Below, in pieces: positions 1 to 52,384 of a stretch of 52,384 nucleotides of DNA. Source of the stretch: a virus; the IMG/VR virus record IMGVR_UViG_3300027969_000136, positions 1 to 52,384 of that record; one strand, 5' to 3'. The position numbers and the translations under genes were made by a program. The stretch's first letter is position 1. Every line of letters starts with the position of its first letter. A model generated the notes under the pieces. The model saw nothing but the letters and a program-made list of their open reading frames with translations. It did not search any database and was not told the origin of the DNA.

Positions 1-15
1 AGTTGTTGATAGTAG

Positions 16-108
16 TCAGAAGGGACGCCAGTACAAGAGGTCAAGAACAAGCACCATGACCGCTAACAAAAGTATTACCCTCTCCAACTTTTCCCATGGT
101 GTCATCAT
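16..108 (-). CDS. 30-residue single-span membrane microprotein
   Basis: A short open frame begins MMTPWEKLERV, continues into a run of Val, Ile, Leu, Ala and Met (about residues 11-25), and ends LLYWRPF before TGA. Seen: the ATG overlaps the stop codon of the preceding gene in an ATGA junction, the same arrangement used by its upstream neighbours. This suggests translational coupling. A charged N-terminus followed by one hydrophobic helix predicts an inner-membrane microprotein. I do not recognise the family; a lysis- or exclusion-related role is possible but unsupported. Confidence 0.5.
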   Translation of the reverse strand: MMTPWEKLERVILLLAVMVLVLDLLYWRPF

Positions 109-281
109 GACTCGTCCTCCTCGTCAGCTTTAAGTGTGTCAATCCAAGCACCGATCTGCTCTCCAGTGTGGTACATGAGTATCCAATCGGCTAACTCATG
201 CACAGGGTTCTGCAAAATGCAGTCGTACAACATCTCTAATGCTTTCTTGCCGAAGCGTGCTTGTATTTCTTCTGGTGTCAT
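105..281 (-). CDS. 58-residue hypothetical protein
   Basis: The frame starts MTPEEIQARFG and ends in the acidic tail KADEEDES. It is linked by an ATGA stop/start overlap to the genes on both sides, which is strong evidence that it is translated despite its size. The composition is soluble and predicted mostly helical, with a Trp-rich middle (ADWILMYH) and no signal or membrane segment. No family is recognised. It sits in a chain of overlapping small genes typical of phage early accessory regions. Confidence 0.6.
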   Translation of the reverse strand: MTPEEIQARFGKKALEMLYDCILQNPVHELADWILMYHTGEQIGAWIDTLKADEEDES

Positions 282-613
282 TTCTCTTCTCCTTTATCTT
301 CTGCTTCACGTTCTTTTCTGTACCACCATAACCATGTGGTCTCATCCTTATCTTCTAAGGCTTCAAACAAAGCCCATTGCACGTTACGTGCTAAATCTTC
401 TAGTTGGTCATGGCGTAGCACTTGGAAATCTTCGTCCTCATTTCGGCTTGCCAGTGCATCAGCCCACACCTTGTCCCAACCCTTATCCCAATCGGTCATG
501 TCATACCAACCAAGATACCCATGCACATCTTCGCCAGTCCCAATCAAATAGAACCGCACCATGCCGTTCTTATGCGGGACTCCATGTTCTTTAGTCATCC
601 AATTTTTACTCAT
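278..613 (-). CDS. hypothetical protein, Trp- and Asp-rich, 111 residues
   Basis: The protein starts MSKNWMTKEHG and is unusually rich in tryptophan and acidic residues (for example DKGWDKVWAD and the C-terminal ETTWLWWYRKER). It is soluble, with no membrane or Cys motif. An internal methionine at residue 6 is an alternative start. The stop overlaps the next start (ATGA), and its own start overlaps the end of the upstream gene at 610, so it belongs to the same coupled block. No function is assigned. Confidence 0.65.
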   Translation of the reverse strand: MSKNWMTKEHGVPHKNGMVRFYLIGTGEDVHGYLGWYDMTDWDKGWDKVWADALASRNEDEDFQVLRHDQLEDLARNVQWALFEALEDKDETTWLWWYRKEREAEDKGEEK

Positions 614-978
614 TTAAATGTCTCCTTGATATATTGTTCAGCTTCGCGTTTGGTATCGAACCCTCGATACTCGCCCTCCTCATCTATCCATTCGCCCGAG
701 AAGTTCTTGCCGAAGATGACCCAGATGTCACCCACCCTCTCAGGTTCCCAACAGTTGCGATCGTTGAACCCTTCCATGTACAACTCATGCACGATCTTCT
801 TGCAGGTTGTGTCGTCCTCACCCGTGAGCCTCTCTAACTCAGCGGGGTGATTTTCCTCAAGCAGTTCAGCTATCTTCTCTTTGAGCTTGTCGTGTTGCTC
901 TGCTTGATAGGCTCGCTCATCTATCGAGCGTTGGTGTTCGGCCAGTAGGCCATCGTAGTAGCTATCTAATCCGTTCAT
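610..978 (-). CDS. hypothetical protein, 122 residues, helical N-terminus
   Basis: I start this gene at the methionine of MNGLDSYYDG (position 978) because its ATG overlaps the TGA of the upstream 59-residue gene, the junction type used throughout this operon. A start four codons earlier is possible. The first 60 residues are charged and predicted helical. The C-terminal part (VGDIWVIFGKNFSGEW, then a segment ending in KETFK) looks like a small alpha-beta domain with a final amphipathic helix. Family not recognised. Confidence 0.62.
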   Translation of the reverse strand: MNGLDSYYDGLLAEHQRSIDERAYQAEQHDKLKEKIAELLEENHPAELERLTGEDDTTCKKIVHELYMEGFNDRNCWEPERVGDIWVIFGKNFSGEWIDEEGEYRGFDTKREAEQYIKETFK

Positions 979-1154
979 ACATACTCCCATGATGTTTCAG
1001 TTACACAATCAACAGTCCAGTCACCCCCGCCCGTAGGCTCGAAGTCACTGCCGTCCATGGCTACAGCTAACGCTCGTGCCTCCTCCTCGCTCTCTGCCTC
1101 GACGATGGCGTCACACCATACGACATAGCTTGCTTGTATGTAATAGCGTTTCAT
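975..1154 (-). CDS. 59-residue hypothetical protein
   Basis: The frame begins MKRYYIQASYVVWCDAIVEA and ends TETSWEYV. The early YYIQASYVVWCDAIVEAES is a beta strand-like stretch followed by an EEEARALA helix. This resembles small phage proteins with a beta-alpha-beta layout, but no family can be named. It starts one base after the stop of the gene at 1156 and ends in an ATGA overlap with the next gene. Confidence 0.55.
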   Translation of the reverse strand: MKRYYIQASYVVWCDAIVEAESEEEARALAVAMDGSDFEPTGGGDWTVDCVTETSWEYV

Positions 1155-1155
1155 T

Positions 1156-1347
1156 TCATTTCTCCTTGTGGTACTGGGTAAAGATAGTCTTGCCGTGGTA
1201 GTAGTGCGGTGTTATCCAGTCACCGCCCCACTTATCTGCTTCGTCTTCAATATCGTCTTCCTCGACAAACCCCGCGTGTCTGACCGAGTGAACTACCGAC
1301 TCGTCATCGGTAAAAAAGATGTCACCAAAAATTACAAACAGTTTCAT
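1156..1347 (-). CDS. 63-residue acidic hypothetical protein
   Basis: The product starts MKLFVIFGDIFFTDDES and is acidic in the middle (VEEDDIEDEADKWGGDW). A clear ribosome-binding site of the AAGGAGA type lies just upstream, directly after the palindrome at 1369-1383. This is the first gene of the downstream coupled block that runs to the left edge of the window. No membrane segment, no Cys pairs, no recognised domain. Confidence 0.62.
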   Translation of the reverse strand: MKLFVIFGDIFFTDDESVVHSVRHAGFVEEDDIEDEADKWGGDWITPHYYHGKTIFTQYHKEK

Positions 1348-1368
1348 TTACTTTCTCCTTTTAAATAC

Positions 1369-1383
1369 GGGTCACAGTGACCC
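1369..1383. repeat. 15-bp palindrome GGGTCACAGTGACCC, copy 1 of 5
   Basis: A perfect 7+1+7 palindrome sits two bases downstream of the peptidase stop codon and upstream of the ribosome-binding site of the next gene. It belongs to a set of five at 1369, 4274, 5472, 5910 and 6410, all outside or at the very edge of genes of the leftward operon. It could be an operator or a tight RNA hairpin; it has no T-run to make it a classic terminator. Confidence 0.85.
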
Positions 1384-1385
1384 GC

Positions 1386-2522
1386 TTATGCTTCACAATG
1401 AATCGCATCGAACAGTGTGCAGAGCACTGTCGATGAGTCGTAGGTGTGAGCCATTGTGATGGCTTCTTGTAGTAATTCTGTGGTGAGTAGCCTGCGGTTG
1501 AGGAACCGCACAGCAATCAGTGGATCTTCAGGGTATACCGCCTCGCTGATAAGCTCAAGCAAGAAGTCATAGCGTTCATCAAGCGCATCGTCAATGGCGT
1601 CAAGCAAGTCCTCTGTCTCCCAGTAGTCATCGTCTTGCCAGTGGCCAAAGTATTTGCTATCGACTTGGTTGTTGTGGTCGTACGCCTTGCTGTCGTATTT
1701 AGTCCACCACCCCGTCATACCCATGTCGTACTTGGTTTCCTTGTACTCAGGCACAGTCGGGTCACGATCAGTAGGCAGCTTGTCCCATTGAACCTGGAGG
1801 ACGGCCTGAGACAGTAGCTCGTAGTGGTGGATGTTGAGACACTCTTGCTGACTGTGCTCATGGTCATATCCTACACTGATGTTTGTACACTCGGGGATGA
1901 TGTCGATGAACTCAGCGGTATCCGTATACACACCCGTGTCGTCAGGGGTATACATCAGGTTCTCATCGTGCAAGTTAAGCGCATCGGCCAGTGCTTGACA
2001 GAAAGTATCAGACGCACAACGACTCCAGCCCTGATGACTGATGACGTTATCTGTACCCCGTCTGTCGAACGCTATGGCTCTGTCGAACTGAGCAAGCAAG
2101 GGCGCATGATTCTTCTCCAAGAACTTAGCACCGATACCACCGCACTCCTCGCCTTGGCTGAAGATGTAGTAGCCCTTGACCCCACTGTGCATCATGTGCA
2201 TGAGCAGAGCAACGCCTGCACCATCGTCAGCACCAAGCGGTGCGCCATCGGCATACCACATACCCGCAGTCTTCCTGATCTTGTTAGCACCTACCTCGCG
2301 GTGTACTGTGTCAACGTGAGCAATGAACAGGGTACGGCTACCTGCTATGCGGTTGTCGATGTGAAGATTACCTGCACCATCCACAGATGTGAACGACTTG
2401 AGTTCTGCGGGTAGCGTATTGAATAGCCACTCAGTGAAGTCAGACACAGCGACAGTATTGTGAGGACGCTTGGCAGACAACGCCCGAGCTAGGGTTTTGT
2501 GTAGTATTGATTTCTTGTTCAT
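1386..2522 (-). CDS. M20/M28-type zinc metallopeptidase
   Basis: A 378-residue protein with the full set of co-catalytic zinc-peptidase motifs. Counted from the chosen start they are AHVDTVH (H69, D71), LGADDGAG (D99/D100), GEECGG (E125 general base, E126 ligand), AFDRRG (D153) and GYDHEHS (H223). Established for the family: such enzymes cleave amino-terminal or small peptide/amide bonds with two zinc ions in the cytoplasm. The catalytic region ends near residue 240. The last 140 residues are an acidic helical tail I do not recognise. I start at the second methionine (2522): the AAGGAGA site is well spaced for it but almost touches the first ATG (2528), which also overlaps the upstream stop. 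No signal peptide, so it acts inside the host cell. The true substrate is unknown. Confidence 0.8.
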   Translation of the reverse strand: MNKKSILHKTLARALSAKRPHNTVAVSDFTEWLFNTLPAELKSFTSVDGAGNLHIDNRIAGSRTLFIAHVDTVHREVGANKIRKTAGMWYADGAPLGADDGAGVALLMHMMHSGVKGYYIFSQGEECGGIGAKFLEKNHAPLLAQFDRAIAFDRRGTDNVISHQGWSRCASDTFCQALADALNLHDENLMYTPDDTGVYTDTAEFIDIIPECTNISVGYDHEHSQQECLNIHHYELLSQAVLQVQWDKLPTDRDPTVPEYKETKYDMGMTGWWTKYDSKAYDHNNQVDSKYFGHWQDDDYWETEDLLDAIDDALDERYDFLLELISEAVYPEDPLIAVRFLNRRLLTTELLQEAITMAHTYDSSTVLCTLFDAIHCEA

Positions 2523-2524
2523 GT

Positions 2525-4219
2525 TCATTCTCCTTGTGTTTCTAAGTATTTGTTTGCGATCTCGTTGGCTTGTGCCATGAGGTCAGTGCAAAGTATTTCA
2601 CGCACCATTCTGTTGAAGCCTGCTCTGTCTTGGCTATTGATGAACTCAGTGGTGTATCTGCGCTCAGCGCGTAGCTTGCGGTCATCGAGTGTGTAGGTCA
2701 GGCTGATAATTACATCGCCCATACCAATCGAGTAGTCCCATAGCATATGCACATTCCACAGCATATCCATGGTCAGCATGGTGGGCATACCCTCGTCCTC
2801 ATCAATGCGCTTGGGTGCATTGTCTTTGTGATAGCGCACACCCTCGATCTCAACCCAATCGGCACAGTCATCGGTGTACCAGTTGCACGACTGCTCGCAT
2901 TGCCAGCCGTCCTCGGTCAAGCCGTACTCATCGGTGTCCTCGAACCGACACACACGCTCATCGTCTATCAGATACCAGTCACCATTGATCTCAACGGCCT
3001 CATCCATCGGGGCGTACTCACCGCACTCAAGCTCAATGATCTCGTTGTCAGCAAGATAGTCCTCATCGTAGTGCTCGCTTTGAGAGTCGACATACACCAC
3101 GTTGTCGTTGTGTACATAGTACTGATTGCCTCGTCTGCCGTACACATAGGTGTAGTGGTTGTTAAGGCACGACTCACAGACACGAGTGTCCTCACCGCGT
3201 CCGATCCAGTACCCGTCATCGTCAGAGGTGCGGTCGCCACAGTCCTCACAGTCAAAGGAGTTCTCGTCCTCCTCATCATTGGTAGCATACCCGCCAGTGT
3301 TCTCGCATATCCAGTCACCATCCGAGTCGATCTCAAGCCAGCGCTCATGCTCGTTGACCTCAACGTGACGCTCACCGCCATCGAGGTAGGGTGCAAGGAA
3401 GTTGTCTCGTGCAGGATGGTACGCCAGCTTCTCACCCTCACGCCAGTAACCCTCCTTGGTATAGCCCTGTTCCTTGAGCCACGTATCCATGCCGTCATCT
3501 GTCTGACTGTAGCTGGACTCGTTGGATGGGCGCAGGTAACTGCGAACGAAATACTTGACGCCATCATCGGGGCTGGTCATACACAGCGCACGACCCATCG
3601 TGGTATCACCCTCGATGCGAACCGCCATGTGCCAGCCATACTTGGGATCGTATGCCTCGTAGGGGTGACGGGTCACGCCATCATCGCACTTGATACCATG
3701 ATCCTCGCCCCATACCATGCACGACTTCGGCCCACGATGTAGGTGGTAGATCATCTCGGCGGTAGTGTGTACGAGTTGGAACCGAGCCGCTGATCCGTAG
3801 CGTGAGACAAGATCACGGATGGTGTGATCGGGTAGGTCGAAGTGTCTGTTGAGATACTTGCCCACCGATGTGACAGTCTGAATGTCACGCCTACCCTTGT
3901 CCTCGTTCTGTGTGTAAGCGATCTTGGACTTGTCACCTTGGGATACATGAGGCCACTCAAGCAGCATCTGATGCCAGTCACGGGGACGAGCGATCAGAAC
4001 AGCGGCACGAATAACCTCGTGCATCTTGTAGCGTTGTATCTCGCGGTTGATCCAGCGTCTTGCCTCACGCTTCTCGTCAATAGCGATGCAAGTCTCGGTG
4101 TCGCGGGCTTGATGCCACTCCACCATCAGGTCGTGATCTACGATGCGGATAGACTGCTCCGCAAGATCAATGGTTTGTAGCATCTGTATGCCGTCATAAG
4201 TTGTGTCAGTGTGTGACAT
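2525..4219 (-). CDS. large acidic protein with CxxC zinc-ribbon-like pairs, function unknown
   Basis: A 564-residue protein in three parts. Residues 1-160 are helical and charged. Residues 160-280 form a globular part with HLHRGPKSCM, a DPKYGWHMAVR segment and a Trp/Tyr-rich region. Residues 285-465 are very acidic and Tyr/Trp/Cys-rich. The last part has CEDC (C324, C327) and CESC (C348, C351) as a probable zinc ribbon, and further Cys at 399, 424, 441, 445 and 452. About 100 helical residues follow. The start has a strong TAAGGAGAA site. It is followed directly by the peptidase with overlapping stop and start, so the two are probably coexpressed. Nucleic-acid or protein binding through the ribbons is an inference; I do not recognise the family. 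Confidence 0.7.
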   Translation of the reverse strand: MSHTDTTYDGIQMLQTIDLAEQSIRIVDHDLMVEWHQARDTETCIAIDEKREARRWINREIQRYKMHEVIRAAVLIARPRDWHQMLLEWPHVSQGDKSKIAYTQNEDKGRRDIQTVTSVGKYLNRHFDLPDHTIRDLVSRYGSAARFQLVHTTAEMIYHLHRGPKSCMVWGEDHGIKCDDGVTRHPYEAYDPKYGWHMAVRIEGDTTMGRALCMTSPDDGVKYFVRSYLRPSNESSYSQTDDGMDTWLKEQGYTKEGYWREGEKLAYHPARDNFLAPYLDGGERHVEVNEHERWLEIDSDGDWICENTGGYATNDEEDENSFDCEDCGDRTSDDDGYWIGRGEDTRVCESCLNNHYTYVYGRRGNQYYVHNDNVVYVDSQSEHYDEDYLADNEIIELECGEYAPMDEAVEINGDWYLIDDERVCRFEDTDEYGLTEDGWQCEQSCNWYTDDCADWVEIEGVRYHKDNAPKRIDEDEGMPTMLTMDMLWNVHMLWDYSIGMGDVIISLTYTLDDRKLRAERRYTTEFINSQDRAGFNRMVREILCTDLMAQANEIANKYLETQGE

Positions 4220-4244
4220 CTTGCTTTCTCCTTAAGTTTCAAGT

Positions 4245-4264
4245 GCCGAGGGAACCGCCTCGGC
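4245..4264 (-). other. 7-bp stem RNA hairpin in the 5' leader of the 564-residue gene
   Basis: GCCGAGG and CCTCGGC form a perfect 7-bp stem with a six-base loop. It lies between the palindrome at 4274 and the ribosome-binding site of the gene starting at 4219. No T-run follows on the minus strand, so a terminator is unlikely. It may stabilise or separate the downstream message. Confidence 0.5.
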
Positions 4265-4273
4265 TTCGGTTTC

Positions 4274-4288
4274 GGGTCACTGTGACCC
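4274..4288. repeat. 15-bp palindrome GGGTCACTGTGACCC, copy 2 of 5
   Basis: A perfect 7+1+7 palindrome overlaps by one base the TAG stop of the gene ending at 4288. It has the same sequence as the copies at 1369 and 5910 except for the central base, which is self-complementary by position. The placement right behind a stop codon repeats at four of the five sites. Confidence 0.85.
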
Positions 4289-5127
4289 TATTTCGTTTCG
4301 GGATACATCCCGTGCCACGTTGGGGGAACGAAGTCGTTGGGCTTCAACTCATCCATCCACCTCAATGCTTGCTTAATCTTGCGCACTGTTTGTAAGTGCT
4401 TGTCTGTTGGTTCTATCTCATACGCCTGCTGTGCGTTGATAAGCTCGTTCTCTGTTCTCAGTTTTAATCTCTCAAGCTGGGCCGACTTAGCCTTACTCTC
4501 TTGAGGTGGCCTGCTTGTGCGTTGAAAAGGTAGCTTGCGTTTCATGCGCGGTGATGTAGGGATGAGGCCAAACAAGTCGCTCACCTCTTGACGCTGTGCT
4601 CGTGGAACCCAGTCAGTCCAATGCGCTCCGTTGTTAGGTATGGCTCGGGGATTCTTGCGTTGAACCCATGCCGAGAACTGCGATGGCGTCATCCGATGGC
4701 CAAGCTCAGGCTCAACGATGTCCCCGTTGTCGTTCACGTAGGTAGTCATGTAATTAGTTTTAATCTTATGCTCAAGGCGTTGCATCACCTCGATGTATCT
4801 GTCGAACGCCTCGTCACGTTCGGGTGTTGGGTTGGTGCTTTTGTACTTGCGACCCACGATGGCGTTGGCCAACTCGTACTTCAGGTCACGCAGTAACGCT
4901 TTCCAAAGCGCATCGAACTGCTTGTTGCGTAGCTTGCTTGACTTCATTTCCGATTTCTTTTTGAGCAATAACTCCATGCGTTCAACACGCACGCTCGGAT
5001 CGGAGATCGTTTTCACAAGGTAGTTTTGCAGTTGCTTGGGGGTCAGCTTGAGTTGCTGTGCCTCGCTCAAAGGGTTACGCATGAGCTTGAGGTCAAGATG
5101 TGTCGAGATTAAAGCTATATTTTTCAT
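4288..5127 (-). CDS. basic hypothetical protein, 279 residues
   Basis: The protein starts MKNIALISTHLDLK and is strongly basic and helical. It has a Lys-rich first third (LLKKKSEMKSSK), a central segment with TPSQFSAWVQRKNPRAIP, and a C-terminal coiled-coil-like stretch ending MYPETK. The frame stays open upstream to 5373 with methionines at 5301 and 5373. I prefer 5127 because an AGGA site sits six bases ahead of it, and because the upstream DNA carries repeats shared with clearly non-coding DNA at 5412-5457. Nucleic-acid binding is plausible from the charge but not shown. Family not recognised. Confidence 0.6.
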   Translation of the reverse strand: MKNIALISTHLDLKLMRNPLSEAQQLKLTPKQLQNYLVKTISDPSVRVERMELLLKKKSEMKSSKLRNKQFDALWKALLRDLKYELANAIVGRKYKSTNPTPERDEAFDRYIEVMQRLEHKIKTNYMTTYVNDNGDIVEPELGHRMTPSQFSAWVQRKNPRAIPNNGAHWTDWVPRAQRQEVSDLFGLIPTSPRMKRKLPFQRTSRPPQESKAKSAQLERLKLRTENELINAQQAYEIEPTDKHLQTVRKIKQALRWMDELKPNDFVPPTWHGMYPETK

Positions 5128-5474
5128 TTGCTGTCCTAGATTAAACAGGTATCCGAAATGGATGGATAGATGATAACTAATATCCACGCCGTGTGCAAGG
5201 CAGAAACGGGTTGACTGTCCATGGTATCCGTCCTTTTTTAAAAACAACAACGCCTTAGCATAAAGTAAAGGGCTGTCGAGCTTACGGAAAATTGCTCGCA
5301 TATACAAACACACTCCTATATATATAAATATATTTAAAAAGATATATATAAAGGACAGTTGTCTCGGACGCAAGCAATGGCGCGGGTTTGCGCTGTACTC
5401 GGAGCTTGGATAGCTGTTTAATCATGGATAGGTAGGTAAATTGTAGATTAAACAGCTTTGGACGACAATTCGGG
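5128..5474. other. AT-rich control region, candidate origin or early regulatory region
   Basis: About 350 bp without a convincing gene. Seen: an almost pure A/T tract at about 5317-5354; the 12-mer TAGATTAAACAG at 5137-5148 and again at 5444-5455; its inverted core at 5412-5423; related ATGGAT/GATAG segments near 5158 and 5424; and GGTATCCG at 5147 and 5223. Repeated short motifs beside a melting-prone tract are what phage replication origins and multi-site promoters look like. Which of these it is remains inference. The alternative is an N-terminal extension of the gene at 4288-5127. Confidence 0.45.
5412..5457. repeat. 12-bp perfect inverted repeat with 22-bp spacer
   Basis: AGCTGTTTAATC (5412-5423) is the exact reverse complement of GATTAAACAGCT (5446-5457). 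The right arm shares TAGATTAAACAG with a direct copy at 5137-5148. The pair could fold into a cruciform or RNA hairpin, or be two facing protein sites. Confidence 0.8.
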
Positions 5475-5486
5475 TCATTGTGACCC
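5472..5486. repeat. 15-bp palindrome GGGTCATTGTGACCC, copy 3 of 5
   Basis: The same element with one mismatch in the left arm. It overlaps the stop codon (5475-5477) of the 60-residue gene, so that TGA is formed by the palindrome itself. There is no T-run on either side. Confidence 0.8.
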
Positions 5487-5657
5487 GTTTTGCCATGCTT
5501 GACGCATTTCGGAGCGTGCTTCCATCTCCTCAACTTTACGCAAGGCCAGTGCTTTGCGCTCATCGTGCTTGATGCGTTCCTCATACTTGGGGCGTTGTTC
5601 GTTGTTCCACTTTGCGAGCGCGACTTGCTTGGGGGTGTAGTGCTTGAACTTGCTCAT
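5475..5657 (-). CDS. 60-residue highly charged hypothetical protein
   Basis: Starts MSKFKHYTPKQVALAKWNNE and continues as an almost uninterrupted charged helix (ERIKHDERKALALRKVEEME), probably a coiled coil. An AAGGAG site lies seven bases ahead of the ATG and includes the end of the preceding gene. No recognised family; it looks like a small dimeric helical protein. Confidence 0.6.
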   Translation of the reverse strand: MSKFKHYTPKQVALAKWNNEQRPKYEERIKHDERKALALRKVEEMEARSEMRQAWQNGSQ

Positions 5658-5660
5658 GGT

Positions 5661-5834
5661 TTACTCCTTGATGTAGGTGAGGATGTTGAGAACTGTACGG
5701 GCGGCATAGCCTGCAAAGACAAGAGAGGCTTGACGTAGCCAGAAGCCATCGCCATCCCATCCTGCGTAGAGCAGGCAACAGACGAGAAGCGTGCCCATGA
5801 TGGCCGCGAGTGCATGGTATTGATTGTCAGACAT
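5661..5834 (-). CDS. 57-residue protein with two predicted membrane helices
   Basis: The start at MSDNQYHALAAIMG is chosen because AAGGAAA lies nine bases before it; the frame is open 14 codons further upstream without such a site. Two hydrophobic stretches are seen, about residues 8-25 (LAAIMGTLLVCCLLYAGW) and 33-52 (ASLVFAGYAARTVLNILTY), joined by a short polar DGDGF turn. A hairpin inner-membrane protein is predicted. It is far from the lysis genes, so a holin role is only one option. Its stop overlaps the ribosome-binding site of the next gene. Confidence 0.6.
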   Translation of the reverse strand: MSDNQYHALAAIMGTLLVCCLLYAGWDGDGFWLRQASLVFAGYAARTVLNILTYIKE

Positions 5835-5871
5835 GGTGTTTTCCTTTTTGGTTAGACAAGAAACGAAACAA

Positions 5872-5894
5872 CGCAAGAGGCTCTTTCTCTTGCG
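5872..5894 (-). terminator. 8-bp hairpin with weak T-rich tail
   Basis: CGCAAGAG and CTCTTGCG form a perfect 8-bp stem with a seven-base loop. On the minus strand the stem is followed by a T-rich stretch (TTGTTTCGTTTC). Together with the palindrome at 5910 it makes two successive hairpins in the gap after the gene ending at 5930. It is a possible partial terminator or processing site. Confidence 0.4.
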
Positions 5895-5909
5895 CGTTCA
5901 GAAAAAAGC

Positions 5910-5924
5910 GGGTCACAGTGACCC
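5910..5924. repeat. 15-bp palindrome GGGTCACAGTGACCC, copy 4 of 5, followed by T6
   Basis: Perfect copy, identical to the one at 1369, extended by one further C/G pair to 5909-5925. On the minus strand it is followed by GCTTTTTT, so this copy alone also looks like an intrinsic terminator (seven-pair stem, three-base loop, T-run). It lies five bases beyond the stop codon of the gene at 5930-6307. Confidence 0.85.
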
Positions 5925-5929
5925 GAAAA

Positions 5930-6307
5930 TCATGCAACGAGAGCTTTCAGGGCTTTGCGTTGTTCTGCAGGGGTGAGCTTGCCAAAGGCTTCGATGATTT
6001 TCGCAACAGGGTCAAGCGGTTCTTTCTTTGCGCTTGAGGTTCTGCGCGTAGTTCCCTCGATCATGTGCATGATGTCGCGCACTGTGGTCTTCGCGCCTTC
6101 GTACTTGGGGTGATCGCTCACCAGTACGATCTTGCCCGCCTTGGTTTCTCTGAACTCTGCGCCCGTCTTGCCACAAGCCCACTCGATGACAATGGGTCTG
6201 CACGCTTCGACTGTTGCGTAGCCCGCATCCTTCATGCCTTGTATGAGCTTGACCCGTGAGTCAGCGAATGTGTTGAGTGTTGCGAACGCTTTGGATTTGT
6301 TTGACAT
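5930..6307 (-). CDS. 125-residue basic hypothetical protein, first gene of the leftward operon
   Basis: The start MSNKSKAFATLNTF has an AAGGAG site nine bases upstream; an in-frame extension to 6373 lacks one. The sequence is Lys/Arg/Ala-rich and soluble. It includes KTGAEFRETKAGKIVLVSDHPKYEG and ends in a short amphipathic helix, LTPAEQRKALKALVA. It is the promoter-proximal gene of the minus-strand unit, where phages often keep regulators or host-takeover factors. That role is inference only, and I do not recognise the family. Confidence 0.6.
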   Translation of the reverse strand: MSNKSKAFATLNTFADSRVKLIQGMKDAGYATVEACRPIVIEWACGKTGAEFRETKAGKIVLVSDHPKYEGAKTTVRDIMHMIEGTTRRTSSAKKEPLDPVAKIIEAFGKLTPAEQRKALKALVA

Positions 6308-6409
6308 GGTGTTTCTCCTTGAATGTCGTTGTTGCCTCAGAGGGAATCCCTTATGGCTAACTCCATTGTGCATATACCCCTGTTTGATCGGGGTTGACTA
6401 CCCTTTTTC

Positions 6410-6424
6410 GGGTCACGTTGACCC
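6410..6424. repeat. 15-bp palindrome GGGTCACGTTGACCC, copy 5 of 5
   Basis: Same element with one mismatch in the right arm. It differs in place from the other four: it lies in the untranslated leader between the leftward promoter candidate (6589-6618) and the first gene (start 6307), not behind a stop codon. An imperfect relative, GGGTTGACTACCC, lies about 20 bp to the left. Confidence 0.8.
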
Positions 6425-6588
6425 TGTTTTTAGGCGTTTTCCGCCCTATTTCGACCCCACCCTACCCCCACCAGCCCAAATTCGATGGTCACCCTCCTGC
6501 CCGACATGAACACTGTTCCATAACCGCACAGCAAACTTTGTAATAACTTAGTTCTAATCCTAGCCCTAACACCACACCCCCCATAAAT

Positions 6589-6618
6589 TTTATAAAAATC
6601 CAGAAATACCCTTGTCTA
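6589..6618 (-). promoter_or_regulatory. sigma70-like leftward promoter candidate
   Basis: On the minus strand TAGACA (-35, five of six) is followed after 18 bases by TATAAA (-10, five of six). It points at the minus-strand operon whose first gene starts at 6307, leaving a leader of about 270 bases that holds palindrome copy 5. It is the best match to a host promoter in this gap. No experimental support. Confidence 0.5.
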
Positions 6619-6644
6619 ATGTTTGACACCCCCTCTGTACAGAC

Positions 6645-6677
6645 AAAAAAAAGCCCCGGGTGCTTAAGTCCGGGGCT
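6645..6677 (-). terminator. leftward-facing intrinsic terminator
   Basis: AGCCCCGG (6652-6659) pairs with CCGGGGCT (6670-6677) around a 10-base loop. On the minus strand the stem runs into eight T residues (6652-6645). It would stop leftward transcripts arriving from the terminase side just before the leftward promoter at 6589-6618, insulating that operon. It does not act rightward, because no T-run follows on the plus strand. Confidence 0.8.
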
Positions 6678-6681
6678 AAAG

Positions 6682-6819
6682 ATGGCAACTGATACCATCA
6701 AGGAGAAAGCAAGCGAACTCGATGAGTTTGGCCAAAGGCCAAAACGATCTTGCGCACCCACTCAATTTAAGTGTACATTATCTACATCGCAGGTTCAAGG
6801 GCTTATGCGCAGATGTTAG
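6682..6819 (+). CDS. possible 45-residue leader ORF before the terminase genes
   Basis: An open frame MATDTIKEKASELDEFG ending GLMRRC starts right after the terminator hairpin, and its TAG overlaps the ATG at 6813 (ATGTTAG). The first half is a plausible charged helix; the second half is Cys/Arg-rich and less convincing. No good ribosome-binding site is seen. It is either a short coupled leader peptide or chance. Confidence 0.25.
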   Translation: MATDTIKEKASELDEFGQRPKRSCAPTQFKCTLSTSQVQGLMRRC

Positions 6820-7388
6820 ATCACTTAATCAATTTCGAACCCGAGGTGAGCGCTCACCCGGGTAACTTCGTCCCCATGGAAAAGACAGATCCATCGGACG
6901 TGGTGGACGGCATGGCCAAAACGGTTGACTGGCTCAAGGAGCTTGGAGCCGTGGACACAGATACTTTGGTCAATGAGTCCCAAAGCCAAGCAGCACGTAC
7001 TGCTTTCACGAACATCGTTACCGCCAAACCTGCGGAAATGACGCATACCTCTCTGGCAAACATCAAAACGCCTGAAGCTGTACAGAAACTTGTAGGGATG
7101 CTGTCTGCCTACGACTGGGAGTTTGTAGAGCAGGCCAAGCAAATCAGGGGCTACACAGTGGCCAAGTTGGTGGAAGAAACCGAACACCCCAACGCCAACA
7201 TCCGCCTCAAAGCGCTGGGTTTGTTGGGCAAAGTCACCGAAGTTGGGCTGTTTACTGAGAAGATTGAGATTAAGAAGACCGAGTTGTCAGACGTTGAGCT
7301 TGAAGTGCGGATCAAGGAAAAGCTCAACAGGTTCATGGGTGTGATCGACGTGGTTGACATAAGCGAAGAAGACACTGATGAAGCGTGA
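6813..7388 (+). CDS. terS: terminase small subunit
   Basis: A 191-residue mostly helical protein immediately before, and overlapping by 11 bases, the large terminase gene. The C-terminal half (NANIRLKALGLLGKVTEVG, then EIKKTELSDVELEVRIKEKL) has the layout of phage small terminases: a helical oligomerisation region and a short acidic tail. Established role: ring-shaped recogniser of the packaging site that hands DNA to the motor. I choose ATG 6813. A GTG 14 codons upstream and an ATG at 6876 are alternatives, none with a strong ribosome-binding site. Position and shape support the call more than sequence motifs do. Confidence 0.7.
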   Translation: MLDHLINFEPEVSAHPGNFVPMEKTDPSDVVDGMAKTVDWLKELGAVDTDTLVNESQSQAARTAFTNIVTAKPAEMTHTSLANIKTPEAVQKLVGMLSAYDWEFVEQAKQIRGYTVAKLVEETEHPNANIRLKALGLLGKVTEVGLFTEKIEIKKTELSDVELEVRIKEKLNRFMGVIDVVDISEEDTDEA

Positions 7389-8919
7389 CGCTTTTACAAC
7401 ACTCAGTAAGCTTGAGCTTGAGGCCATGGAGAAGGCGTTGCCGTACATGAACGTGCAAGAAAAGATGGAACTCTTTGAAGACTTGGAGCTTCGTGAGAAA
7501 CGCGCCAGCTTGAAAGCGGCAGGAACCAACATGCTGGGGTTTGCCAAGGCGGTCTACCCCGGATTCAAAGTCGGCCCTCACCATAAAAAACTAGCAAAAA
7601 TCTTCACCGATGTCGTAGAAGGCCGCAAAAAAAGGGTCATCATCAACATCGCGCCGCGTATGGGTAAGTCTGAGTTCTCGTCTTATTTGTTCCCCGCATA
7701 CTTCCTAGGTAAATACCCTGAGAAGAAAATCATCATGGGCACGCACACTGCAGGTCTGTCTGAGGACTTTGGCAGGCGGATCAGAAACTTGATTGACACC
7801 GAGGAGTACCGTGAAGTCTTCCCTCAAACAATGGTGGCGGATGACCAGAAGGCTGCTGGAAAATGGTCTACTAGTGCTGGTGGTCAGTACTATGCTGCTG
7901 GTGTCGGAGGAGCTCTTGCCGGTCGTGGTGCCGATTTGTTTGTTATTGACGATCCTCATTCTGAACAAGATGTGAAATCCAACAGCCGTTTAGCGTTTGA
8001 CACGGCATGGTCTTGGTTCCAAACGGGCCCGCTTCAGCGCTTGATGCCGGGTGGTGGGATCATCATCGTGATGACACGCTGGTCACTGCTTGACCTGACC
8101 GGACGCCTGATCGACTACCAGACCAAAAACCCCGAAGCTCTGCCTTGGGAGATTGTGGAGTTGCCCGCCATCCTGAACGATGGGGAGGAGGACGAGAAGT
8201 CCCTCTGGCCAGACCAGTGGTCGCTTGAAGCGCTCAAATCCACCAAGGCATCCATTGACCCACGGTACTGGAACGCACAGTACATGCAGCAGCCAACGGC
8301 TGAAAACTCGGCCATTGTGAGCCGTAAGATGTGGCGTATCTGGGAGGCAGACGAGCCGCCAACGTGTGAGTACATCATCCAGTCATGGGACACGGCGTTT
8401 GAGACCAAGACCAACTCCGACTATTCCGCGTGTACAACGTGGGGTATCTTCTACAACGAGGAAGAAAATGACTCGCCCCAACTTATCTTGCTCGACGCTT
8501 TTAAAGACCGGATGGCTTTTCCAGAACTTAAGACCGTTGCGCTTAAGCACTACAAGGAGTGGGAACCCGACGCGTTCATTGTGGAGAAAAAGGCGGCTGG
8601 CGCACCACTGATCCAAGAACTTCGGGCGATGGGCATACCTGTGCAGGAGTTCAGCCCAAGCCGTGGCAACGACAAGACTGTGCGGGTCAACGCAGTTGCG
8701 GATTTGTTCAGCAGTGGTAAAGTCTGGGCACCCGACACACGCTGGGCACGGGAAGTGATTGAAGAGATGGCCGCGTTCCCAGTTGGGGAGCACGACGACT
8801 ACGTGGATACAACAACACAGGCGCTGCTACGCTTTAGGCAAGGCGGCTTTATCAGTTTGGACACGGACGAGAAAGATGACTCGGAAATCTTTCGCCGTAA
8901 GACGCACGCATACTACTAG
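7378..8919 (+). CDS. terL: terminase large subunit (packaging ATPase/nuclease)
   Basis: A 513-residue two-domain packaging motor. ATPase domain: Walker A APRMGKSE (residues 92-99), Walker B LFVIDDP (187-193) and MTRWS (232-236, coupling-type motif). RNase H-fold nuclease: SWDTA (D338), EKKAAG (E403) and HDDYVD (472-477) supply the metal-binding acids. The length and motif order match complete terminases, so it is intact. It forms a pentamer on the portal vertex, cuts concatemeric DNA and pumps it into the prohead. It overlaps the small subunit gene and is followed eight bases later by the portal gene, the usual packaging cluster. Confidence 0.95.
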   Translation: MKRDAFTTLSKLELEAMEKALPYMNVQEKMELFEDLELREKRASLKAAGTNMLGFAKAVYPGFKVGPHHKKLAKIFTDVVEGRKKRVIINIAPRMGKSEFSSYLFPAYFLGKYPEKKIIMGTHTAGLSEDFGRRIRNLIDTEEYREVFPQTMVADDQKAAGKWSTSAGGQYYAAGVGGALAGRGADLFVIDDPHSEQDVKSNSRLAFDTAWSWFQTGPLQRLMPGGGIIIVMTRWSLLDLTGRLIDYQTKNPEALPWEIVELPAILNDGEEDEKSLWPDQWSLEALKSTKASIDPRYWNAQYMQQPTAENSAIVSRKMWRIWEADEPPTCEYIIQSWDTAFETKTNSDYSACTTWGIFYNEEENDSPQLILLDAFKDRMAFPELKTVALKHYKEWEPDAFIVEKKAAGAPLIQELRAMGIPVQEFSPSRGNDKTVRVNAVADLFSSGKVWAPDTRWAREVIEEMAAFPVGEHDDYVDTTTQALLRFRQGGFISLDTDEKDDSEIFRRKTHAYY

Positions 8920-8927
8920 GATTAAAC

Positions 8928-11432
8928 ATGGCAACGAACATCGACAAAGCGCTGTACCAACAACCACTGGGCATCGACGCGCTTGGAGAGCAAGAGTCCC
9001 CCCTTGAGATCGAGATTGTTGATCCCGAAGAAGTCACCATTGGCATGGACGGGTTGGAGATCACCATTGGCAAGGAAGACCCAGAGGAAGAAGGCTTCAG
9101 TGATAACTTGGCCGAGTACATAGACGATGGTGCCTTGCAGTCGCTTGCTGGTGACTTGGTGTCTGACATTGACAACGACAAAGCCTCACGCAAAGAGTGG
9201 GAGAAGACTTACGTTGATGGTCTGAAACTCTTGGGCCTCCAGATCGAGGAGAGAACAGAGCCATGGCAGGGTGCTTGCGGTGTGTTTCACCCCATGATTA
9301 CAGAAGCCGTGGTGCGCTTTCAGTCCGAGACAATCACTGAGACGTTCCCAGCCCAAGGGCCTGTGCGTTCCAAAATTCTGGGTAAAGAAACGCCAGAGAC
9401 AAAAGAGATTGCAAGCAACATCGAAGAGGACATGAACCACGAGTTGACAGACGTCATGACGGAGTACCGCTCCGAACATGAGCGCATGCTCTGGTCACTG
9501 CCAGCCACAGGCTCAGCGTTCAAGAAGGTCTACTACGACCCCAATTTGGGACGTCAGGTGTCGATGTTTGTGCCAGCAGAAGACATGATCTTGCCCTACG
9601 GCGCAACCGATTTGGATACTTGCCACCGCGTCACGCACGTCATGCGCAAGACCAAGAACGAGGTCATCAAGCTTCAGCAAGCCGGGTTCTACCTAGACAT
9701 TGAGTTGCCCGATGCGCCCAAAGACCGCACTGATATTCAGAAAGCCAAGGACAAAGAGACCGGCTTTAACGACCTGAACGATGACCGCTACACCATCTAT
9801 GAGTGCCACGTTGACTTGAACCTTGACGGTTACGAGGACATGGTTGAGGGAGATGACGGCGAGGAAGAAGAGACCGGCATCATGCTGCCGTACGTTGTCA
9901 CCATCATCAAAGGCTCAAACGACATCCTGTCAATCAGAAGAAACTGGAGTGAAGACGATGACCTCAGACTTAAGCGCCAACACTTTGTCCACTACCAATA
10001 CATCCCCGGCTTTGGAGCGTATGGTTTTGGACTCTTCCACCTTATCGGTGGTTTTGCCAAGTCAGCCACTAGCCTTATGCGTCAACTTGTCGACGCAGGA
10101 ACGTTATCTAACCTTCCCGGTGGACTCAAGTCAAGGGGACTGCGTATTAAAGGCGATGACACGCCTATCGCCCCCGGTGAGTGGAGAGACGTCGATGTAG
10201 CCTCTGGCAACATCAGGGACAGCATCCTGCCTTTGCCCTATAAGGAGCCAAGCGCCACGCTGTTCAATTTGATGCAGACCATCGTGGATGAAGGCCGCCG
10301 GTTTGCCGCAACTGCCGACATGAAGGTGTCTGACATGAGCGCGAATGCGCCCGTGGGCACAACGCTGGCTTTGTTGGAGCGTCAGTTGAAGGTGATGACT
10401 GCGGTGCAGGCTCGTGTGCACTTTGCATTGAAGCAAGAGTTCAAGCTCTTGAAGAACATCATCCGCGACTACACCGACCCAGACTACACATACACCCCTG
10501 AGTACGGTTCACGTAAAGCGAAGAAGGCTGACTACGACTTGGTGGATATCATCCCCGTGTCAGATCCCAATGCGGCCACCATGAGCCAGCGAGTGATCCA
10601 GTACCAAGCTGTGATCCAGATGGCGCAGATGGCTCCGGACATCTACAACTTACCCGAACTCCACCGCGGTATGTTGAACGTCTTGGGTATCAAGAACGCT
10701 GAGAAGCTTGTGCCGATAGCAGATGACATGAAGCCGATTGACCCTGTGCAGGAGAACCAGAACGCACTCAAGGGCACACCGCTCAAAGCGTTCCTGCATC
10801 AAGACCACCAGTCACACATCCAAGTGCACATGATGCTGCTCCAAGACCCGATGATTCAGCAGTTCATTGGCCAGAACCCGCAGGCCCCCAAGATCATGGG
10901 CGCAATCACTGCGCACATTGCAGAGCACGTTGGCTACCAGATGCGTCAGAAGATCGAGCAACAACTCGGTATGCCCTTGCCTCCCGAAGACGAGAAGTTG
11001 CCACCGCAGATTGAGATTGCCTTGTCGGGCATGATGGCTCAAGCGGCTCAGCAGGTTCTCATGCAGGATCAAGCCAAGGCCGCGCAGATGCAAGCACAGC
11101 AGCAACAGCAAGACCCGCTTATCCAGATGCAGATGCAAGAGTTGCAGTTGCGTGGCCAAGAATTGGAACTCAAGAAACAGAAGATCATGATGGATGCTGC
11201 CGCCACCGCGGATAAACAGCAGTTGGAAGAACAAAAGGTCAGTGGTCGTTTGGAACTCGACGCCCTCAAAGTGGGTGCACAAATCAAAGAGTCCCAAGCC
11301 AAGACCCAGTTTGAACAAGAACGTGCCGGTGTCCAGATGGGCGCTGACATCGCAAAGAGTAAAGCCCAGATGGATTTACAAGCGCGTACTACTGCGCTCC
11401 AAAATAGTAGCAAACAAGGTTCTAGAAAATGA
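8928..11432 (+). CDS. portal protein (P22/SU10-like)
   Basis: An 834-residue protein directly after the large terminase. It has the typical phage portal core, including WEKTYVDGLKLLGLQ, EPWQGACGVFHPMITEAVV and QYIPGFGAYGFGLFH. The length, well over 700 residues, fits large podovirus portals. The last 120 residues are Gln/Met/Lys-rich and form a long helix (QAQQQQQDPLIQMQMQEL), comparable to the helical barrel of P22 portal. An acidic N-terminal extension of about 65 residues comes first. It forms the dodecameric ring through which DNA enters and leaves, and it binds terminase and then the adaptors. Its TGA overlaps the next ATG. Confidence 0.9.
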   Translation: MATNIDKALYQQPLGIDALGEQESPLEIEIVDPEEVTIGMDGLEITIGKEDPEEEGFSDNLAEYIDDGALQSLAGDLVSDIDNDKASRKEWEKTYVDGLKLLGLQIEERTEPWQGACGVFHPMITEAVVRFQSETITETFPAQGPVRSKILGKETPETKEIASNIEEDMNHELTDVMTEYRSEHERMLWSLPATGSAFKKVYYDPNLGRQVSMFVPAEDMILPYGATDLDTCHRVTHVMRKTKNEVIKLQQAGFYLDIELPDAPKDRTDIQKAKDKETGFNDLNDDRYTIYECHVDLNLDGYEDMVEGDDGEEEETGIMLPYVVTIIKGSNDILSIRRNWSEDDDLRLKRQHFVHYQYIPGFGAYGFGLFHLIGGFAKSATSLMRQLVDAGTLSNLPGGLKSRGLRIKGDDTPIAPGEWRDVDVASGNIRDSILPLPYKEPSATLFNLMQTIVDEGRRFAATADMKVSDMSANAPVGTTLALLERQLKVMTAVQARVHFALKQEFKLLKNIIRDYTDPDYTYTPEYGSRKAKKADYDLVDIIPVSDPNAATMSQRVIQYQAVIQMAQMAPDIYNLPELHRGMLNVLGIKNAEKLVPIADDMKPIDPVQENQNALKGTPLKAFLHQDHQSHIQVHMMLLQDPMIQQFIGQNPQAPKIMGAITAHIAEHVGYQMRQKIEQQLGMPLPPEDEKLPPQIEIALSGMMAQAAQQVLMQDQAKAAQMQAQQQQQDPLIQMQMQELQLRGQELELKKQKIMMDAAATADKQQLEEQKVSGRLELDALKVGAQIKESQAKTQFEQERAGVQMGADIAKSKAQMDLQARTTALQNSSKQGSRK

Positions 11433-11629
11433 TTCAAGAATTCGCACGCGTTTTGCGCGACAAAATACGCACCGACATGAACAATTACGCCGATGACATC
11501 GCGGGTGGTTCGTGCCGCACTTACGAAGAATATCAAAAACTCTGCGGGATTATTTCGGGTCTAGCCCTTGCAGAGCGTTATCTCCTTGACCTGCAGCAGA
11601 AAGTAGAAGAATCCCATGATCGAAACTGA
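11429..11629 (+). CDS. 66-residue hypothetical protein following the portal
   Basis: Starts MIQEFARVLRDKIRTDMNNY; helical and charged, with a short central GGSCRTYEEYQKLCG segment and a final amphipathic helix (ALAERYLLDLQQKVEE). It is coupled to the portal by an ATGA overlap, and its end overlaps the co-chaperonin gene by 14 bases. Small proteins of this kind after the portal are common in phages; the role is unknown. Confidence 0.75.
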   Translation: MIQEFARVLRDKIRTDMNNYADDIAGGSCRTYEEYQKLCGIISGLALAERYLLDLQQKVEESHDRN

Positions 11630-12062
11630 ATCAGGATTGATTTTGCCCCCCGGTATTTCGTTGCCGCCACACATCCAGCCAGTCGAACAGCCTGATGAAG
11701 ATGATGATAACGATACAAAAGCAGGTGCACTGCCCAGCCCCACAGGTTGGAAATTGCTCTGTGTAGTCCCTGAAGTCGAACAAAAGATTGCAGGAACATC
11801 ACTGGATCTCGTGAGAGATACAGCCACTATGCGTCAGGAAGAACATGCCACCACGGTACTGTTTGTATTGCGCGTAGGCCCCGATGCGTACAAAGACACC
11901 GCCAAGTTCCCCAACGGAGCATGGTGTAAAGAGGGCGACTTCGTGTTAGTACGTACTTACTCCGGTACCCGATTTAAGATTTTCGGCAAAGAGTTCCGTC
12001 TCATCAACGATGACCAAGTTGATGCTGTTGTGCTAGACCCTCGCGGCCTGACCCGCGCTTGA
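11616..12062 (+). CDS. GroES-like co-chaperonin
   Basis: A 148-residue protein whose residues about 42-140 follow the GroES fold. GWKLLCVVPEVEQKIAG matches the first strands. A loop (TSLDLVRDTATMRQ) stands where the GroEL-binding mobile loop lies. Then come FVLRVGPDAY, CKEGDFVLVRTYSGTRF and GKEFRLINDDQVDAVV, which follow the GroES order GD-V, Y-G, and the final L-I-D-DI-A-V. An acidic Pro-rich N-terminal extension of about 40 residues is extra. T4 gp31 and other phage homologues replace GroES so that GroEL can fold the capsid protein. The position between portal and scaffold, four genes before the capsid gene, fits that job. Confidence 0.8.
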   Translation: MIETESGLILPPGISLPPHIQPVEQPDEDDDNDTKAGALPSPTGWKLLCVVPEVEQKIAGTSLDLVRDTATMRQEEHATTVLFVLRVGPDAYKDTAKFPNGAWCKEGDFVLVRTYSGTRFKIFGKEFRLINDDQVDAVVLDPRGLTRA

Positions 12063-12072
12063 AAGGAAGAAT

Positions 12073-13035
12073 ATGGCTATAAAAGATGAGTTTAAGTTCC
12101 CCGACGAAATCGAAGACAAGAAGACTGCTGAAGTCGAATTTGAAATCGAAGGCGAAGGCGAAGGTGACGTAGAGATAGAAATCGAAGACGACACGCCCGA
12201 GCGTGACAGGGGCCGCAAGCCCCTAGACCGTGAAGTGCTTGATCCGACCGACGAAGAAATCGAGTCTTACTCTGACAAAGTCAAAGGACGCATTAAAGAA
12301 TTGACCCACGCCCGCCATGACGAGCGCCGTGTCAAAGAAGCCACGATGCGTGAGAAGCAAGAGCTTGAGCGTCTAGCACAGCAGTTGATTGAAGAAAACA
12401 AACGCCTCAAACAAAACGTTTACACAGGGCAAGAAGCCATCATTGAAGGCGCTAAAGGTAAAGCTGACTTTGAGTTGAAAGAAGCCCGAGCCAAACTTAA
12501 AGCCGCGCAAGACGCATACGACAGTGATGCAATCGTTGCAGCCCTTGAGGAAGTCACGGATGCAAAGATTCGCGCAGAACAAGTAAAAAATTATCGTCCT
12601 ACCCCTTTACAGGAAGAGAACTTTAATGTACAAACACAACAAGCCCAACCTTCAAAGGCTGAACCGGACGAAAAAACTCTGCGCTGGCAGGCAAAAAACC
12701 AGTGGTTCGGACAGCAAGGGTTTGAGGAGTACACCAGCTACGCACTAGGGCTGCACCAAAAACTAGTCACAAACGGAGTGGATCCCCGCTCTGCTGAATA
12801 CTTCGAGCAAATTGATGCTCGCATGAAGTCATCGTTTCCTGATTTATTTGGGCAAACAAATGACAAGCCAAGGTCTGGTGAGGTTCAAAAGAAGCCTACG
12901 ACAGTGGTGGCCTCTGTGTCTCGTTCTACGAGCGCAGGAAAAATTAAGCTAACTCAAACGCAAGTAGCGTTAGCGAAAAAATTTGGTTTAACCCCGCAGC
13001 AATATGCTGCTCAAGTAGCGAAACTGGAGAACTGA
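12073..13035 (+). CDS. capsid scaffolding protein
   Basis: A 320-residue acidic, Gln/Glu/Lys-rich protein with an acidic N-terminal third (EIEGEGEGDVEIEIEDD) and a long coiled coil (about residues 75-170: TMREKQELERLAQQLIEENK, then alanine/lysine helices). A short basic C-terminal helical part ends LTPQQYAAQVAKLEN. Coiled-coil scaffolds with a basic C-terminal capsid-binding helix are known for P22-like phages. Its place upstream of the capsid gene supports the call. It would fill the prohead and leave or be degraded on packaging. Confidence 0.8.
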   Translation: MAIKDEFKFPDEIEDKKTAEVEFEIEGEGEGDVEIEIEDDTPERDRGRKPLDREVLDPTDEEIESYSDKVKGRIKELTHARHDERRVKEATMREKQELERLAQQLIEENKRLKQNVYTGQEAIIEGAKGKADFELKEARAKLKAAQDAYDSDAIVAALEEVTDAKIRAEQVKNYRPTPLQEENFNVQTQQAQPSKAEPDEKTLRWQAKNQWFGQQGFEEYTSYALGLHQKLVTNGVDPRSAEYFEQIDARMKSSFPDLFGQTNDKPRSGEVQKKPTTVVASVSRSTSAGKIKLTQTQVALAKKFGLTPQQYAAQVAKLEN

Positions 13036-13036
13036 A

Positions 13037-13495
13037 ATGGCTGAAACAATTGACCGCTCAAATCGTGACATGAAGTCACGCGAAAAATCTGTCCGTGCTG
13101 TATACGTACCGCCGACAAACTTGCCTGATCCAACGCCTGAACCGGGCTATGTGTATCGCTGGGTAGCGACGCATGTTCTGGGACAAGCGGAAGTAACCAA
13201 CGTGTCGCGCAAAATGCGTGAAGGTTGGGTGCCGGTGAAGGCAGAAGACCATCCGGAATTGATGATGATGGGCAACGAAAAGACTGGGAACGTGGAAATT
13301 GGTGGCCTCATGCTTTGCAAGATGTCTGCCGAGAAAGCTAAAGCCCGGGATGAGTACTATGACCAGCAAGCTCAAAACCAGATGGATTCAGTTGACAATA
13401 GCTTCATGCGACAAAATGATCCCCGCATGCCGTTGTTTGCCGACCGCAAGTCGTCATCTACGCGTGGTGGTGGGTTTGGTTCTGGTTCTAAATAA
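13037..13495 (+). CDS. probable virion-associated protein, 152 residues
   Basis: The first half is basic and compact (REKSVRAVYVPPTNLPDPTP, then YVYRWVATHVLG and REGWVPVKAEDHPE). The C-terminal third is disordered and ends in a Gly/Ser tail (RGGGFGSGSK). It is only one base downstream of the scaffold stop and upstream of two capsid-lattice genes. Comparable small proteins occur between scaffold and capsid genes in many environmental phages, but the function is not known. Confidence 0.7.
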   Translation: MAETIDRSNRDMKSREKSVRAVYVPPTNLPDPTPEPGYVYRWVATHVLGQAEVTNVSRKMREGWVPVKAEDHPELMMMGNEKTGNVEIGGLMLCKMSAEKAKARDEYYDQQAQNQMDSVDNSFMRQNDPRMPLFADRKSSSTRGGGFGSGSK

Positions 13496-13510
13496 CTTAG
13501 GAGTCCTTAA

Positions 13511-14155
13511 ATGGCATCTACCGCTTCTCCCTACGGCTTCCGTGCCGTAAACGAGTTGAATGGTCTACCGTACGCCGGTGCCACTCGCTCGTTCCCAATC
13601 GACCCTGCCGGTTACGCCGCCAACATCTTCAATGGATCGTTGGTCTACGTTGCTGCAACAGGTTATTTACAAATCGTCACATCTACCGGTGCTGATGCAA
13701 CTACTAACGCTTTCCCAACAGGTAGCGGCGGTGGTGCTTTGGCTACAGGTGCAGTTGGCGTTTTTGTTGGTTGCACATACACCAACGCTCAAGGTCAAAT
13801 CATCTATTCTCAGTATTACCCTGCCAACACAGCTTCTGTGCAAGGCTCGACTATTACTGCGTATGTTGTTGATGACGACCGCGCTGTGTTTGCTGTGCAA
13901 GCTAACAACACTGTCACTTTTGCCGCGTTGGGTCAAAACGTGTTCTTGTCTGCTGTGCAAAGCACAAGCACAGGTTCAACAACTACTGGTAACTCTACAA
14001 CGGCTGTCTCTGCTTCTAGCACTGCGGCTACTGCGGCGTTCCGTATTGTTGGCTTTGTGAACAATGCACAGTCACAAGTTGGCGACGCTTATACTGATTT
14101 GCTGGTGAAGTTTAACCCCGGCTACCACTCATACACCGTTGCAATCGGTCTATAA
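13511..14155 (+). CDS. probable head decoration or capsid-stabilising protein
   Basis: A 214-residue Ala/Thr/Ser/Gly-rich beta protein starting MASTASPYGFRAVNELNG, with a good AGGAG site. The composition (VYVAATGYLQIVTSTGADATT and repeated STTTGNSTT) and lack of Cys or membrane segments fit an outer virion protein. The gene sits immediately before the major capsid gene and shares its strong ribosome-binding pattern, so high expression is likely. Assignment as decoration protein rests on context; alternatives are head fibre or minor capsid protein. Confidence 0.6.
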   Translation: MASTASPYGFRAVNELNGLPYAGATRSFPIDPAGYAANIFNGSLVYVAATGYLQIVTSTGADATTNAFPTGSGGGALATGAVGVFVGCTYTNAQGQIIYSQYYPANTASVQGSTITAYVVDDDRAVFAVQANNTVTFAALGQNVFLSAVQSTSTGSTTTGNSTTAVSASSTAATAAFRIVGFVNNAQSQVGDAYTDLLVKFNPGYHSYTVAIGL

Positions 14156-14168
14156 GGAGTAATTCACC

Positions 14169-15098
14169 ATGGCAATTTCACGCGCACAACTACTTAAAGA
14201 GTTGCTCCCCGGTCTGAACGCTTTGTTCGGTATGGAATACGCTCGCTACGGCGAAGAGCACAAAGAAATCTACGAAACAGAGAAATCTGAGCGTAGCTTT
14301 GAAGAAGAGACAAAGCTGGCTGGCTTTGCTTCTGCTCCCGTCAAGAACGAGGGTTCAGCCATTGCGTATGACAACGCACAGGAAGCCTTCACAGCACGTT
14401 ACAACCACGAGACTATCGCCCTTGGCTTCTCCATCACGGAAGAAGCTGTGGAAGATAACTTGTACGACAGCTTGTCTGCTCGTTACACAAAGTCTTTGGC
14501 CCGTGCTATGGCTTACACCAAGCAAGTTAAAGCCGCCTCCGTTATCAACAACGGTTTCAACGGTGCATACTTGGGCGGTGACGGCGTCACTTTGTTCGGT
14601 AACAACAGTTCTAGCGTTCGCGTTGGTCACCCCCTCGTAAGCGGTGGTGTGAACTACAACAGCCCAACAGTTGGTGTTGACTTGAACGAAACATCTTTGG
14701 AAAACGCCGTGATTCAAATCGCAGCGTGGGTGGACGAGCGTGGTCTGTTGATCGCCGCTAAGCCCCGTAAGATGGTTGTTCCCCCAGCACTGATGTTCGT
14801 TGCTAAGCGTTTGCTTGACACCGAACTGCGTGTTGCTACTGCTGATAACGACATCAACGCGTTGAAGCAGATGGGTGCAATCCCTGAAGGTTATACTGTT
14901 AACCACTTCTTGACCGACAGCAACGGCTGGTATTTGATTACCGATGTTCCTAACGGCATGAAGCACTTCGAGCGTATCGCCTTGCAAAACAGCATGGACG
15001 GTGACTTCGATACAGGTAACGTTCGTTACAAGGCCCGTGAGCGTTATAGCTTCGGCTGGTCTGATCCTCTCGGTATGTGGGGTTCAGCAGGCGCTTAA
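14169..15098 (+). CDS. major capsid protein (HK97 fold)
   Basis: A 309-residue protein with the features of HK97-type coat proteins of the Mu gpT-related group. It has an N-terminal helix (AQLLKELLPGLNALFGMEY), an E-loop-like charged segment, and FSITEEAVEDNLYDSLSAR. A long alpha-beta core follows with KPRKMVVPPALMFVAKRLL and GWYLITDVPNGMKHFE, and the C-terminus is SFGWSDPLGMWGSAGA. An ideal AAGGAG site precedes the ATG, and a strong terminator follows the stop, as expected for the most abundant phage protein. No delta-domain is visible at the N-terminus, which suits the separate scaffold gene at 12073. Confidence 0.85.
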   Translation: MAISRAQLLKELLPGLNALFGMEYARYGEEHKEIYETEKSERSFEEETKLAGFASAPVKNEGSAIAYDNAQEAFTARYNHETIALGFSITEEAVEDNLYDSLSARYTKSLARAMAYTKQVKAASVINNGFNGAYLGGDGVTLFGNNSSSVRVGHPLVSGGVNYNSPTVGVDLNETSLENAVIQIAAWVDERGLLIAAKPRKMVVPPALMFVAKRLLDTELRVATADNDINALKQMGAIPEGYTVNHFLTDSNGWYLITDVPNGMKHFERIALQNSMDGDFDTGNVRYKARERYSFGWSDPLGMWGSAGA

Positions 15099-15110
15099 TG
15101 CGTTTGTGAA

Positions 15111-15139
15111 AAAGGGGGGCTTGTGCCCCCTTTTCTTTT
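15111..15139 (+). terminator. intrinsic terminator after the capsid gene
   Basis: GGGGGC and GCCCCC form a six-pair GC stem around a TTGT tetraloop, flanked by A residues on the left and followed by TTTTCTTTT. It starts about 12 bases after the capsid stop and would end or attenuate the packaging/capsid transcript. Confidence 0.9.
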
Positions 15140-15170
15140 GTTGTATATTGCAATCACTCCGGGGTTATCC

Positions 15171-15213
15171 GGTGTTCTGACAGTCCCGGCTGACGACATG
15201 CAGACAGAACACC
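15171..15213 (+). other. inverted repeat in the leader of the 15238 gene
   Basis: GGTGTTCTG (15171-15179) is the exact reverse complement of CAGAACACC (15205-15213), enclosing 25 bases. It lies between the capsid terminator and the next gene, downstream of an AT-rich TTGTATATTG at 15141 that could be a -10 region. It could be an mRNA leader hairpin or an operator. Confidence 0.6.
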
Positions 15214-15237
15214 ATCACTTGCATGTAAGGAAAAATC

Positions 15238-15834
15238 ATGGCACGCACAAGTTTTACAGGCCCAGTCTATTCGGCTAACGGCTTTCTCTCCGGCTCTTCT
15301 ACAGACCCCGTCGCGGTTACCACAGCCACCAATATTGACGCAGCTTACGCTACGACTTCCGCCACTACTGGCGATACACGCCTGAACTACAGCAAATTAA
15401 CCTTTACCTCTACAGGTTCAGGCGAAACTCTCCGCGCTTTCTCTGTCGTAACAGGCACAGGCGCAGGCGCTGCTGGCACAATTAACGGTGCACACATCTC
15501 TACTGAGATCAACACCCCCGGCACAATTTCTGGCGCGGCTAATGCCCTCCGCGCTACTTTGGGCGGTACTTCTACATCTCCCGGCGGCACTTTGGCAGCT
15601 ATCCAGTTGGATACCAACTTTGCATCTGGCGTTACTCTGCCCGGTTCTTCTTCGTTTATTCGTGTAAGCGACAGCGGCGCTGGTACAGGTAAGGTTGCAG
15701 CTTTGTTTAACATTGAGTCTGGCCCAGCCGCTACGATTGTTAGTACTGGTACGGTTGGTGGTACAGCAAAAGCTATCAAAATTTTGATTGCTGGCGTTGC
15801 CCACTACATCACAATCGGTACAACAGTTACCTGA
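15238..15834 (+). CDS. probable virion surface protein, 198 residues
   Basis: Starts MARTSFTGPVYSANGFLSG. Thr, Ser, Gly and Ala make up much of the sequence, with strand-like segments such as FSVVTGTGAGAAGTI, ATLGGTSTSPGGTLAAIQLD and AKAIKILIAGVAHYITIG. The composition is that of capsid-decorating or head-fibre proteins. It is the first gene after the capsid terminator, with its own leader and an AAGG site, so it may be expressed separately. No named family is recognised. Confidence 0.6.
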   Translation: MARTSFTGPVYSANGFLSGSSTDPVAVTTATNIDAAYATTSATTGDTRLNYSKLTFTSTGSGETLRAFSVVTGTGAGAAGTINGAHISTEINTPGTISGAANALRATLGGTSTSPGGTLAAIQLDTNFASGVTLPGSSSFIRVSDSGAGTGKVAALFNIESGPAATIVSTGTVGGTAKAIKILIAGVAHYITIGTTVT

Positions 15835-15835
15835 T

Positions 15836-16006
15836 ATGCAGATCACCAAGGAATTCTTGGAGTCTGAGATTCGTGACCTTGAGACTGAAGCGCAGAAGGC
15901 CCAAAACTTTCTAATGCAAGCTCAAGGCACGATTCAAGCGTACAAGATGTTGATTAACAGGTTAGACGCACCAGAACCGGAGCAACAAAATGACGATGCA
16001 ATATGA
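15836..16006 (+). CDS. 56-residue coiled-coil protein
   Basis: Starts MQITKEFLESEIRDLETEAQ, one base after the stop of the preceding gene; the frame is also open upstream inside that gene. It is a single amphipathic helix with heptad spacing up to LINRLDAPEPEQ. The end overlaps the next gene. Small coiled coils in this place may be assembly chaperones; this is inference. Confidence 0.6.
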   Translation: MQITKEFLESEIRDLETEAQKAQNFLMQAQGTIQAYKMLINRLDAPEPEQQNDDAI

Positions 16007-16475
16007 CGTAAAGTCGGCGCACAACACAGTATCCGGTGTTGCATACGCCAGCCGTACGCGTTTAAAAGGGGTGTTAATTTCCCCATCTACGTCTGTAACG
16101 TACAACACCACATTTTGTGATAACGTAAGTTTGTCAGGTACATACAATGTGCCCGGCAGTACTACTTGTACAGTGACAATTACCAATCACGGGTTGTCAA
16201 ACGGCGATAGAGTGTTTTTGGACTTTACCTCCGGTACCGCCCAAGACGAAGCATACACTGTGTCAAACGTATCAACAAATACTTTTACCGTGACTGTGGC
16301 ATCCGCTACTACGAGCGGTAATGTGACCATGTACGCCAAAATACTGGCTGAATTTGATTGTTCTAGCGGAACGGCTTTCTACACATTGATTCCCGGTGAA
16401 GGCATTTTGGCTCCCAATGGCATTTACGTTGGCATCCCCAACGCAGCTATTACCACCACTATTTTTTACGGGTGA
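15990..16475 (+). CDS. virion protein, first of two tandem paralogues
   Basis: A 161-residue beta-rich protein. It shares with the following gene the start MQYDVKS, a RLKGV segment, a central module (HGLSNGDRVFLDFTSGT, then YTVSNVSTNTFTVTV) and the end PGEGI-PNGIYVG. The central module is a small beta unit also recognisable in the nozzle-like protein at 32717. It overlaps the coiled-coil gene by 17 bases. A surface or head-fibre role is likely from composition and position but not proven. Confidence 0.65.
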   Translation: MTMQYDVKSAHNTVSGVAYASRTRLKGVLISPSTSVTYNTTFCDNVSLSGTYNVPGSTTCTVTITNHGLSNGDRVFLDFTSGTAQDEAYTVSNVSTNTFTVTVASATTSGNVTMYAKILAEFDCSSGTAFYTLIPGEGILAPNGIYVGIPNAAITTTIFYG

Positions 16476-16481
16476 TATGAA

Positions 16482-16970
16482 ATGGTAATGCAGTACGACG
16501 TCAAGTCATATCATGCCCAAGCGTCCGGGAATGCTATGACTTATGCTGTCCGCCTTAAAGGTGTAACGGTAACGACAGGTACTGTGTCTGCAAGGAACAT
16601 GGCAATTGCCGACCCCGCAGTTTCAAAGTCAGGCACTTGGAGCCGCACCGGAACAACCGTCACGGTTACGATAAATAACAATGGTTTAACGAACGGCCAG
16701 CGGGTGTTTTTAGATGTTGCTGCTGGAACCACAATGCGTGACGGCATGTATGAGGTGTCTAACGTTACAACCAACACGTTTACAGTTACTTCTGCTACAT
16801 CAGGAACCGCTTCTGGTACAGTAACCATGTACACAAACATTTATGTTGAGTTGGACACGTACAACACGATAGGACTTCCTGTGTATGTGCCCGGCGAAGG
16901 TATTTATTGTCCCAACGGTATTTTTGTTGGGCTTGGTTCAAGCGTAACAGCAACGGTACTTTATGGCTAA
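16482..16970 (+). CDS. virion protein, second of two tandem paralogues
   Basis: 162 residues, clearly homologous to the gene before it: VMQYDVKSYH, YAVRLKGV, NGLTNGQRVFLDVAAGT, YEVSNVTTNTFTVT and VPGEGIYCPNGIFVGL align in the same order. The copies have diverged through most of their length outside these blocks, so this is an old duplication. The two products may form a hetero-oligomer or alternate on the particle. The end overlaps the start of the next small gene. Confidence 0.65.
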   Translation: MVMQYDVKSYHAQASGNAMTYAVRLKGVTVTTGTVSARNMAIADPAVSKSGTWSRTGTTVTVTINNNGLTNGQRVFLDVAAGTTMRDGMYEVSNVTTNTFTVTSATSGTASGTVTMYTNIYVELDTYNTIGLPVYVPGEGIYCPNGIFVGLGSSVTATVLYG

Positions 16971-17217
16971 ATCACCAGCATGGCAACGCAAAGAGGGGAA
17001 ATCCGAGAAGGGCGGCTTGAACGCCAAGGGACGGGCCTCGTACAACAAAGCCAATCCCGGGAAACCCGGATTGAAAGCTCCTCAACCAGAGGGCGGCAAA
17101 CGCCGCGACTCTTTTTGCGCCCGTATGGAAGGCATGAAGAAGAAGCTGACCGGAGAGAAGGCCAAGAAAGACCCGAACTCCCGCATAAACAAGAGCCTTC
17201 GGGCTTGGAACTGCTAA
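16963..17217 (+). CDS. 84-residue basic protein (small lysine/glycine-rich phage family)
   Basis: Starts MAKSPAWQRKEGKSEKGGLN and carries a GGLNAKGRASYNKANPG stretch, a RDSFCARMEGM helix and a basic end KDPNSRINKSLRAWNC. It is very rich in Lys, Arg and Gly. The pattern resembles a small uncharacterised family found in structural clusters of marine and freshwater phages (I believe DUF6321; to be checked). It overlaps the previous gene by eight bases. It may bind packaged DNA or sit in the particle; unknown. Confidence 0.65.
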   Translation: MAKSPAWQRKEGKSEKGGLNAKGRASYNKANPGKPGLKAPQPEGGKRRDSFCARMEGMKKKLTGEKAKKDPNSRINKSLRAWNC

Positions 17218-17218
17218 T

Positions 17219-17407
17219 ATGAGTGACATCGAACTGACTGAACGCGAAGAAGCCATAGCCAGAAGAGCGGCCAAGCTAGCCATTGAAGAAATGTCTGGCG
17301 AGTTCTACAAGAAGGTTGGTAAGACCGTTGTAGAGAAGGCGCTTATTTGGCTCGGCATGCTAGTTGTTGGTTTTGTGATCGGCAAAGGCTGGATCGTTAA
17401 GGTTTGA
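17219..17407 (+). CDS. 62-residue protein with C-terminal membrane anchor
   Basis: A charged helix (ELTEREEAIARRAAKLAIEE) is followed by a hydrophobic span at about residues 41-58 (ALIWLGMLVVGFVIGKGW). One membrane helix near the C-terminus and a cytoplasmic N-terminus are predicted. It is one base after the previous stop. The function is unknown; it stands out among soluble structural genes. Confidence 0.6.
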   Translation: MSDIELTEREEAIARRAAKLAIEEMSGEFYKKVGKTVVEKALIWLGMLVVGFVIGKGWIVKV

Positions 17408-17408
17408 C

Positions 17409-17822
17409 ATGCCTAGTACAAGTAAAAAACAGCATAACTTCATGGCAGCGATTGCAAACAATCCTGCGTTTGCCAAGAAGGTTGGAGTTCCTCAGAGTGT
17501 CGGTAAAGACTTCACGGCTGCGGATAAAGGTAAGAAGTTTCGTTCTGGCGGGATGACCCGTCCAGATATTCAGAAGGTGAACAAGCCTAAAACCGAACAC
17601 GGAAAAATGGCTTTTTTTAAAGAAGGTGGAACTACCATGGCTACAAAGAACAACGGCATCACAACTGCCAAAATGGGCACAGTCAAAACAGCGGCTCCTA
17701 GCCGTGACGGTGTTGCTGTCAAGGGTAAAACCAAAGGCACAATGATCGACATGAAGGGCGGCAAAGTGCTCGGCACTAAAGTGGCCGCAACCAATGGTAT
17801 GAAGCGCGGCGGTAAGTGCTAA
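17409..17822 (+). CDS. 137-residue lysine-rich protein with DUF3008-like N-terminus
   Basis: The N-terminal 50 residues (MPSTSKKQHNFMAAIANNPA, then KVGVPQSVGKDFTAADKGKK) match what I know of the DUF3008 family of small proteins in phages and bacteria. The rest is low-complexity Lys/Gly/Thr sequence ending GMKRGGKC. An internal ATG at 17637 could produce a shorter product. The family has no known function. The strongly positive charge and position among several such genes suggest packing with DNA or in the particle, as inference. Confidence 0.65.
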   Translation: MPSTSKKQHNFMAAIANNPAFAKKVGVPQSVGKDFTAADKGKKFRSGGMTRPDIQKVNKPKTEHGKMAFFKEGGTTMATKNNGITTAKMGTVKTAAPSRDGVAVKGKTKGTMIDMKGGKVLGTKVAATNGMKRGGKC

Positions 17823-17826
17823 TATC

Positions 17827-18102
17827 ATGATGGCCAGCCGAGGCATGGGGGATATTGCCCCCTCTAAGATGCCCAAGGGCGTACGAAAAGCCCGGCGGGA
17901 CAACACCGATTTCACCCAGTACAAAGAGGGTGGGAAAGTCAATGCGGCTGGCAATTACACAAAGCCCAGTCTTCGCAAGAAGATTGTGTCTCAAGTAAAG
18001 TCAGCAGCAACGCAGGGTACTGGTGCAGGTCAGTGGTCAGCGCGTAAAGCTCAGCTTGTTGCCAAGAAGTACAAGGCGGCAGGCGGGGGTTACCGAGATT
18101 GA
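17827..18102 (+). CDS. 91-residue basic protein, DUF5872-like
   Basis: Starts MMASRGMGDIAPSKMPKGVR and ends with GQWSARKAQLVAKKYKAAGG, a tail I associate with the DUF5872 family of small phage/bacterial proteins (not verified here). Lysine, arginine and glycine dominate. The second methionine is an equally good start. It overlaps the following TTG-start gene. Confidence 0.6.
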   Translation: MMASRGMGDIAPSKMPKGVRKARRDNTDFTQYKEGGKVNAAGNYTKPSLRKKIVSQVKSAATQGTGAGQWSARKAQLVAKKYKAAGGGYRD

Positions 18103-18332
18103 AAGCGCCTCAGAAATCATTGAAGGACTGGGGCGACCAAAAATGGAGAACCAAAAGTGGTAAAAAATCTTCTGACACTGGTGAAAGATACCTTCCAAGC
18201 GCTGCGATTAAAAGTCTCAGCCCTGCTGAGTACGCTGCGACGACCAAAGCAAAGCGGGCAGGAAAAGCCGCCGGAAAACAATTCGTAAAGCAACCAAAGA
18301 CGATTGCAAAGAAAACGGCAGGATTTAGATGA
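18099..18332 (+). CDS. 77-residue basic protein starting at TTG
   Basis: The frame MKAPQKSLKDWGDQKWRTKS continues through GERYLPSAAIKSLSPAEYAA to a Lys/Ala-rich end. A TTG start is chosen because it overlaps the preceding TGA and there is no ATG near it. The motif order (KSLKDW, QKWRTKSGK, TGERYLP, SPAEYAATT, KRAGKAAGKQF) looks conserved-family-like and recurs, to my knowledge, in environmental phages. Function unknown. Its end overlaps the adaptor gene. Confidence 0.65.
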   Translation: MKAPQKSLKDWGDQKWRTKSGKKSSDTGERYLPSAAIKSLSPAEYAATTKAKRAGKAAGKQFVKQPKTIAKKTAGFR

Positions 18333-19279
18333 CTACTTCAGGACTCACCTCGTTTAACTTAGACCTCAACGACATGGTCGAGGAGGCTTTTGAACGGGCG
18401 GGTTCTGAGCTTCGCACGGGCTACGACCTGCGCACAGCTAGGCGGTCACTTAATTTGCTCTTTGCTGACTGGGCAAACCGCGGCATCAACATGTGGACGT
18501 TCGAGCAGAACACCATCACGCTGGTGCAGGGGCAAAACACTTACGCACTTCCAGACGATACGGTTGACCTTCTCGACCATGTCATCAGGACTAATGCCAA
18601 CGTGCCCTCTAATCAGGCCGACCTGACGATTACGCGGATCAGTGTGTCTACCTATGCCACCATCCCAAATAAATTGATCCAAGGCCGTCCTATCCAAGTT
18701 TGGGTACAACGTCTGACGGCTAACTCCAACGTATTGGACGGCACACTTCAGGCAAGCATTTCTGCCACGGCCACATCCATACCAATTACAACGCTTGCTG
18801 GTGTCCCCACCGCAGGGTTCATTACGATTGATGGCGAGTTGATTGTGTACAACGAGACGTCTCCAGCAGACGGCGCTACACCCGCATACTTGCTGAACTG
18901 CTTCAGGGGGCAAGATGGCGGCACAGCCGCTACGGGTCACACTGCCGGTGCAGCCATCAACTTGGTTCAAAAGAACAGTGTCACCGTGTGGCCAACTCCC
19001 AATGCAAGCCCCTCATATCAGTTTGTCTACTGGCGCATGCGCCGTATCCAAGACGCTGGTGGCGGCACTAAGACCATGGACGTGCCTTTCCGTTTTGTGC
19101 CTTGTTTGGCTGCAGGTCTGGCTTACTATATTGCCTTGAAAGTCCCAGAAGGGCTTCAGCGTTTGGACATTTTGAAACAGCAGTATGACGAAGCTTGGGA
19201 TCGCGCCGCAGGCGAAGACCAAGAGAAAGCATCCGTGAGGTTTGTGCCCCGTCAGCAGTTCATTGGAAGCGGCACCTAA
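18329..19279 (+). CDS. head-tail adaptor / tail accessory protein (gp4-like)
   Basis: A 316-residue protein. The N-terminal helical region (MVEEAFERAGSELRTGYDLR, ARRSLNLLFADWANRGINMW) is typical of phage head-to-tail adaptors that dock under the portal. Residues about 130-215 form an inserted beta module containing YLLNCFRGQDGGTAATGHTA, a motif that recurs in phage tail proteins. The C-terminus returns to helices (YIALKVPEGLQRLDILKQQY). P22 gp4 is the functional analogue; identity with it is inferred from position and shape. It sits upstream of a second adaptor-like gene at 20131. Confidence 0.65.
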   Translation: MTTSGLTSFNLDLNDMVEEAFERAGSELRTGYDLRTARRSLNLLFADWANRGINMWTFEQNTITLVQGQNTYALPDDTVDLLDHVIRTNANVPSNQADLTITRISVSTYATIPNKLIQGRPIQVWVQRLTANSNVLDGTLQASISATATSIPITTLAGVPTAGFITIDGELIVYNETSPADGATPAYLLNCFRGQDGGTAATGHTAGAAINLVQKNSVTVWPTPNASPSYQFVYWRMRRIQDAGGGTKTMDVPFRFVPCLAAGLAYYIALKVPEGLQRLDILKQQYDEAWDRAAGEDQEKASVRFVPRQQFIGSGT

Positions 19280-19711
19280 ATGGGCAATCGTTTTTCGTCC
19301 GGCAAGAACGCCATTGCGGAGTGTGACCGCTGTGGGTTTCGATTTAAGCTGCACGAATTACGCAAAGAAATTATCAAAACCAAGAACTACAATCTCTTGG
19401 TCTGCAATATTTGTTGGGATCCCGATCAGCCGCAGTTGCAGTTGGGTATGTACCCGGTGGATGATCCGCAAGGTGTGCGTGATCCGCGTCCCGACTTGAG
19501 CTACTACCAGTCTGGTAACACAGGCTTGCAGATTGTTTTAACCAATAGCACCGCGCAGGACGCAGTTGGTTTACCATCGGAAGGTAGTAGGGTTTTTCAA
19601 TGGGGTTGGAACCCTGTTGGGGGCGCAAGAGGTTTTGATAACGCATTAACGCCAAACTACTTGTTGTTGGGCGTACAAATTGGTACAGTAACGATACAAA
19701 TAGGAGCTTGA
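19280..19711 (+). CDS. zinc-finger-like virion protein
   Basis: A 143-residue protein with two Cys pairs near the N-terminus (CDRCG at about residues 15-19 and CNIC at about 42-45), forming a rubredoxin/zinc-ribbon-like knuckle. A Pro/Asp-rich segment (YPVDDPQGVRDPRPDLSYYQ) and a small beta domain to the end follow. The gene begins directly after the adaptor stop. Such knuckle proteins occur next to adaptors in several environmental podovirus-like genomes, but the role is unknown. Confidence 0.6.
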   Translation: MGNRFSSGKNAIAECDRCGFRFKLHELRKEIIKTKNYNLLVCNICWDPDQPQLQLGMYPVDDPQGVRDPRPDLSYYQSGNTGLQIVLTNSTAQDAVGLPSEGSRVFQWGWNPVGGARGFDNALTPNYLLLGVQIGTVTIQIGA

Positions 19712-19712
19712 T

Positions 19713-19928
19713 ATGGCTAAAAGTGATTCAAAAGAAGACATGAAAATGGACTTGGCGCAAGACAAGAAGATGATTAAGTCTGCGGTTGGTAAGCATGAGA
19801 AAAACATGCACCCCGGTAAGACACCTACAAAACTTCGCGCTGGCGGTAAAACCAACAGCGAAATGTTGAAGTATGGCCGCAACATGGCCAAGGTGATGAA
19901 CCAGAAATCCGTTGGTCGTGGAGGTTAA
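19713..19928 (+). CDS. 71-residue lysine-rich protein
   Basis: Starts MAKSDSKEDMKMDLAQDKKM and ends GRNMAKVMNQKSVGRGG. Nearly a quarter of the residues are lysine. The style matches the small basic proteins at 16963-18332. It sits one base after the previous stop, and a second such gene follows. Function unknown. Confidence 0.6.
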   Translation: MAKSDSKEDMKMDLAQDKKMIKSAVGKHEKNMHPGKTPTKLRAGGKTNSEMLKYGRNMAKVMNQKSVGRGG

Positions 19929-19930
19929 TC

Positions 19931-20128
19931 ATGGCTACATACAGACAACCTAAAAAAGAACCTACAGTTGTTGTGGGTGAGATGCCTGTCAAGCAAGCGT
20001 TGAGTGCCAATCAATCGTTGGCTAACGAGCGCAGCAACCCTTACCCCGGCACTAAAACATCTGGCATCAAGATTCGTGGCACAGGCGCTGCGACTAAAGG
20101 TCTGATGGCACGAGGCCCGATGGCATAA
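19931..20128 (+). CDS. 65-residue basic protein
   Basis: Starts MATYRQPKKEPTVVVGEMPV and ends AATKGLMARGPMA; basic, Gly/Thr/Pro-rich and probably disordered. Two bases separate it from the preceding gene and from the following adaptor gene, so it is part of the same message. It looks like a member of the group of small positively charged proteins in this region. Confidence 0.55.
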   Translation: MATYRQPKKEPTVVVGEMPVKQALSANQSLANERSNPYPGTKTSGIKIRGTGAATKGLMARGPMA

Positions 20129-20130
20129 GT

Positions 20131-20793
20131 ATGGATTACACAGCACTCAGCAACGCTATTCAGGCGTACACGGAGAATACTGAAGCGAACTTTATCGCTG
20201 AAATACCCGTGTTCGTTACGCAAGCTGAGCAGCGTATTTACAACTCCATGCAGTTCCCGTCTATTCGCAAGAATGTGACGGGCAGCACCACGCAAAACAA
20301 TAAGTATTTGGCTTGCCCATCTGACTTCTTGGCGGTGTACTCCATGGCGGCAATCGATGCCGATGGTAACTACGAGTATTTACTGAATAAAGACGTTAAC
20401 TTTATCCGTCAGTCATACCCCAATCCAAACCAAGATAAAGGCATACCAAAGTATTACGCTTTGTTTGGCCCGCAATCTAATGATGTAAATGAGTTGTCTT
20501 TCATCCTTGGCCCAACGCCAGATGCTGACTATGACGTTGAGTTGCACTATTACTACTACCCACCAAGCATTACTGTGGCACCGTTCACATCTTGGCTGGG
20601 TGACAACTTTGACTCTGTACTTTTGTACGGGTCTTTGGTGGAAGCGTACACCTACATGAAGGGCGAAACCGACATGATGCAACTCTACAACCAAAAGTTC
20701 ATGGAAGCTCTTGCGTTGGCTAAGCGTTTGGCAGATGGCATGGAGCGTCAGGACGCGTATCGTTCTGGTCAGTTCCGTCAGCGAGTAACTTAA
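20131..20793 (+). CDS. head-tail adaptor (SU10/phiEco32-type)
   Basis: A 220-residue protein with AEIPVFVTQAEQRIYNSMQF near the start, FLAVYSMAAIDADGNYEYL, a PNPNQDKGIPKYYALFGP segment and a C-terminal helical pair (YNQKFMEALALAKRLADGME). This order (membrane-free helix, small beta domain, helical hairpin) is the pattern of adaptor proteins that join portal and nozzle in SU10-like short-tailed phages. It lies in the adaptor/structural segment before the fibres. Confidence 0.7.
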   Translation: MDYTALSNAIQAYTENTEANFIAEIPVFVTQAEQRIYNSMQFPSIRKNVTGSTTQNNKYLACPSDFLAVYSMAAIDADGNYEYLLNKDVNFIRQSYPNPNQDKGIPKYYALFGPQSNDVNELSFILGPTPDADYDVELHYYYYPPSITVAPFTSWLGDNFDSVLLYGSLVEAYTYMKGETDMMQLYNQKFMEALALAKRLADGMERQDAYRSGQFRQRVT

Positions 20794-20794
20794 T

Positions 20795-21247
20795 ATGTCA
20801 ATCCAACAAACAGCAACCACAAGCTTTAAAGTTCAACTGCTTCAAGCAGTTCATAACTTTGGCCCCACATCGCCTGACACATTTAAGCTTGCCTTGTACA
20901 CGGGCGCGGCTAACATTGGTGCAGGCACAACGGCATACACAGCTACGGGCGAAGTACCAAACGGTGGTGGGTATACAACTACTGGGCAGGTTTTAACCAT
21001 TTCAGTTTCTCCCACATCCGGCAACAATTCAGCGGCAGTGCCAACGGCGTACATATCGTTTGCTAACGAGACGTGGACAAACGCCACTTTTACTTGCCGC
21101 GGTGCCTTGGTCTATAACGACACGGTTGCGGGTAAACCCTCAGTTGCTGTGTTGGACTTTGGTTCAGACAAAACTGTAAACAACGATACTTTCACGGTCA
21201 TTTTCCCAACGCCAGATGCAAACAATGCCATCGTGCGTATTTCTTAA
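20795..21247 (+). CDS. virion structural protein, 150 residues
   Basis: Starts MSIQQTATTSFKVQLLQAVH, followed by TFKLALYTGAANIG, a Gly/Thr-rich beta middle and CRGALVYNDTVAGKPSVAVL. This pattern, a short helix, an ALYT strand and a late GALIYN-like strand, is common in uncharacterised phage virion proteins near the tail-fibre genes. No Cys pairs or membrane segments. It may be a baseplate-like or fibre-attachment protein. Confidence 0.6.
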   Translation: MSIQQTATTSFKVQLLQAVHNFGPTSPDTFKLALYTGAANIGAGTTAYTATGEVPNGGGYTTTGQVLTISVSPTSGNNSAAVPTAYISFANETWTNATFTCRGALVYNDTVAGKPSVAVLDFGSDKTVNNDTFTVIFPTPDANNAIVRIS

Positions 21248-21259
21248 CTAGGAGCCATC

Positions 21260-21850
21260 ATGAGCACAGAAAAATCTATAGCCAAAGACGTGGTGTCTGC
21301 TGGCCTTAATGCTAACCGCAGCGGCACTGAATCCGTGGGCGCGGGTGGCGTATTCACCGTTACTTGCGTAAGCAAAGACGGCTTAACGAAATGGACTGAA
21401 TCTTTCCACAACTTGGTTGTGAACGAAGGTTTGGTTTTCATGAATGGCGCAAACTTCTTGGCTACGGGATATACCGCAGCTTGGTACTTGGGTCTGGTTG
21501 AAGGCCCCGGTTCTGGCAACACGTATGCCGCTGGCAATACACTGGCTGTTCATGCAGGTTGGACTGAGTTGGTTCCCGGTACAGATTACACAGGCAATCG
21601 ACAAGCGGTAGTATTTAATGGCTCTTCTCCAACTTCGGCTAACCCTTCTGTTGTAAGCAACTCTGTTTCTCCTGCTGTGTTTCCCATGTTGGTAAACGGT
21701 ACATCGGTTGCGGGCGCTTTGTTGGCTACAGTGTCAAGCGGTACCTCAGGCACTTTGTTCTCTGTTGGTAATTTTACCGGCGGTGACAAATCTGTGGACG
21801 CTGGCGACACACTGAATGTTACTTACACATTCTCTTTGACCGCAACCTGA
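21260..21850 (+). CDS. virion structural protein, 196 residues
   Basis: Starts MSTEKSIAKDVVSAGLNANR with an AGGAG site. The central part (WTESFHNLVVNEGLVFMNGA, then AAWYLGLVEG) and the Thr/Ser/Gly-rich beta C-terminus resemble phage proteins that present immunoglobulin-like or receptor-contact surfaces. The W-Y-L-G-L strand is similar in kind to the ALYT strand of the preceding gene, so both may share a fold. Function not established. Confidence 0.6.
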   Translation: MSTEKSIAKDVVSAGLNANRSGTESVGAGGVFTVTCVSKDGLTKWTESFHNLVVNEGLVFMNGANFLATGYTAAWYLGLVEGPGSGNTYAAGNTLAVHAGWTELVPGTDYTGNRQAVVFNGSSPTSANPSVVSNSVSPAVFPMLVNGTSVAGALLATVSSGTSGTLFSVGNFTGGDKSVDAGDTLNVTYTFSLTAT

Positions 21851-21862
21851 TTAGGTGGCTAG

Positions 21863-22786
21863 GTGTTCGGAGATGTTGCTTTTGCGCAAGCCCCGTTCGC
21901 TGCTTTAGGCGGAGCGACGTTTAGCAGAGCCGTCTCTGAAACAGCTTCTGCAGAAGCTGAGAACAGTTTTGTATTTAAAGCTGGTGGTTTAATACAAGAA
22001 CTTGTTTCAGGCATAGAAACACAAACTGTTGTTGGAATTATGGTAGCCACTGCCTTTGAGGCGGCGTCTGGCCTAGATGCGGTAAGTAGCGACAATAACG
22101 TGTTTAATGCTACGCAACTTGCGGATGCAAGCGTAGTAGATGCCGTTACTGCACAAGGTGACTTTTTTGCTACAGACTCAGAAACTGCTTCTGGAATAGA
22201 CGCTGTATCTGTGCAAGGGACTTTAAACGGTTCAATGTCAGAAACAGCTAGTGCAGTTGCTGAGTTCCTTGGCGGTTTACTTGTCTCTGTCAATATTTCT
22301 GAGGCGGCTTCCGGTATAGATGCGGTTGCTACGCAAGTTGCGTATGCGGCGGCAATGAGTGAGGCTGTTTCGGCCAGCGCGGTCAGCACCTCTCAAGTAG
22401 ATTTTGTTGCGGCAATTCAAGAGGCGGTAAGTGCGGTAAGTGCAAGCACGGCGGCTGGTGAATTTGTAGCAACCGTAGCCGAAGCTGTATCTGGAGTAGA
22501 CACCGTTATAGGTGGCATACTGTTCACTGCAAGCATTTCCGAAGCGGCTTCTGGTGTAGATTCAGTTTCTGTTCAAGTAGTGTTTACGGGCACCGTTGCT
22601 GAGATGGCTTCCGCAGTAGACTCCCTAAGTGCGCTTGCTAACATTAACGCAAACGTTACAGGAATTCAGCTTTTGGTATCTATTGGTAATGTACTTGTTT
22701 GGGCGGTTATAGATGACAGCCAAGACCCGAACTGGCAAAATATCAATAACACACAAACCCCCGGTTGGACGGATATTCCGTCATAA
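21863..22786 (+). CDS. fibrous tail protein built of 20-residue repeats
   Basis: A 307-residue protein from a GTG start. Residues about 20-265 are roughly twelve successive units near 20 residues long, each with the pattern of an aromatic or small hydrophobic, then ATxSEAASGxDAVS and a few polar residues. The last three well-preserved units begin FVATVAEAVSG, FTASISEAASG and FTGTVAEMASA. The C-terminus is a different compact tail (VLVWAVIDDSQDPNWQNI, GWTDIPS) of a type seen at the ends of phage fibre proteins. The regular repeat predicts an elongated beta or mixed solenoid, or a trimeric shaft. It lies just before the main fibre gene. Confidence 0.7.
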   Translation: MFGDVAFAQAPFAALGGATFSRAVSETASAEAENSFVFKAGGLIQELVSGIETQTVVGIMVATAFEAASGLDAVSSDNNVFNATQLADASVVDAVTAQGDFFATDSETASGIDAVSVQGTLNGSMSETASAVAEFLGGLLVSVNISEAASGIDAVATQVAYAAAMSEAVSASAVSTSQVDFVAAIQEAVSAVSASTAAGEFVATVAEAVSGVDTVIGGILFTASISEAASGVDSVSVQVVFTGTVAEMASAVDSLSALANINANVTGIQLLVSIGNVLVWAVIDDSQDPNWQNINNTQTPGWTDIPS

Positions 22787-22795
22787 GGATTTAAG

Positions 22796-25700
22796 ATGGC
22801 TATTGTTGTAAAAGATCGGGTCAAACAAACCGCATCCAATCCCGGCACGGGTACGATTACGCTGGGCGCTACAGCCACAGGGTTTCAGGCTTTCTCTGCC
22901 ATTGGTAATGGGAACGTTACTTACTTTGCAATTGTTGATGCCGCTTCTGGCGATTGGGAAGTTAACTACGGCACATACACATCTTCCGGAACAACGCTAA
23001 CTCGTAATAGCCCCCCACTGTCTTCTTCTAACGCTGGTGCATTGGTAAACTTTACGGGCACAGTAGATGTGTTCTGTACATACCCATCTGAGAAAGCCAT
23101 CTATGAAGAGGTGTCTGGTAACGTTCTAATTGACGGTGGCCCAATCACTGTTGTTGGCACAGGCGTTACAAGCTACACCACGTTCTCGGCTGCTTTGGCT
23201 GAGTTGTATGCCAACGTAGATAGCTTTGCGCAAATGTATGCGCAAAACTTAAGTGATGGATCGTCTGCCTCTACTGATATTGTTGCTTATAACGATATTG
23301 GCGATGGCACAAATAACTTTATTGATATGGGTATTGCTAGTTCCAATTACACGGAAGTGGCTTATCCAATCTTTACACCCGGTTCAGGTTATCTCTACAA
23401 CGATGGCGGTGAGTTATTTATTGGTAGTGCTACAGATGATGTGGTGTTTTTTGCCGGTGGTGTGGATACTGCTGATGAAGCGCTACGGATTGATAAAACA
23501 ACCAAAGATTTAAGCGCCACAGGTGCTCTTGGTATTGGCGGCGGTTTGACTGTGACAGGCGCAGCTTCATTCAGTTCTACAGTTGCACTGAGTGCAAACC
23601 CAACTACCGCGTTGCAAGCGGCTACCAAACAGTACGTAGACAACCAAGTTACAGCAGGTATTCACATCCATGAACCTGTTTTGGTGGCAACAACGGGTAA
23701 CTTGACTGCGACTTATACGGGTGGTGGCACAAACGCCAACATTATTCAGATTGCCAACGGCACGGACATTACGTTTTTTAGCGTCACTCCTGCAGTGGGC
23801 GATCAGTTCTACATTGGTAGTTCAAGTAATGGTTTGATTGCCAACACTGCGTATTTTGTTGTAAATATTGTTAGCGGATCAACCATCCAAGCGTCGTTGA
23901 CATTTGATGGCGCAATTGTTACTGGGTTGACCAATGGTTCACCCACCATTCCCTCTGTCATTAACTCAGGCGTTGGCGCATACCTGACCAATTCGGGTGC
24001 ACAGGCGGCGCTGTCAATTGATGGTGTTGCTCTAGCATCTACTAATCGGGTTCTTGTTCGCAACCAAACCACGGCATCGCAGAATGGTGTTTACACCGTA
24101 ACCACTGTTGGTACAGGCGCAACTAATTGGGTTTTAACTCGCGCAACAGACGCTGACAGGGTTATTCCAACAGACCCCTTGGGATTGGGCACAGGCGATT
24201 ATTTCTTTGTGCAATCCGGCACGCTCGGTGCAGGCGATTCTTTTGTCCTGACCACCGAACCCAACACAATGATTATTGGGTATACCGCACTGACATATAC
24301 ACAGTTCAGTGGTGGTATTACATACACTGGCGGTACTAACATTGATGTGACAGGGCAAGTTATCTCTGTCACAGGTGCTATTGGTGCAACAAACGGTGGT
24401 ACGGGCACGGCTACTGTTGCTACAGGCGACCTGCTTTATGGCTCTGCCGCTAATACATGGAGCAAACTTGGTGTTGGTTCTGCATACAAGTCTTTAGTTG
24501 TCAATGCCGCAGGCACATTGCCTGAATGGAACGCTGTTGCTTTAAACCAATCGGGCGCAGTGTCCGGTGCTTTACCCACTGCTAATGGCGGTACAAACTT
24601 AACAACATATACATTGGGTGACACACTGTACTCAAGTGCGGCTAATACATTAACCAAACTTTCTGGAAATACAACCACGACCAAGAAGTTTTTGGTTCAA
24701 ACTGGTACGGGTGCGGCTTCTGCGGCTCCTACTTGGGATGTAGTTAATGGTGCAGATGTAAACGGAAATATCTCTGGATCGGCTGGGTCTGTGGCAAATG
24801 CGCTAACGTTGGGTACATATCTGACGGGCACTAGCTTTAACGGCTCTACTGCTGTAACGGCAACCGTTGACGCAACATCAGCTAATACTGCCTCCAAAGT
24901 GGTGGCACGGGATTCTTCAGGCAACTTCTCAGCCGGAACAATTACAGCTACTTTGAGTGGTTCCTCAACAAGCGCAACAACGGCCACCAACTTGGCTGGC
25001 GGTGCTAACTTACAGATTCCATATCAAACAGGCGCTGGAACTACATCATTTATCACTGCGGCTTCAGGTACAAACTACGTTCTAAACTACACCGGCTCTG
25101 CATTTAGCTGGGTGGCGGGAACAATCTCCGGCGTGGCTTTGGGTTCCAACCTAAATGCTTTGACGCTTGGTACATATTTAACTGGAACAAGCTACAACGG
25201 CAGTACAACAGTGACTGCGGCGGTAGATGCAACTTCTGCTAATACAGCTTCTAAGGTTGTAGCTCGTGATTCCTCTGGTAATTTCTCAGCCGGTACGATT
25301 ACAGCGGCTTTAACTGGAAATGCAACAACGGCAACAACGTTGGCTACGGCGCGGGCAATTTACGGTAATAATTTTGATGGATCGGCGGCGTTAACGCAGG
25401 TCATTGCTTCTACATACGGCGGTACAGGTAACGGATTTACCAAGTTTAGCGGCCCAACAACGGCTGAAAGAACCTTTACGTTACCTGACGCTACAGCAAC
25501 TATTCTGACTTCCAATGCGGCAGTTACAGTAGGACAAGGCGGTACGGGTTTAACAGCAGGAACTTCTGGCGGCATACCTTACTACAGTAGTACCAGTGCA
25601 ATAACGTCTTCTGCTCTTTTGACGCAGTACGGTGTTGTTTATGGTGGGGGCGCTGGAGCGGCTCCTGTGGCTACTGCGGCTGGAACAACCGGTCAAGTTT

Positions 25701-26461
25701 TGCAAGCCACTACAAGTGGAGCACCAGTATGGGGTACTACCTACGCAGGTACGGTTACTTCAGTTGGGTTTACTGGCGGCATTATTACGGTTGCCACTCA
25801 AACAACTACCCCAGCATTTACGGTTGCTGGAACAAGTGGTGGCATACCTTACTTCTCTAGTGCAAGCACTTGGGCTACTTCTGCGGCTTTAGCGGCTAAT
25901 TCGCTAGTTATTGGAGGTGGTGCGGGTGTTGCGCCGTCTACTACAACAACAGCAACAGGTGCTTTAACATTCCTTGGAACGCCTACCAGTGCCAACCTTG
26001 CGGCTTTGTTGACAGATGAAACAGGTTCAGGTGCTAATGTTTTTGCAACTAGCCCTACATTGGTAACACCCCTCCTTGGCACACCAACGTCAGGTATTTT
26101 AAGTAACTGTACAGTTGACGGCACAGATGCCGTTGGTTTCCGTAACATTCCTCAGAATGCACAGACCGGCAATTACACGTTAGTTTTGGCTGACTCGGGT
26201 AAACACATCTACCACGCTGTAGCGGCAGGCGCGGCTACTTACACAATCCCTGCAAACGGTACTGTGGCATACCCAATCGGTACCGCTTTGAGTTTTGTAA
26301 ACCTGTCAACTACTTCGATCAGTATTGCAATCACCACAGATACAATGTATTTGGGCGGCACAGGTACTACAGGTACTCGTACATTGGCGCAATACGGCAC
26401 AGCCACAGCATTAAAAGTCACAAGTACCGTTTGGATAATCACCGGTAGCGGTCTAACATAA
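22796..26461 (+). CDS. large tail fibre protein, 1221 residues
   Basis: The N-terminal attachment-type domain (MAIVVKDRVKQTASNPGTGT, to about residue 110) is found on many marine and freshwater phage fibres. A long Thr/Ser/Gly/Ala shaft follows with repeats of the kind GGTGTATVATGDLLYGSA and ALTLGTYLTGTS. Two copies of a block of about 55 residues start at residues 668 and 787. The last about 135 residues (from SPTLVTPLLGTP through CTVDGTDAVGFRNIP to the end) are homologous to the C-terminus of the next gene. It is probably a trimeric receptor-binding fibre. Its AAGGA site and position after the repeat protein suggest coexpression. Confidence 0.85.
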   Translation: MAIVVKDRVKQTASNPGTGTITLGATATGFQAFSAIGNGNVTYFAIVDAASGDWEVNYGTYTSSGTTLTRNSPPLSSSNAGALVNFTGTVDVFCTYPSEKAIYEEVSGNVLIDGGPITVVGTGVTSYTTFSAALAELYANVDSFAQMYAQNLSDGSSASTDIVAYNDIGDGTNNFIDMGIASSNYTEVAYPIFTPGSGYLYNDGGELFIGSATDDVVFFAGGVDTADEALRIDKTTKDLSATGALGIGGGLTVTGAASFSSTVALSANPTTALQAATKQYVDNQVTAGIHIHEPVLVATTGNLTATYTGGGTNANIIQIANGTDITFFSVTPAVGDQFYIGSSSNGLIANTAYFVVNIVSGSTIQASLTFDGAIVTGLTNGSPTIPSVINSGVGAYLTNSGAQAALSIDGVALASTNRVLVRNQTTASQNGVYTVTTVGTGATNWVLTRATDADRVIPTDPLGLGTGDYFFVQSGTLGAGDSFVLTTEPNTMIIGYTALTYTQFSGGITYTGGTNIDVTGQVISVTGAIGATNGGTGTATVATGDLLYGSAANTWSKLGVGSAYKSLVVNAAGTLPEWNAVALNQSGAVSGALPTANGGTNLTTYTLGDTLYSSAANTLTKLSGNTTTTKKFLVQTGTGAASAAPTWDVVNGADVNGNISGSAGSVANALTLGTYLTGTSFNGSTAVTATVDATSANTASKVVARDSSGNFSAGTITATLSGSSTSATTATNLAGGANLQIPYQTGAGTTSFITAASGTNYVLNYTGSAFSWVAGTISGVALGSNLNALTLGTYLTGTSYNGSTTVTAAVDATSANTASKVVARDSSGNFSAGTITAALTGNATTATTLATARAIYGNNFDGSAALTQVIASTYGGTGNGFTKFSGPTTAERTFTLPDATATILTSNAAVTVGQGGTGLTAGTSGGIPYYSSTSAITSSALLTQYGVVYGGGAGAAPVATAAGTTGQVLQATTSGAPVWGTTYAGTVTSVGFTGGIITVATQTTTPAFTVAGTSGGIPYFSSASTWATSAALAANSLVIGGGAGVAPSTTTTATGALTFLGTPTSANLAALLTDETGSGANVFATSPTLVTPLLGTPTSGILSNCTVDGTDAVGFRNIPQNAQTGNYTLVLADSGKHIYHAVAAGAATYTIPANGTVAYPIGTALSFVNLSTTSISIAITTDTMYLGGTGTTGTRTLAQYGTATALKVTSTVWIITGSGLT
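24797..25317 (+). repeat. two in-frame copies of a ~164-bp fibre-shaft block
   Basis: Copy 1 is at 24797-24960 and copy 2 at 25154-25317, offset 357 bp (119 codons). The encoded segments are nearly identical (NALTLGTYLTGTS, then VDATSANTASKVVARDSSG and NFSAGTITA), but most third codon positions differ between them. Confidence 0.85.
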
Positions 26462-26469
26462 GGACAATC

Positions 26470-27534
26470 ATGTCATCGTATTCCAATCTTAAATTTGAAA
26501 TTATTGATGTTGGCGGAAGTGACGGCGCATGGGGTGGTATTACCAACACAAATATTGGTACAGCCATTGAACAAGCCATTGTTGGTATGGCTGTGTTGGA
26601 AACAGCCGATTTTTCTTCCAATGCAATAACACTACCGTTTGCCAATACCCCATCTGCGCAAGACTTTCGTGCACTTTGTTTAAATATCACTGCTACGTTG
26701 ACAGGCGCGGGAACAGTTAATGTGCCTGCAATTCAAAAACCGTACTTGGTTTTAAACAACTCAGTAGGTGGATTTGCCGTTACAGTTAAAGTTACCGGCC
26801 TAACGGGTGTTTCTGTTCCCAACGGCAAAGGATGCCTTGTTTACAACAATGGTACAGATGTTGGCGCAGCTATTACGCATTTGACTTCTTTAACTTTGGC
26901 CTCACCCCTTGCGGTGACTTCCGGTGGCACAGGCACAACCACCCCTGCCCTTGTACAAGGCACAAACGTAACAATCACAGGCAGTTGGCCTAACCAAACA
27001 ATCAATGCTGCTGGTGCAGCGCAGGTTTATCCCAGCGCAGGTATTGCCAATTCAACAGGGTCTGCATGGGGCACAAGCTACACTACTTCGGGTAGCGGAA
27101 CGGTGGTTGCGTTGGCAACCTCGCCAACACTGGTCACTCCCGTGCTTGGAACTCCTTCTTCAGGAATTTTAAGTGCTTGTACAGTAGACGGCACGGACGG
27201 TGTTGGTTTTAGAAATATCCCAATTAACAGCCAGAGTACGGACTACACATTGGTACTAGCTGATGCAGGCAAGAGTATTTTTCATCCTTCTACGGACGCA
27301 AACAGTCGCACATTTACAATCCCTGCCAACGGCTCCGTTGCATATCCTATTGGTACGGCAGTTAGTTTTTTAAACATGTCAGCAAACAATCTGACAATTG
27401 CAATTACTTCTGACACAATGTATCTAACGGCGCAAGGCACAACCGGCAGTAGAACTTTGGCACAATACGGTTCTGCAACAGCAATCAAAATGACAAGTAC
27501 AACTTGGATGATTACAGGGAGCGCGTTGACATGA
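26470..27534 (+). CDS. second tail fibre protein, 354 residues
   Basis: The N-terminus is its own type (MSSYSNLKFEIIDVGGSDGA, GGITNTNIGTAIEQAIVGM), as in fibre or appendage proteins that bind the particle through a short adaptor domain. The C-terminal part from about residue 218 is homologous to the C-terminus of the large fibre at 22796: SPTLVTPVLGTPSSGILS, CTVDGTDGVGFRNIP, TIPANGSVAYPIGTAVSF and TRTLAQYG-like blocks occur in the same order. The shared domain may be a receptor-binding tip or a trimerisation cap. The stop overlaps the next start. Confidence 0.8.
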   Translation: MSSYSNLKFEIIDVGGSDGAWGGITNTNIGTAIEQAIVGMAVLETADFSSNAITLPFANTPSAQDFRALCLNITATLTGAGTVNVPAIQKPYLVLNNSVGGFAVTVKVTGLTGVSVPNGKGCLVYNNGTDVGAAITHLTSLTLASPLAVTSGGTGTTTPALVQGTNVTITGSWPNQTINAAGAAQVYPSAGIANSTGSAWGTSYTTSGSGTVVALATSPTLVTPVLGTPSSGILSACTVDGTDGVGFRNIPINSQSTDYTLVLADAGKSIFHPSTDANSRTFTIPANGSVAYPIGTAVSFLNMSANNLTIAITSDTMYLTAQGTTGSRTLAQYGSATAIKMTSTTWMITGSALT

Positions 27535-29027
27535 GTGGTATCCTTCAAAATTTTGCCTATGGCCGAGCATTCACCTCGGCTCCTGTAAACACTGTGGCTC
27601 CAGCGGTGACTGGCACGGCGCAGGCACGGCAAACATTAAGTTGTTCTACAGGCACTTGGACAGGAATTCCTACGCCTACTTACACATATCAGTGGCAGTA
27701 CGGTGCTTCAAACACTCCCATTTCAGGTGCAACAGCTAGCACCTATGTTGTAGCAACTACGTATGTTGGTCAAACAATTCGTTGTGTAGTAACGGCAACT
27801 AACTCTACTGCGGCGGTTAGCGCAAACTCAAACTCGACTTCTGCTGTGACAGCCAACGTGCCAGCGGCACCAACAATTGGTACAGCAACAAGCGCAGGAG
27901 CAACAAGCGCAACAGTTACATACACAGCCCCTGCGGATAATGGCGGTGCAACAATCACGCTTTATACGGCCACATCTTCTCCCGGCGGTTTGACGGGTAC
28001 TTTGGCTACTGCTGGATCAGGAACAATTACAGTTTCAGGTTTGACAACCGGTACGGCTTACACATTCACAGTTAAAGCAACTAACTCTGTCGGTCAAAGT
28101 GCCGCAAGTGCCGCGTCCAATAGTGTAACCCCTGCAATTGTTACGGGACAACAAGCATACACAACTGCTGGCACATATTCATGGACAGCACCTGCTGGTG
28201 TAACTTCTGTGTCTGTAATGGTGGTTGGAGGCGGGGGCGGCTCTATCGTACAAGATCTTGAACAATGTATCTGTTGCGTTACTTATGTAACCCCTTCAAC
28301 AAGTGCTGGCGGTGGGGGCGCTGCTTTGGGGTGGAAAAATAATTATTCAGTAACTCCCGGAAATTCTTATTCAGTAAAAGTTGGTGCAGGTGGAACTGCA
28401 GAGGGTGCAAATGGTGGCAATAGTTATTTTGTTAGTACCGCTGTAATTTATGCCAATGGAGGAACAACACCAATTGGTTTTTCTAATTGTGGAGAAACAG
28501 CATCGTATTGGGGCCCCACTAACGGTGCCAATGTTGGCGGCGGCAATGGTGGATCTTCACATTACGTTTCAGAATACACACTTGGCTGTTCTAATGGCGG
28601 TGGTGGTGCTGGAGGTTATTCGTGCCCCGGAGGAAATGGTAAACGGGGTTCAGCTGTTTGGTTTTCTGGCGGTGAGTTTTATAGTCGCGCTGCTACAGCG
28701 GGATCGGGTGGTGGTGGTGGTGGTGGAACCAAAAGCACAACCGCTTCACAAGCATCAGGTGCGGGTGGAGGAGTTGGTCTTTTAGGTTTGGGCTCCTGTG
28801 GAACAGTAGGAAGTGGTAACGGCGGTGGTGGTGGCGGTGGTTCTGGAGGCTGTAGCGGAAGCGCTTTTAACGGAACAAGAAACGGCGGTACATATGGCGG
28901 CGGTGCAGGCGGAACAAGTGCTGTTGCAACCAATCGTACCGGAGGTACTGGCGGTGGTGGTGCTGTGCGTATTCTTTGGCCCGGCAACACACGATCATTC
29001 CCATCAACCAATACAGGTAATTTGTAA
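27531..29027 (+). CDS. adhesin with Ig-like, fibronectin-like and polyglycine domains
   Basis: I start at the ATG at 27531 (MSGILQNFAYGRAF), which overlaps the previous stop. Domains, residues approximate: 15-115 a bacterial Ig-like domain (TYTYQWQYGASNTPISGATA), 116-205 a fibronectin type III-like domain (TVTYTAPADNGGATITLY, GLTTGTAYTFTVKATN), and 215-490 a glycine-rich domain. The last begins SVSVMVVGGGGGS and contains many GGGG runs. Polyglycine-rich tips are known in T4-like gp38 adhesins, where glycine helices carry the receptor loops. This protein is likely the host-recognition tip of the fibre set. Confidence 0.75.
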   Translation: MSGILQNFAYGRAFTSAPVNTVAPAVTGTAQARQTLSCSTGTWTGIPTPTYTYQWQYGASNTPISGATASTYVVATTYVGQTIRCVVTATNSTAAVSANSNSTSAVTANVPAAPTIGTATSAGATSATVTYTAPADNGGATITLYTATSSPGGLTGTLATAGSGTITVSGLTTGTAYTFTVKATNSVGQSAASAASNSVTPAIVTGQQAYTTAGTYSWTAPAGVTSVSVMVVGGGGGSIVQDLEQCICCVTYVTPSTSAGGGGAALGWKNNYSVTPGNSYSVKVGAGGTAEGANGGNSYFVSTAVIYANGGTTPIGFSNCGETASYWGPTNGANVGGGNGGSSHYVSEYTLGCSNGGGGAGGYSCPGGNGKRGSAVWFSGGEFYSRAATAGSGGGGGGGTKSTTASQASGAGGGVGLLGLGSCGTVGSGNGGGGGGGSGGCSGSAFNGTRNGGTYGGGAGGTSAVATNRTGGTGGGGAVRILWPGNTRSFPSTNTGNL

Positions 29028-29509
29028 TGAGCTACTACATTAAAGTTGAAAATGGGCAAGCGGTTGGACACCCTGCCATAGAAGAAAATTTGCTTGTTGT
29101 TTATGGACGGATACCTGAAGGTTGGGAGCCATTAACTTTGGTTGACCCTCACACATTACCGCAACGAGTATTAAAACAATATGCTTCAGAACCTACATAC
29201 AAGATAGTTGACGGTGCATGGACACAAGTTTGGGAACAAATAGATAGCCCTCCTGAAATAATTGCAAAATATGTTGAGGTACAAAAAACACTGCTTTTAA
29301 GCTCCACAGAAAGTTTTTCAGATAATTTTTCAGCATGGGTGTTTAATCCTACAACTTTAAAATTTGAGCCCCCAGTACCAAAACCAACAGACGGGCACTA
29401 CAAATGGCACGGCCCTAGCAATATGTTTAAAGAAGCACCTTTAAAACCAACAGACGGTAAAACCTATCGTTTTAACTTCTATACTTGGGAATGGGAAGAA
29501 ATAATTTAA
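29027..29509 (+). CDS. probable fibre accessory/assembly protein, 160 residues
   Basis: Starts MSYYIKVENGQAVGHPAIEE in a TAATG overlap with the adhesin stop. The N-terminal part (GHPAIEENLL) and the Trp-rich end (HYKWHGPSNMFKEAPLKP, TYRFNFYTWEWEEI) resemble proteins that follow fibre genes and assist folding or attachment. No catalytic motif. Codon use is AT-richer than in the capsid genes. Confidence 0.55.
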   Translation: MSYYIKVENGQAVGHPAIEENLLVVYGRIPEGWEPLTLVDPHTLPQRVLKQYASEPTYKIVDGAWTQVWEQIDSPPEIIAKYVEVQKTLLLSSTESFSDNFSAWVFNPTTLKFEPPVPKPTDGHYKWHGPSNMFKEAPLKPTDGKTYRFNFYTWEWEEII

Positions 29510-29532
29510 ACGTTAATTAACAGGAGAACGGT

Positions 29533-30258
29533 ATGGCAAAATCTAAAAAATCAAATAAAAGTTGTAAAGCAGCCGAGTCAGTTGCTGAAGTGGTGCAAAA
29601 CACGCAAGTTCAAACTGCAGTGTACTTCCCGTCAACAATTTATGTTCTTGAGCGTCCTGATTTTTTAGAAACTGTAAGCCGTGTCTCTGAAGAAAACCTA
29701 GAAATTAGCCGTGCCAAACGAGATTTAAATGAAATCTACCCCGTTGTAATGACGGAAAGTTTTTTTGCCGATCCTCGCATGAAAGACTTTTCAGAGTTTG
29801 TTGGCGCTACTGCATGGAACATCTTGAACGAGCAAGGGTACAACATGCAAAACTTCAACACTACATTTATGGAAATGTGGACGCAAGAGCACCACAAGCA
29901 CTCAGCCATGGATCAACACATCCACGGATACGGTTCTCAAATTGTTGGTTTTTATTTTCTTGAAACGCCTGAAAATTGTTCAAGGGTTGTGTTCCATGAT
30001 CCGAGAGCATCTAAAACACCAATTGATCTACCAGAACAAGACGCAAGTGTTGCAACTTTTGCAAGCAAAATGGTTAATTTCCAACCAAAACCCGGCATGT
30101 TAATGTTTGCAAACGCTTGGTTGGCGCACTCGTTTACACGGCACGCGGCTGAAACACCAATCAAATTTGTGCACTTTAACTTAGGTGTACAGTACACTGA
30201 GAACGCTGTGTTCGCCGCACCCGCCGTTGCTGCTCCTGCTGGCGCAGAAGTAATATGA
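29533..30258 (+). CDS. 2-oxoglutarate/Fe(II)-dependent oxygenase-like protein
   Basis: A 241-residue protein whose second half follows a putative 2OG-Fe(II) oxygenase family common in phages. DQHIHGYGSQIVGFYFLETP holds the proximal HxH (H129, H131), FHDPRAS follows, and the distal site is FANAWLAHSFTRH (H199, R203) with the FNL strand after it. The family normally binds iron by this triad and 2-oxoglutarate by the basic residue. The substrate may be a fibre or host protein or a nucleotide; the location next to adhesin genes favours a structural target, by inference only. The ribosome-binding site is good (AGGAG). Confidence 0.7.
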   Translation: MAKSKKSNKSCKAAESVAEVVQNTQVQTAVYFPSTIYVLERPDFLETVSRVSEENLEISRAKRDLNEIYPVVMTESFFADPRMKDFSEFVGATAWNILNEQGYNMQNFNTTFMEMWTQEHHKHSAMDQHIHGYGSQIVGFYFLETPENCSRVVFHDPRASKTPIDLPEQDASVATFASKMVNFQPKPGMLMFANAWLAHSFTRHAAETPIKFVHFNLGVQYTENAVFAAPAVAAPAGAEVI

Positions 30259-30515
30259 ACACGTATCGCATCCGCTTTAACAAAGCCCGTGGCCAAGAAG
30301 GTCGCGGGACAGTGGATCATGTGTGGCGCGTGTTTGAAAACGGTAAAGAGTTTCTGTTCAAGAACCTTGACATCACCACGCCCGTCAAAAGCGAAAAAGA
30401 TGCAAACGGGGTAGACTACAACATCACTTGCCAAGGCTATATGACAATTGATCGAGACACATCGACAGCAGTCATAACAGCCAAGGTCAAAAAGAAACTC
30501 CCAGAATTAGTATGA
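30255..30515 (+). CDS. 86-residue hypothetical protein
   Basis: Starts MNTYRIRFNKARGQEGRGTV; a small beta-rich basic domain (HVWRVFENGKEFLFKNLDI, YNITCQGYMTID) that recurs in environmental phages without a known role. It overlaps the oxygenase end by four bases (ATGA) and leads into the lysis cassette. Confidence 0.65.
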   Translation: MNTYRIRFNKARGQEGRGTVDHVWRVFENGKEFLFKNLDITTPVKSEKDANGVDYNITCQGYMTIDRDTSTAVITAKVKKKLPELV

Positions 30516-30518
30516 TGT

Positions 30519-30806
30519 ATGCGCTGGCTCCTTCTGTTACTGCTGTTGGGGCTAGTTGGAGCCGTAGCCAAGAGTGGCTGTCATGTACGCGAGTTCTATG
30601 GGATTGGCTATACAACGCACGACCCGACCGAGCGTCACAAAGAAATGATGGCGTGGCTCGACAAGAATGCGCCCTATTGCAAGTCAACCGAATACATGGT
30701 GATCTGGAACAATCTGGCAGAGTGGGCGGGCACGGCAGACTCCACATGGCTGCGGGCTAAAGTTGTTCATGGATACAAAGATGCGCTTGAACGTGAAAAG
30801 AAATGA
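30519..30806 (+). CDS. secreted protein with signal peptide, lysis region
   Basis: 95 residues: MRWLLLLLLLGLVGAVAKSG is a strong signal sequence. The mature part has two Cys (C21 and C54), which suits a periplasmic disulfide, and ends in a charged helix (HGYKDALEREKK). The SGC after the hydrophobic core resembles a lipobox only poorly, so a lipoprotein is doubtful. Periplasmic location near holin and lysozyme genes suggests a lysis accessory (spanin-like or inhibitor), which is not demonstrated. Confidence 0.6.
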   Translation: MRWLLLLLLLGLVGAVAKSGCHVREFYGIGYTTHDPTERHKEMMAWLDKNAPYCKSTEYMVIWNNLAEWAGTADSTWLRAKVVHGYKDALEREKK

Positions 30807-31042
30807 TTCCGCCCATACACAAGTGGTATCCGATGGTTCAGCCGGGGGGCGAGCCAACTAAGACGGATGCGCTTGAGCGCAGGCAAGAACGTCTTGAAGA
30901 AGAGTACAAGCAGGCGTTAAAGATGAAAAAGGTTAAGGACAAAATTGATGATCTTGAGTTTGAGTTGTACGTAAAGAAAGCTGAACGCAACCAACTTAGC
31001 CTTGAGATTTTTACAAACCGCAAAGTGGACATACTGGCATAA
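30803..31042 (+). CDS. 79-residue coiled-coil hypothetical protein
   Basis: Starts MIPPIHKWYPMVQPGGEPTK, then a long charged coiled coil (ALERRQERLEEEYKQALKMK, then DKIDDLEFELYVKKAERN). It overlaps the preceding gene by four bases and is followed two bases after the stop by the next one. It could be an assembly or lysis accessory; family not recognised. Confidence 0.6.
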   Translation: MIPPIHKWYPMVQPGGEPTKTDALERRQERLEEEYKQALKMKKVKDKIDDLEFELYVKKAERNQLSLEIFTNRKVDILA

Positions 31043-31043
31043 C

Positions 31044-31769
31044 ATGGTTACAGCAAAGAAACCCCCAGCTAAGGTAGCGCCTGTTAAACGGCGAACACCC
31101 AAGCCTAAAGCCGAGCAGACAATCAATGTGTCTGTTGCCGCGCCAGCACCTGCTAAAGCTGAAGCCAAGAAGGACGACAGCACTGTTGGTAAAGTCATTG
31201 GTTTGATTGAGTGGGTGGACAATCCGTTTAAGCTGTTTACAGTTATCCTGCTATCGTTCTTGTTCTTTGCTGGCTATTTTGCTTGGGACTCACGTACTGT
31301 CATCTTGAACGCCATAACAAGCTCAAGCCACCAGCCGCAGCTTAAAGAAATCAAAGTACTAGAACATGTAGCCCAAAAGCTACAAAAGGATTTAGAAGCC
31401 GAGACTGTGCTGGTTCACAAGGTAGCTTTGGTTGTAAATAGCCGGACTACGCTACTTGCATATGGTTCTAAGGGTCGGGAAACTTTGCTTGACGGCTACA
31501 ACTCCACTCTGTTTGGCAAAGATTCAACCCGTAATACCGCAGTCATTGCCATGATGAACGGTGAAGTCTATTGCGATAAGCTGGTGGCCTCTGGTAAAAC
31601 ATCCGAGTGGGAAGAAAAGCAGGGCGTAGGTTACATCTGCCGTGGCTCTATTCCGCCTGAAATGGGCGCTTTTGAAGGTTACATTTCCGTTGGATTTACC
31701 AAAGAACCGCAAGACCTTGGCGCAGTCAAAACCCGTATTAACCTAGCCGCCACTGAGATGGCTAAATAA
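31044..31769 (+). CDS. membrane protein with basic tail and periplasmic domain, lysis region
   Basis: 241 residues from ATG 31044. Residues 1-55 are basic and Pro/Ala/Lys-rich. A single membrane helix lies at about 62-83 (FKLFTVILLSFLFFAGYFAW). The rest is a periplasmic domain with two Cys (in GEVYCDKL and GYICRGSI). The upstream in-frame extension lacks a ribosome-binding site. A type II membrane protein with a periplasmic sensor-like domain beside a holin may regulate lysis (compare T4 RI/RIII in role only). Function unknown. Confidence 0.6.
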   Translation: MVTAKKPPAKVAPVKRRTPKPKAEQTINVSVAAPAPAKAEAKKDDSTVGKVIGLIEWVDNPFKLFTVILLSFLFFAGYFAWDSRTVILNAITSSSHQPQLKEIKVLEHVAQKLQKDLEAETVLVHKVALVVNSRTTLLAYGSKGRETLLDGYNSTLFGKDSTRNTAVIAMMNGEVYCDKLVASGKTSEWEEKQGVGYICRGSIPPEMGAFEGYISVGFTKEPQDLGAVKTRINLAATEMAK

Positions 31770-31778
31770 GGAGTAACC

Positions 31779-32273
31779 ATGCTTGATATTCTTTCCGGGG
31801 GCTTGCTAGGCTCCATCTTTGGCGGCATCTTCCGGATGGCACCCGAGGTGCTGAAGTTCTTTGACAAGAAGAACGAACGCCAACACGAACTAAATATGTT
31901 TGCCCGTCAATGCGAACTAGAGACACTGCGTGGTCAGCAGAAGTTGGCTGAGATTGGCGCACAGCGGGAAGCCGCTATTGACGTAGGCGTAATGGATGCG
32001 TTTAACAACGCCATCACTCAACAGGCAGAAATGGTCAAAGCCGCAGGCGGTTGGGTAGCTAGTCTGTCAGCTTCTGTGCGCCCAGTAGTAACATATTGGG
32101 TACTATTCGTTTGGTCGTTTATCCATGTATGGTTTGCATGGAACGCATGGCTTGCCGGTGCGCCTGCCGTAGAAGTATTTAAAACCATGATGACACCTGA
32201 CTTCTCAGCCCTGCTGTCTGGGACAATTAACTATTGGTTCCTTGATAGAACTCTGAAGCAGCGCGGCATATGA
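31779..32273 (+). CDS. holin, GTA_holin_3TM-like
   Basis: 164 residues. The N-terminus GGLLGSIFGGIFRMAPEVLK followed by a charged FFDKKNERQHELNMFARQCE helix is the hallmark of the three-span holin family first described from gene transfer agents. Hydrophobic spans are at about 1-20, 100-122 (VRPVVTYWVLFVWSFIHVWF) and the last 30 residues. An AAGGAG site precedes the start, and the end overlaps the lysozyme gene. Established role: membrane lesions that release the endolysin. Confidence 0.8.
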   Translation: MLDILSGGLLGSIFGGIFRMAPEVLKFFDKKNERQHELNMFARQCELETLRGQQKLAEIGAQREAAIDVGVMDAFNNAITQQAEMVKAAGGWVASLSASVRPVVTYWVLFVWSFIHVWFAWNAWLAGAPAVEVFKTMMTPDFSALLSGTINYWFLDRTLKQRGI

Positions 32274-32713
32274 ATCTAGAGTTAGCCGCTGCTCTATGCC
32301 GTCAGTTTGAGGGCTACCGCGCCAAGCCGTACCTTTGTCCGGCTGGTGTGGCTACGATTGGCTATGGTTCTACCTACTACGCAGACAAACGCAAGGTAAC
32401 TCTGGAAGATGCGCCGATGGATGAACCCACGGCACGGTCGCTTTTGATGATTGAGTTAGAACATACATACTTACCCGGTGTTTTACGTAACTGCCCCGGC
32501 CTGATTACAGACGTACGTAAGTGCAACGCCATCGTAGATTTCTGCTATAACTTGGGCACGGGACGCTTGCAAACAAGCACGTTAAAGAGGAAAATCAACG
32601 CCAATGATTGGGAAGGGGCAAAAGAACAACTGATGCTCTGGACTAAAGGTGGCGGCAAAGTACTGCCGGGCTTGTTAAAACGCCGCACGGCTGAGTGCGC
32701 CTTACTGGATTGA
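32270..32713 (+). CDS. endolysin, T4-type lysozyme (glycoside hydrolase 24)
   Basis: 147 residues. The active-site region FEGYRAKPYLCPAGVATIGY gives E14, C23 and T29 with the same 9- and 6-residue spacing as T4 lysozyme E11-D20-T26; the Asp is replaced by Cys, as in many lysozymes of this family. A central helical part and a basic C-terminal segment (LKRRTAECALLD) follow. It cleaves the N-acetylmuramic acid beta-1,4-N-acetylglucosamine bond of peptidoglycan. No signal peptide, so it depends on the upstream holin, whose gene it overlaps. Confidence 0.9.
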   Translation: MNLELAAALCRQFEGYRAKPYLCPAGVATIGYGSTYYADKRKVTLEDAPMDEPTARSLLMIELEHTYLPGVLRNCPGLITDVRKCNAIVDFCYNLGTGRLQTSTLKRKINANDWEGAKEQLMLWTKGGGKVLPGLLKRRTAECALLD

Positions 32714-32716
32714 CCG

Positions 32717-34813
32717 ATGCCATTACAAAAGATTCTGTTTAAGCCGGGCGTCAACCGGGAGAACACGCGATATACCACCGAGGGCGGTTGGTACGAGTGC
32801 GACAAAATCCGTTTCCGTCAAGGCAACCCAGAGATTATTGGCGGCTGGACACAACTTTCCGCAAACACTTTTCTTGGCGTGTGCCGTTCATTGTGGAATT
32901 GGATTGCGTTATCAGGCGCTAATTATCTAGGTGTTGGTACAAACTTAAAGTTTTACATTGAAAATGGTGGCGACTACAACGACATCACGCCTATTCGCTC
33001 CACAGTTACAATCAATGCCAATCCTTTTGTAGCTACAAACAGTTCATCGGTTATTACAGTTACTGACACCGCACATGGTGCTACTACGGGTTCTTTTGTT
33101 ACTTTTAGTGGCGCAGTAGGGCTTGGTGGAAACATCACCGCTGGCGTGTTAAATGCCGAGTACCAGATTACGGTTTTGACGGCTAATACATACACTTTTG
33201 TAGCTACTGCTACAGCTAATGCAACCGATGCTTCTGGTTCTCCCGGTGGGGGATCATCTGTTGTTGCCGCGTATCAAGTCAATGCTGGCCCTGAATATGA
33301 AGTGCCAACTACAGGTTGGGGCGCAGGGGGCTGGGGTTTAGGTACATGGGGGTATGGCCTACCCGGCACAAACTCGTTGCAATTATGGAGCCAGATGAAC
33401 TACGGGGAAGACCTTGTGTTTGGCCCCCGCGGTGGTGGTTTGTATTACTGGGATGCTGGGAGTGGCTTATCTACTCGCGGTGTTGCGCTCAATACGCTTG
33501 GCGGCACCGTTACATTTACCAACGCATCACCAACAGTTGTTACTTCCACCATCCTATATACAGAGGGCGCGGCACTACAATTTAACGCAACCACCTCTAT
33601 GCCTACCGGCGTTTCTGCCAATACAACGTATTACGTCTTTGAAGTGGATGGGTTGACATTTAAACTCTTAGATAGCGCGGGGAACGCGGTTAATGCTTCG
33701 TCTACGGGTACTGGCGTTTATGTGTCTTTGATTGTTGATGCCCCTGTTGTACAGAACACTTTGACGGTATCTGACACTTCGCGTTTTATCCTTGTGTTTG
33801 GCACAAACGACTACGGCAGTTCCTCGATTGACCCAATGCTAATCCGTTGGTCAAACCAAGACGACATCTATAACTGGACACCTGACGCTACAAACCAAGC
33901 AGGTTTTACTCGTCTGTCCCACGGCTCAGAAATCATTACAACTGTACAGACCCGCCAAGAGATTGTGGTGTTTACGGACTCAAGCGTGTACTCACTGCAG
34001 TACCTTGGCCCCCCGTACGTGTGGGCACCTCAGTTGCTTGGCGATAACATCTCTATTGCCGGCCTCAACGCGGCAGTAATTGCTTCTGGTATCGTGTATT
34101 GGATGGGCGTAGACAAGTTCTACGCCTATGATGGCCGTGTGCAGACGCTTAACTGTGACTTGCGCCGCTATGTGTTTCAAGACTTTAATCAAAACCAATC
34201 TGCCCAAGTCACTTGTGGCACCAACGAAGGCTTCAACGAGGTCTGGTGGTTTTACCCCTCAAACGGTAGTACAGTAAACGACAAGTATGTAATTTACAAC
34301 TATTTTGAAAAAGTCTGGTATTACGGCACGCTTGGACGCACAGCTTGGTTGGATTCCGGCTTGCGCTCATACCCAATTGCAGCCACATACAGCAACAACT
34401 TAGTCAACCACGAAGACGGGTTAAATGACAATCAGACCGCTATAACTGTTGCGCTTGATGCGTACATTTCCTCGTCGGAGTTTGATATCGGTGATGGTCA
34501 TAACTTTGGCTTTGTCTGGCGGGTCTTACCGGACTTGACGTTCCAAGATTCCGTTGCATCCCCTTCTGCTGCAATGCCTTCCGTGACTATGACGTTATAC
34601 GGGTTGGCTAACTCTGGCTCTGGCGTGACAAGTTCAGCGGGTGCTCCTGTTGCGCAAAGCAGTGCGTATGTGATTACCGAAGAGTTCACGGGCATGATCT
34701 TCACACGCTTGCGTGGTCGTCAGATGATCTTTAAGATTGAGTCCAACCAAATTGGTACGGCTTGGCAGCTTGGCGCCCCCCGTATAGATATTAGACCTGA
34801 CGGCAGACGCTGA
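32717..34813 (+). CDS. tail nozzle / DNA stabilisation protein (gp10-like)
   Basis: A 698-residue beta-rich protein. The N-terminus MPLQKILFKPGVNRENTRYT, GWYECDKIRFRQG and SLWNWIALSGANYLGVGTNL, then beta-propeller-like segments (MLIRWSNQDDIYNW, EIVVFTDSSVYSLQY), match the phage stabilisation/nozzle type that plugs the adaptor ring. Residues about 105-165 are an inserted TDTAHGATTGSFVTFSG module related in pattern to the paralogues at 15990-16970. The last part is a further beta domain ending RIDIRPDGRR. P22 gp10 is the nearest functional analogue; the match is inferred from layout. Confidence 0.7.
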   Translation: MPLQKILFKPGVNRENTRYTTEGGWYECDKIRFRQGNPEIIGGWTQLSANTFLGVCRSLWNWIALSGANYLGVGTNLKFYIENGGDYNDITPIRSTVTINANPFVATNSSSVITVTDTAHGATTGSFVTFSGAVGLGGNITAGVLNAEYQITVLTANTYTFVATATANATDASGSPGGGSSVVAAYQVNAGPEYEVPTTGWGAGGWGLGTWGYGLPGTNSLQLWSQMNYGEDLVFGPRGGGLYYWDAGSGLSTRGVALNTLGGTVTFTNASPTVVTSTILYTEGAALQFNATTSMPTGVSANTTYYVFEVDGLTFKLLDSAGNAVNASSTGTGVYVSLIVDAPVVQNTLTVSDTSRFILVFGTNDYGSSSIDPMLIRWSNQDDIYNWTPDATNQAGFTRLSHGSEIITTVQTRQEIVVFTDSSVYSLQYLGPPYVWAPQLLGDNISIAGLNAAVIASGIVYWMGVDKFYAYDGRVQTLNCDLRRYVFQDFNQNQSAQVTCGTNEGFNEVWWFYPSNGSTVNDKYVIYNYFEKVWYYGTLGRTAWLDSGLRSYPIAATYSNNLVNHEDGLNDNQTAITVALDAYISSSEFDIGDGHNFGFVWRVLPDLTFQDSVASPSAAMPSVTMTLYGLANSGSGVTSSAGAPVAQSSAYVITEEFTGMIFTRLRGRQMIFKIESNQIGTAWQLGAPRIDIRPDGRR

Positions 34814-35085
34814 TGGCTGAACTTAACGCAACCCCACCAAACCTACCACTGGCTCCATTGGAATACGAGCGCCGGTATCAGGATCAGTTGAACAACATTT
34901 TGCGTTTGTTTTTCCGTCAAATCTCTAACCCCGGTAATATGGGTGGAGCCACACTGAACCTTGATCTTGCAACACTGCCAACCGAAGCTGATTTTGCTAA
35001 CTTACGGTTGGGTGATGTGTACCGAGACACACAAGACGGTGTACAAGCTGGTAGCCAAATGCTTCGCATAAAGACATCAACATGA
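34813..35085 (+). CDS. 90-residue hypothetical virion-region protein
   Basis: Starts MAELNATPPNLPLAPLEYER, then a helix (RRYQDQLNNILRLFFRQI) and a short beta end with LRLGDVYRDTQDG. It overlaps the nozzle stop by one base (TGATGG). Similar small proteins follow nozzle genes in related environmental phages; role unknown. Its TGA is part of the TGATATTATC motif discussed among the findings. Confidence 0.65.
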   Translation: MAELNATPPNLPLAPLEYERRYQDQLNNILRLFFRQISNPGNMGGATLNLDLATLPTEADFANLRLGDVYRDTQDGVQAGSQMLRIKTST

Positions 35086-35119
35086 TATTATCCAGCAACC
35101 CCCATTTTGAGAGGCAAAA

Positions 35120-38100
35120 ATGAGCCTGCATAAGTTTGCCGAACAGGTAGCCGCACACGGTCGCGGTGACGACTCTTTACTTGTACACATGACGCCGGAC
35201 GAAGTCCAGCGCCTACAAGCTTTTGCCGAAGCTAACGGCACGACAATGACCATCAATCCGCATACGGGTTTACCCGAAGCGGGCTTCCTTTCCGACTTGT
35301 TTAAAGCTGTAGCCCCTATCGCTCTTGGCGCGTTCTTAGGCCCCGGTGCTTTTGGTATTGCAGGTTTGGGGATGAGCGCTGGTATGGCTGGCGCGGCTGT
35401 GGGTGGGTTGACTACTTTGGCTACCGGCAGTTTGTCTCGTGGACTCATGGCCGGATTGGGTGCGTATGGTGGAGCAGGGCTGGGGGCTGGGCTTGAAAGT
35501 GCTGGCACTAGCGCGCTTGCGGCTGACGCTACTGGCGTGGCTTCTGGTCAAATGATGTCTGACACTTTGGCCGAGCGTGGGATATTTCCTACGTTAGAAG
35601 GCGGTGCGGTAAATCCTGAATATATTACTGAAGCAAATAAAGCCGTGTCAAACGCGGTATCGCAAGGCACAAACGCGTCCACAGCGGCGAAAATGTCTGC
35701 TGGATTTGGTTCTGTTGCAAACGACCCATTGAGTTTTGCCAAAGATAATTTTAAATATTTGGGTGCTGCTGCCGCACCAATTATGGCTGGCGCTATGGTT
35801 CCTACAACCACCAAGATGCCAGACATTCAAAGCAACGACACCATCAACCAATTCATTTACGGCCCGACAGGTTATCGCCGTTTGAACCCTGTGCCTGCTG
35901 CCAACTATGGCACTCCCGCATATAAGCCTTTTAATGAAGGCGGCATCGTGGCGCTGAATAGTGGCGGTGTGCCTCGCTATGGCGGCGCTGGTACTAGCTT
36001 AATTAAAGAAGCCGATCTCAACAACATCTACGCTAATCTTGGTGGCCCAAAAGTTTTTGACACGATTGCCACAAACTATTTAAATGCTGGAGGTGACGAA
36101 GCTGGACTGGCTTCTATCATGTCTAAATACGCAACAGCCCCCGCTGCGGCGCCTGTTGCCGTTGCCCCTGTTGTCGCGGCTCCTGCTGTTACTACCGCGG
36201 CTCCTGTTGCTGCCGCAGCTACGTTGACACCCCAACAGCAAGCGGCCATGAACTTGATGCTCCAGTCATCCATAGGTAGCGTTGATACGTCCGCATTTGA
36301 CGCTTTGGGCGGTTCTGCTGCGGTTAGGAAGCTGGCCGAATCTGCTGGATATACGGGCGATGCAACACAGTTGTACGACTATGCAGCAAAAACTCCCGGC
36401 GCTGTTGATTGGAAGTCAAAGGCGGGCGAACAGTTGGCTTCAAGTTACGTTGCGGCCCGTGATGCAAAAGCATTTACTGATAAATTTAAAACTCCTGCAG
36501 ATCAAGCACTGGAGTTGATGTATCGAGCCACTACTGTTGGAGGCCCCACTGCCGCATTTGACTCTTTAGGTGGTTATGCAGCAGGAAGAAAATTAGCAGA
36601 ATCTGCAGGCTTTGATGCTACTCCTGAGTGGCAAGCAGAGTACGAAAAGAAAATGGGGTATCCCGTTGTCTCACGTTTGAGCACTGCGGCAACAATAGCC
36701 GCTGATAAAGCTGCATCTGATAAAGCAGGCATAACAACGCTTCTCCCTAAAGATATTGGCGCTGATACACGCCTCGACTACACAGGCGACGGCACGGCCA
36801 CAGTCAAACCTGTAGCCGTCACATCAACCGGCACATACAATAAAGTGGCGGGTAACACGTACGTTCCCCCTGCTATTGGCACAGCCGTTGGTCAAGGTAC
36901 ATACCAAGGCCAAGGCACGATGGCGTCGTCTGGCACACAAGGCCCGATCGTTGACTTCAAAGGTAAGTCTGCATTTACCACAGACCCTATAACTCTAGCT
37001 AAACAGCAAATTGCAGATAAAGCCGCTGCTAAAACAGCCGCAGATGCAACCAAGCTTGATTTGTATCGCCAATTTGGTATTCAAAACCCAACAGCTACTG
37101 AATTGGATCACGTCAACTTTATTGACAAAATTGGTTTGGCCCCAGAGACAGCGGCGCAGCTTCTCAATATCAGCCCAGATCAAGCCAAAGACAAGTATTA
37201 CAACGCCAAGTTCAACCAACAGACTGGCGACTCGATGGCGGCGTACAAATACCTCATGGGCCAAGGCGCATACCCAACCAAGTCCGGTGTGGGTGAGATT
37301 GCCCGTCCGTATGCGGAAGCCACGCTTGGCATGCCTGCCAGCACCAACAGACAGTACACATACGATCAAGCCACGGGCAAGTACGTTCGCAATCCTGACT
37401 ATGTAGCCGAGTACAAAGACCCAACTGGCGGCACTAACTATTTGATGTCGCCAAAAGAAATCTTTAATTACTTCAAGACCAACGCCAACCAAGACGACGC
37501 AGTTACGTACGCATGGGCGCTTGCAAACAACTTGACGCCAAAAGAAATCTCTGAAGCTACGGGTGTTCCAATTTCTCAAATAGCACCGAAATGGCGTGCG
37601 GCGGCGTCTAAATCTGCGGCAGATAAAGCGGCAACCGAAGTTAAAAATGAAGACGGCACTATTAACAAGGAAGCTACTGACCAGAAAATTGCGGAAAAAG
37701 CCGCTGCCGATAAAGCCGCCGCTGATGTTGCTGCCGATAAAGCTGTCAAAGATAGCTGGGATGAAGCCGCTTATCTAGCCGCAAACCCTGACGTTGCTGC
37801 AGAGTTAGCTTCAGGTAAATCGGTGTCTGGAAAACCTGTTAAATTTACATCTGGGTACGAACACTACACTATGTATGGCAAAGATAGTGGAAGACAAGCC
37901 ACTACCAAAAAAGCCGCTGGTGGAGACATTAGGGGGTACGCCATGGGTGGCTACGCCGTAGGCGGTGGCCTTGGCTCTTTGGGTTCTTACTCTGATGGTG
38001 GCCGTTTGCTCAAAGGCCCCGGTGATGGTGTGTCCGACAGCATTCCTGCAACGATTGGTGCTAAGGGTCAACCTGCACGCCTTGCCGATGGCGAGTTTGT

Positions 38101-38263
38101 AGTGCCTGCTCGGATTGTGTCTGAACTGGGTAATGGCTCAACCGATGCCGGAGCCAAGAAACTCTACGCCATGATGGATCGTGTGCAACGTGCACGCGGC
38201 AAGACCACAGGCAAAAACAAAGTAGCGGCCAACAGCCGTGCTGACAAATACCTTCCCGCGTAA
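35120..38263 (+). CDS. large internal virion / DNA ejection protein, 1047 residues
   Basis: Regions, residues approximate. 1-55: HMTPDEVQRLQAFAEANGT and INPHTGLPEAGFL, an N-terminal motif set I associate with phage internal proteins. 60-135: Gly/Ala-rich, weakly hydrophobic, perhaps membrane-active. 340-370: Ala/Pro/Val linker. 390-415 and 475-500: a duplicated segment (FDALGGSAAVRKLAESAG and FDSLGGYAAGRKLAESAG). 850-880: Lys/Ala coiled coil. 880-925: WDEAAYLAANPDVAAEL to HYTMYGKDSGR, a motif also found in large secreted bacterial proteins. 960-1040: LLKGPGDGVSDSIPATIG to GEFVVPARIVSELG, a C-terminal module shared by many phage virion proteins. Likely expelled with DNA, as inference. Confidence 0.7.
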   Translation: MSLHKFAEQVAAHGRGDDSLLVHMTPDEVQRLQAFAEANGTTMTINPHTGLPEAGFLSDLFKAVAPIALGAFLGPGAFGIAGLGMSAGMAGAAVGGLTTLATGSLSRGLMAGLGAYGGAGLGAGLESAGTSALAADATGVASGQMMSDTLAERGIFPTLEGGAVNPEYITEANKAVSNAVSQGTNASTAAKMSAGFGSVANDPLSFAKDNFKYLGAAAAPIMAGAMVPTTTKMPDIQSNDTINQFIYGPTGYRRLNPVPAANYGTPAYKPFNEGGIVALNSGGVPRYGGAGTSLIKEADLNNIYANLGGPKVFDTIATNYLNAGGDEAGLASIMSKYATAPAAAPVAVAPVVAAPAVTTAAPVAAAATLTPQQQAAMNLMLQSSIGSVDTSAFDALGGSAAVRKLAESAGYTGDATQLYDYAAKTPGAVDWKSKAGEQLASSYVAARDAKAFTDKFKTPADQALELMYRATTVGGPTAAFDSLGGYAAGRKLAESAGFDATPEWQAEYEKKMGYPVVSRLSTAATIAADKAASDKAGITTLLPKDIGADTRLDYTGDGTATVKPVAVTSTGTYNKVAGNTYVPPAIGTAVGQGTYQGQGTMASSGTQGPIVDFKGKSAFTTDPITLAKQQIADKAAAKTAADATKLDLYRQFGIQNPTATELDHVNFIDKIGLAPETAAQLLNISPDQAKDKYYNAKFNQQTGDSMAAYKYLMGQGAYPTKSGVGEIARPYAEATLGMPASTNRQYTYDQATGKYVRNPDYVAEYKDPTGGTNYLMSPKEIFNYFKTNANQDDAVTYAWALANNLTPKEISEATGVPISQIAPKWRAAASKSAADKAATEVKNEDGTINKEATDQKIAEKAAADKAAADVAADKAVKDSWDEAAYLAANPDVAAELASGKSVSGKPVKFTSGYEHYTMYGKDSGRQATTKKAAGGDIRGYAMGGYAVGGGLGSLGSYSDGGRLLKGPGDGVSDSIPATIGAKGQPARLADGEFVVPARIVSELGNGSTDAGAKKLYAMMDRVQRARGKTTGKNKVAANSRADKYLPA

Positions 38264-38272
38264 GGATAGATC

Positions 38273-39514
38273 ATGGCCGACATAATCCCAACACAACAAA
38301 ACATATCGCAGACCTCCCTTCCTGACTACGCCAAGCCGTACGTTCAGGATTTGTTAGGTCAAGCCGCAGCGGTTACCGACATTAACACCAACCCCTACAT
38401 GCAGTACATGGGGGATAAAGTTGCGCAGTTCACGCCTTTGCAACAGCAAGCCTTTAGGGGTGCGCAGAACATGCAGGTGGCTCCTCAAATTCAGCAAGCT
38501 TCTGATATGACTGGGCTGGCTTCACAAGCCGCCATGAACTACGGCAACTACGATCCTGCTAAATTTTCTGCGTACGCTGTCAACAACCCTGATCTGCAGT
38601 ACTACCAGATGGGTGACGCGGAACGCGTGGGCACTCAGTCCTTTACGCGCCCCGGCATGGCCGAAGCCTACATGTCACCGTACATGTCCAATGTGGTTCA
38701 GCGTCAACAACAAGACGCGGCTCGTCAAGCGGCTATTGCAGGACAGACTCAACAAGCCCAAGCAGCCCGTAGCGGTGCGTTTGGTGGCAGTGGTGACTAC
38801 CTCATGCGCGGTCAGATGCGTAACAATCTGGCTCGTCAGCAAGGCGACATCTTTGCGCAAGGTCAGCAAGCCGCATACAGCCAAGGCCAACAGCAATTTA
38901 ATGCTGAGCAAGCCGCACGCTTACAGGCTCAACTGGCTAATCAACAAGCTGGTATCACCACGGGCGGCCAAAACTTACAAGCCAAACTAGGTGTACAACA
39001 ATTAGGCGCTGGGCAGAACATGCAAGCCCAATTAGCCAACCAACAGCAAAACATGACAGCGCAGCAGCTTGCCGAGCAGTCACGCCAATACGGTGCAGGT
39101 CTGGGACTTCAAGGTCTGCAGACAGCGCTGACAGGTGCAGGTCAACTGAGTAACTTGGGCAACACGTCCTATAACCAGATGATGGGCATCAACCAACTGC
39201 AAGGTCAGTATGGCGGTATGCAACAGCAACAGACGCAAAACATCCTGAATCAGCAGATGCAGGACTTCCAGAACTACCAGAACTACCCATACAAACAGTT
39301 GGGCTTCATGTCTGACATGCTCCGTGGTTTGCCTCTGACTCAGCAATCCAATACGATATATCAAGCAGCGCCTTCTATGGTGTCTCAAGTAGCGGGTTTA
39401 GGCACAGCGGCATTGGGTGCAAGTAAACTGTTTGGTGCGGCTGGGGGATCTACCGACGACTTGGAACGCCGCCCTGCTGGTCTGGCAGAATTAGCTATCC
39501 ATAACATGGGCTGA
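38273..39514 (+). CDS. glutamine-rich internal virion protein, 413 residues
   Basis: A Gln/Ala/Gly/Asn-rich helical protein starting MADIIPTQQNISQTSLPDYA. Long stretches resemble coiled coil of low complexity (GQQAAYSQGQQQFNAEQAAR, QAQLANQQQNMTAQQLAEQS), and Gly/Ala segments sit near the C-terminus (GLGTAALGASKLFG). It sits between two other internal proteins and has an AAGGA site. The composition is that of podovirus core/ejection proteins that span the envelope during infection. No enzyme motif. Confidence 0.7.
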   Translation: MADIIPTQQNISQTSLPDYAKPYVQDLLGQAAAVTDINTNPYMQYMGDKVAQFTPLQQQAFRGAQNMQVAPQIQQASDMTGLASQAAMNYGNYDPAKFSAYAVNNPDLQYYQMGDAERVGTQSFTRPGMAEAYMSPYMSNVVQRQQQDAARQAAIAGQTQQAQAARSGAFGGSGDYLMRGQMRNNLARQQGDIFAQGQQAAYSQGQQQFNAEQAARLQAQLANQQAGITTGGQNLQAKLGVQQLGAGQNMQAQLANQQQNMTAQQLAEQSRQYGAGLGLQGLQTALTGAGQLSNLGNTSYNQMMGINQLQGQYGGMQQQQTQNILNQQMQDFQNYQNYPYKQLGFMSDMLRGLPLTQQSNTIYQAAPSMVSQVAGLGTAALGASKLFGAAGGSTDDLERRPAGLAELAIHNMG

Positions 39515-39519
39515 AGAAC

Positions 39520-41232
39520 ATGGCATTACCAAACTCCGAAAAGATCACATCGCAAATTGCGATACTGCCCGATGCTGCGCTGAAGCAGATGGCCATGATG
39601 CACAAGAACGACCCGTACGTTCTCCCCTTGATTATTTCCGAAGATGGCCGTCGCAAACAGATGCGCCAAGCTGCGCAAGCTCAGATGGCAGGTCAGCCCC
39701 AACCCCGTGTAGCAGATGCTGCCGTGGCACAGATGGGTCAACTTCCCGAAGATCAAGGCATTGGTCAGCTTCCTGCCCCCAATATGCAGCACATGGCTGA
39801 CGGCGGTATTGCGGGCTACGGAGACGATGCCAACGAAGGCTACGGCATGGGTGGTATGTTTGACTTTGCTCAACGTAGCGAGCCTGTATTGCGTATGTCT
39901 GGCGGCGGTGCGGTACAACACTACGCCGGCAAAGGCGAGCAGCTTGTTCGCACAACCGACGGCGGTAAGACTTGGTTCTTAGACGTTCCTTCAGCTTCTC
40001 GTGGCAAACCTTCTGCGGCGGCGTCTTTGGCCAATCAAAAGTTTTCTAGTAGACAAGAGGCTATTGCTGCTTTTGACGCGCTTGAAAATACAGGCACTGT
40101 CGAGCCTCAACCGGTATGGGGTATGGGCATGCCTATGAACGTGGGTATGCCTGCCGGAACTGATGTTTCTACGCTTAAACAACCTGCTTATGTACCCCCC
40201 GTTGCGGCTCCCGGTGCGCAGCCTAGTAGCAACAAACCGCCTGCTCCTCCTGTTGAAAAACAAGGGCTAGCTACGCTTGCACCTTCAAAAGCAATGACAG
40301 TCGAAGAAGCCAAAGCACAAGCCGGTGAGTTTGTTGATTTTGAAGACGCTCGTACTGCTTTGAGGAAAGCCGAAACAGATCAAGAATCCCAAGGCGCACG
40401 CATGCGCACTATGTTGGCTGACAACTTGCCCAAGACTCCCGCACTGCAAGGGCTGGAAAAACTACTGGACAAACAAGATGCTGAGACGGGTGGCGAAAAA
40501 GACAAAGCTGCTGGCTTGGCGCTGTTGTCTGCTGGCTTGGCCATTGCTGGCGGCTCTTCACGTTTTGCCTTGCAGAACTTGAAAGAAGCCATCCCTGCGG
40601 TCACTCAATACGGCGAAGCGCTCAAAGACATCAAGAAGATGGAGCGTGAAAACATGAAAATGCGTGGTGAAATTGAGCAAGCCCGCCGTGCCGAAGGCCG
40701 TGATGACACTAAGCTTAAGCTTCAGTTGGAAGAAAAGATTGGTGAACGTCAAGACAAGATTAACGAGTTGGGTATTGGCCTTACTTCCAAGATTGCAGGC
40801 ACAACCGCAGACGTGTCTTCTAAACTGTGGACGACGGCATACGAAGCAAACAACCGCAAAGACATAGCCCTCTTCGAAGCACAAAACCGCAAAGATGTGG
40901 CCGGCATTACTGCGGCTGCACACGCTAATGCAGAACTTAACAAGTACACCCAGTTAGGTTTAGCGGCGCCTGATAGCGCTTTGCGCAAAGGTTTTAGTTT
41001 GTACCAGCAGGATCGCCAACAAGCAGGTGTTCTTGCAAACTACGAAAAAATGGCTGGCGATCAGACCATGACCACAGGCGGCAAGTACGCAACCAAAGGC
41101 GAAGAGTTTCGAGCCAAGTACCCAACACCGGAAATATATGCTGCCGCTATAGCTTCGCTAAGTGGGGCAGGCGGTCAAGGACAGATTTACTCTGACACCA
41201 ATGTAAATCCAAACGCTGTACGTTCGCGGTAA
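39520..41232 (+). CDS. internal virion protein, 570 residues
   Basis: Starts MALPNSEKITSQIAILPDAA. It has a Gln/Met-rich N-terminal helix, then a Gly-rich segment (MADGGIAGYGDDANEGYGMG), a Pro-rich linker (VPPVAAPGAQPSSNKPPAPP) and a long charged coiled coil (about residues 340-480: YGEALKDIKKMERENMKM, KLKLQLEEKIGERQDKI). The GGIAGYG kind of motif also occurs at the end of the 1047-residue protein, which suggests they assemble together. No catalytic residues are recognised. Probably part of the ejectosome. Confidence 0.65.
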   Translation: MALPNSEKITSQIAILPDAALKQMAMMHKNDPYVLPLIISEDGRRKQMRQAAQAQMAGQPQPRVADAAVAQMGQLPEDQGIGQLPAPNMQHMADGGIAGYGDDANEGYGMGGMFDFAQRSEPVLRMSGGGAVQHYAGKGEQLVRTTDGGKTWFLDVPSASRGKPSAAASLANQKFSSRQEAIAAFDALENTGTVEPQPVWGMGMPMNVGMPAGTDVSTLKQPAYVPPVAAPGAQPSSNKPPAPPVEKQGLATLAPSKAMTVEEAKAQAGEFVDFEDARTALRKAETDQESQGARMRTMLADNLPKTPALQGLEKLLDKQDAETGGEKDKAAGLALLSAGLAIAGGSSRFALQNLKEAIPAVTQYGEALKDIKKMERENMKMRGEIEQARRAEGRDDTKLKLQLEEKIGERQDKINELGIGLTSKIAGTTADVSSKLWTTAYEANNRKDIALFEAQNRKDVAGITAAAHANAELNKYTQLGLAAPDSALRKGFSLYQQDRQQAGVLANYEKMAGDQTMTTGGKYATKGEEFRAKYPTPEIYAAAIASLSGAGGQGQIYSDTNVNPNAVRSR

Positions 41233-41306
41233 ATCGCGCCATAATAGCGACACGCGCTTCTTGAACTCCGGCATCGCGTGGCCGGAAGACAATTCGATTG
41301 ATAGCA

Positions 41307-44300
41307 ATGGCTAACTACATCAAACTGCCGGACGGCTCTTTCTTTCCCGTTGAGGAAGGTGAAAACTACACATCCGCTATGCGTGCTGCGTACGCAAAGT
41401 ACCCAGAAGCGTTTGGTGCAGAAAAACAAGAAGCCCCTAAGAAAAGCGGTATCACTGGTGCCATCGGTAAAGGGTTTGAATCCACGCTAAGTCAACTTCG
41501 TTCTGGCGTTGGCAAATACATAAACCCCGAAGAAGCTGCTGTAGCCGGGTTGCAACGTGGCGAAGAAATTTCAGGTAAATACGCCGATCAAATTGGAATT
41601 GATAAAGTCAAAGAAGCATACAACAAAGATGGTGTTCTTTCTGCGGCTAAAGAAGTTGGTCGCCAAATCCCTTTGGCTATTGCCGAACAAGCGCCTAACC
41701 TTGCGGCTTCTTTTGGTGGAGCGCGTTTAGGAGCAATGGCGGGTGCTCCGCTTGGCCCTTATGGTGCATTGGCTGGGGGCGCGTTGGGAGCTTTTCTTCC
41801 ATCTAAATTACAGAGCTTAGGCGGTGACATTGAACGTCAAGCTCAAGAACAAACTGCTCGAGGTGAGCCTGTAAAAATTGACACGGGTGCAGCAGAACTT
41901 GCTTCTACAGGGCAAGGAGCTTTAGAAGTCATCGCCACATTCGTCCCGTTTGGTAAACAGCTTGTTTCTAAATTGACGGGTATCCCCGCTAAAGCGTTGA
42001 CCATTGGTACAGGTAATGCGGCAAAACTTGCCGAAGAACGCCTTGCTACTACGCTTGCCAAAGGCACGGGGGTGGGTGTGTTGGCCGAAGTGCCAACAGA
42101 GATTACTCAACAAATGCTGGAGCGTGCACAGGCAGGGTTATCCCTAACTAGCCAAGACGCTCTGGAAGAATACGGGCGCACAGCCTATCAAGTCGGTTTG
42201 CTTGCCCCACTGGGTGCGGCAGGCCGCTTGTCCTCAAAAGCCGGTGCTAAGCAAGAAGTTGCCGCCAAAAAAGCGGAAGAGCAAAACCTTGCCGTTACAA
42301 CAGCGTTTAAAGAATCCGAAGCCAAGGCCACAGCACCCGAAGCACTGACCCAACTGGACGACCAGTATCGTGCTGCAACGCAGCACATGGCGTCTTTGCA
42401 ACAAGACTTGGTCAAGCCTGCCAAGGGTGCTACGCCAGAAGAGAAAGCCGCATACGCCCAAGCCAAGCAAGAGTTTGACACTTTCCGCAAGGAAGAGTTC
42501 ATGCCTTTGAAGCAAGAGTATGAGAAGCGCAAGCCCCTGATTGAAAAGATGCAGGACGAGCGCCAAGCCGCGCTAGAGGCGCAAACTGGTGCGGAGCAAC
42601 CCACAGCAGCCAAGTACGGGACAACCGACATCCCCGGTGCCGCGCCGTATTCACAACAACCCGTTGTGCGTTTGATGGAGCAACAAGACAACTTGCGCCA
42701 GCAGTTTGGTCAGCTAGAAGACAGGTTGACGGCAGCCACACCAGAAGAGTACGCACAGATTCACCCCGAGTACGAAGCAGTCAAAGCACGTCTGACGGAG
42801 ATGGGTAGTGCCATCGACGAGCGCGGCGGTGTGTCGGTGTCCGAAAAAGACTTTGTCAAACAGTTGGCCGCTGAGACTAAGAAGTTCCAAGACTTCCAGC
42901 AAAAGGGTGAGTTTGATAAAGCCAAGGAGCAAGCTGACAAGCTGGCCAACTTGAAGAAACGCCAAGCATTGTTTGATGAGATGCGTGCTGCCCGTGAGCA
43001 GCGTGGCCAGACGGGTGAGTTGTTTACCCAAGAGCAAGCACCTTTGGCTCCAACGGAAAAGCCTGAAGGCCCAGCGCAGCCAACCACTGTGCCCGGTATT
43101 GCAGAAACACCTGCGCAAGCCATGCAGTTTGAACCCAAGGAAGTGGTGGCTGAGACGCCCCGCCCCGAAGGTTACGGCATGAAACCCGTAAAAGAAGCGG
43201 TGACTTTGCCAAGCCAACGCGATCCAAAACAACTCGACATCTTTAGCCAAGAGAACATTACGCGCACGGGCATGACGCCTGAAGAACGCGCAGCGGCTGA
43301 TCGCCGTGTTGCGGAAGCCACAAACGTTCCTGCTGGACGGATAGCTCAATCTATCAAAGACGCTGAAAAGCAGCGCATGACTCGGGTACTAGATACACGT
43401 TTGAATCTTGCCGGAACAGAAGCCCAGCGCACTGTGACGCCAGAGCAGTACGACGCAACAATGGAGCAGATCAAAACGCTTCACAATAAAGTTGTGAAAG
43501 CACAAGGCAACGCCACCAAGTCTTATTTGCAACAGTTGTTTGATTTGGCAGACCAAGAAAAAGCTTTGGTGGATAGCATCAACACTGCGCAAACAGCAGG
43601 CAAGTCCGTTACGCGCTTGAACAAACAACTTAATGGTCTTCGCAATCGCTACGACAACATCTTCAACACGCACGTTGATCCCGCTCGTAAAAAGATTGAA
43701 ACGTTGTACCAAGGTATGTACAAGGCTAAACCTGCGGTCAAAGCCAGTGTTGTGGCGGCTGAAAAGAAAGCAGCCGGCGAAGCCCAGCTTGGCACGCTCA
43801 AAATTAAAAACGCTGAAGGCAAGACCATTGGCGCTAAAGTAAGCCGCGCTGTCAAAGAAACCAAACGGATTAGCGAAGGCAACGTTCGTAAGGAAGCCGA
43901 AGACTCTGCGCAGATGCGCAAACTGGCCGATGATTTGGGCAGACAAGAACCTGAGTTTGACAAACTGGGTAAATCCATGACGAAGCGCTTGAAGGCGCTT
44001 CAAGAGAAGTACGGCAGAAACGACCCTGCTGTGACTGCGTTCCAGCTACAGATGAACGATGCGCTAAATGCCAAAGCGCTTGAACTTGGGCGGCAAACAC
44101 CAGAGTACAAGGCTACGCTTGCGGAGCAGACAGGCATTGTTAAAGAAGCACTGGCGCAAAGCAAACAGACAACCCCATCTAAACGCACTGTTCAAGAGAC
44201 TCGTAAGGTGCGCCGTGCACCAACGGAAGAACGTACAGGCTCTGCTGAAAGCCGTGCAACTACAGAAAGAAAAGCTTTGCGTGAAGCAGGTTCACGCTTG

Positions 44301-47300
44301 ACCAAAGCGCAGGTTGAGGAGCTTGTCAAAACAGCGTATGACACCGATGGTGGCACAGCCTACCGCACCCGTGAGACAGAAGGCGAGAGCGTTGATCCTA
44401 AAGCCGCATCGGACTTCATTGAAAAAGTGCAGAGTAAACTGCCTGAGAACGTCAAGCTGGTATATGCCGCTACCCCCGGCAAGATTCCTGTTCGTCTGCT
44501 CAAGCAGATGTCCAATGAAGGCATTGACCCAACCGAAGCCATGGTGCAAGGCGCTGTATTCAGTGACGGCACGGTCTTGGTGGTGGGCGACCAGCACGTT
44601 GACTTGAAAGATTTGGAAGCCACCGTACTGCACGAGTTGGTTGGCCACTACGGTATTGACACCATCATCGGGCTAGAGCGCCTCCAAGCCTACGCCAACA
44701 AGACAGACCTTCGTGCACTGGCTGAAGAAATTGGTGGCCAAGACCTGCTCAACGAAGTGATCCGTACTGCGCAAGCTAACGAACGCATGGGTCGAAGCGT
44801 AGAAGTTCAGAAACTTCAAGCACTGCGCGAGATCATTGCGCATACTGAAGAAGCTCGCGTAAACGAAAGCTTCAAACAAAAAGCTGGCCGATGGCTCAAA
44901 GAGTTGATCGGGATGGTTCGCGCAGGCTTGCGTGACATGGGCTTTACTTCTTCCTCTCTACTATCAACATCTGACGTTTTCTATTCTTTGCGTCAGTCTC
45001 GTCAGGCGTTTGCATCCAAACGGCTTGGCCCTTACCGCGCAGCCGATGGCCAGATTGCTTTCCGTACCAAGGTTGACCCCGGAGTTAAGTCTTCGTTCAT
45101 TGCAACCAAGCCTTCGATCAAAGACCGCCTCATGGGGAACTTCCTTGGGTTGGCGGGTCGCGTGCAGTTGGTTGACCAGCATGCCGCCATCTCTGAAGCA
45201 TTCAAACGTGGCGCAGATAAGGGCATCATCTCCTCTGCCGAGGCGCTTAACGGTGAATGGTTGTTACGCTTTGGGCAGAACGTAAGCCAATACGCTCAGC
45301 AATTCATGACGCATGGCCGTGTGCAATATCAAACCGTGACACGTAATGGCGTGACGGAAAAGATTTTCATGAGCGACAAAGGCCCCAACATGTTGGATGC
45401 CGCCGAAGCGTTGTACAAGGGCAAGTTTGACAGCGACACAGAAGCCGAAGCGTTCTTGACTGCCTACGTTGCCGGGCAGCGTGCCGAAGCTGTGGGCTGG
45501 GAGAAGCTGAACTACAAAGACCCTGCCGCAGTCAAGCGCGAGTACCAAGAGCGCATGGCCGCACTCAAAGCAAACCAAACACAGTTTGATGCCGTGCAGG
45601 AAGCTGCCAAGATTTATCAAACGTACAACAACGGCTTGATTGACTTCCTTGTGCAAACGGGCGAGATGACTCCCGAGAAAGCTGCAGCGCTCAAGAAGAT
45701 TCCTTACATTCCGTACTACCGCGTGGACGGCGACTCACTCAACTTGTTTGTGGCTGGGGAAAAACCCATCCGTATTGGCAACGTCAAAGACCAACCCGAA
45801 CTCCAGCAACTGGTGGGCGGTGAAGATCAGATCATGCCAATCTTTACGAGTGCAGTGCAAAATACTTTTATCTTGACCCGGATGGGTTTGCGCAACGCCA
45901 TGATGAAAGACAACTCTTTCCTCCTGCACAAGCTTGGTATGGCCAGCAAAATTGGCCCCGGCATGGGCCCCAAAGGAGAGAACGTTGTTCGCTTCAAAGT
46001 CAAAGGCAAGGATCACTTTGCTGTCATTGACACAGACAAGTTTGACATCCCCGCTGAGTTGGTGGTCAAGGGTATGGAAGGCATCAAGACCACACTGCCA
46101 GCCGCTATCCGTCTGATGGGCTACCCCGCAGATATTCTGCGTAAGTTTGTGACTCGCAACCCTGCGTATGCTGTGCGTCAGGTTATCCGCGATCCTTTGA
46201 ACGCGTGGCTCACTACTGGTACAGACGCTACGCCTGTCTTAAGTTCCATGAAAGAGTTGGCTAAGATGGTGGCGGGGCGTAGCGAAACCGAAGAACAGCT
46301 TATGCGTACAGGCGCGATCAGTAGCAACGTCTTCTCCGGCAATGCCCGTGACATGGATATGCTTTTGCGTGACATTACCGCTGGTAAATCTGGTTGGGCT
46401 AAGTTGATGGCCAAGGCTGATGCGCTTGCTATGCAGGGCGATGCGGCTACCCGTGCTGTGATATATAAGGAATCCATTGACAAGGGAATGTCCGAACAAC
46501 AGGCGCTTCTCCGTACGCTTGAGTCCATGAACTTTGGCCGTCGTGGTTTGTCGCCTAGCATGCAGATGCTCTCGACTGTGATCCCGTTCTTTAACGCACA
46601 GATTCAAGGTCTGGACGTGCTGTACCGCGCATACAAAGGACAGATGCCGTTCAATGAACAGCTAAAGATCAAAGAGAAAATGATGCAACGCGGTATGTTC
46701 ATGGCGTTGGGAACCATCGCTTACGCCGCCGCTATGCAAGACGACGAAGCCTACAAACGTGCCAAGCCAGAGGAACGCTACGGCAACTGGTTCATCTACA
46801 TCCCCGGCTTTGACGAACCTATCAAAGCGCCTATCCCGTTTGAATTGGGTTACTTGTTTAAGGCGTTGCCCGAAGCTGTGTGGAACATGGCGGCAGGTGA
46901 CGAGAAAGCCTCCAAAGCAGTGGGCGGTTTCCTCAAACTTCTTGGCCAGTCCAATCCGTTTGGTCTGCCCCAAGCTGTCAAGCCTGTGGCTGAAGTGGTA
47001 CTCGGTAAGTCGTTCTTCAGTGGCGACATTGAATCAGCCCGTGAGAAGCAACTGCTGCCAAGCGAACGCTACCGCGACAACACAACGGAACTTGCCAAGC
47101 TCATCGGAGCAGCAACGGCAAGCAAAACCGTCAAGGACATCACGGGTAAGGAAGGCATCACGCCTATCGAGATTGACTACCTCATCCGTGGCTACACCGG
47201 CGGTCTGGGTATTGCCATTGTGCAGTTGGCCAACCCGCTGTTTAACATGGAAATGAAATCTGATGTTGCCAAGCCATCACTTAAGTTGAGCAAGACTCCG

Positions 47301-47654
47301 TTCATTGGTGGTTTGTTCCAACCCGTTGAAGGCCGTGGCACACTGGACGAAGCGTATAGCATGATGGAGCAGGTCAAGCAAACCAAGGCCACGTACAACA
47401 GCTTGGTGGAAAAAGGCGAACGTGCCGAGGCCAGAGCCTTCGCACAGGAGAACGCAGATAAGTTGGCGCTTGCTTCCACATCCGGTCAGGTATTCAAGTT
47501 CTTGGGCGAACTAGCCAAGCAAGAGCGCATAGTGAAAGCCGATCCACGCTTGACTACCGAGCAGAAAGATGAACGCTTGGCAAGACTTGACCAACAAAAG
47601 ATCAACTACGCTCGTCGCTTTATCCTCCTAGGCGATAGAACCACACGCCAGTAA
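41307..47654 (+). CDS. giant polyvalent ejection protein with HExxH metalloprotease-like site
   Basis: 2115 residues from ATG 41307, three codons inside a TTG-initiated frame. Parts, residues approximate. 1-40: MANYIKLPDGSFFPVEEGEN, an N-terminal motif of large phage polyvalent proteins. 60-330: helical, with a Gly/Ala hydrophobic stretch (FGGARLGAMAGAPLGPYGAL). 340-1000: Lys/Glu/Gln coiled coil. 1040-1180: a compact domain with ATVLHELVGHYGID (HELVGH at 1109-1114), a zinc-metalloprotease-type HExxH. 1580-2000: a helical domain with NPAYAVRQVIRDPLNAWLT, STVIPFFNAQIQGLDVLYRA and NWFIYIPGFDEPIKAPIPFE, resembling large polyvalent protein-associated domain LPD38. It is the last gene of the late unit. 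Likely ejected with DNA; the peptidase activity is unproven. Confidence 0.75.
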   Translation: MANYIKLPDGSFFPVEEGENYTSAMRAAYAKYPEAFGAEKQEAPKKSGITGAIGKGFESTLSQLRSGVGKYINPEEAAVAGLQRGEEISGKYADQIGIDKVKEAYNKDGVLSAAKEVGRQIPLAIAEQAPNLAASFGGARLGAMAGAPLGPYGALAGGALGAFLPSKLQSLGGDIERQAQEQTARGEPVKIDTGAAELASTGQGALEVIATFVPFGKQLVSKLTGIPAKALTIGTGNAAKLAEERLATTLAKGTGVGVLAEVPTEITQQMLERAQAGLSLTSQDALEEYGRTAYQVGLLAPLGAAGRLSSKAGAKQEVAAKKAEEQNLAVTTAFKESEAKATAPEALTQLDDQYRAATQHMASLQQDLVKPAKGATPEEKAAYAQAKQEFDTFRKEEFMPLKQEYEKRKPLIEKMQDERQAALEAQTGAEQPTAAKYGTTDIPGAAPYSQQPVVRLMEQQDNLRQQFGQLEDRLTAATPEEYAQIHPEYEAVKARLTEMGSAIDERGGVSVSEKDFVKQLAAETKKFQDFQQKGEFDKAKEQADKLANLKKRQALFDEMRAAREQRGQTGELFTQEQAPLAPTEKPEGPAQPTTVPGIAETPAQAMQFEPKEVVAETPRPEGYGMKPVKEAVTLPSQRDPKQLDIFSQENITRTGMTPEERAAADRRVAEATNVPAGRIAQSIKDAEKQRMTRVLDTRLNLAGTEAQRTVTPEQYDATMEQIKTLHNKVVKAQGNATKSYLQQLFDLADQEKALVDSINTAQTAGKSVTRLNKQLNGLRNRYDNIFNTHVDPARKKIETLYQGMYKAKPAVKASVVAAEKKAAGEAQLGTLKIKNAEGKTIGAKVSRAVKETKRISEGNVRKEAEDSAQMRKLADDLGRQEPEFDKLGKSMTKRLKALQEKYGRNDPAVTAFQLQMNDALNAKALELGRQTPEYKATLAEQTGIVKEALAQSKQTTPSKRTVQETRKVRRAPTEERTGSAESRATTERKALREAGSRLTKAQVEELVKTAYDTDGGTAYRTRETEGESVDPKAASDFIEKVQSKLPENVKLVYAATPGKIPVRLLKQMSNEGIDPTEAMVQGAVFSDGTVLVVGDQHVDLKDLEATVLHELVGHYGIDTIIGLERLQAYANKTDLRALAEEIGGQDLLNEVIRTAQANERMGRSVEVQKLQALREIIAHTEEARVNESFKQKAGRWLKELIGMVRAGLRDMGFTSSSLLSTSDVFYSLRQSRQAFASKRLGPYRAADGQIAFRTKVDPGVKSSFIATKPSIKDRLMGNFLGLAGRVQLVDQHAAISEAFKRGADKGIISSAEALNGEWLLRFGQNVSQYAQQFMTHGRVQYQTVTRNGVTEKIFMSDKGPNMLDAAEALYKGKFDSDTEAEAFLTAYVAGQRAEAVGWEKLNYKDPAAVKREYQERMAALKANQTQFDAVQEAAKIYQTYNNGLIDFLVQTGEMTPEKAAALKKIPYIPYYRVDGDSLNLFVAGEKPIRIGNVKDQPELQQLVGGEDQIMPIFTSAVQNTFILTRMGLRNAMMKDNSFLLHKLGMASKIGPGMGPKGENVVRFKVKGKDHFAVIDTDKFDIPAELVVKGMEGIKTTLPAAIRLMGYPADILRKFVTRNPAYAVRQVIRDPLNAWLTTGTDATPVLSSMKELAKMVAGRSETEEQLMRTGAISSNVFSGNARDMDMLLRDITAGKSGWAKLMAKADALAMQGDAATRAVIYKESIDKGMSEQQALLRTLESMNFGRRGLSPSMQMLSTVIPFFNAQIQGLDVLYRAYKGQMPFNEQLKIKEKMMQRGMFMALGTIAYAAAMQDDEAYKRAKPEERYGNWFIYIPGFDEPIKAPIPFELGYLFKALPEAVWNMAAGDEKASKAVGGFLKLLGQSNPFGLPQAVKPVAEVVLGKSFFSGDIESAREKQLLPSERYRDNTTELAKLIGAATASKTVKDITGKEGITPIEIDYLIRGYTGGLGIAIVQLANPLFNMEMKSDVAKPSLKLSKTPFIGGLFQPVEGRGTLDEAYSMMEQVKQTKATYNSLVEKGERAEARAFAQENADKLALASTSGQVFKFLGELAKQERIVKADPRLTTEQKDERLARLDQQKINYARRFILLGDRTTRQ

Positions 47655-47700
47655 AACCGTCCCTGACCCCGACCTTGGCTCGGGCGTCAAACAAACGATG

Positions 47701-47731
47701 GCCGAGGGCTTTATTTAAACCCTCGGCTTTT
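47701..47731 (+). terminator. rightward intrinsic terminator of the late operon
   Basis: GCCGAGGG (47701-47708) pairs with CCCTCGGC (47720-47727) around an 11-base AT-rich loop and is followed by TTTT. It lies about 45 bases after the giant ejection gene, in the convergent gap before the minus-strand replication gene. It lacks a T-run on the minus strand, so it acts in the rightward direction only. Confidence 0.85.
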
Positions 47732-47776
47732 ATCTCAGCCGTGTCGATGCAAGGGACAAAGAACCCCTGCCCCCTC

Positions 47777-50740
47777 TCAAGCCGCTGCCATGGATACTGG
47801 ATTGATAATTTCTTCATCCAAGGTCGAGTTCTCTCTGGAGATTTTCATTGTTGAAACCCGCATCGGGGGGCCGCTGGTTCTAGCCATCATGTCTTTCTTG
47901 GGCATGTAGGACACCACAAATTGCTTCTCAAGCTGACGCTTGAAGTCAGCGTAACCAAAGCTCATGTTGGAGCAGAAGGTTTTAAGCAAGCGCTCCTCAA
48001 TGTAGAAGTCTGTGTGGTTGGCTGTTACGCCATGCTCCACCCGCCCCATAACTACCGAGCGAGTTGTCGATGCGTCAATCTCAGCAGTACCGCCAAGGAG
48101 TGCCACAGCGCCAGACTTGGAGTTAAAGCGCACCACCACGAACTTGCCGTAATACTCTTGGATGAAGCCGTTGAGCACATCCTCTGCACTGCGCTTGTTG
48201 GTCTTGATGTTGCCCCGAGCCGTGTTGACACGCAGGATCAGAAAGTCTTTCATCTCGCTCAACGGGAAGTCAATAATGCCAAGGTGCTTACTGCCCAGAG
48301 ACAGGCCAGCGGCCATCATTGCACCGATGCCGGCCATCCAGAAACGCTCGTCATTGGTAGCGTTGAAATCCTTGTAGCAGTTACGCACGATCTCAGGCAC
48401 AAGGGTCTTGAGCATGGGCACATTCTTGGCCAAGAAGTTAGCCAACTCGTATCCTACCAAGGCGTAGTTCTTATGCAAGGACTTGATGACCTCGATCTCA
48501 TGGGGCTCCCACGACAACTCTTCGTCCATGATGAATTCAAGAACGCGGCGCAGTTCACCCTCAGACGAGTGCTTGCGTGATCCGGTTAGGTAGTCCACAA
48601 CGTGGGTATTGGAGGACATGATGGCCACTGTCTGCCAAGTCGAGAGGTTGATACGCTCCTTGTTAGCGCCTGACTCCATACGCTCCTTGCCGCGACCCTC
48701 GGTCATGTCCAGTAGGAACTCGGGAAACCACTCAGCATCCTTGCGGTTCTTGGCGGTGATCTCATCCGTTACTAGCGGCATGCTGCCAAGCAGTCCAAGG
48801 CGTTGTTGCATGGCGACAGGCGATGTGCCCTTACCAGTGCGGTAGTGAACGGGGTGACCCCAGACTGAAGCCGCACCTTCCAGCGCCAGTGACTTACCCG
48901 TACCCGACTCGGTTGAACCGCAGTGATAAGTCATCCCATAAATGCCCGTAAACCGCATAAAAGGGGCGCTGGCGCCTGCCAAAACGATGGACAGATGTCC
49001 ATATAGCCTCTTGGCAATTAAAAGCTTTATGAAGGCTACCCAAGTTTCCATTGAACCAGTAGGTCTGGTGTTGGCCACGATGTTCTCAAGACCGGGCATC
49101 GGCACTTCGACAGGGGCTCCAGTGGCGCTGAAGATTTTGCCTGCGAAAACAAAAGTATCATTATCTTGCCAGCCGTAGTTGGCTGGTACTTTGACGGGTG
49201 ATTTATCGTTGCTCATTTTCTCCACGCTCGCACGTACGTAATCAAATAAATTCTTATCGTTGCCTCGACCAAACGATGCCACGATATTCTGGTTGGCCAG
49301 TGCCTTGACTGTTTCATCTTGACTCACGACAGCCTTCTGCGCCATCGTAATGTTCTGTACGCCCTCACGCCTGATGGCCATGAAGTGCACTGTGTGTTCT
49401 CCGTTGTGGCTCAAGATGTCCACAGGGAAAAGATCGTAGGGAATAATCAAAACGCTACGCATGACCTTGTTGCCCTGCGCGTCTTCGTCTTCCTTCTGAA
49501 TGAAAATGCCACCGCGCTCACCATAAGCGTAGCCACGGGGTGCTTCAGGGCGAAGCACCTTCTTGACTTCCTCGTCCATTGAAACGCGGGGTAGCTCCAC
49601 CACACTCTCAACTGTGGTCACCGCCATGTCGCGGCCAAAGATCAGCGGGTTTGTAATCTTGCCCCAGTGTGGGCAACTTGGGCAGACTCCGGGGTTCTCC
49701 GAATCCATCTTCGTGCAGGGGTAGGGGCCTTTGATTTCAGCCAACTTGGTGCGCATGCGGTCTTCGCTGTACGGGTGCATGTCGCTGATCCACTTCGATG
49801 CACCTTCGCCATCCACACAGACCTTCGTCCAAGACAGGATACCGCGCCACAAAGGTTCCATGCCGTCCTGTTCAGCGTGCTCTACGTAGTGTGAGATTTG
49901 GCCACAGCCTGTACCAGCACGGGTCTTGACCACGATGTTCTTGAAGCGGGTGACGCTGTTCTCAAACAACTTGACCTGACTTGCGCTTGGTGTGGATGGT
50001 CTAGTACCGGGAAGCTCAACCACGTTGTCAGGCTGTTTGGCCATACTTACTTCGTACTGCGTGCCGATCAGGTTCTTCTCCACCACTGCGCGGATGTCTG
50101 CCAACTCGAACACAGCGCCTTCGCTCATGAAGCGCACGTTGGTTTGAGCGCGCACCTTCTTGCGATTCTTGATGCCGGTATTGATCGTGGCAGGGATGCG
50201 CAGGACGCGGGATGCGTCTGACGTTACTGTGGGGTCAATGTCCAGTTTGTTCTGGTAGCACATGCGCTTGAACGCCTCGGCCACCGGCTTCCACTCGTTG
50301 ACATCCACAGCTTCGGAGAGTGGCCAGTATGCGTGCACACCACCGCCAGACGCCACCATCCACGGGTCGCCCAATGCAGACAACCCAGTAGTCTCGGTGA
50401 ACTCCATGATGGCTTGAGCCGCCAGCTTTGCACTAGCGTACGCCTTGGGCTTGATGTTGCCTTCCGCATCAGGCAGGTCTTTGGGATGGTTGCAGTCCAC
50501 GTCGATGGCAAAGGTCTTGACCATGTGCACGTTATCCGCAGTCCTGTTGTTGTCGTCCCCAAACGTACCTAACGCAAAGTAAATATCTTCACCCGCCTTC
50601 TTCCATCTGTCGATGAAAGGTTGTGCTTCCTCCAGTGTGTGAACATAGGCATGTTCTTTTCTTTTTGAAAGTTCCACCACGCAATAGCGCCCATTTCCGG
50701 GCGGTGGCAAAACCGCCGCTACAAACTCAAGCGGTTCCAT
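47777..50740 (-). CDS. primase-polymerase fused to a DUF927-type helicase/ATPase
   Basis: 987 residues. Residues 70-190 carry an archaeo-eukaryotic primase site: TFAIDVDC (D80, D82), SGGGVHAYWP (H136) and TSDASRVLRIPATINTG (D175). Residues 340-360 hold a Cys cluster (C342, C353, C356, in GVCPSCPHWG), a likely zinc element. Residues 395-850 form an ATPase with Walker A GSTESGTGKS (608-617). ALEGAASVWGHP follows, and VTDEITAKN is a possible Walker B-like region; this is the DUF927 pattern. The C-terminal about 130 residues are basic. It would prime and unwind at the phage origin. AAGG lies eight bases before the ATG, just past the preceding stop. Confidence 0.8.
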   Translation of the reverse strand: MEPLEFVAAVLPPPGNGRYCVVELSKRKEHAYVHTLEEAQPFIDRWKKAGEDIYFALGTFGDDNNRTADNVHMVKTFAIDVDCNHPKDLPDAEGNIKPKAYASAKLAAQAIMEFTETTGLSALGDPWMVASGGGVHAYWPLSEAVDVNEWKPVAEAFKRMCYQNKLDIDPTVTSDASRVLRIPATINTGIKNRKKVRAQTNVRFMSEGAVFELADIRAVVEKNLIGTQYEVSMAKQPDNVVELPGTRPSTPSASQVKLFENSVTRFKNIVVKTRAGTGCGQISHYVEHAEQDGMEPLWRGILSWTKVCVDGEGASKWISDMHPYSEDRMRTKLAEIKGPYPCTKMDSENPGVCPSCPHWGKITNPLIFGRDMAVTTVESVVELPRVSMDEEVKKVLRPEAPRGYAYGERGGIFIQKEDEDAQGNKVMRSVLIIPYDLFPVDILSHNGEHTVHFMAIRREGVQNITMAQKAVVSQDETVKALANQNIVASFGRGNDKNLFDYVRASVEKMSNDKSPVKVPANYGWQDNDTFVFAGKIFSATGAPVEVPMPGLENIVANTRPTGSMETWVAFIKLLIAKRLYGHLSIVLAGASAPFMRFTGIYGMTYHCGSTESGTGKSLALEGAASVWGHPVHYRTGKGTSPVAMQQRLGLLGSMPLVTDEITAKNRKDAEWFPEFLLDMTEGRGKERMESGANKERINLSTWQTVAIMSSNTHVVDYLTGSRKHSSEGELRRVLEFIMDEELSWEPHEIEVIKSLHKNYALVGYELANFLAKNVPMLKTLVPEIVRNCYKDFNATNDERFWMAGIGAMMAAGLSLGSKHLGIIDFPLSEMKDFLILRVNTARGNIKTNKRSAEDVLNGFIQEYYGKFVVVRFNSKSGAVALLGGTAEIDASTTRSVVMGRVEHGVTANHTDFYIEERLLKTFCSNMSFGYADFKRQLEKQFVVSYMPKKDMMARTSGPPMRVSTMKISRENSTLDEEIINPVSMAAA

Positions 50741-50753
50741 ATTGTTTGCCTTG

Positions 50754-50936
50754 TCAGAAAAGGTTTTGTTGTTGGGGGTCTATGAACGGATGTTCGTCAG
50801 TTGGGGAAAGCGCCACGAATCGGCGCAGTAATTCCTTCTGCCATTCCTTTGGCATACCGAAAGGATCGTCTACCGCATCAGCGCAGTAGTTGATGAGTTC
50901 CCTGTTAGTCAGGGTTCTAGGTTGTATTCCTTGCAT
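50754..50936 (-). CDS. 60-residue hypothetical protein
   Basis: The start MQGIQPRTLTNREL is favoured over one four codons upstream because GGAG stands six bases before it. The reading is soluble: LINYCADAVDDPFGMPKEWQ, then LLRRFVALSPTDEHPFIDP. The start lies inside the end of the helix-turn-helix gene (28-base overlap), so translation is probably coupled. Function unknown. Confidence 0.55.
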   Translation of the reverse strand: MQGIQPRTLTNRELINYCADAVDDPFGMPKEWQKELLRRFVALSPTDEHPFIDPQQQNLF

Positions 50937-51187
50937 ATTTTTCTCCATGCTTGTTCTGCGTCCTTTGAGGACTTCATTATTTCTAAAAGGAGTTCGACGC
51001 GGTTTTGATACGCGACAAAAACATCCTTACCTTCGAACCAGTTGTACACAGTTTGGCGGGTGACTCCGAGCGCGTAAGCAATCTTCGTCACAGGGAAATC
51101 TAAATAGATCGCCCAACGCCCAAGCTGATTGCCGGGCGTTTTCTTGGCAGCCATGACTGCGTCAATTACTCTTTGTGAATAGGCCAT
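50909..51187 (-). CDS. small helix-turn-helix DNA-binding protein
   Basis: 92 residues with a clear helix-turn-helix at about residues 31-52 (FPVTKIAYALGVTRQTVYNW), followed by FEGKDV and a helix with RVELLLEIM. The size and layout fit a small phage regulator or replication-initiation cofactor. It lies between the ssDNA-binding candidate and the primase-helicase, and it could be the protein that binds repeats such as the five palindromes; that link is conjecture. No strong ribosome-binding site is seen before its ATG. Confidence 0.7.
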   Translation of the reverse strand: MAYSQRVIDAVMAAKKTPGNQLGRWAIYLDFPVTKIAYALGVTRQTVYNWFEGKDVFVAYQNRVELLLEIMKSSKDAEQAWRKICKEYNLEP

Positions 51188-51254
51188 AGTGTTTTAGGTG
51201 GGGGTACTAACTGCTCGTCCGCAAGCATGTTGCACAGCTTTCCCCCCGATTCAA

Positions 51255-52208
51255 TTACTCATCGTCCCAGTCGGACACGATGTCAGCGAGCTTGCCTTTC
51301 TTGGCAGGCACAGCAGACGGCTTAGAAGATTCCTTACGGACTTCTGGTTCGGCATCTTCCTCTACCTCGACAGGCTTGGCTTTCGCCTTGACAGCTTTCG
51401 GTGCGGGTGCTTCGGCTTCTTCCACTTCAACAGCCGCAGGGCGCTTGCCTTCGATGGCTAACTTAGGTGTAGGCTTCACACCATCAGCGGCGGCAACAGT
51501 CATCACAACTGCACGCTTGGCTTCATCGCTTTCGCCTTGCGTCTTAACGATTGCGTACTCCTCGTCAGTCAGCCAACGGCTAGGCGCGAAGTGCAACTTG
51601 GGCGCTTCTGCTTTCGTGTCGAACTTCATGCGAGTCACAATCATCTCGGGGCTGATGGGAGGGTTCTGCATAGCCAAGTTGCGAGCGAAGGCTTGCAATG
51701 GACGCTTGTCTCCGTCTTCCTTACCGAACACCGAAGTGGCTGGCAAAGTCAACTGCAGTATGTCGCCTTCGATGTTGTTCTCAAGCACCACAGCCAAGCG
51801 TTGTTGGTAGCGGCAGGCGCGGCTATTGCCTTGGCCTGAACCTGCGATGTTCTGAGGGCACGACATGCAGGTAGTAGATTGCTTGTTCTCAGCGGATGCT
51901 TCAGGACGCTCACCATCGTTGCTCCAGCAGTCAGGGCCAGTGATGTTGTCACCGTCATAAGACTTAGCGTAGAAAATGCGGCTGACCTTGGGTGCAGCCC
52001 TAACGATGATGACGTCCAAGAAGCGCTCGTCAATAGAAGCGATCTCTTTGCCACCGGCCAGTAAACGGAACACACCACCTTTGATGGAGATGCGCTTGCT
52101 ACTGGTGCCTACACCGCCACCCGTCAGGGCTTTGGCTGTCTCAGATAACTCGTTGTTGCGTGCGAATGAGGGAACATTGGAAGGGTTAAATAGTGCGATA
52201 TTAGTCAT
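51255..52208 (-). CDS. probable ssDNA-binding protein with zinc element and acidic tail
   Basis: 317 residues. The N-terminal half is a compact beta-rich domain (SIKGGVFRLLAGGKEIASID, ERFLDVIIVRAAPKVSR). A Cys set (C94, C114, C117, C132; the pair in TTCMSCP) could bind zinc. A long Ala/Lys/Glu/Pro linker follows, and the final residues are IVSDWDDE. The acidic aromatic-containing tail after a flexible linker is the signature of bacterial and phage SSB proteins, where it recruits partners. No sequence match to canonical SSB is visible, so this is a moderate inference strengthened by its place next to the primase-helicase. Confidence 0.6.
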   Translation of the reverse strand: MTNIALFNPSNVPSFARNNELSETAKALTGGGVGTSSKRISIKGGVFRLLAGGKEIASIDERFLDVIIVRAAPKVSRIFYAKSYDGDNITGPDCWSNDGERPEASAENKQSTTCMSCPQNIAGSGQGNSRACRYQQRLAVVLENNIEGDILQLTLPATSVFGKEDGDKRPLQAFARNLAMQNPPISPEMIVTRMKFDTKAEAPKLHFAPSRWLTDEEYAIVKTQGESDEAKRAVVMTVAAADGVKPTPKLAIEGKRPAAVEVEEAEAPAPKAVKAKAKPVEVEEDAEPEVRKESSKPSAVPAKKGKLADIVSDWDDE

Positions 52209-52215
52209 GATAAGT

Positions 52216-52384
52216 TTACTTGGTTGGTTTAGTTACGCGAATCTCAAACTCCGTTATAGAGTTCAAGCCCGGCGGGAGAGAGCCCGGGTTCTCTTCGAGG
52301 TACCGTGCCATGTTGGTTTGCGCGATGCGTTTCTCCAGCAAGTCCACGACTTCATTCTCAAGAATAAACTTTTTGAATGAGTCC
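52216..52384 (-). CDS. partial hypothetical protein (C-terminus, runs off the window)
   Basis: The minus-strand frame entering the window reads DSFKKFILENEVVDLLEKRI, then NMARYLEENPGSLPPGLNSI and ends FEIRVTKPTK at TAA 52216-52218. The first part is absent. The charged helix and PPGLNSI segment suggest a soluble protein with a DNA- or protein-contact tail, but I do not recognise it. Eight bases follow to the next gene's start, so it is upstream in the same replication operon. Confidence 0.65.
   Translation of the reverse strand, partial: DSFKKFILENEVVDLLEKRIAQTNMARYLEENPGSLPPGLNSITEFEIRVTKPTK

Follow-up and report, generated by a model that had tools for sequence, protein, structure and literature searches.

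The stretch of freshwater-phage DNA analysed here, referred to as the window (52,384 nucleotides, IMG/VR record IMGVR_UViG_3300027969_000136), carries in its left operon two minus-strand genes, P0001 and P0002. From its PHROG 4191 membership, AF2 model, Foldseek matches and invariant residues, P0001 (positions 1386–2528) is assigned as a 380-residue zinc peptidase of clan MH (M28/M20/M42-type). The 564-residue partner P0002 (2525–4219) comprises, according to alignment and AF2 model, a core at residues ~115–300 (3320–3877, minus strand), followed from residue ~324 by a CxxC zinc-ribbon region; SCM is our own name for this otherwise unnamed core domain. The first ATG of P0001 lies at 2528 and overlaps the P0002 stop codon by 4 bp (ATGA at 2525–2528, minus strand; GGAGAATGAACATG), an arrangement of translational coupling. 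A second in-frame ATG is found at 2522, which accounts for the first-pass annotation placing the gene at 1386–2522: the ORF was recognised correctly, while its end has to be moved to 2528. A motif scan together with related loci revealed the palindrome GGGTCACNNTGACCC on either side of the two genes: one copy, at 4274–4288, precedes the start of P0002 by 55 bp, and another, at 1369–1383, lies just past the P0001 stop and precedes by 22 bp the following gene, which starts at 1347. Further copies lie at 5472–5486, 5910–5924 and 6410–6424. All five are located within 1369–6424 (10 two-strand matches versus 0.95 expected), hence in the left operon only, and most of them 20–55 bp upstream of minus-strand ORF starts. 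Since the palindromes bracket P0001 and P0002 and are kept upstream of P0002 and after P0001 in related phages (about 45 related loci), we treat the pair as one unit; the palindrome itself could be an operator, a promoter element or a 5′ UTR hairpin. Scanning the window against Rfam and for tRNAs gave no match. Elsewhere in the window, a 2OG-Fe(II) oxygenase (phrog_81) is encoded at 29533–30258 within the structural region, and a 2118-residue ORF, whose first 734 residues have no PHROG match, is found late in the genome at 41298–47654.

The complete zinc peptidase ORF described in the first-pass annotation is real and lies on the minus strand, with all five quoted motifs present (AHVDTVH at residue 70, LGADDGAG at 98, GEECGG at 126, AFDRRG at 153 and GYDHEHS at 220). 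They provide the metal ligands H–D–E–D/E–H as H71, D101, E128, D155 and H225 and the catalytic acids as D73, the Asp of HxD, and E127, the Glu of EE. The glutamate proposed earlier for mutation as E125 is E127 in full-length numbering. From alignments and motif positions, the codons for H71, D73, D101, E127, E128 and D155 were located within 2064–2318, with the H225 codon set apart from them at 1854–1856 (both minus strand). All seven residues are invariant in an alignment of 48 diverse relatives, and among 185 homologues no more than 2 deviate at any of these clan-MH positions. Since its dN/dS values against relatives amount to 0.11–0.19, P0001 is kept under selection; values for P0002 are 0.19–0.24. 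That P0001 is a decayed or neutral passenger gene is scarcely credible, given dN/dS of 0.11–0.24 over both genes and an invariant active site, with nothing beyond an absent assay to speak for it. The gene is thus intact, as had been claimed, and residues, predicted fold and purifying selection support an intact two-zinc peptidase, whose activity is predicted.

The AF2 model of P0001 (pLDDT 90.1, computed with the 48-sequence alignment as input) has a phosphorylase/hydrolase-like alpha/beta/alpha fold. A Foldseek search against the PDB gave 148 matches below E 1e-3, the best of which are M42 TET and PepT aminopeptidases (E 2e-10, 12–17% identity), so that the structural comparison with M20, M28 and M42 enzymes suggested in the first-pass annotation leads to M42 and PepT, with the two-zinc residues in place. 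The model shares catalytic fold and two-zinc residues with M42 TET and PepT (M20B) structures (PDB 2wyr, 3gb0, 3rza), but these low-identity matches carry a lid or dimerisation insert that is absent in P0001. Only 30 residues separate H71 from D101 and 70 residues D155 from H225, leaving no room for the M42/M20 lid or dimerisation domain, and a TET-like cage assembly is consequently not predicted. The compact, lid-free layout is shared with Pfam Peptidase_M28 (PF04389), the best Pfam match. However, P0001 scores 17.7 bits, below the curated cut-off of 21.3 bits, and we therefore do not claim a specific M28 label, even though several relatives, among them those of PPWS2 and KP34, pass the cut-off. 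On these grounds P0001 is predicted to be an active two-zinc exopeptidase of clan MH with a compact M28-like layout.

The catalytic core (residues 1–261) is followed by a disordered linker (262–299, pLDDT mostly below 50) and, in the AF2 model, a confidently folded five-helix domain with a pI of 4.05 (300–380; 1386–1631, minus strand), delimited by model and tail lengths. The 140-residue acidic addition described earlier is therefore acidic and C-terminal as stated, but consists of a linker and a folded domain rather than of a single addition. Behind the last zinc ligand, paired peptidases have a tail with a median length of 149 residues, versus 26–46 residues in three partnerless chromosomal peptidases (L127, L146 and L156), from which the C-terminal domain is absent. 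This difference suggests that the helical domain serves the partnership, and we consider it a candidate dock for P0002.

Clan-MH-type peptidases had been called unusual in phages, which is contradicted by the distribution of this family. P0001 belongs to PHROG 4191 ‘peptidase’ (E 1.7e-71, residues 11–328 on profile positions 6–323 of 342), and tblastn with P0001 retrieved 364 phage records (mainly Klebsiella 230, Pectobacterium 51, Vibrio 42). In KP34-like and PhiM1-like phages the peptidase is among the conserved genes, situated in the early region of the PhiM1-like genomes, and the literature on its function in KP34 and PhiM1 offers the label ‘putative peptidase’ alone (PMC4411677, PMC6115819). 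The first-pass interpretation is thus upheld in part, for the intact peptidase and its coupling to the neighbouring gene, and has to be given up for its rarity in phages. Metal and catalytic residues of PHROG 4191 members (KP34 gp11, VP93 gp7, PhiM1_10, P23-45 gp56) are identical to those of P0001, and in Autographiviridae the upstream partner gene is found as at the P0001 locus. In contrast, most of the best cultured-phage matches are only 32–37% identical to P0001 over 63–79% of its length, their helical C-terminal domain differs in sequence, and their phages are of a type different from the HTVC023P-like phage of the window, whose terminase is closest to Pelagibacter phages HTVC027P and HTVC023P (49–53%). 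The closest plasmid relative of P0001 resides on a Limnohabitans plasmid (53%). Short solo relatives of 236–259 residues with no SCM partner upstream (L127, L133, L146, L155, L156) were also observed, on contigs of Leptospiraceae, Flavobacterium, Saprospira and Fimbriimonadales-type bins. The P0001 family is already common in phages; the part that has been overlooked is the two-gene module with the SCM gene, and the accessible portions of surveys on polyvalent proteins and jumbo phages do not describe an SCM–peptidase pair.

P0002, modelled by AF2 with a pLDDT of 89.3, has no family in Pfam, PHROG or NCBIfam, and a domain search of P0002 and its relatives in these databases gave no consistent family. 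The SCM alignment is characterised by the pattern S-C-M..Y..GRA..RxY..PYxD with invariant S-C(-M), Y, R of GRA, RxY and PYxD, which in P0002 include S166, C167, Y190, R210, P277 and D280, and judged by these invariant residues the domain appears enzyme-like. Its core is homologous to KP34 gp10, VP93 gp6 and the upstream gene of Rhizobium phage Pasto (hhalign 97–99%). The upstream gene of Pseudomonas phage Ep4 matches the partner HMM with E 1.6e-14, and Pectobacterium phage PPWS2 gp13 shows a weaker match to the core (hhalign 81%), together with the SCM motif. Searching BFVD with the P0002 model retrieved proteins of phages KpV48, DE17, Nobby and CB5. Homology extends to a jumbo-phage SCM family sharing the residue pattern (hhalign 95.6%, E 1.2e-8), which is multiplied in single genomes (LR756504 has 14 matches to SCM and 8 to the peptidase, LR756502 has 8 and 4). 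Since 67 of 80 jumbo-phage SCM loci have no peptidase within 4 kb, SCM seems to act alone as well. Some jumbo- and megaphage members (L162–L184, L197–L276) carry DnaJ-like CxxCxGxG zinc-finger arrays.

Among loci that extend 1500 bases or more upstream, the SCM gene lies directly upstream of the peptidase and co-oriented with it in the window, in 104 of 104 viral and in 31 of 38 bacterial loci, the viral loci being related and thus not 104 independent events. The survey of neighbours in relatives proposed in the first-pass annotation consequently corroborates the coupling to the CxxC protein at 2525, as do the 4-bp overlap and the co-variation described below. A spacing of −4, i.e. a 4-bp overlap, is the commonest in relatives (46 pairs). 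Among Autographiviridae, five phages carry the pair, namely KP34 (gp10–gp11), VP93 (gp6–gp7), Pasto, Ep4 and PPWS2 (gp13–gp14, assigned from the weaker profile match and the motif), and it is present in swapped order in Cellulophaga phage phi38:1 (L161) and in the 640-kb megaphage L039. Plasmids of Limnohabitans and Methylobacterium carry it, and on the Sphingopyxis conjugative plasmid pMC4 it lies between ParB and toprim. The SCM–peptidase pair is a near-obligate two-gene module common to phages, plasmids and conjugative elements. No SCM partner was detected for the peptidases of Thermus phage P23-45 and for chromosomal peptidases, and the peptidase can therefore act alone. As further observations, a Mesorhizobium contig (L145) contains two tandem SCM–peptidase pairs (3643–5927 and 7706–10392), and a 636-kb phage contains two adjacent divergent peptidase paralogues (L038 3643–7133, W01 266728–267549), one of them with a large C-terminal extension.

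The two families co-vary with a Mantel r of 0.84 over 69 non-redundant pairs, a set which includes phi38:1 and the Limnohabitans and Methylobacterium plasmid pairs, and with r 0.73 outside the phage type of the window (0 of 1000 permutations in each case); part of this co-variation must be shared ancestry. Such co-variation, together with adjacency, an order fixed in most lineages and translational coupling, would also be expected if P0001 were an enzyme encoded beside its own substrate, trimming P0002 or another phage protein at its N- or C-terminus. We regard this as improbable, as the conserved polar residues of SCM look like those of an enzyme rather than a substrate and the gene order is swapped in phi38:1 and L039. 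Moreover, clan-MH exopeptidases seldom act on folded proteins.

The neighbourhoods of the pair bear on its role. In Pasto it immediately follows an ArdA-like antirestriction gene, and on plasmids pTEGF4 and pMC4 toxin and Abi genes are its neighbours. The latter neighbours, the mobility of the pair and its tight 4-bp coupling would suit a superinfection-exclusion or toxin–antitoxin-like system, in which one protein harms the cell or rival phages and the other one restrains it. Both proteins are, however, large and enzyme-like, each also occurs separately, and lytic phages have the pair among their core early genes, which renders such a system very unlikely. An auxiliary metabolic peptidase, supplying phage synthesis with amino acids recycled from host peptides, would agree with the closest solved folds, since TET and PepT aminopeptidases degrade short peptides, but leaves the SCM partner, the C-terminal domain, the carriage on plasmids and elements and the ArdA neighbour without explanation. 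The near-obligate partner, and the finding of the gene on plasmids and at element-like loci in chromosomes, speak against the recycling of host peptides, one of the roles considered initially, and we consider it unlikely.

More weight is given to a writer–eraser pair, in which SCM would be a CoA-independent GNAT-fold acyl- or aminoacyl-transferase (FemX/MprF/ATE-like) adding an amide-linked group that P0001 removes or trims. A GNAT-like SCM fold would turn the pair into a maker and a breaker of amide bonds. Of the 50 top PDB matches retrieved with the P0002 model, 48 belong by name to the GNAT fold, MprF, A-PGS and ATE1 among them, and the DSSP order b1-a1-a2-b2-b3-b4-a3-b5 of residues 146–275 fits GNAT; structural matches and topology order both point towards GNAT/FemX-type transferases. 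The lead match, FemX, reaches a probability of 0.98 at E 0.022. Yet E values are 0.02 or worse throughout, and target TM-scores are low (0.23–0.47 for most). In BFVD, the model additionally matches a phage protein annotated as amidoligase; tblastn with the zinc-ribbon region of P0002, searching for an amidoligase link, gave no match, with low-complexity filtering as the likely cause. At the sequence level, homology to GNAT was not supported: when SCM cores were compared with GNAT alignments by hhalign, probabilities did not exceed 1.8%, as against 75.9% for a GNAT-to-GNAT positive control, and the acyl-CoA loop RxxGxG (R/Q-x-x-G-x-G/A) is absent from the SCM consensus between b4 and a3. FemX-type GNAT members are not known to carry this loop either. 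Nor does the window contain a tRNA, and no GluRS was found in 40 related phages. With an unsupportive profile test and the CoA loop absent, the GNAT reading stays a rival, and the writer–eraser pair is doubtful.

A link to glutamate or tRNA had been considered because a GluRS gene lies near the LR756504 peptidase, and because the pairs of phi38:1 and Methylobacterium have a tRNA-Glu and a GluRS-family gene nearby, respectively; it was dropped with PF00749 present in 0 of 40 related phage records. The phi38:1 locus features an RtcB-type RNA ligase besides the tRNA-Glu within 5 kb of the pair, and in the 636-kb phage a GluRS-like gene is situated ~700 bp upstream of the first peptidase paralogue (L038).

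We tentatively favour, at a little under even confidence, a model in which P0001 and P0002 constitute an early host-takeover or counter-defence module, with SCM selecting or modifying a target and the peptidase cutting its amide bond. The acidic helical domain of P0001 would dock on P0002, which, via SCM core and zinc ribbons, may select or chemically modify a host or defence target, and P0001 would then hydrolyse a peptide-type (amide) bond on the target so selected. The module would be made early in infection or on entry of the element and would serve takeover or counter-defence rather than nutrition, with early expression in the window phage inferred by analogy from other phages. We base this role on the early site in relatives, the ArdA-like gene in Pasto, the plasmid and element-like carriage and the enzyme-like conservation of SCM, and it appears to fit the genomic contexts. 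The acylated or peptide messenger of a host defence, suggested in the first-pass annotation, is one of several possible substrates.

A further-reaching and rather doubtful proposal is that SCM founds an undescribed enzyme family, possibly of CoA-independent GNAT-fold transferases, which together with its dedicated zinc peptidase would perform write-and-erase or mark-and-cut modification of proteins or peptides against host defences, across phages, plasmids and conjugative elements and with more than 10 copies in jumbo phages. Knowledge of the pairing makes of the orphan ‘putative peptidase’ a two-component system that can be tested, and it draws attention to an unnamed domain whose invariant residues look enzyme-like and whose genes are multiplied in jumbo phages. 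Many KP34-type Klebsiella phages have the pair among their conserved early genes, and their cultured members allow direct access to it at the bench.
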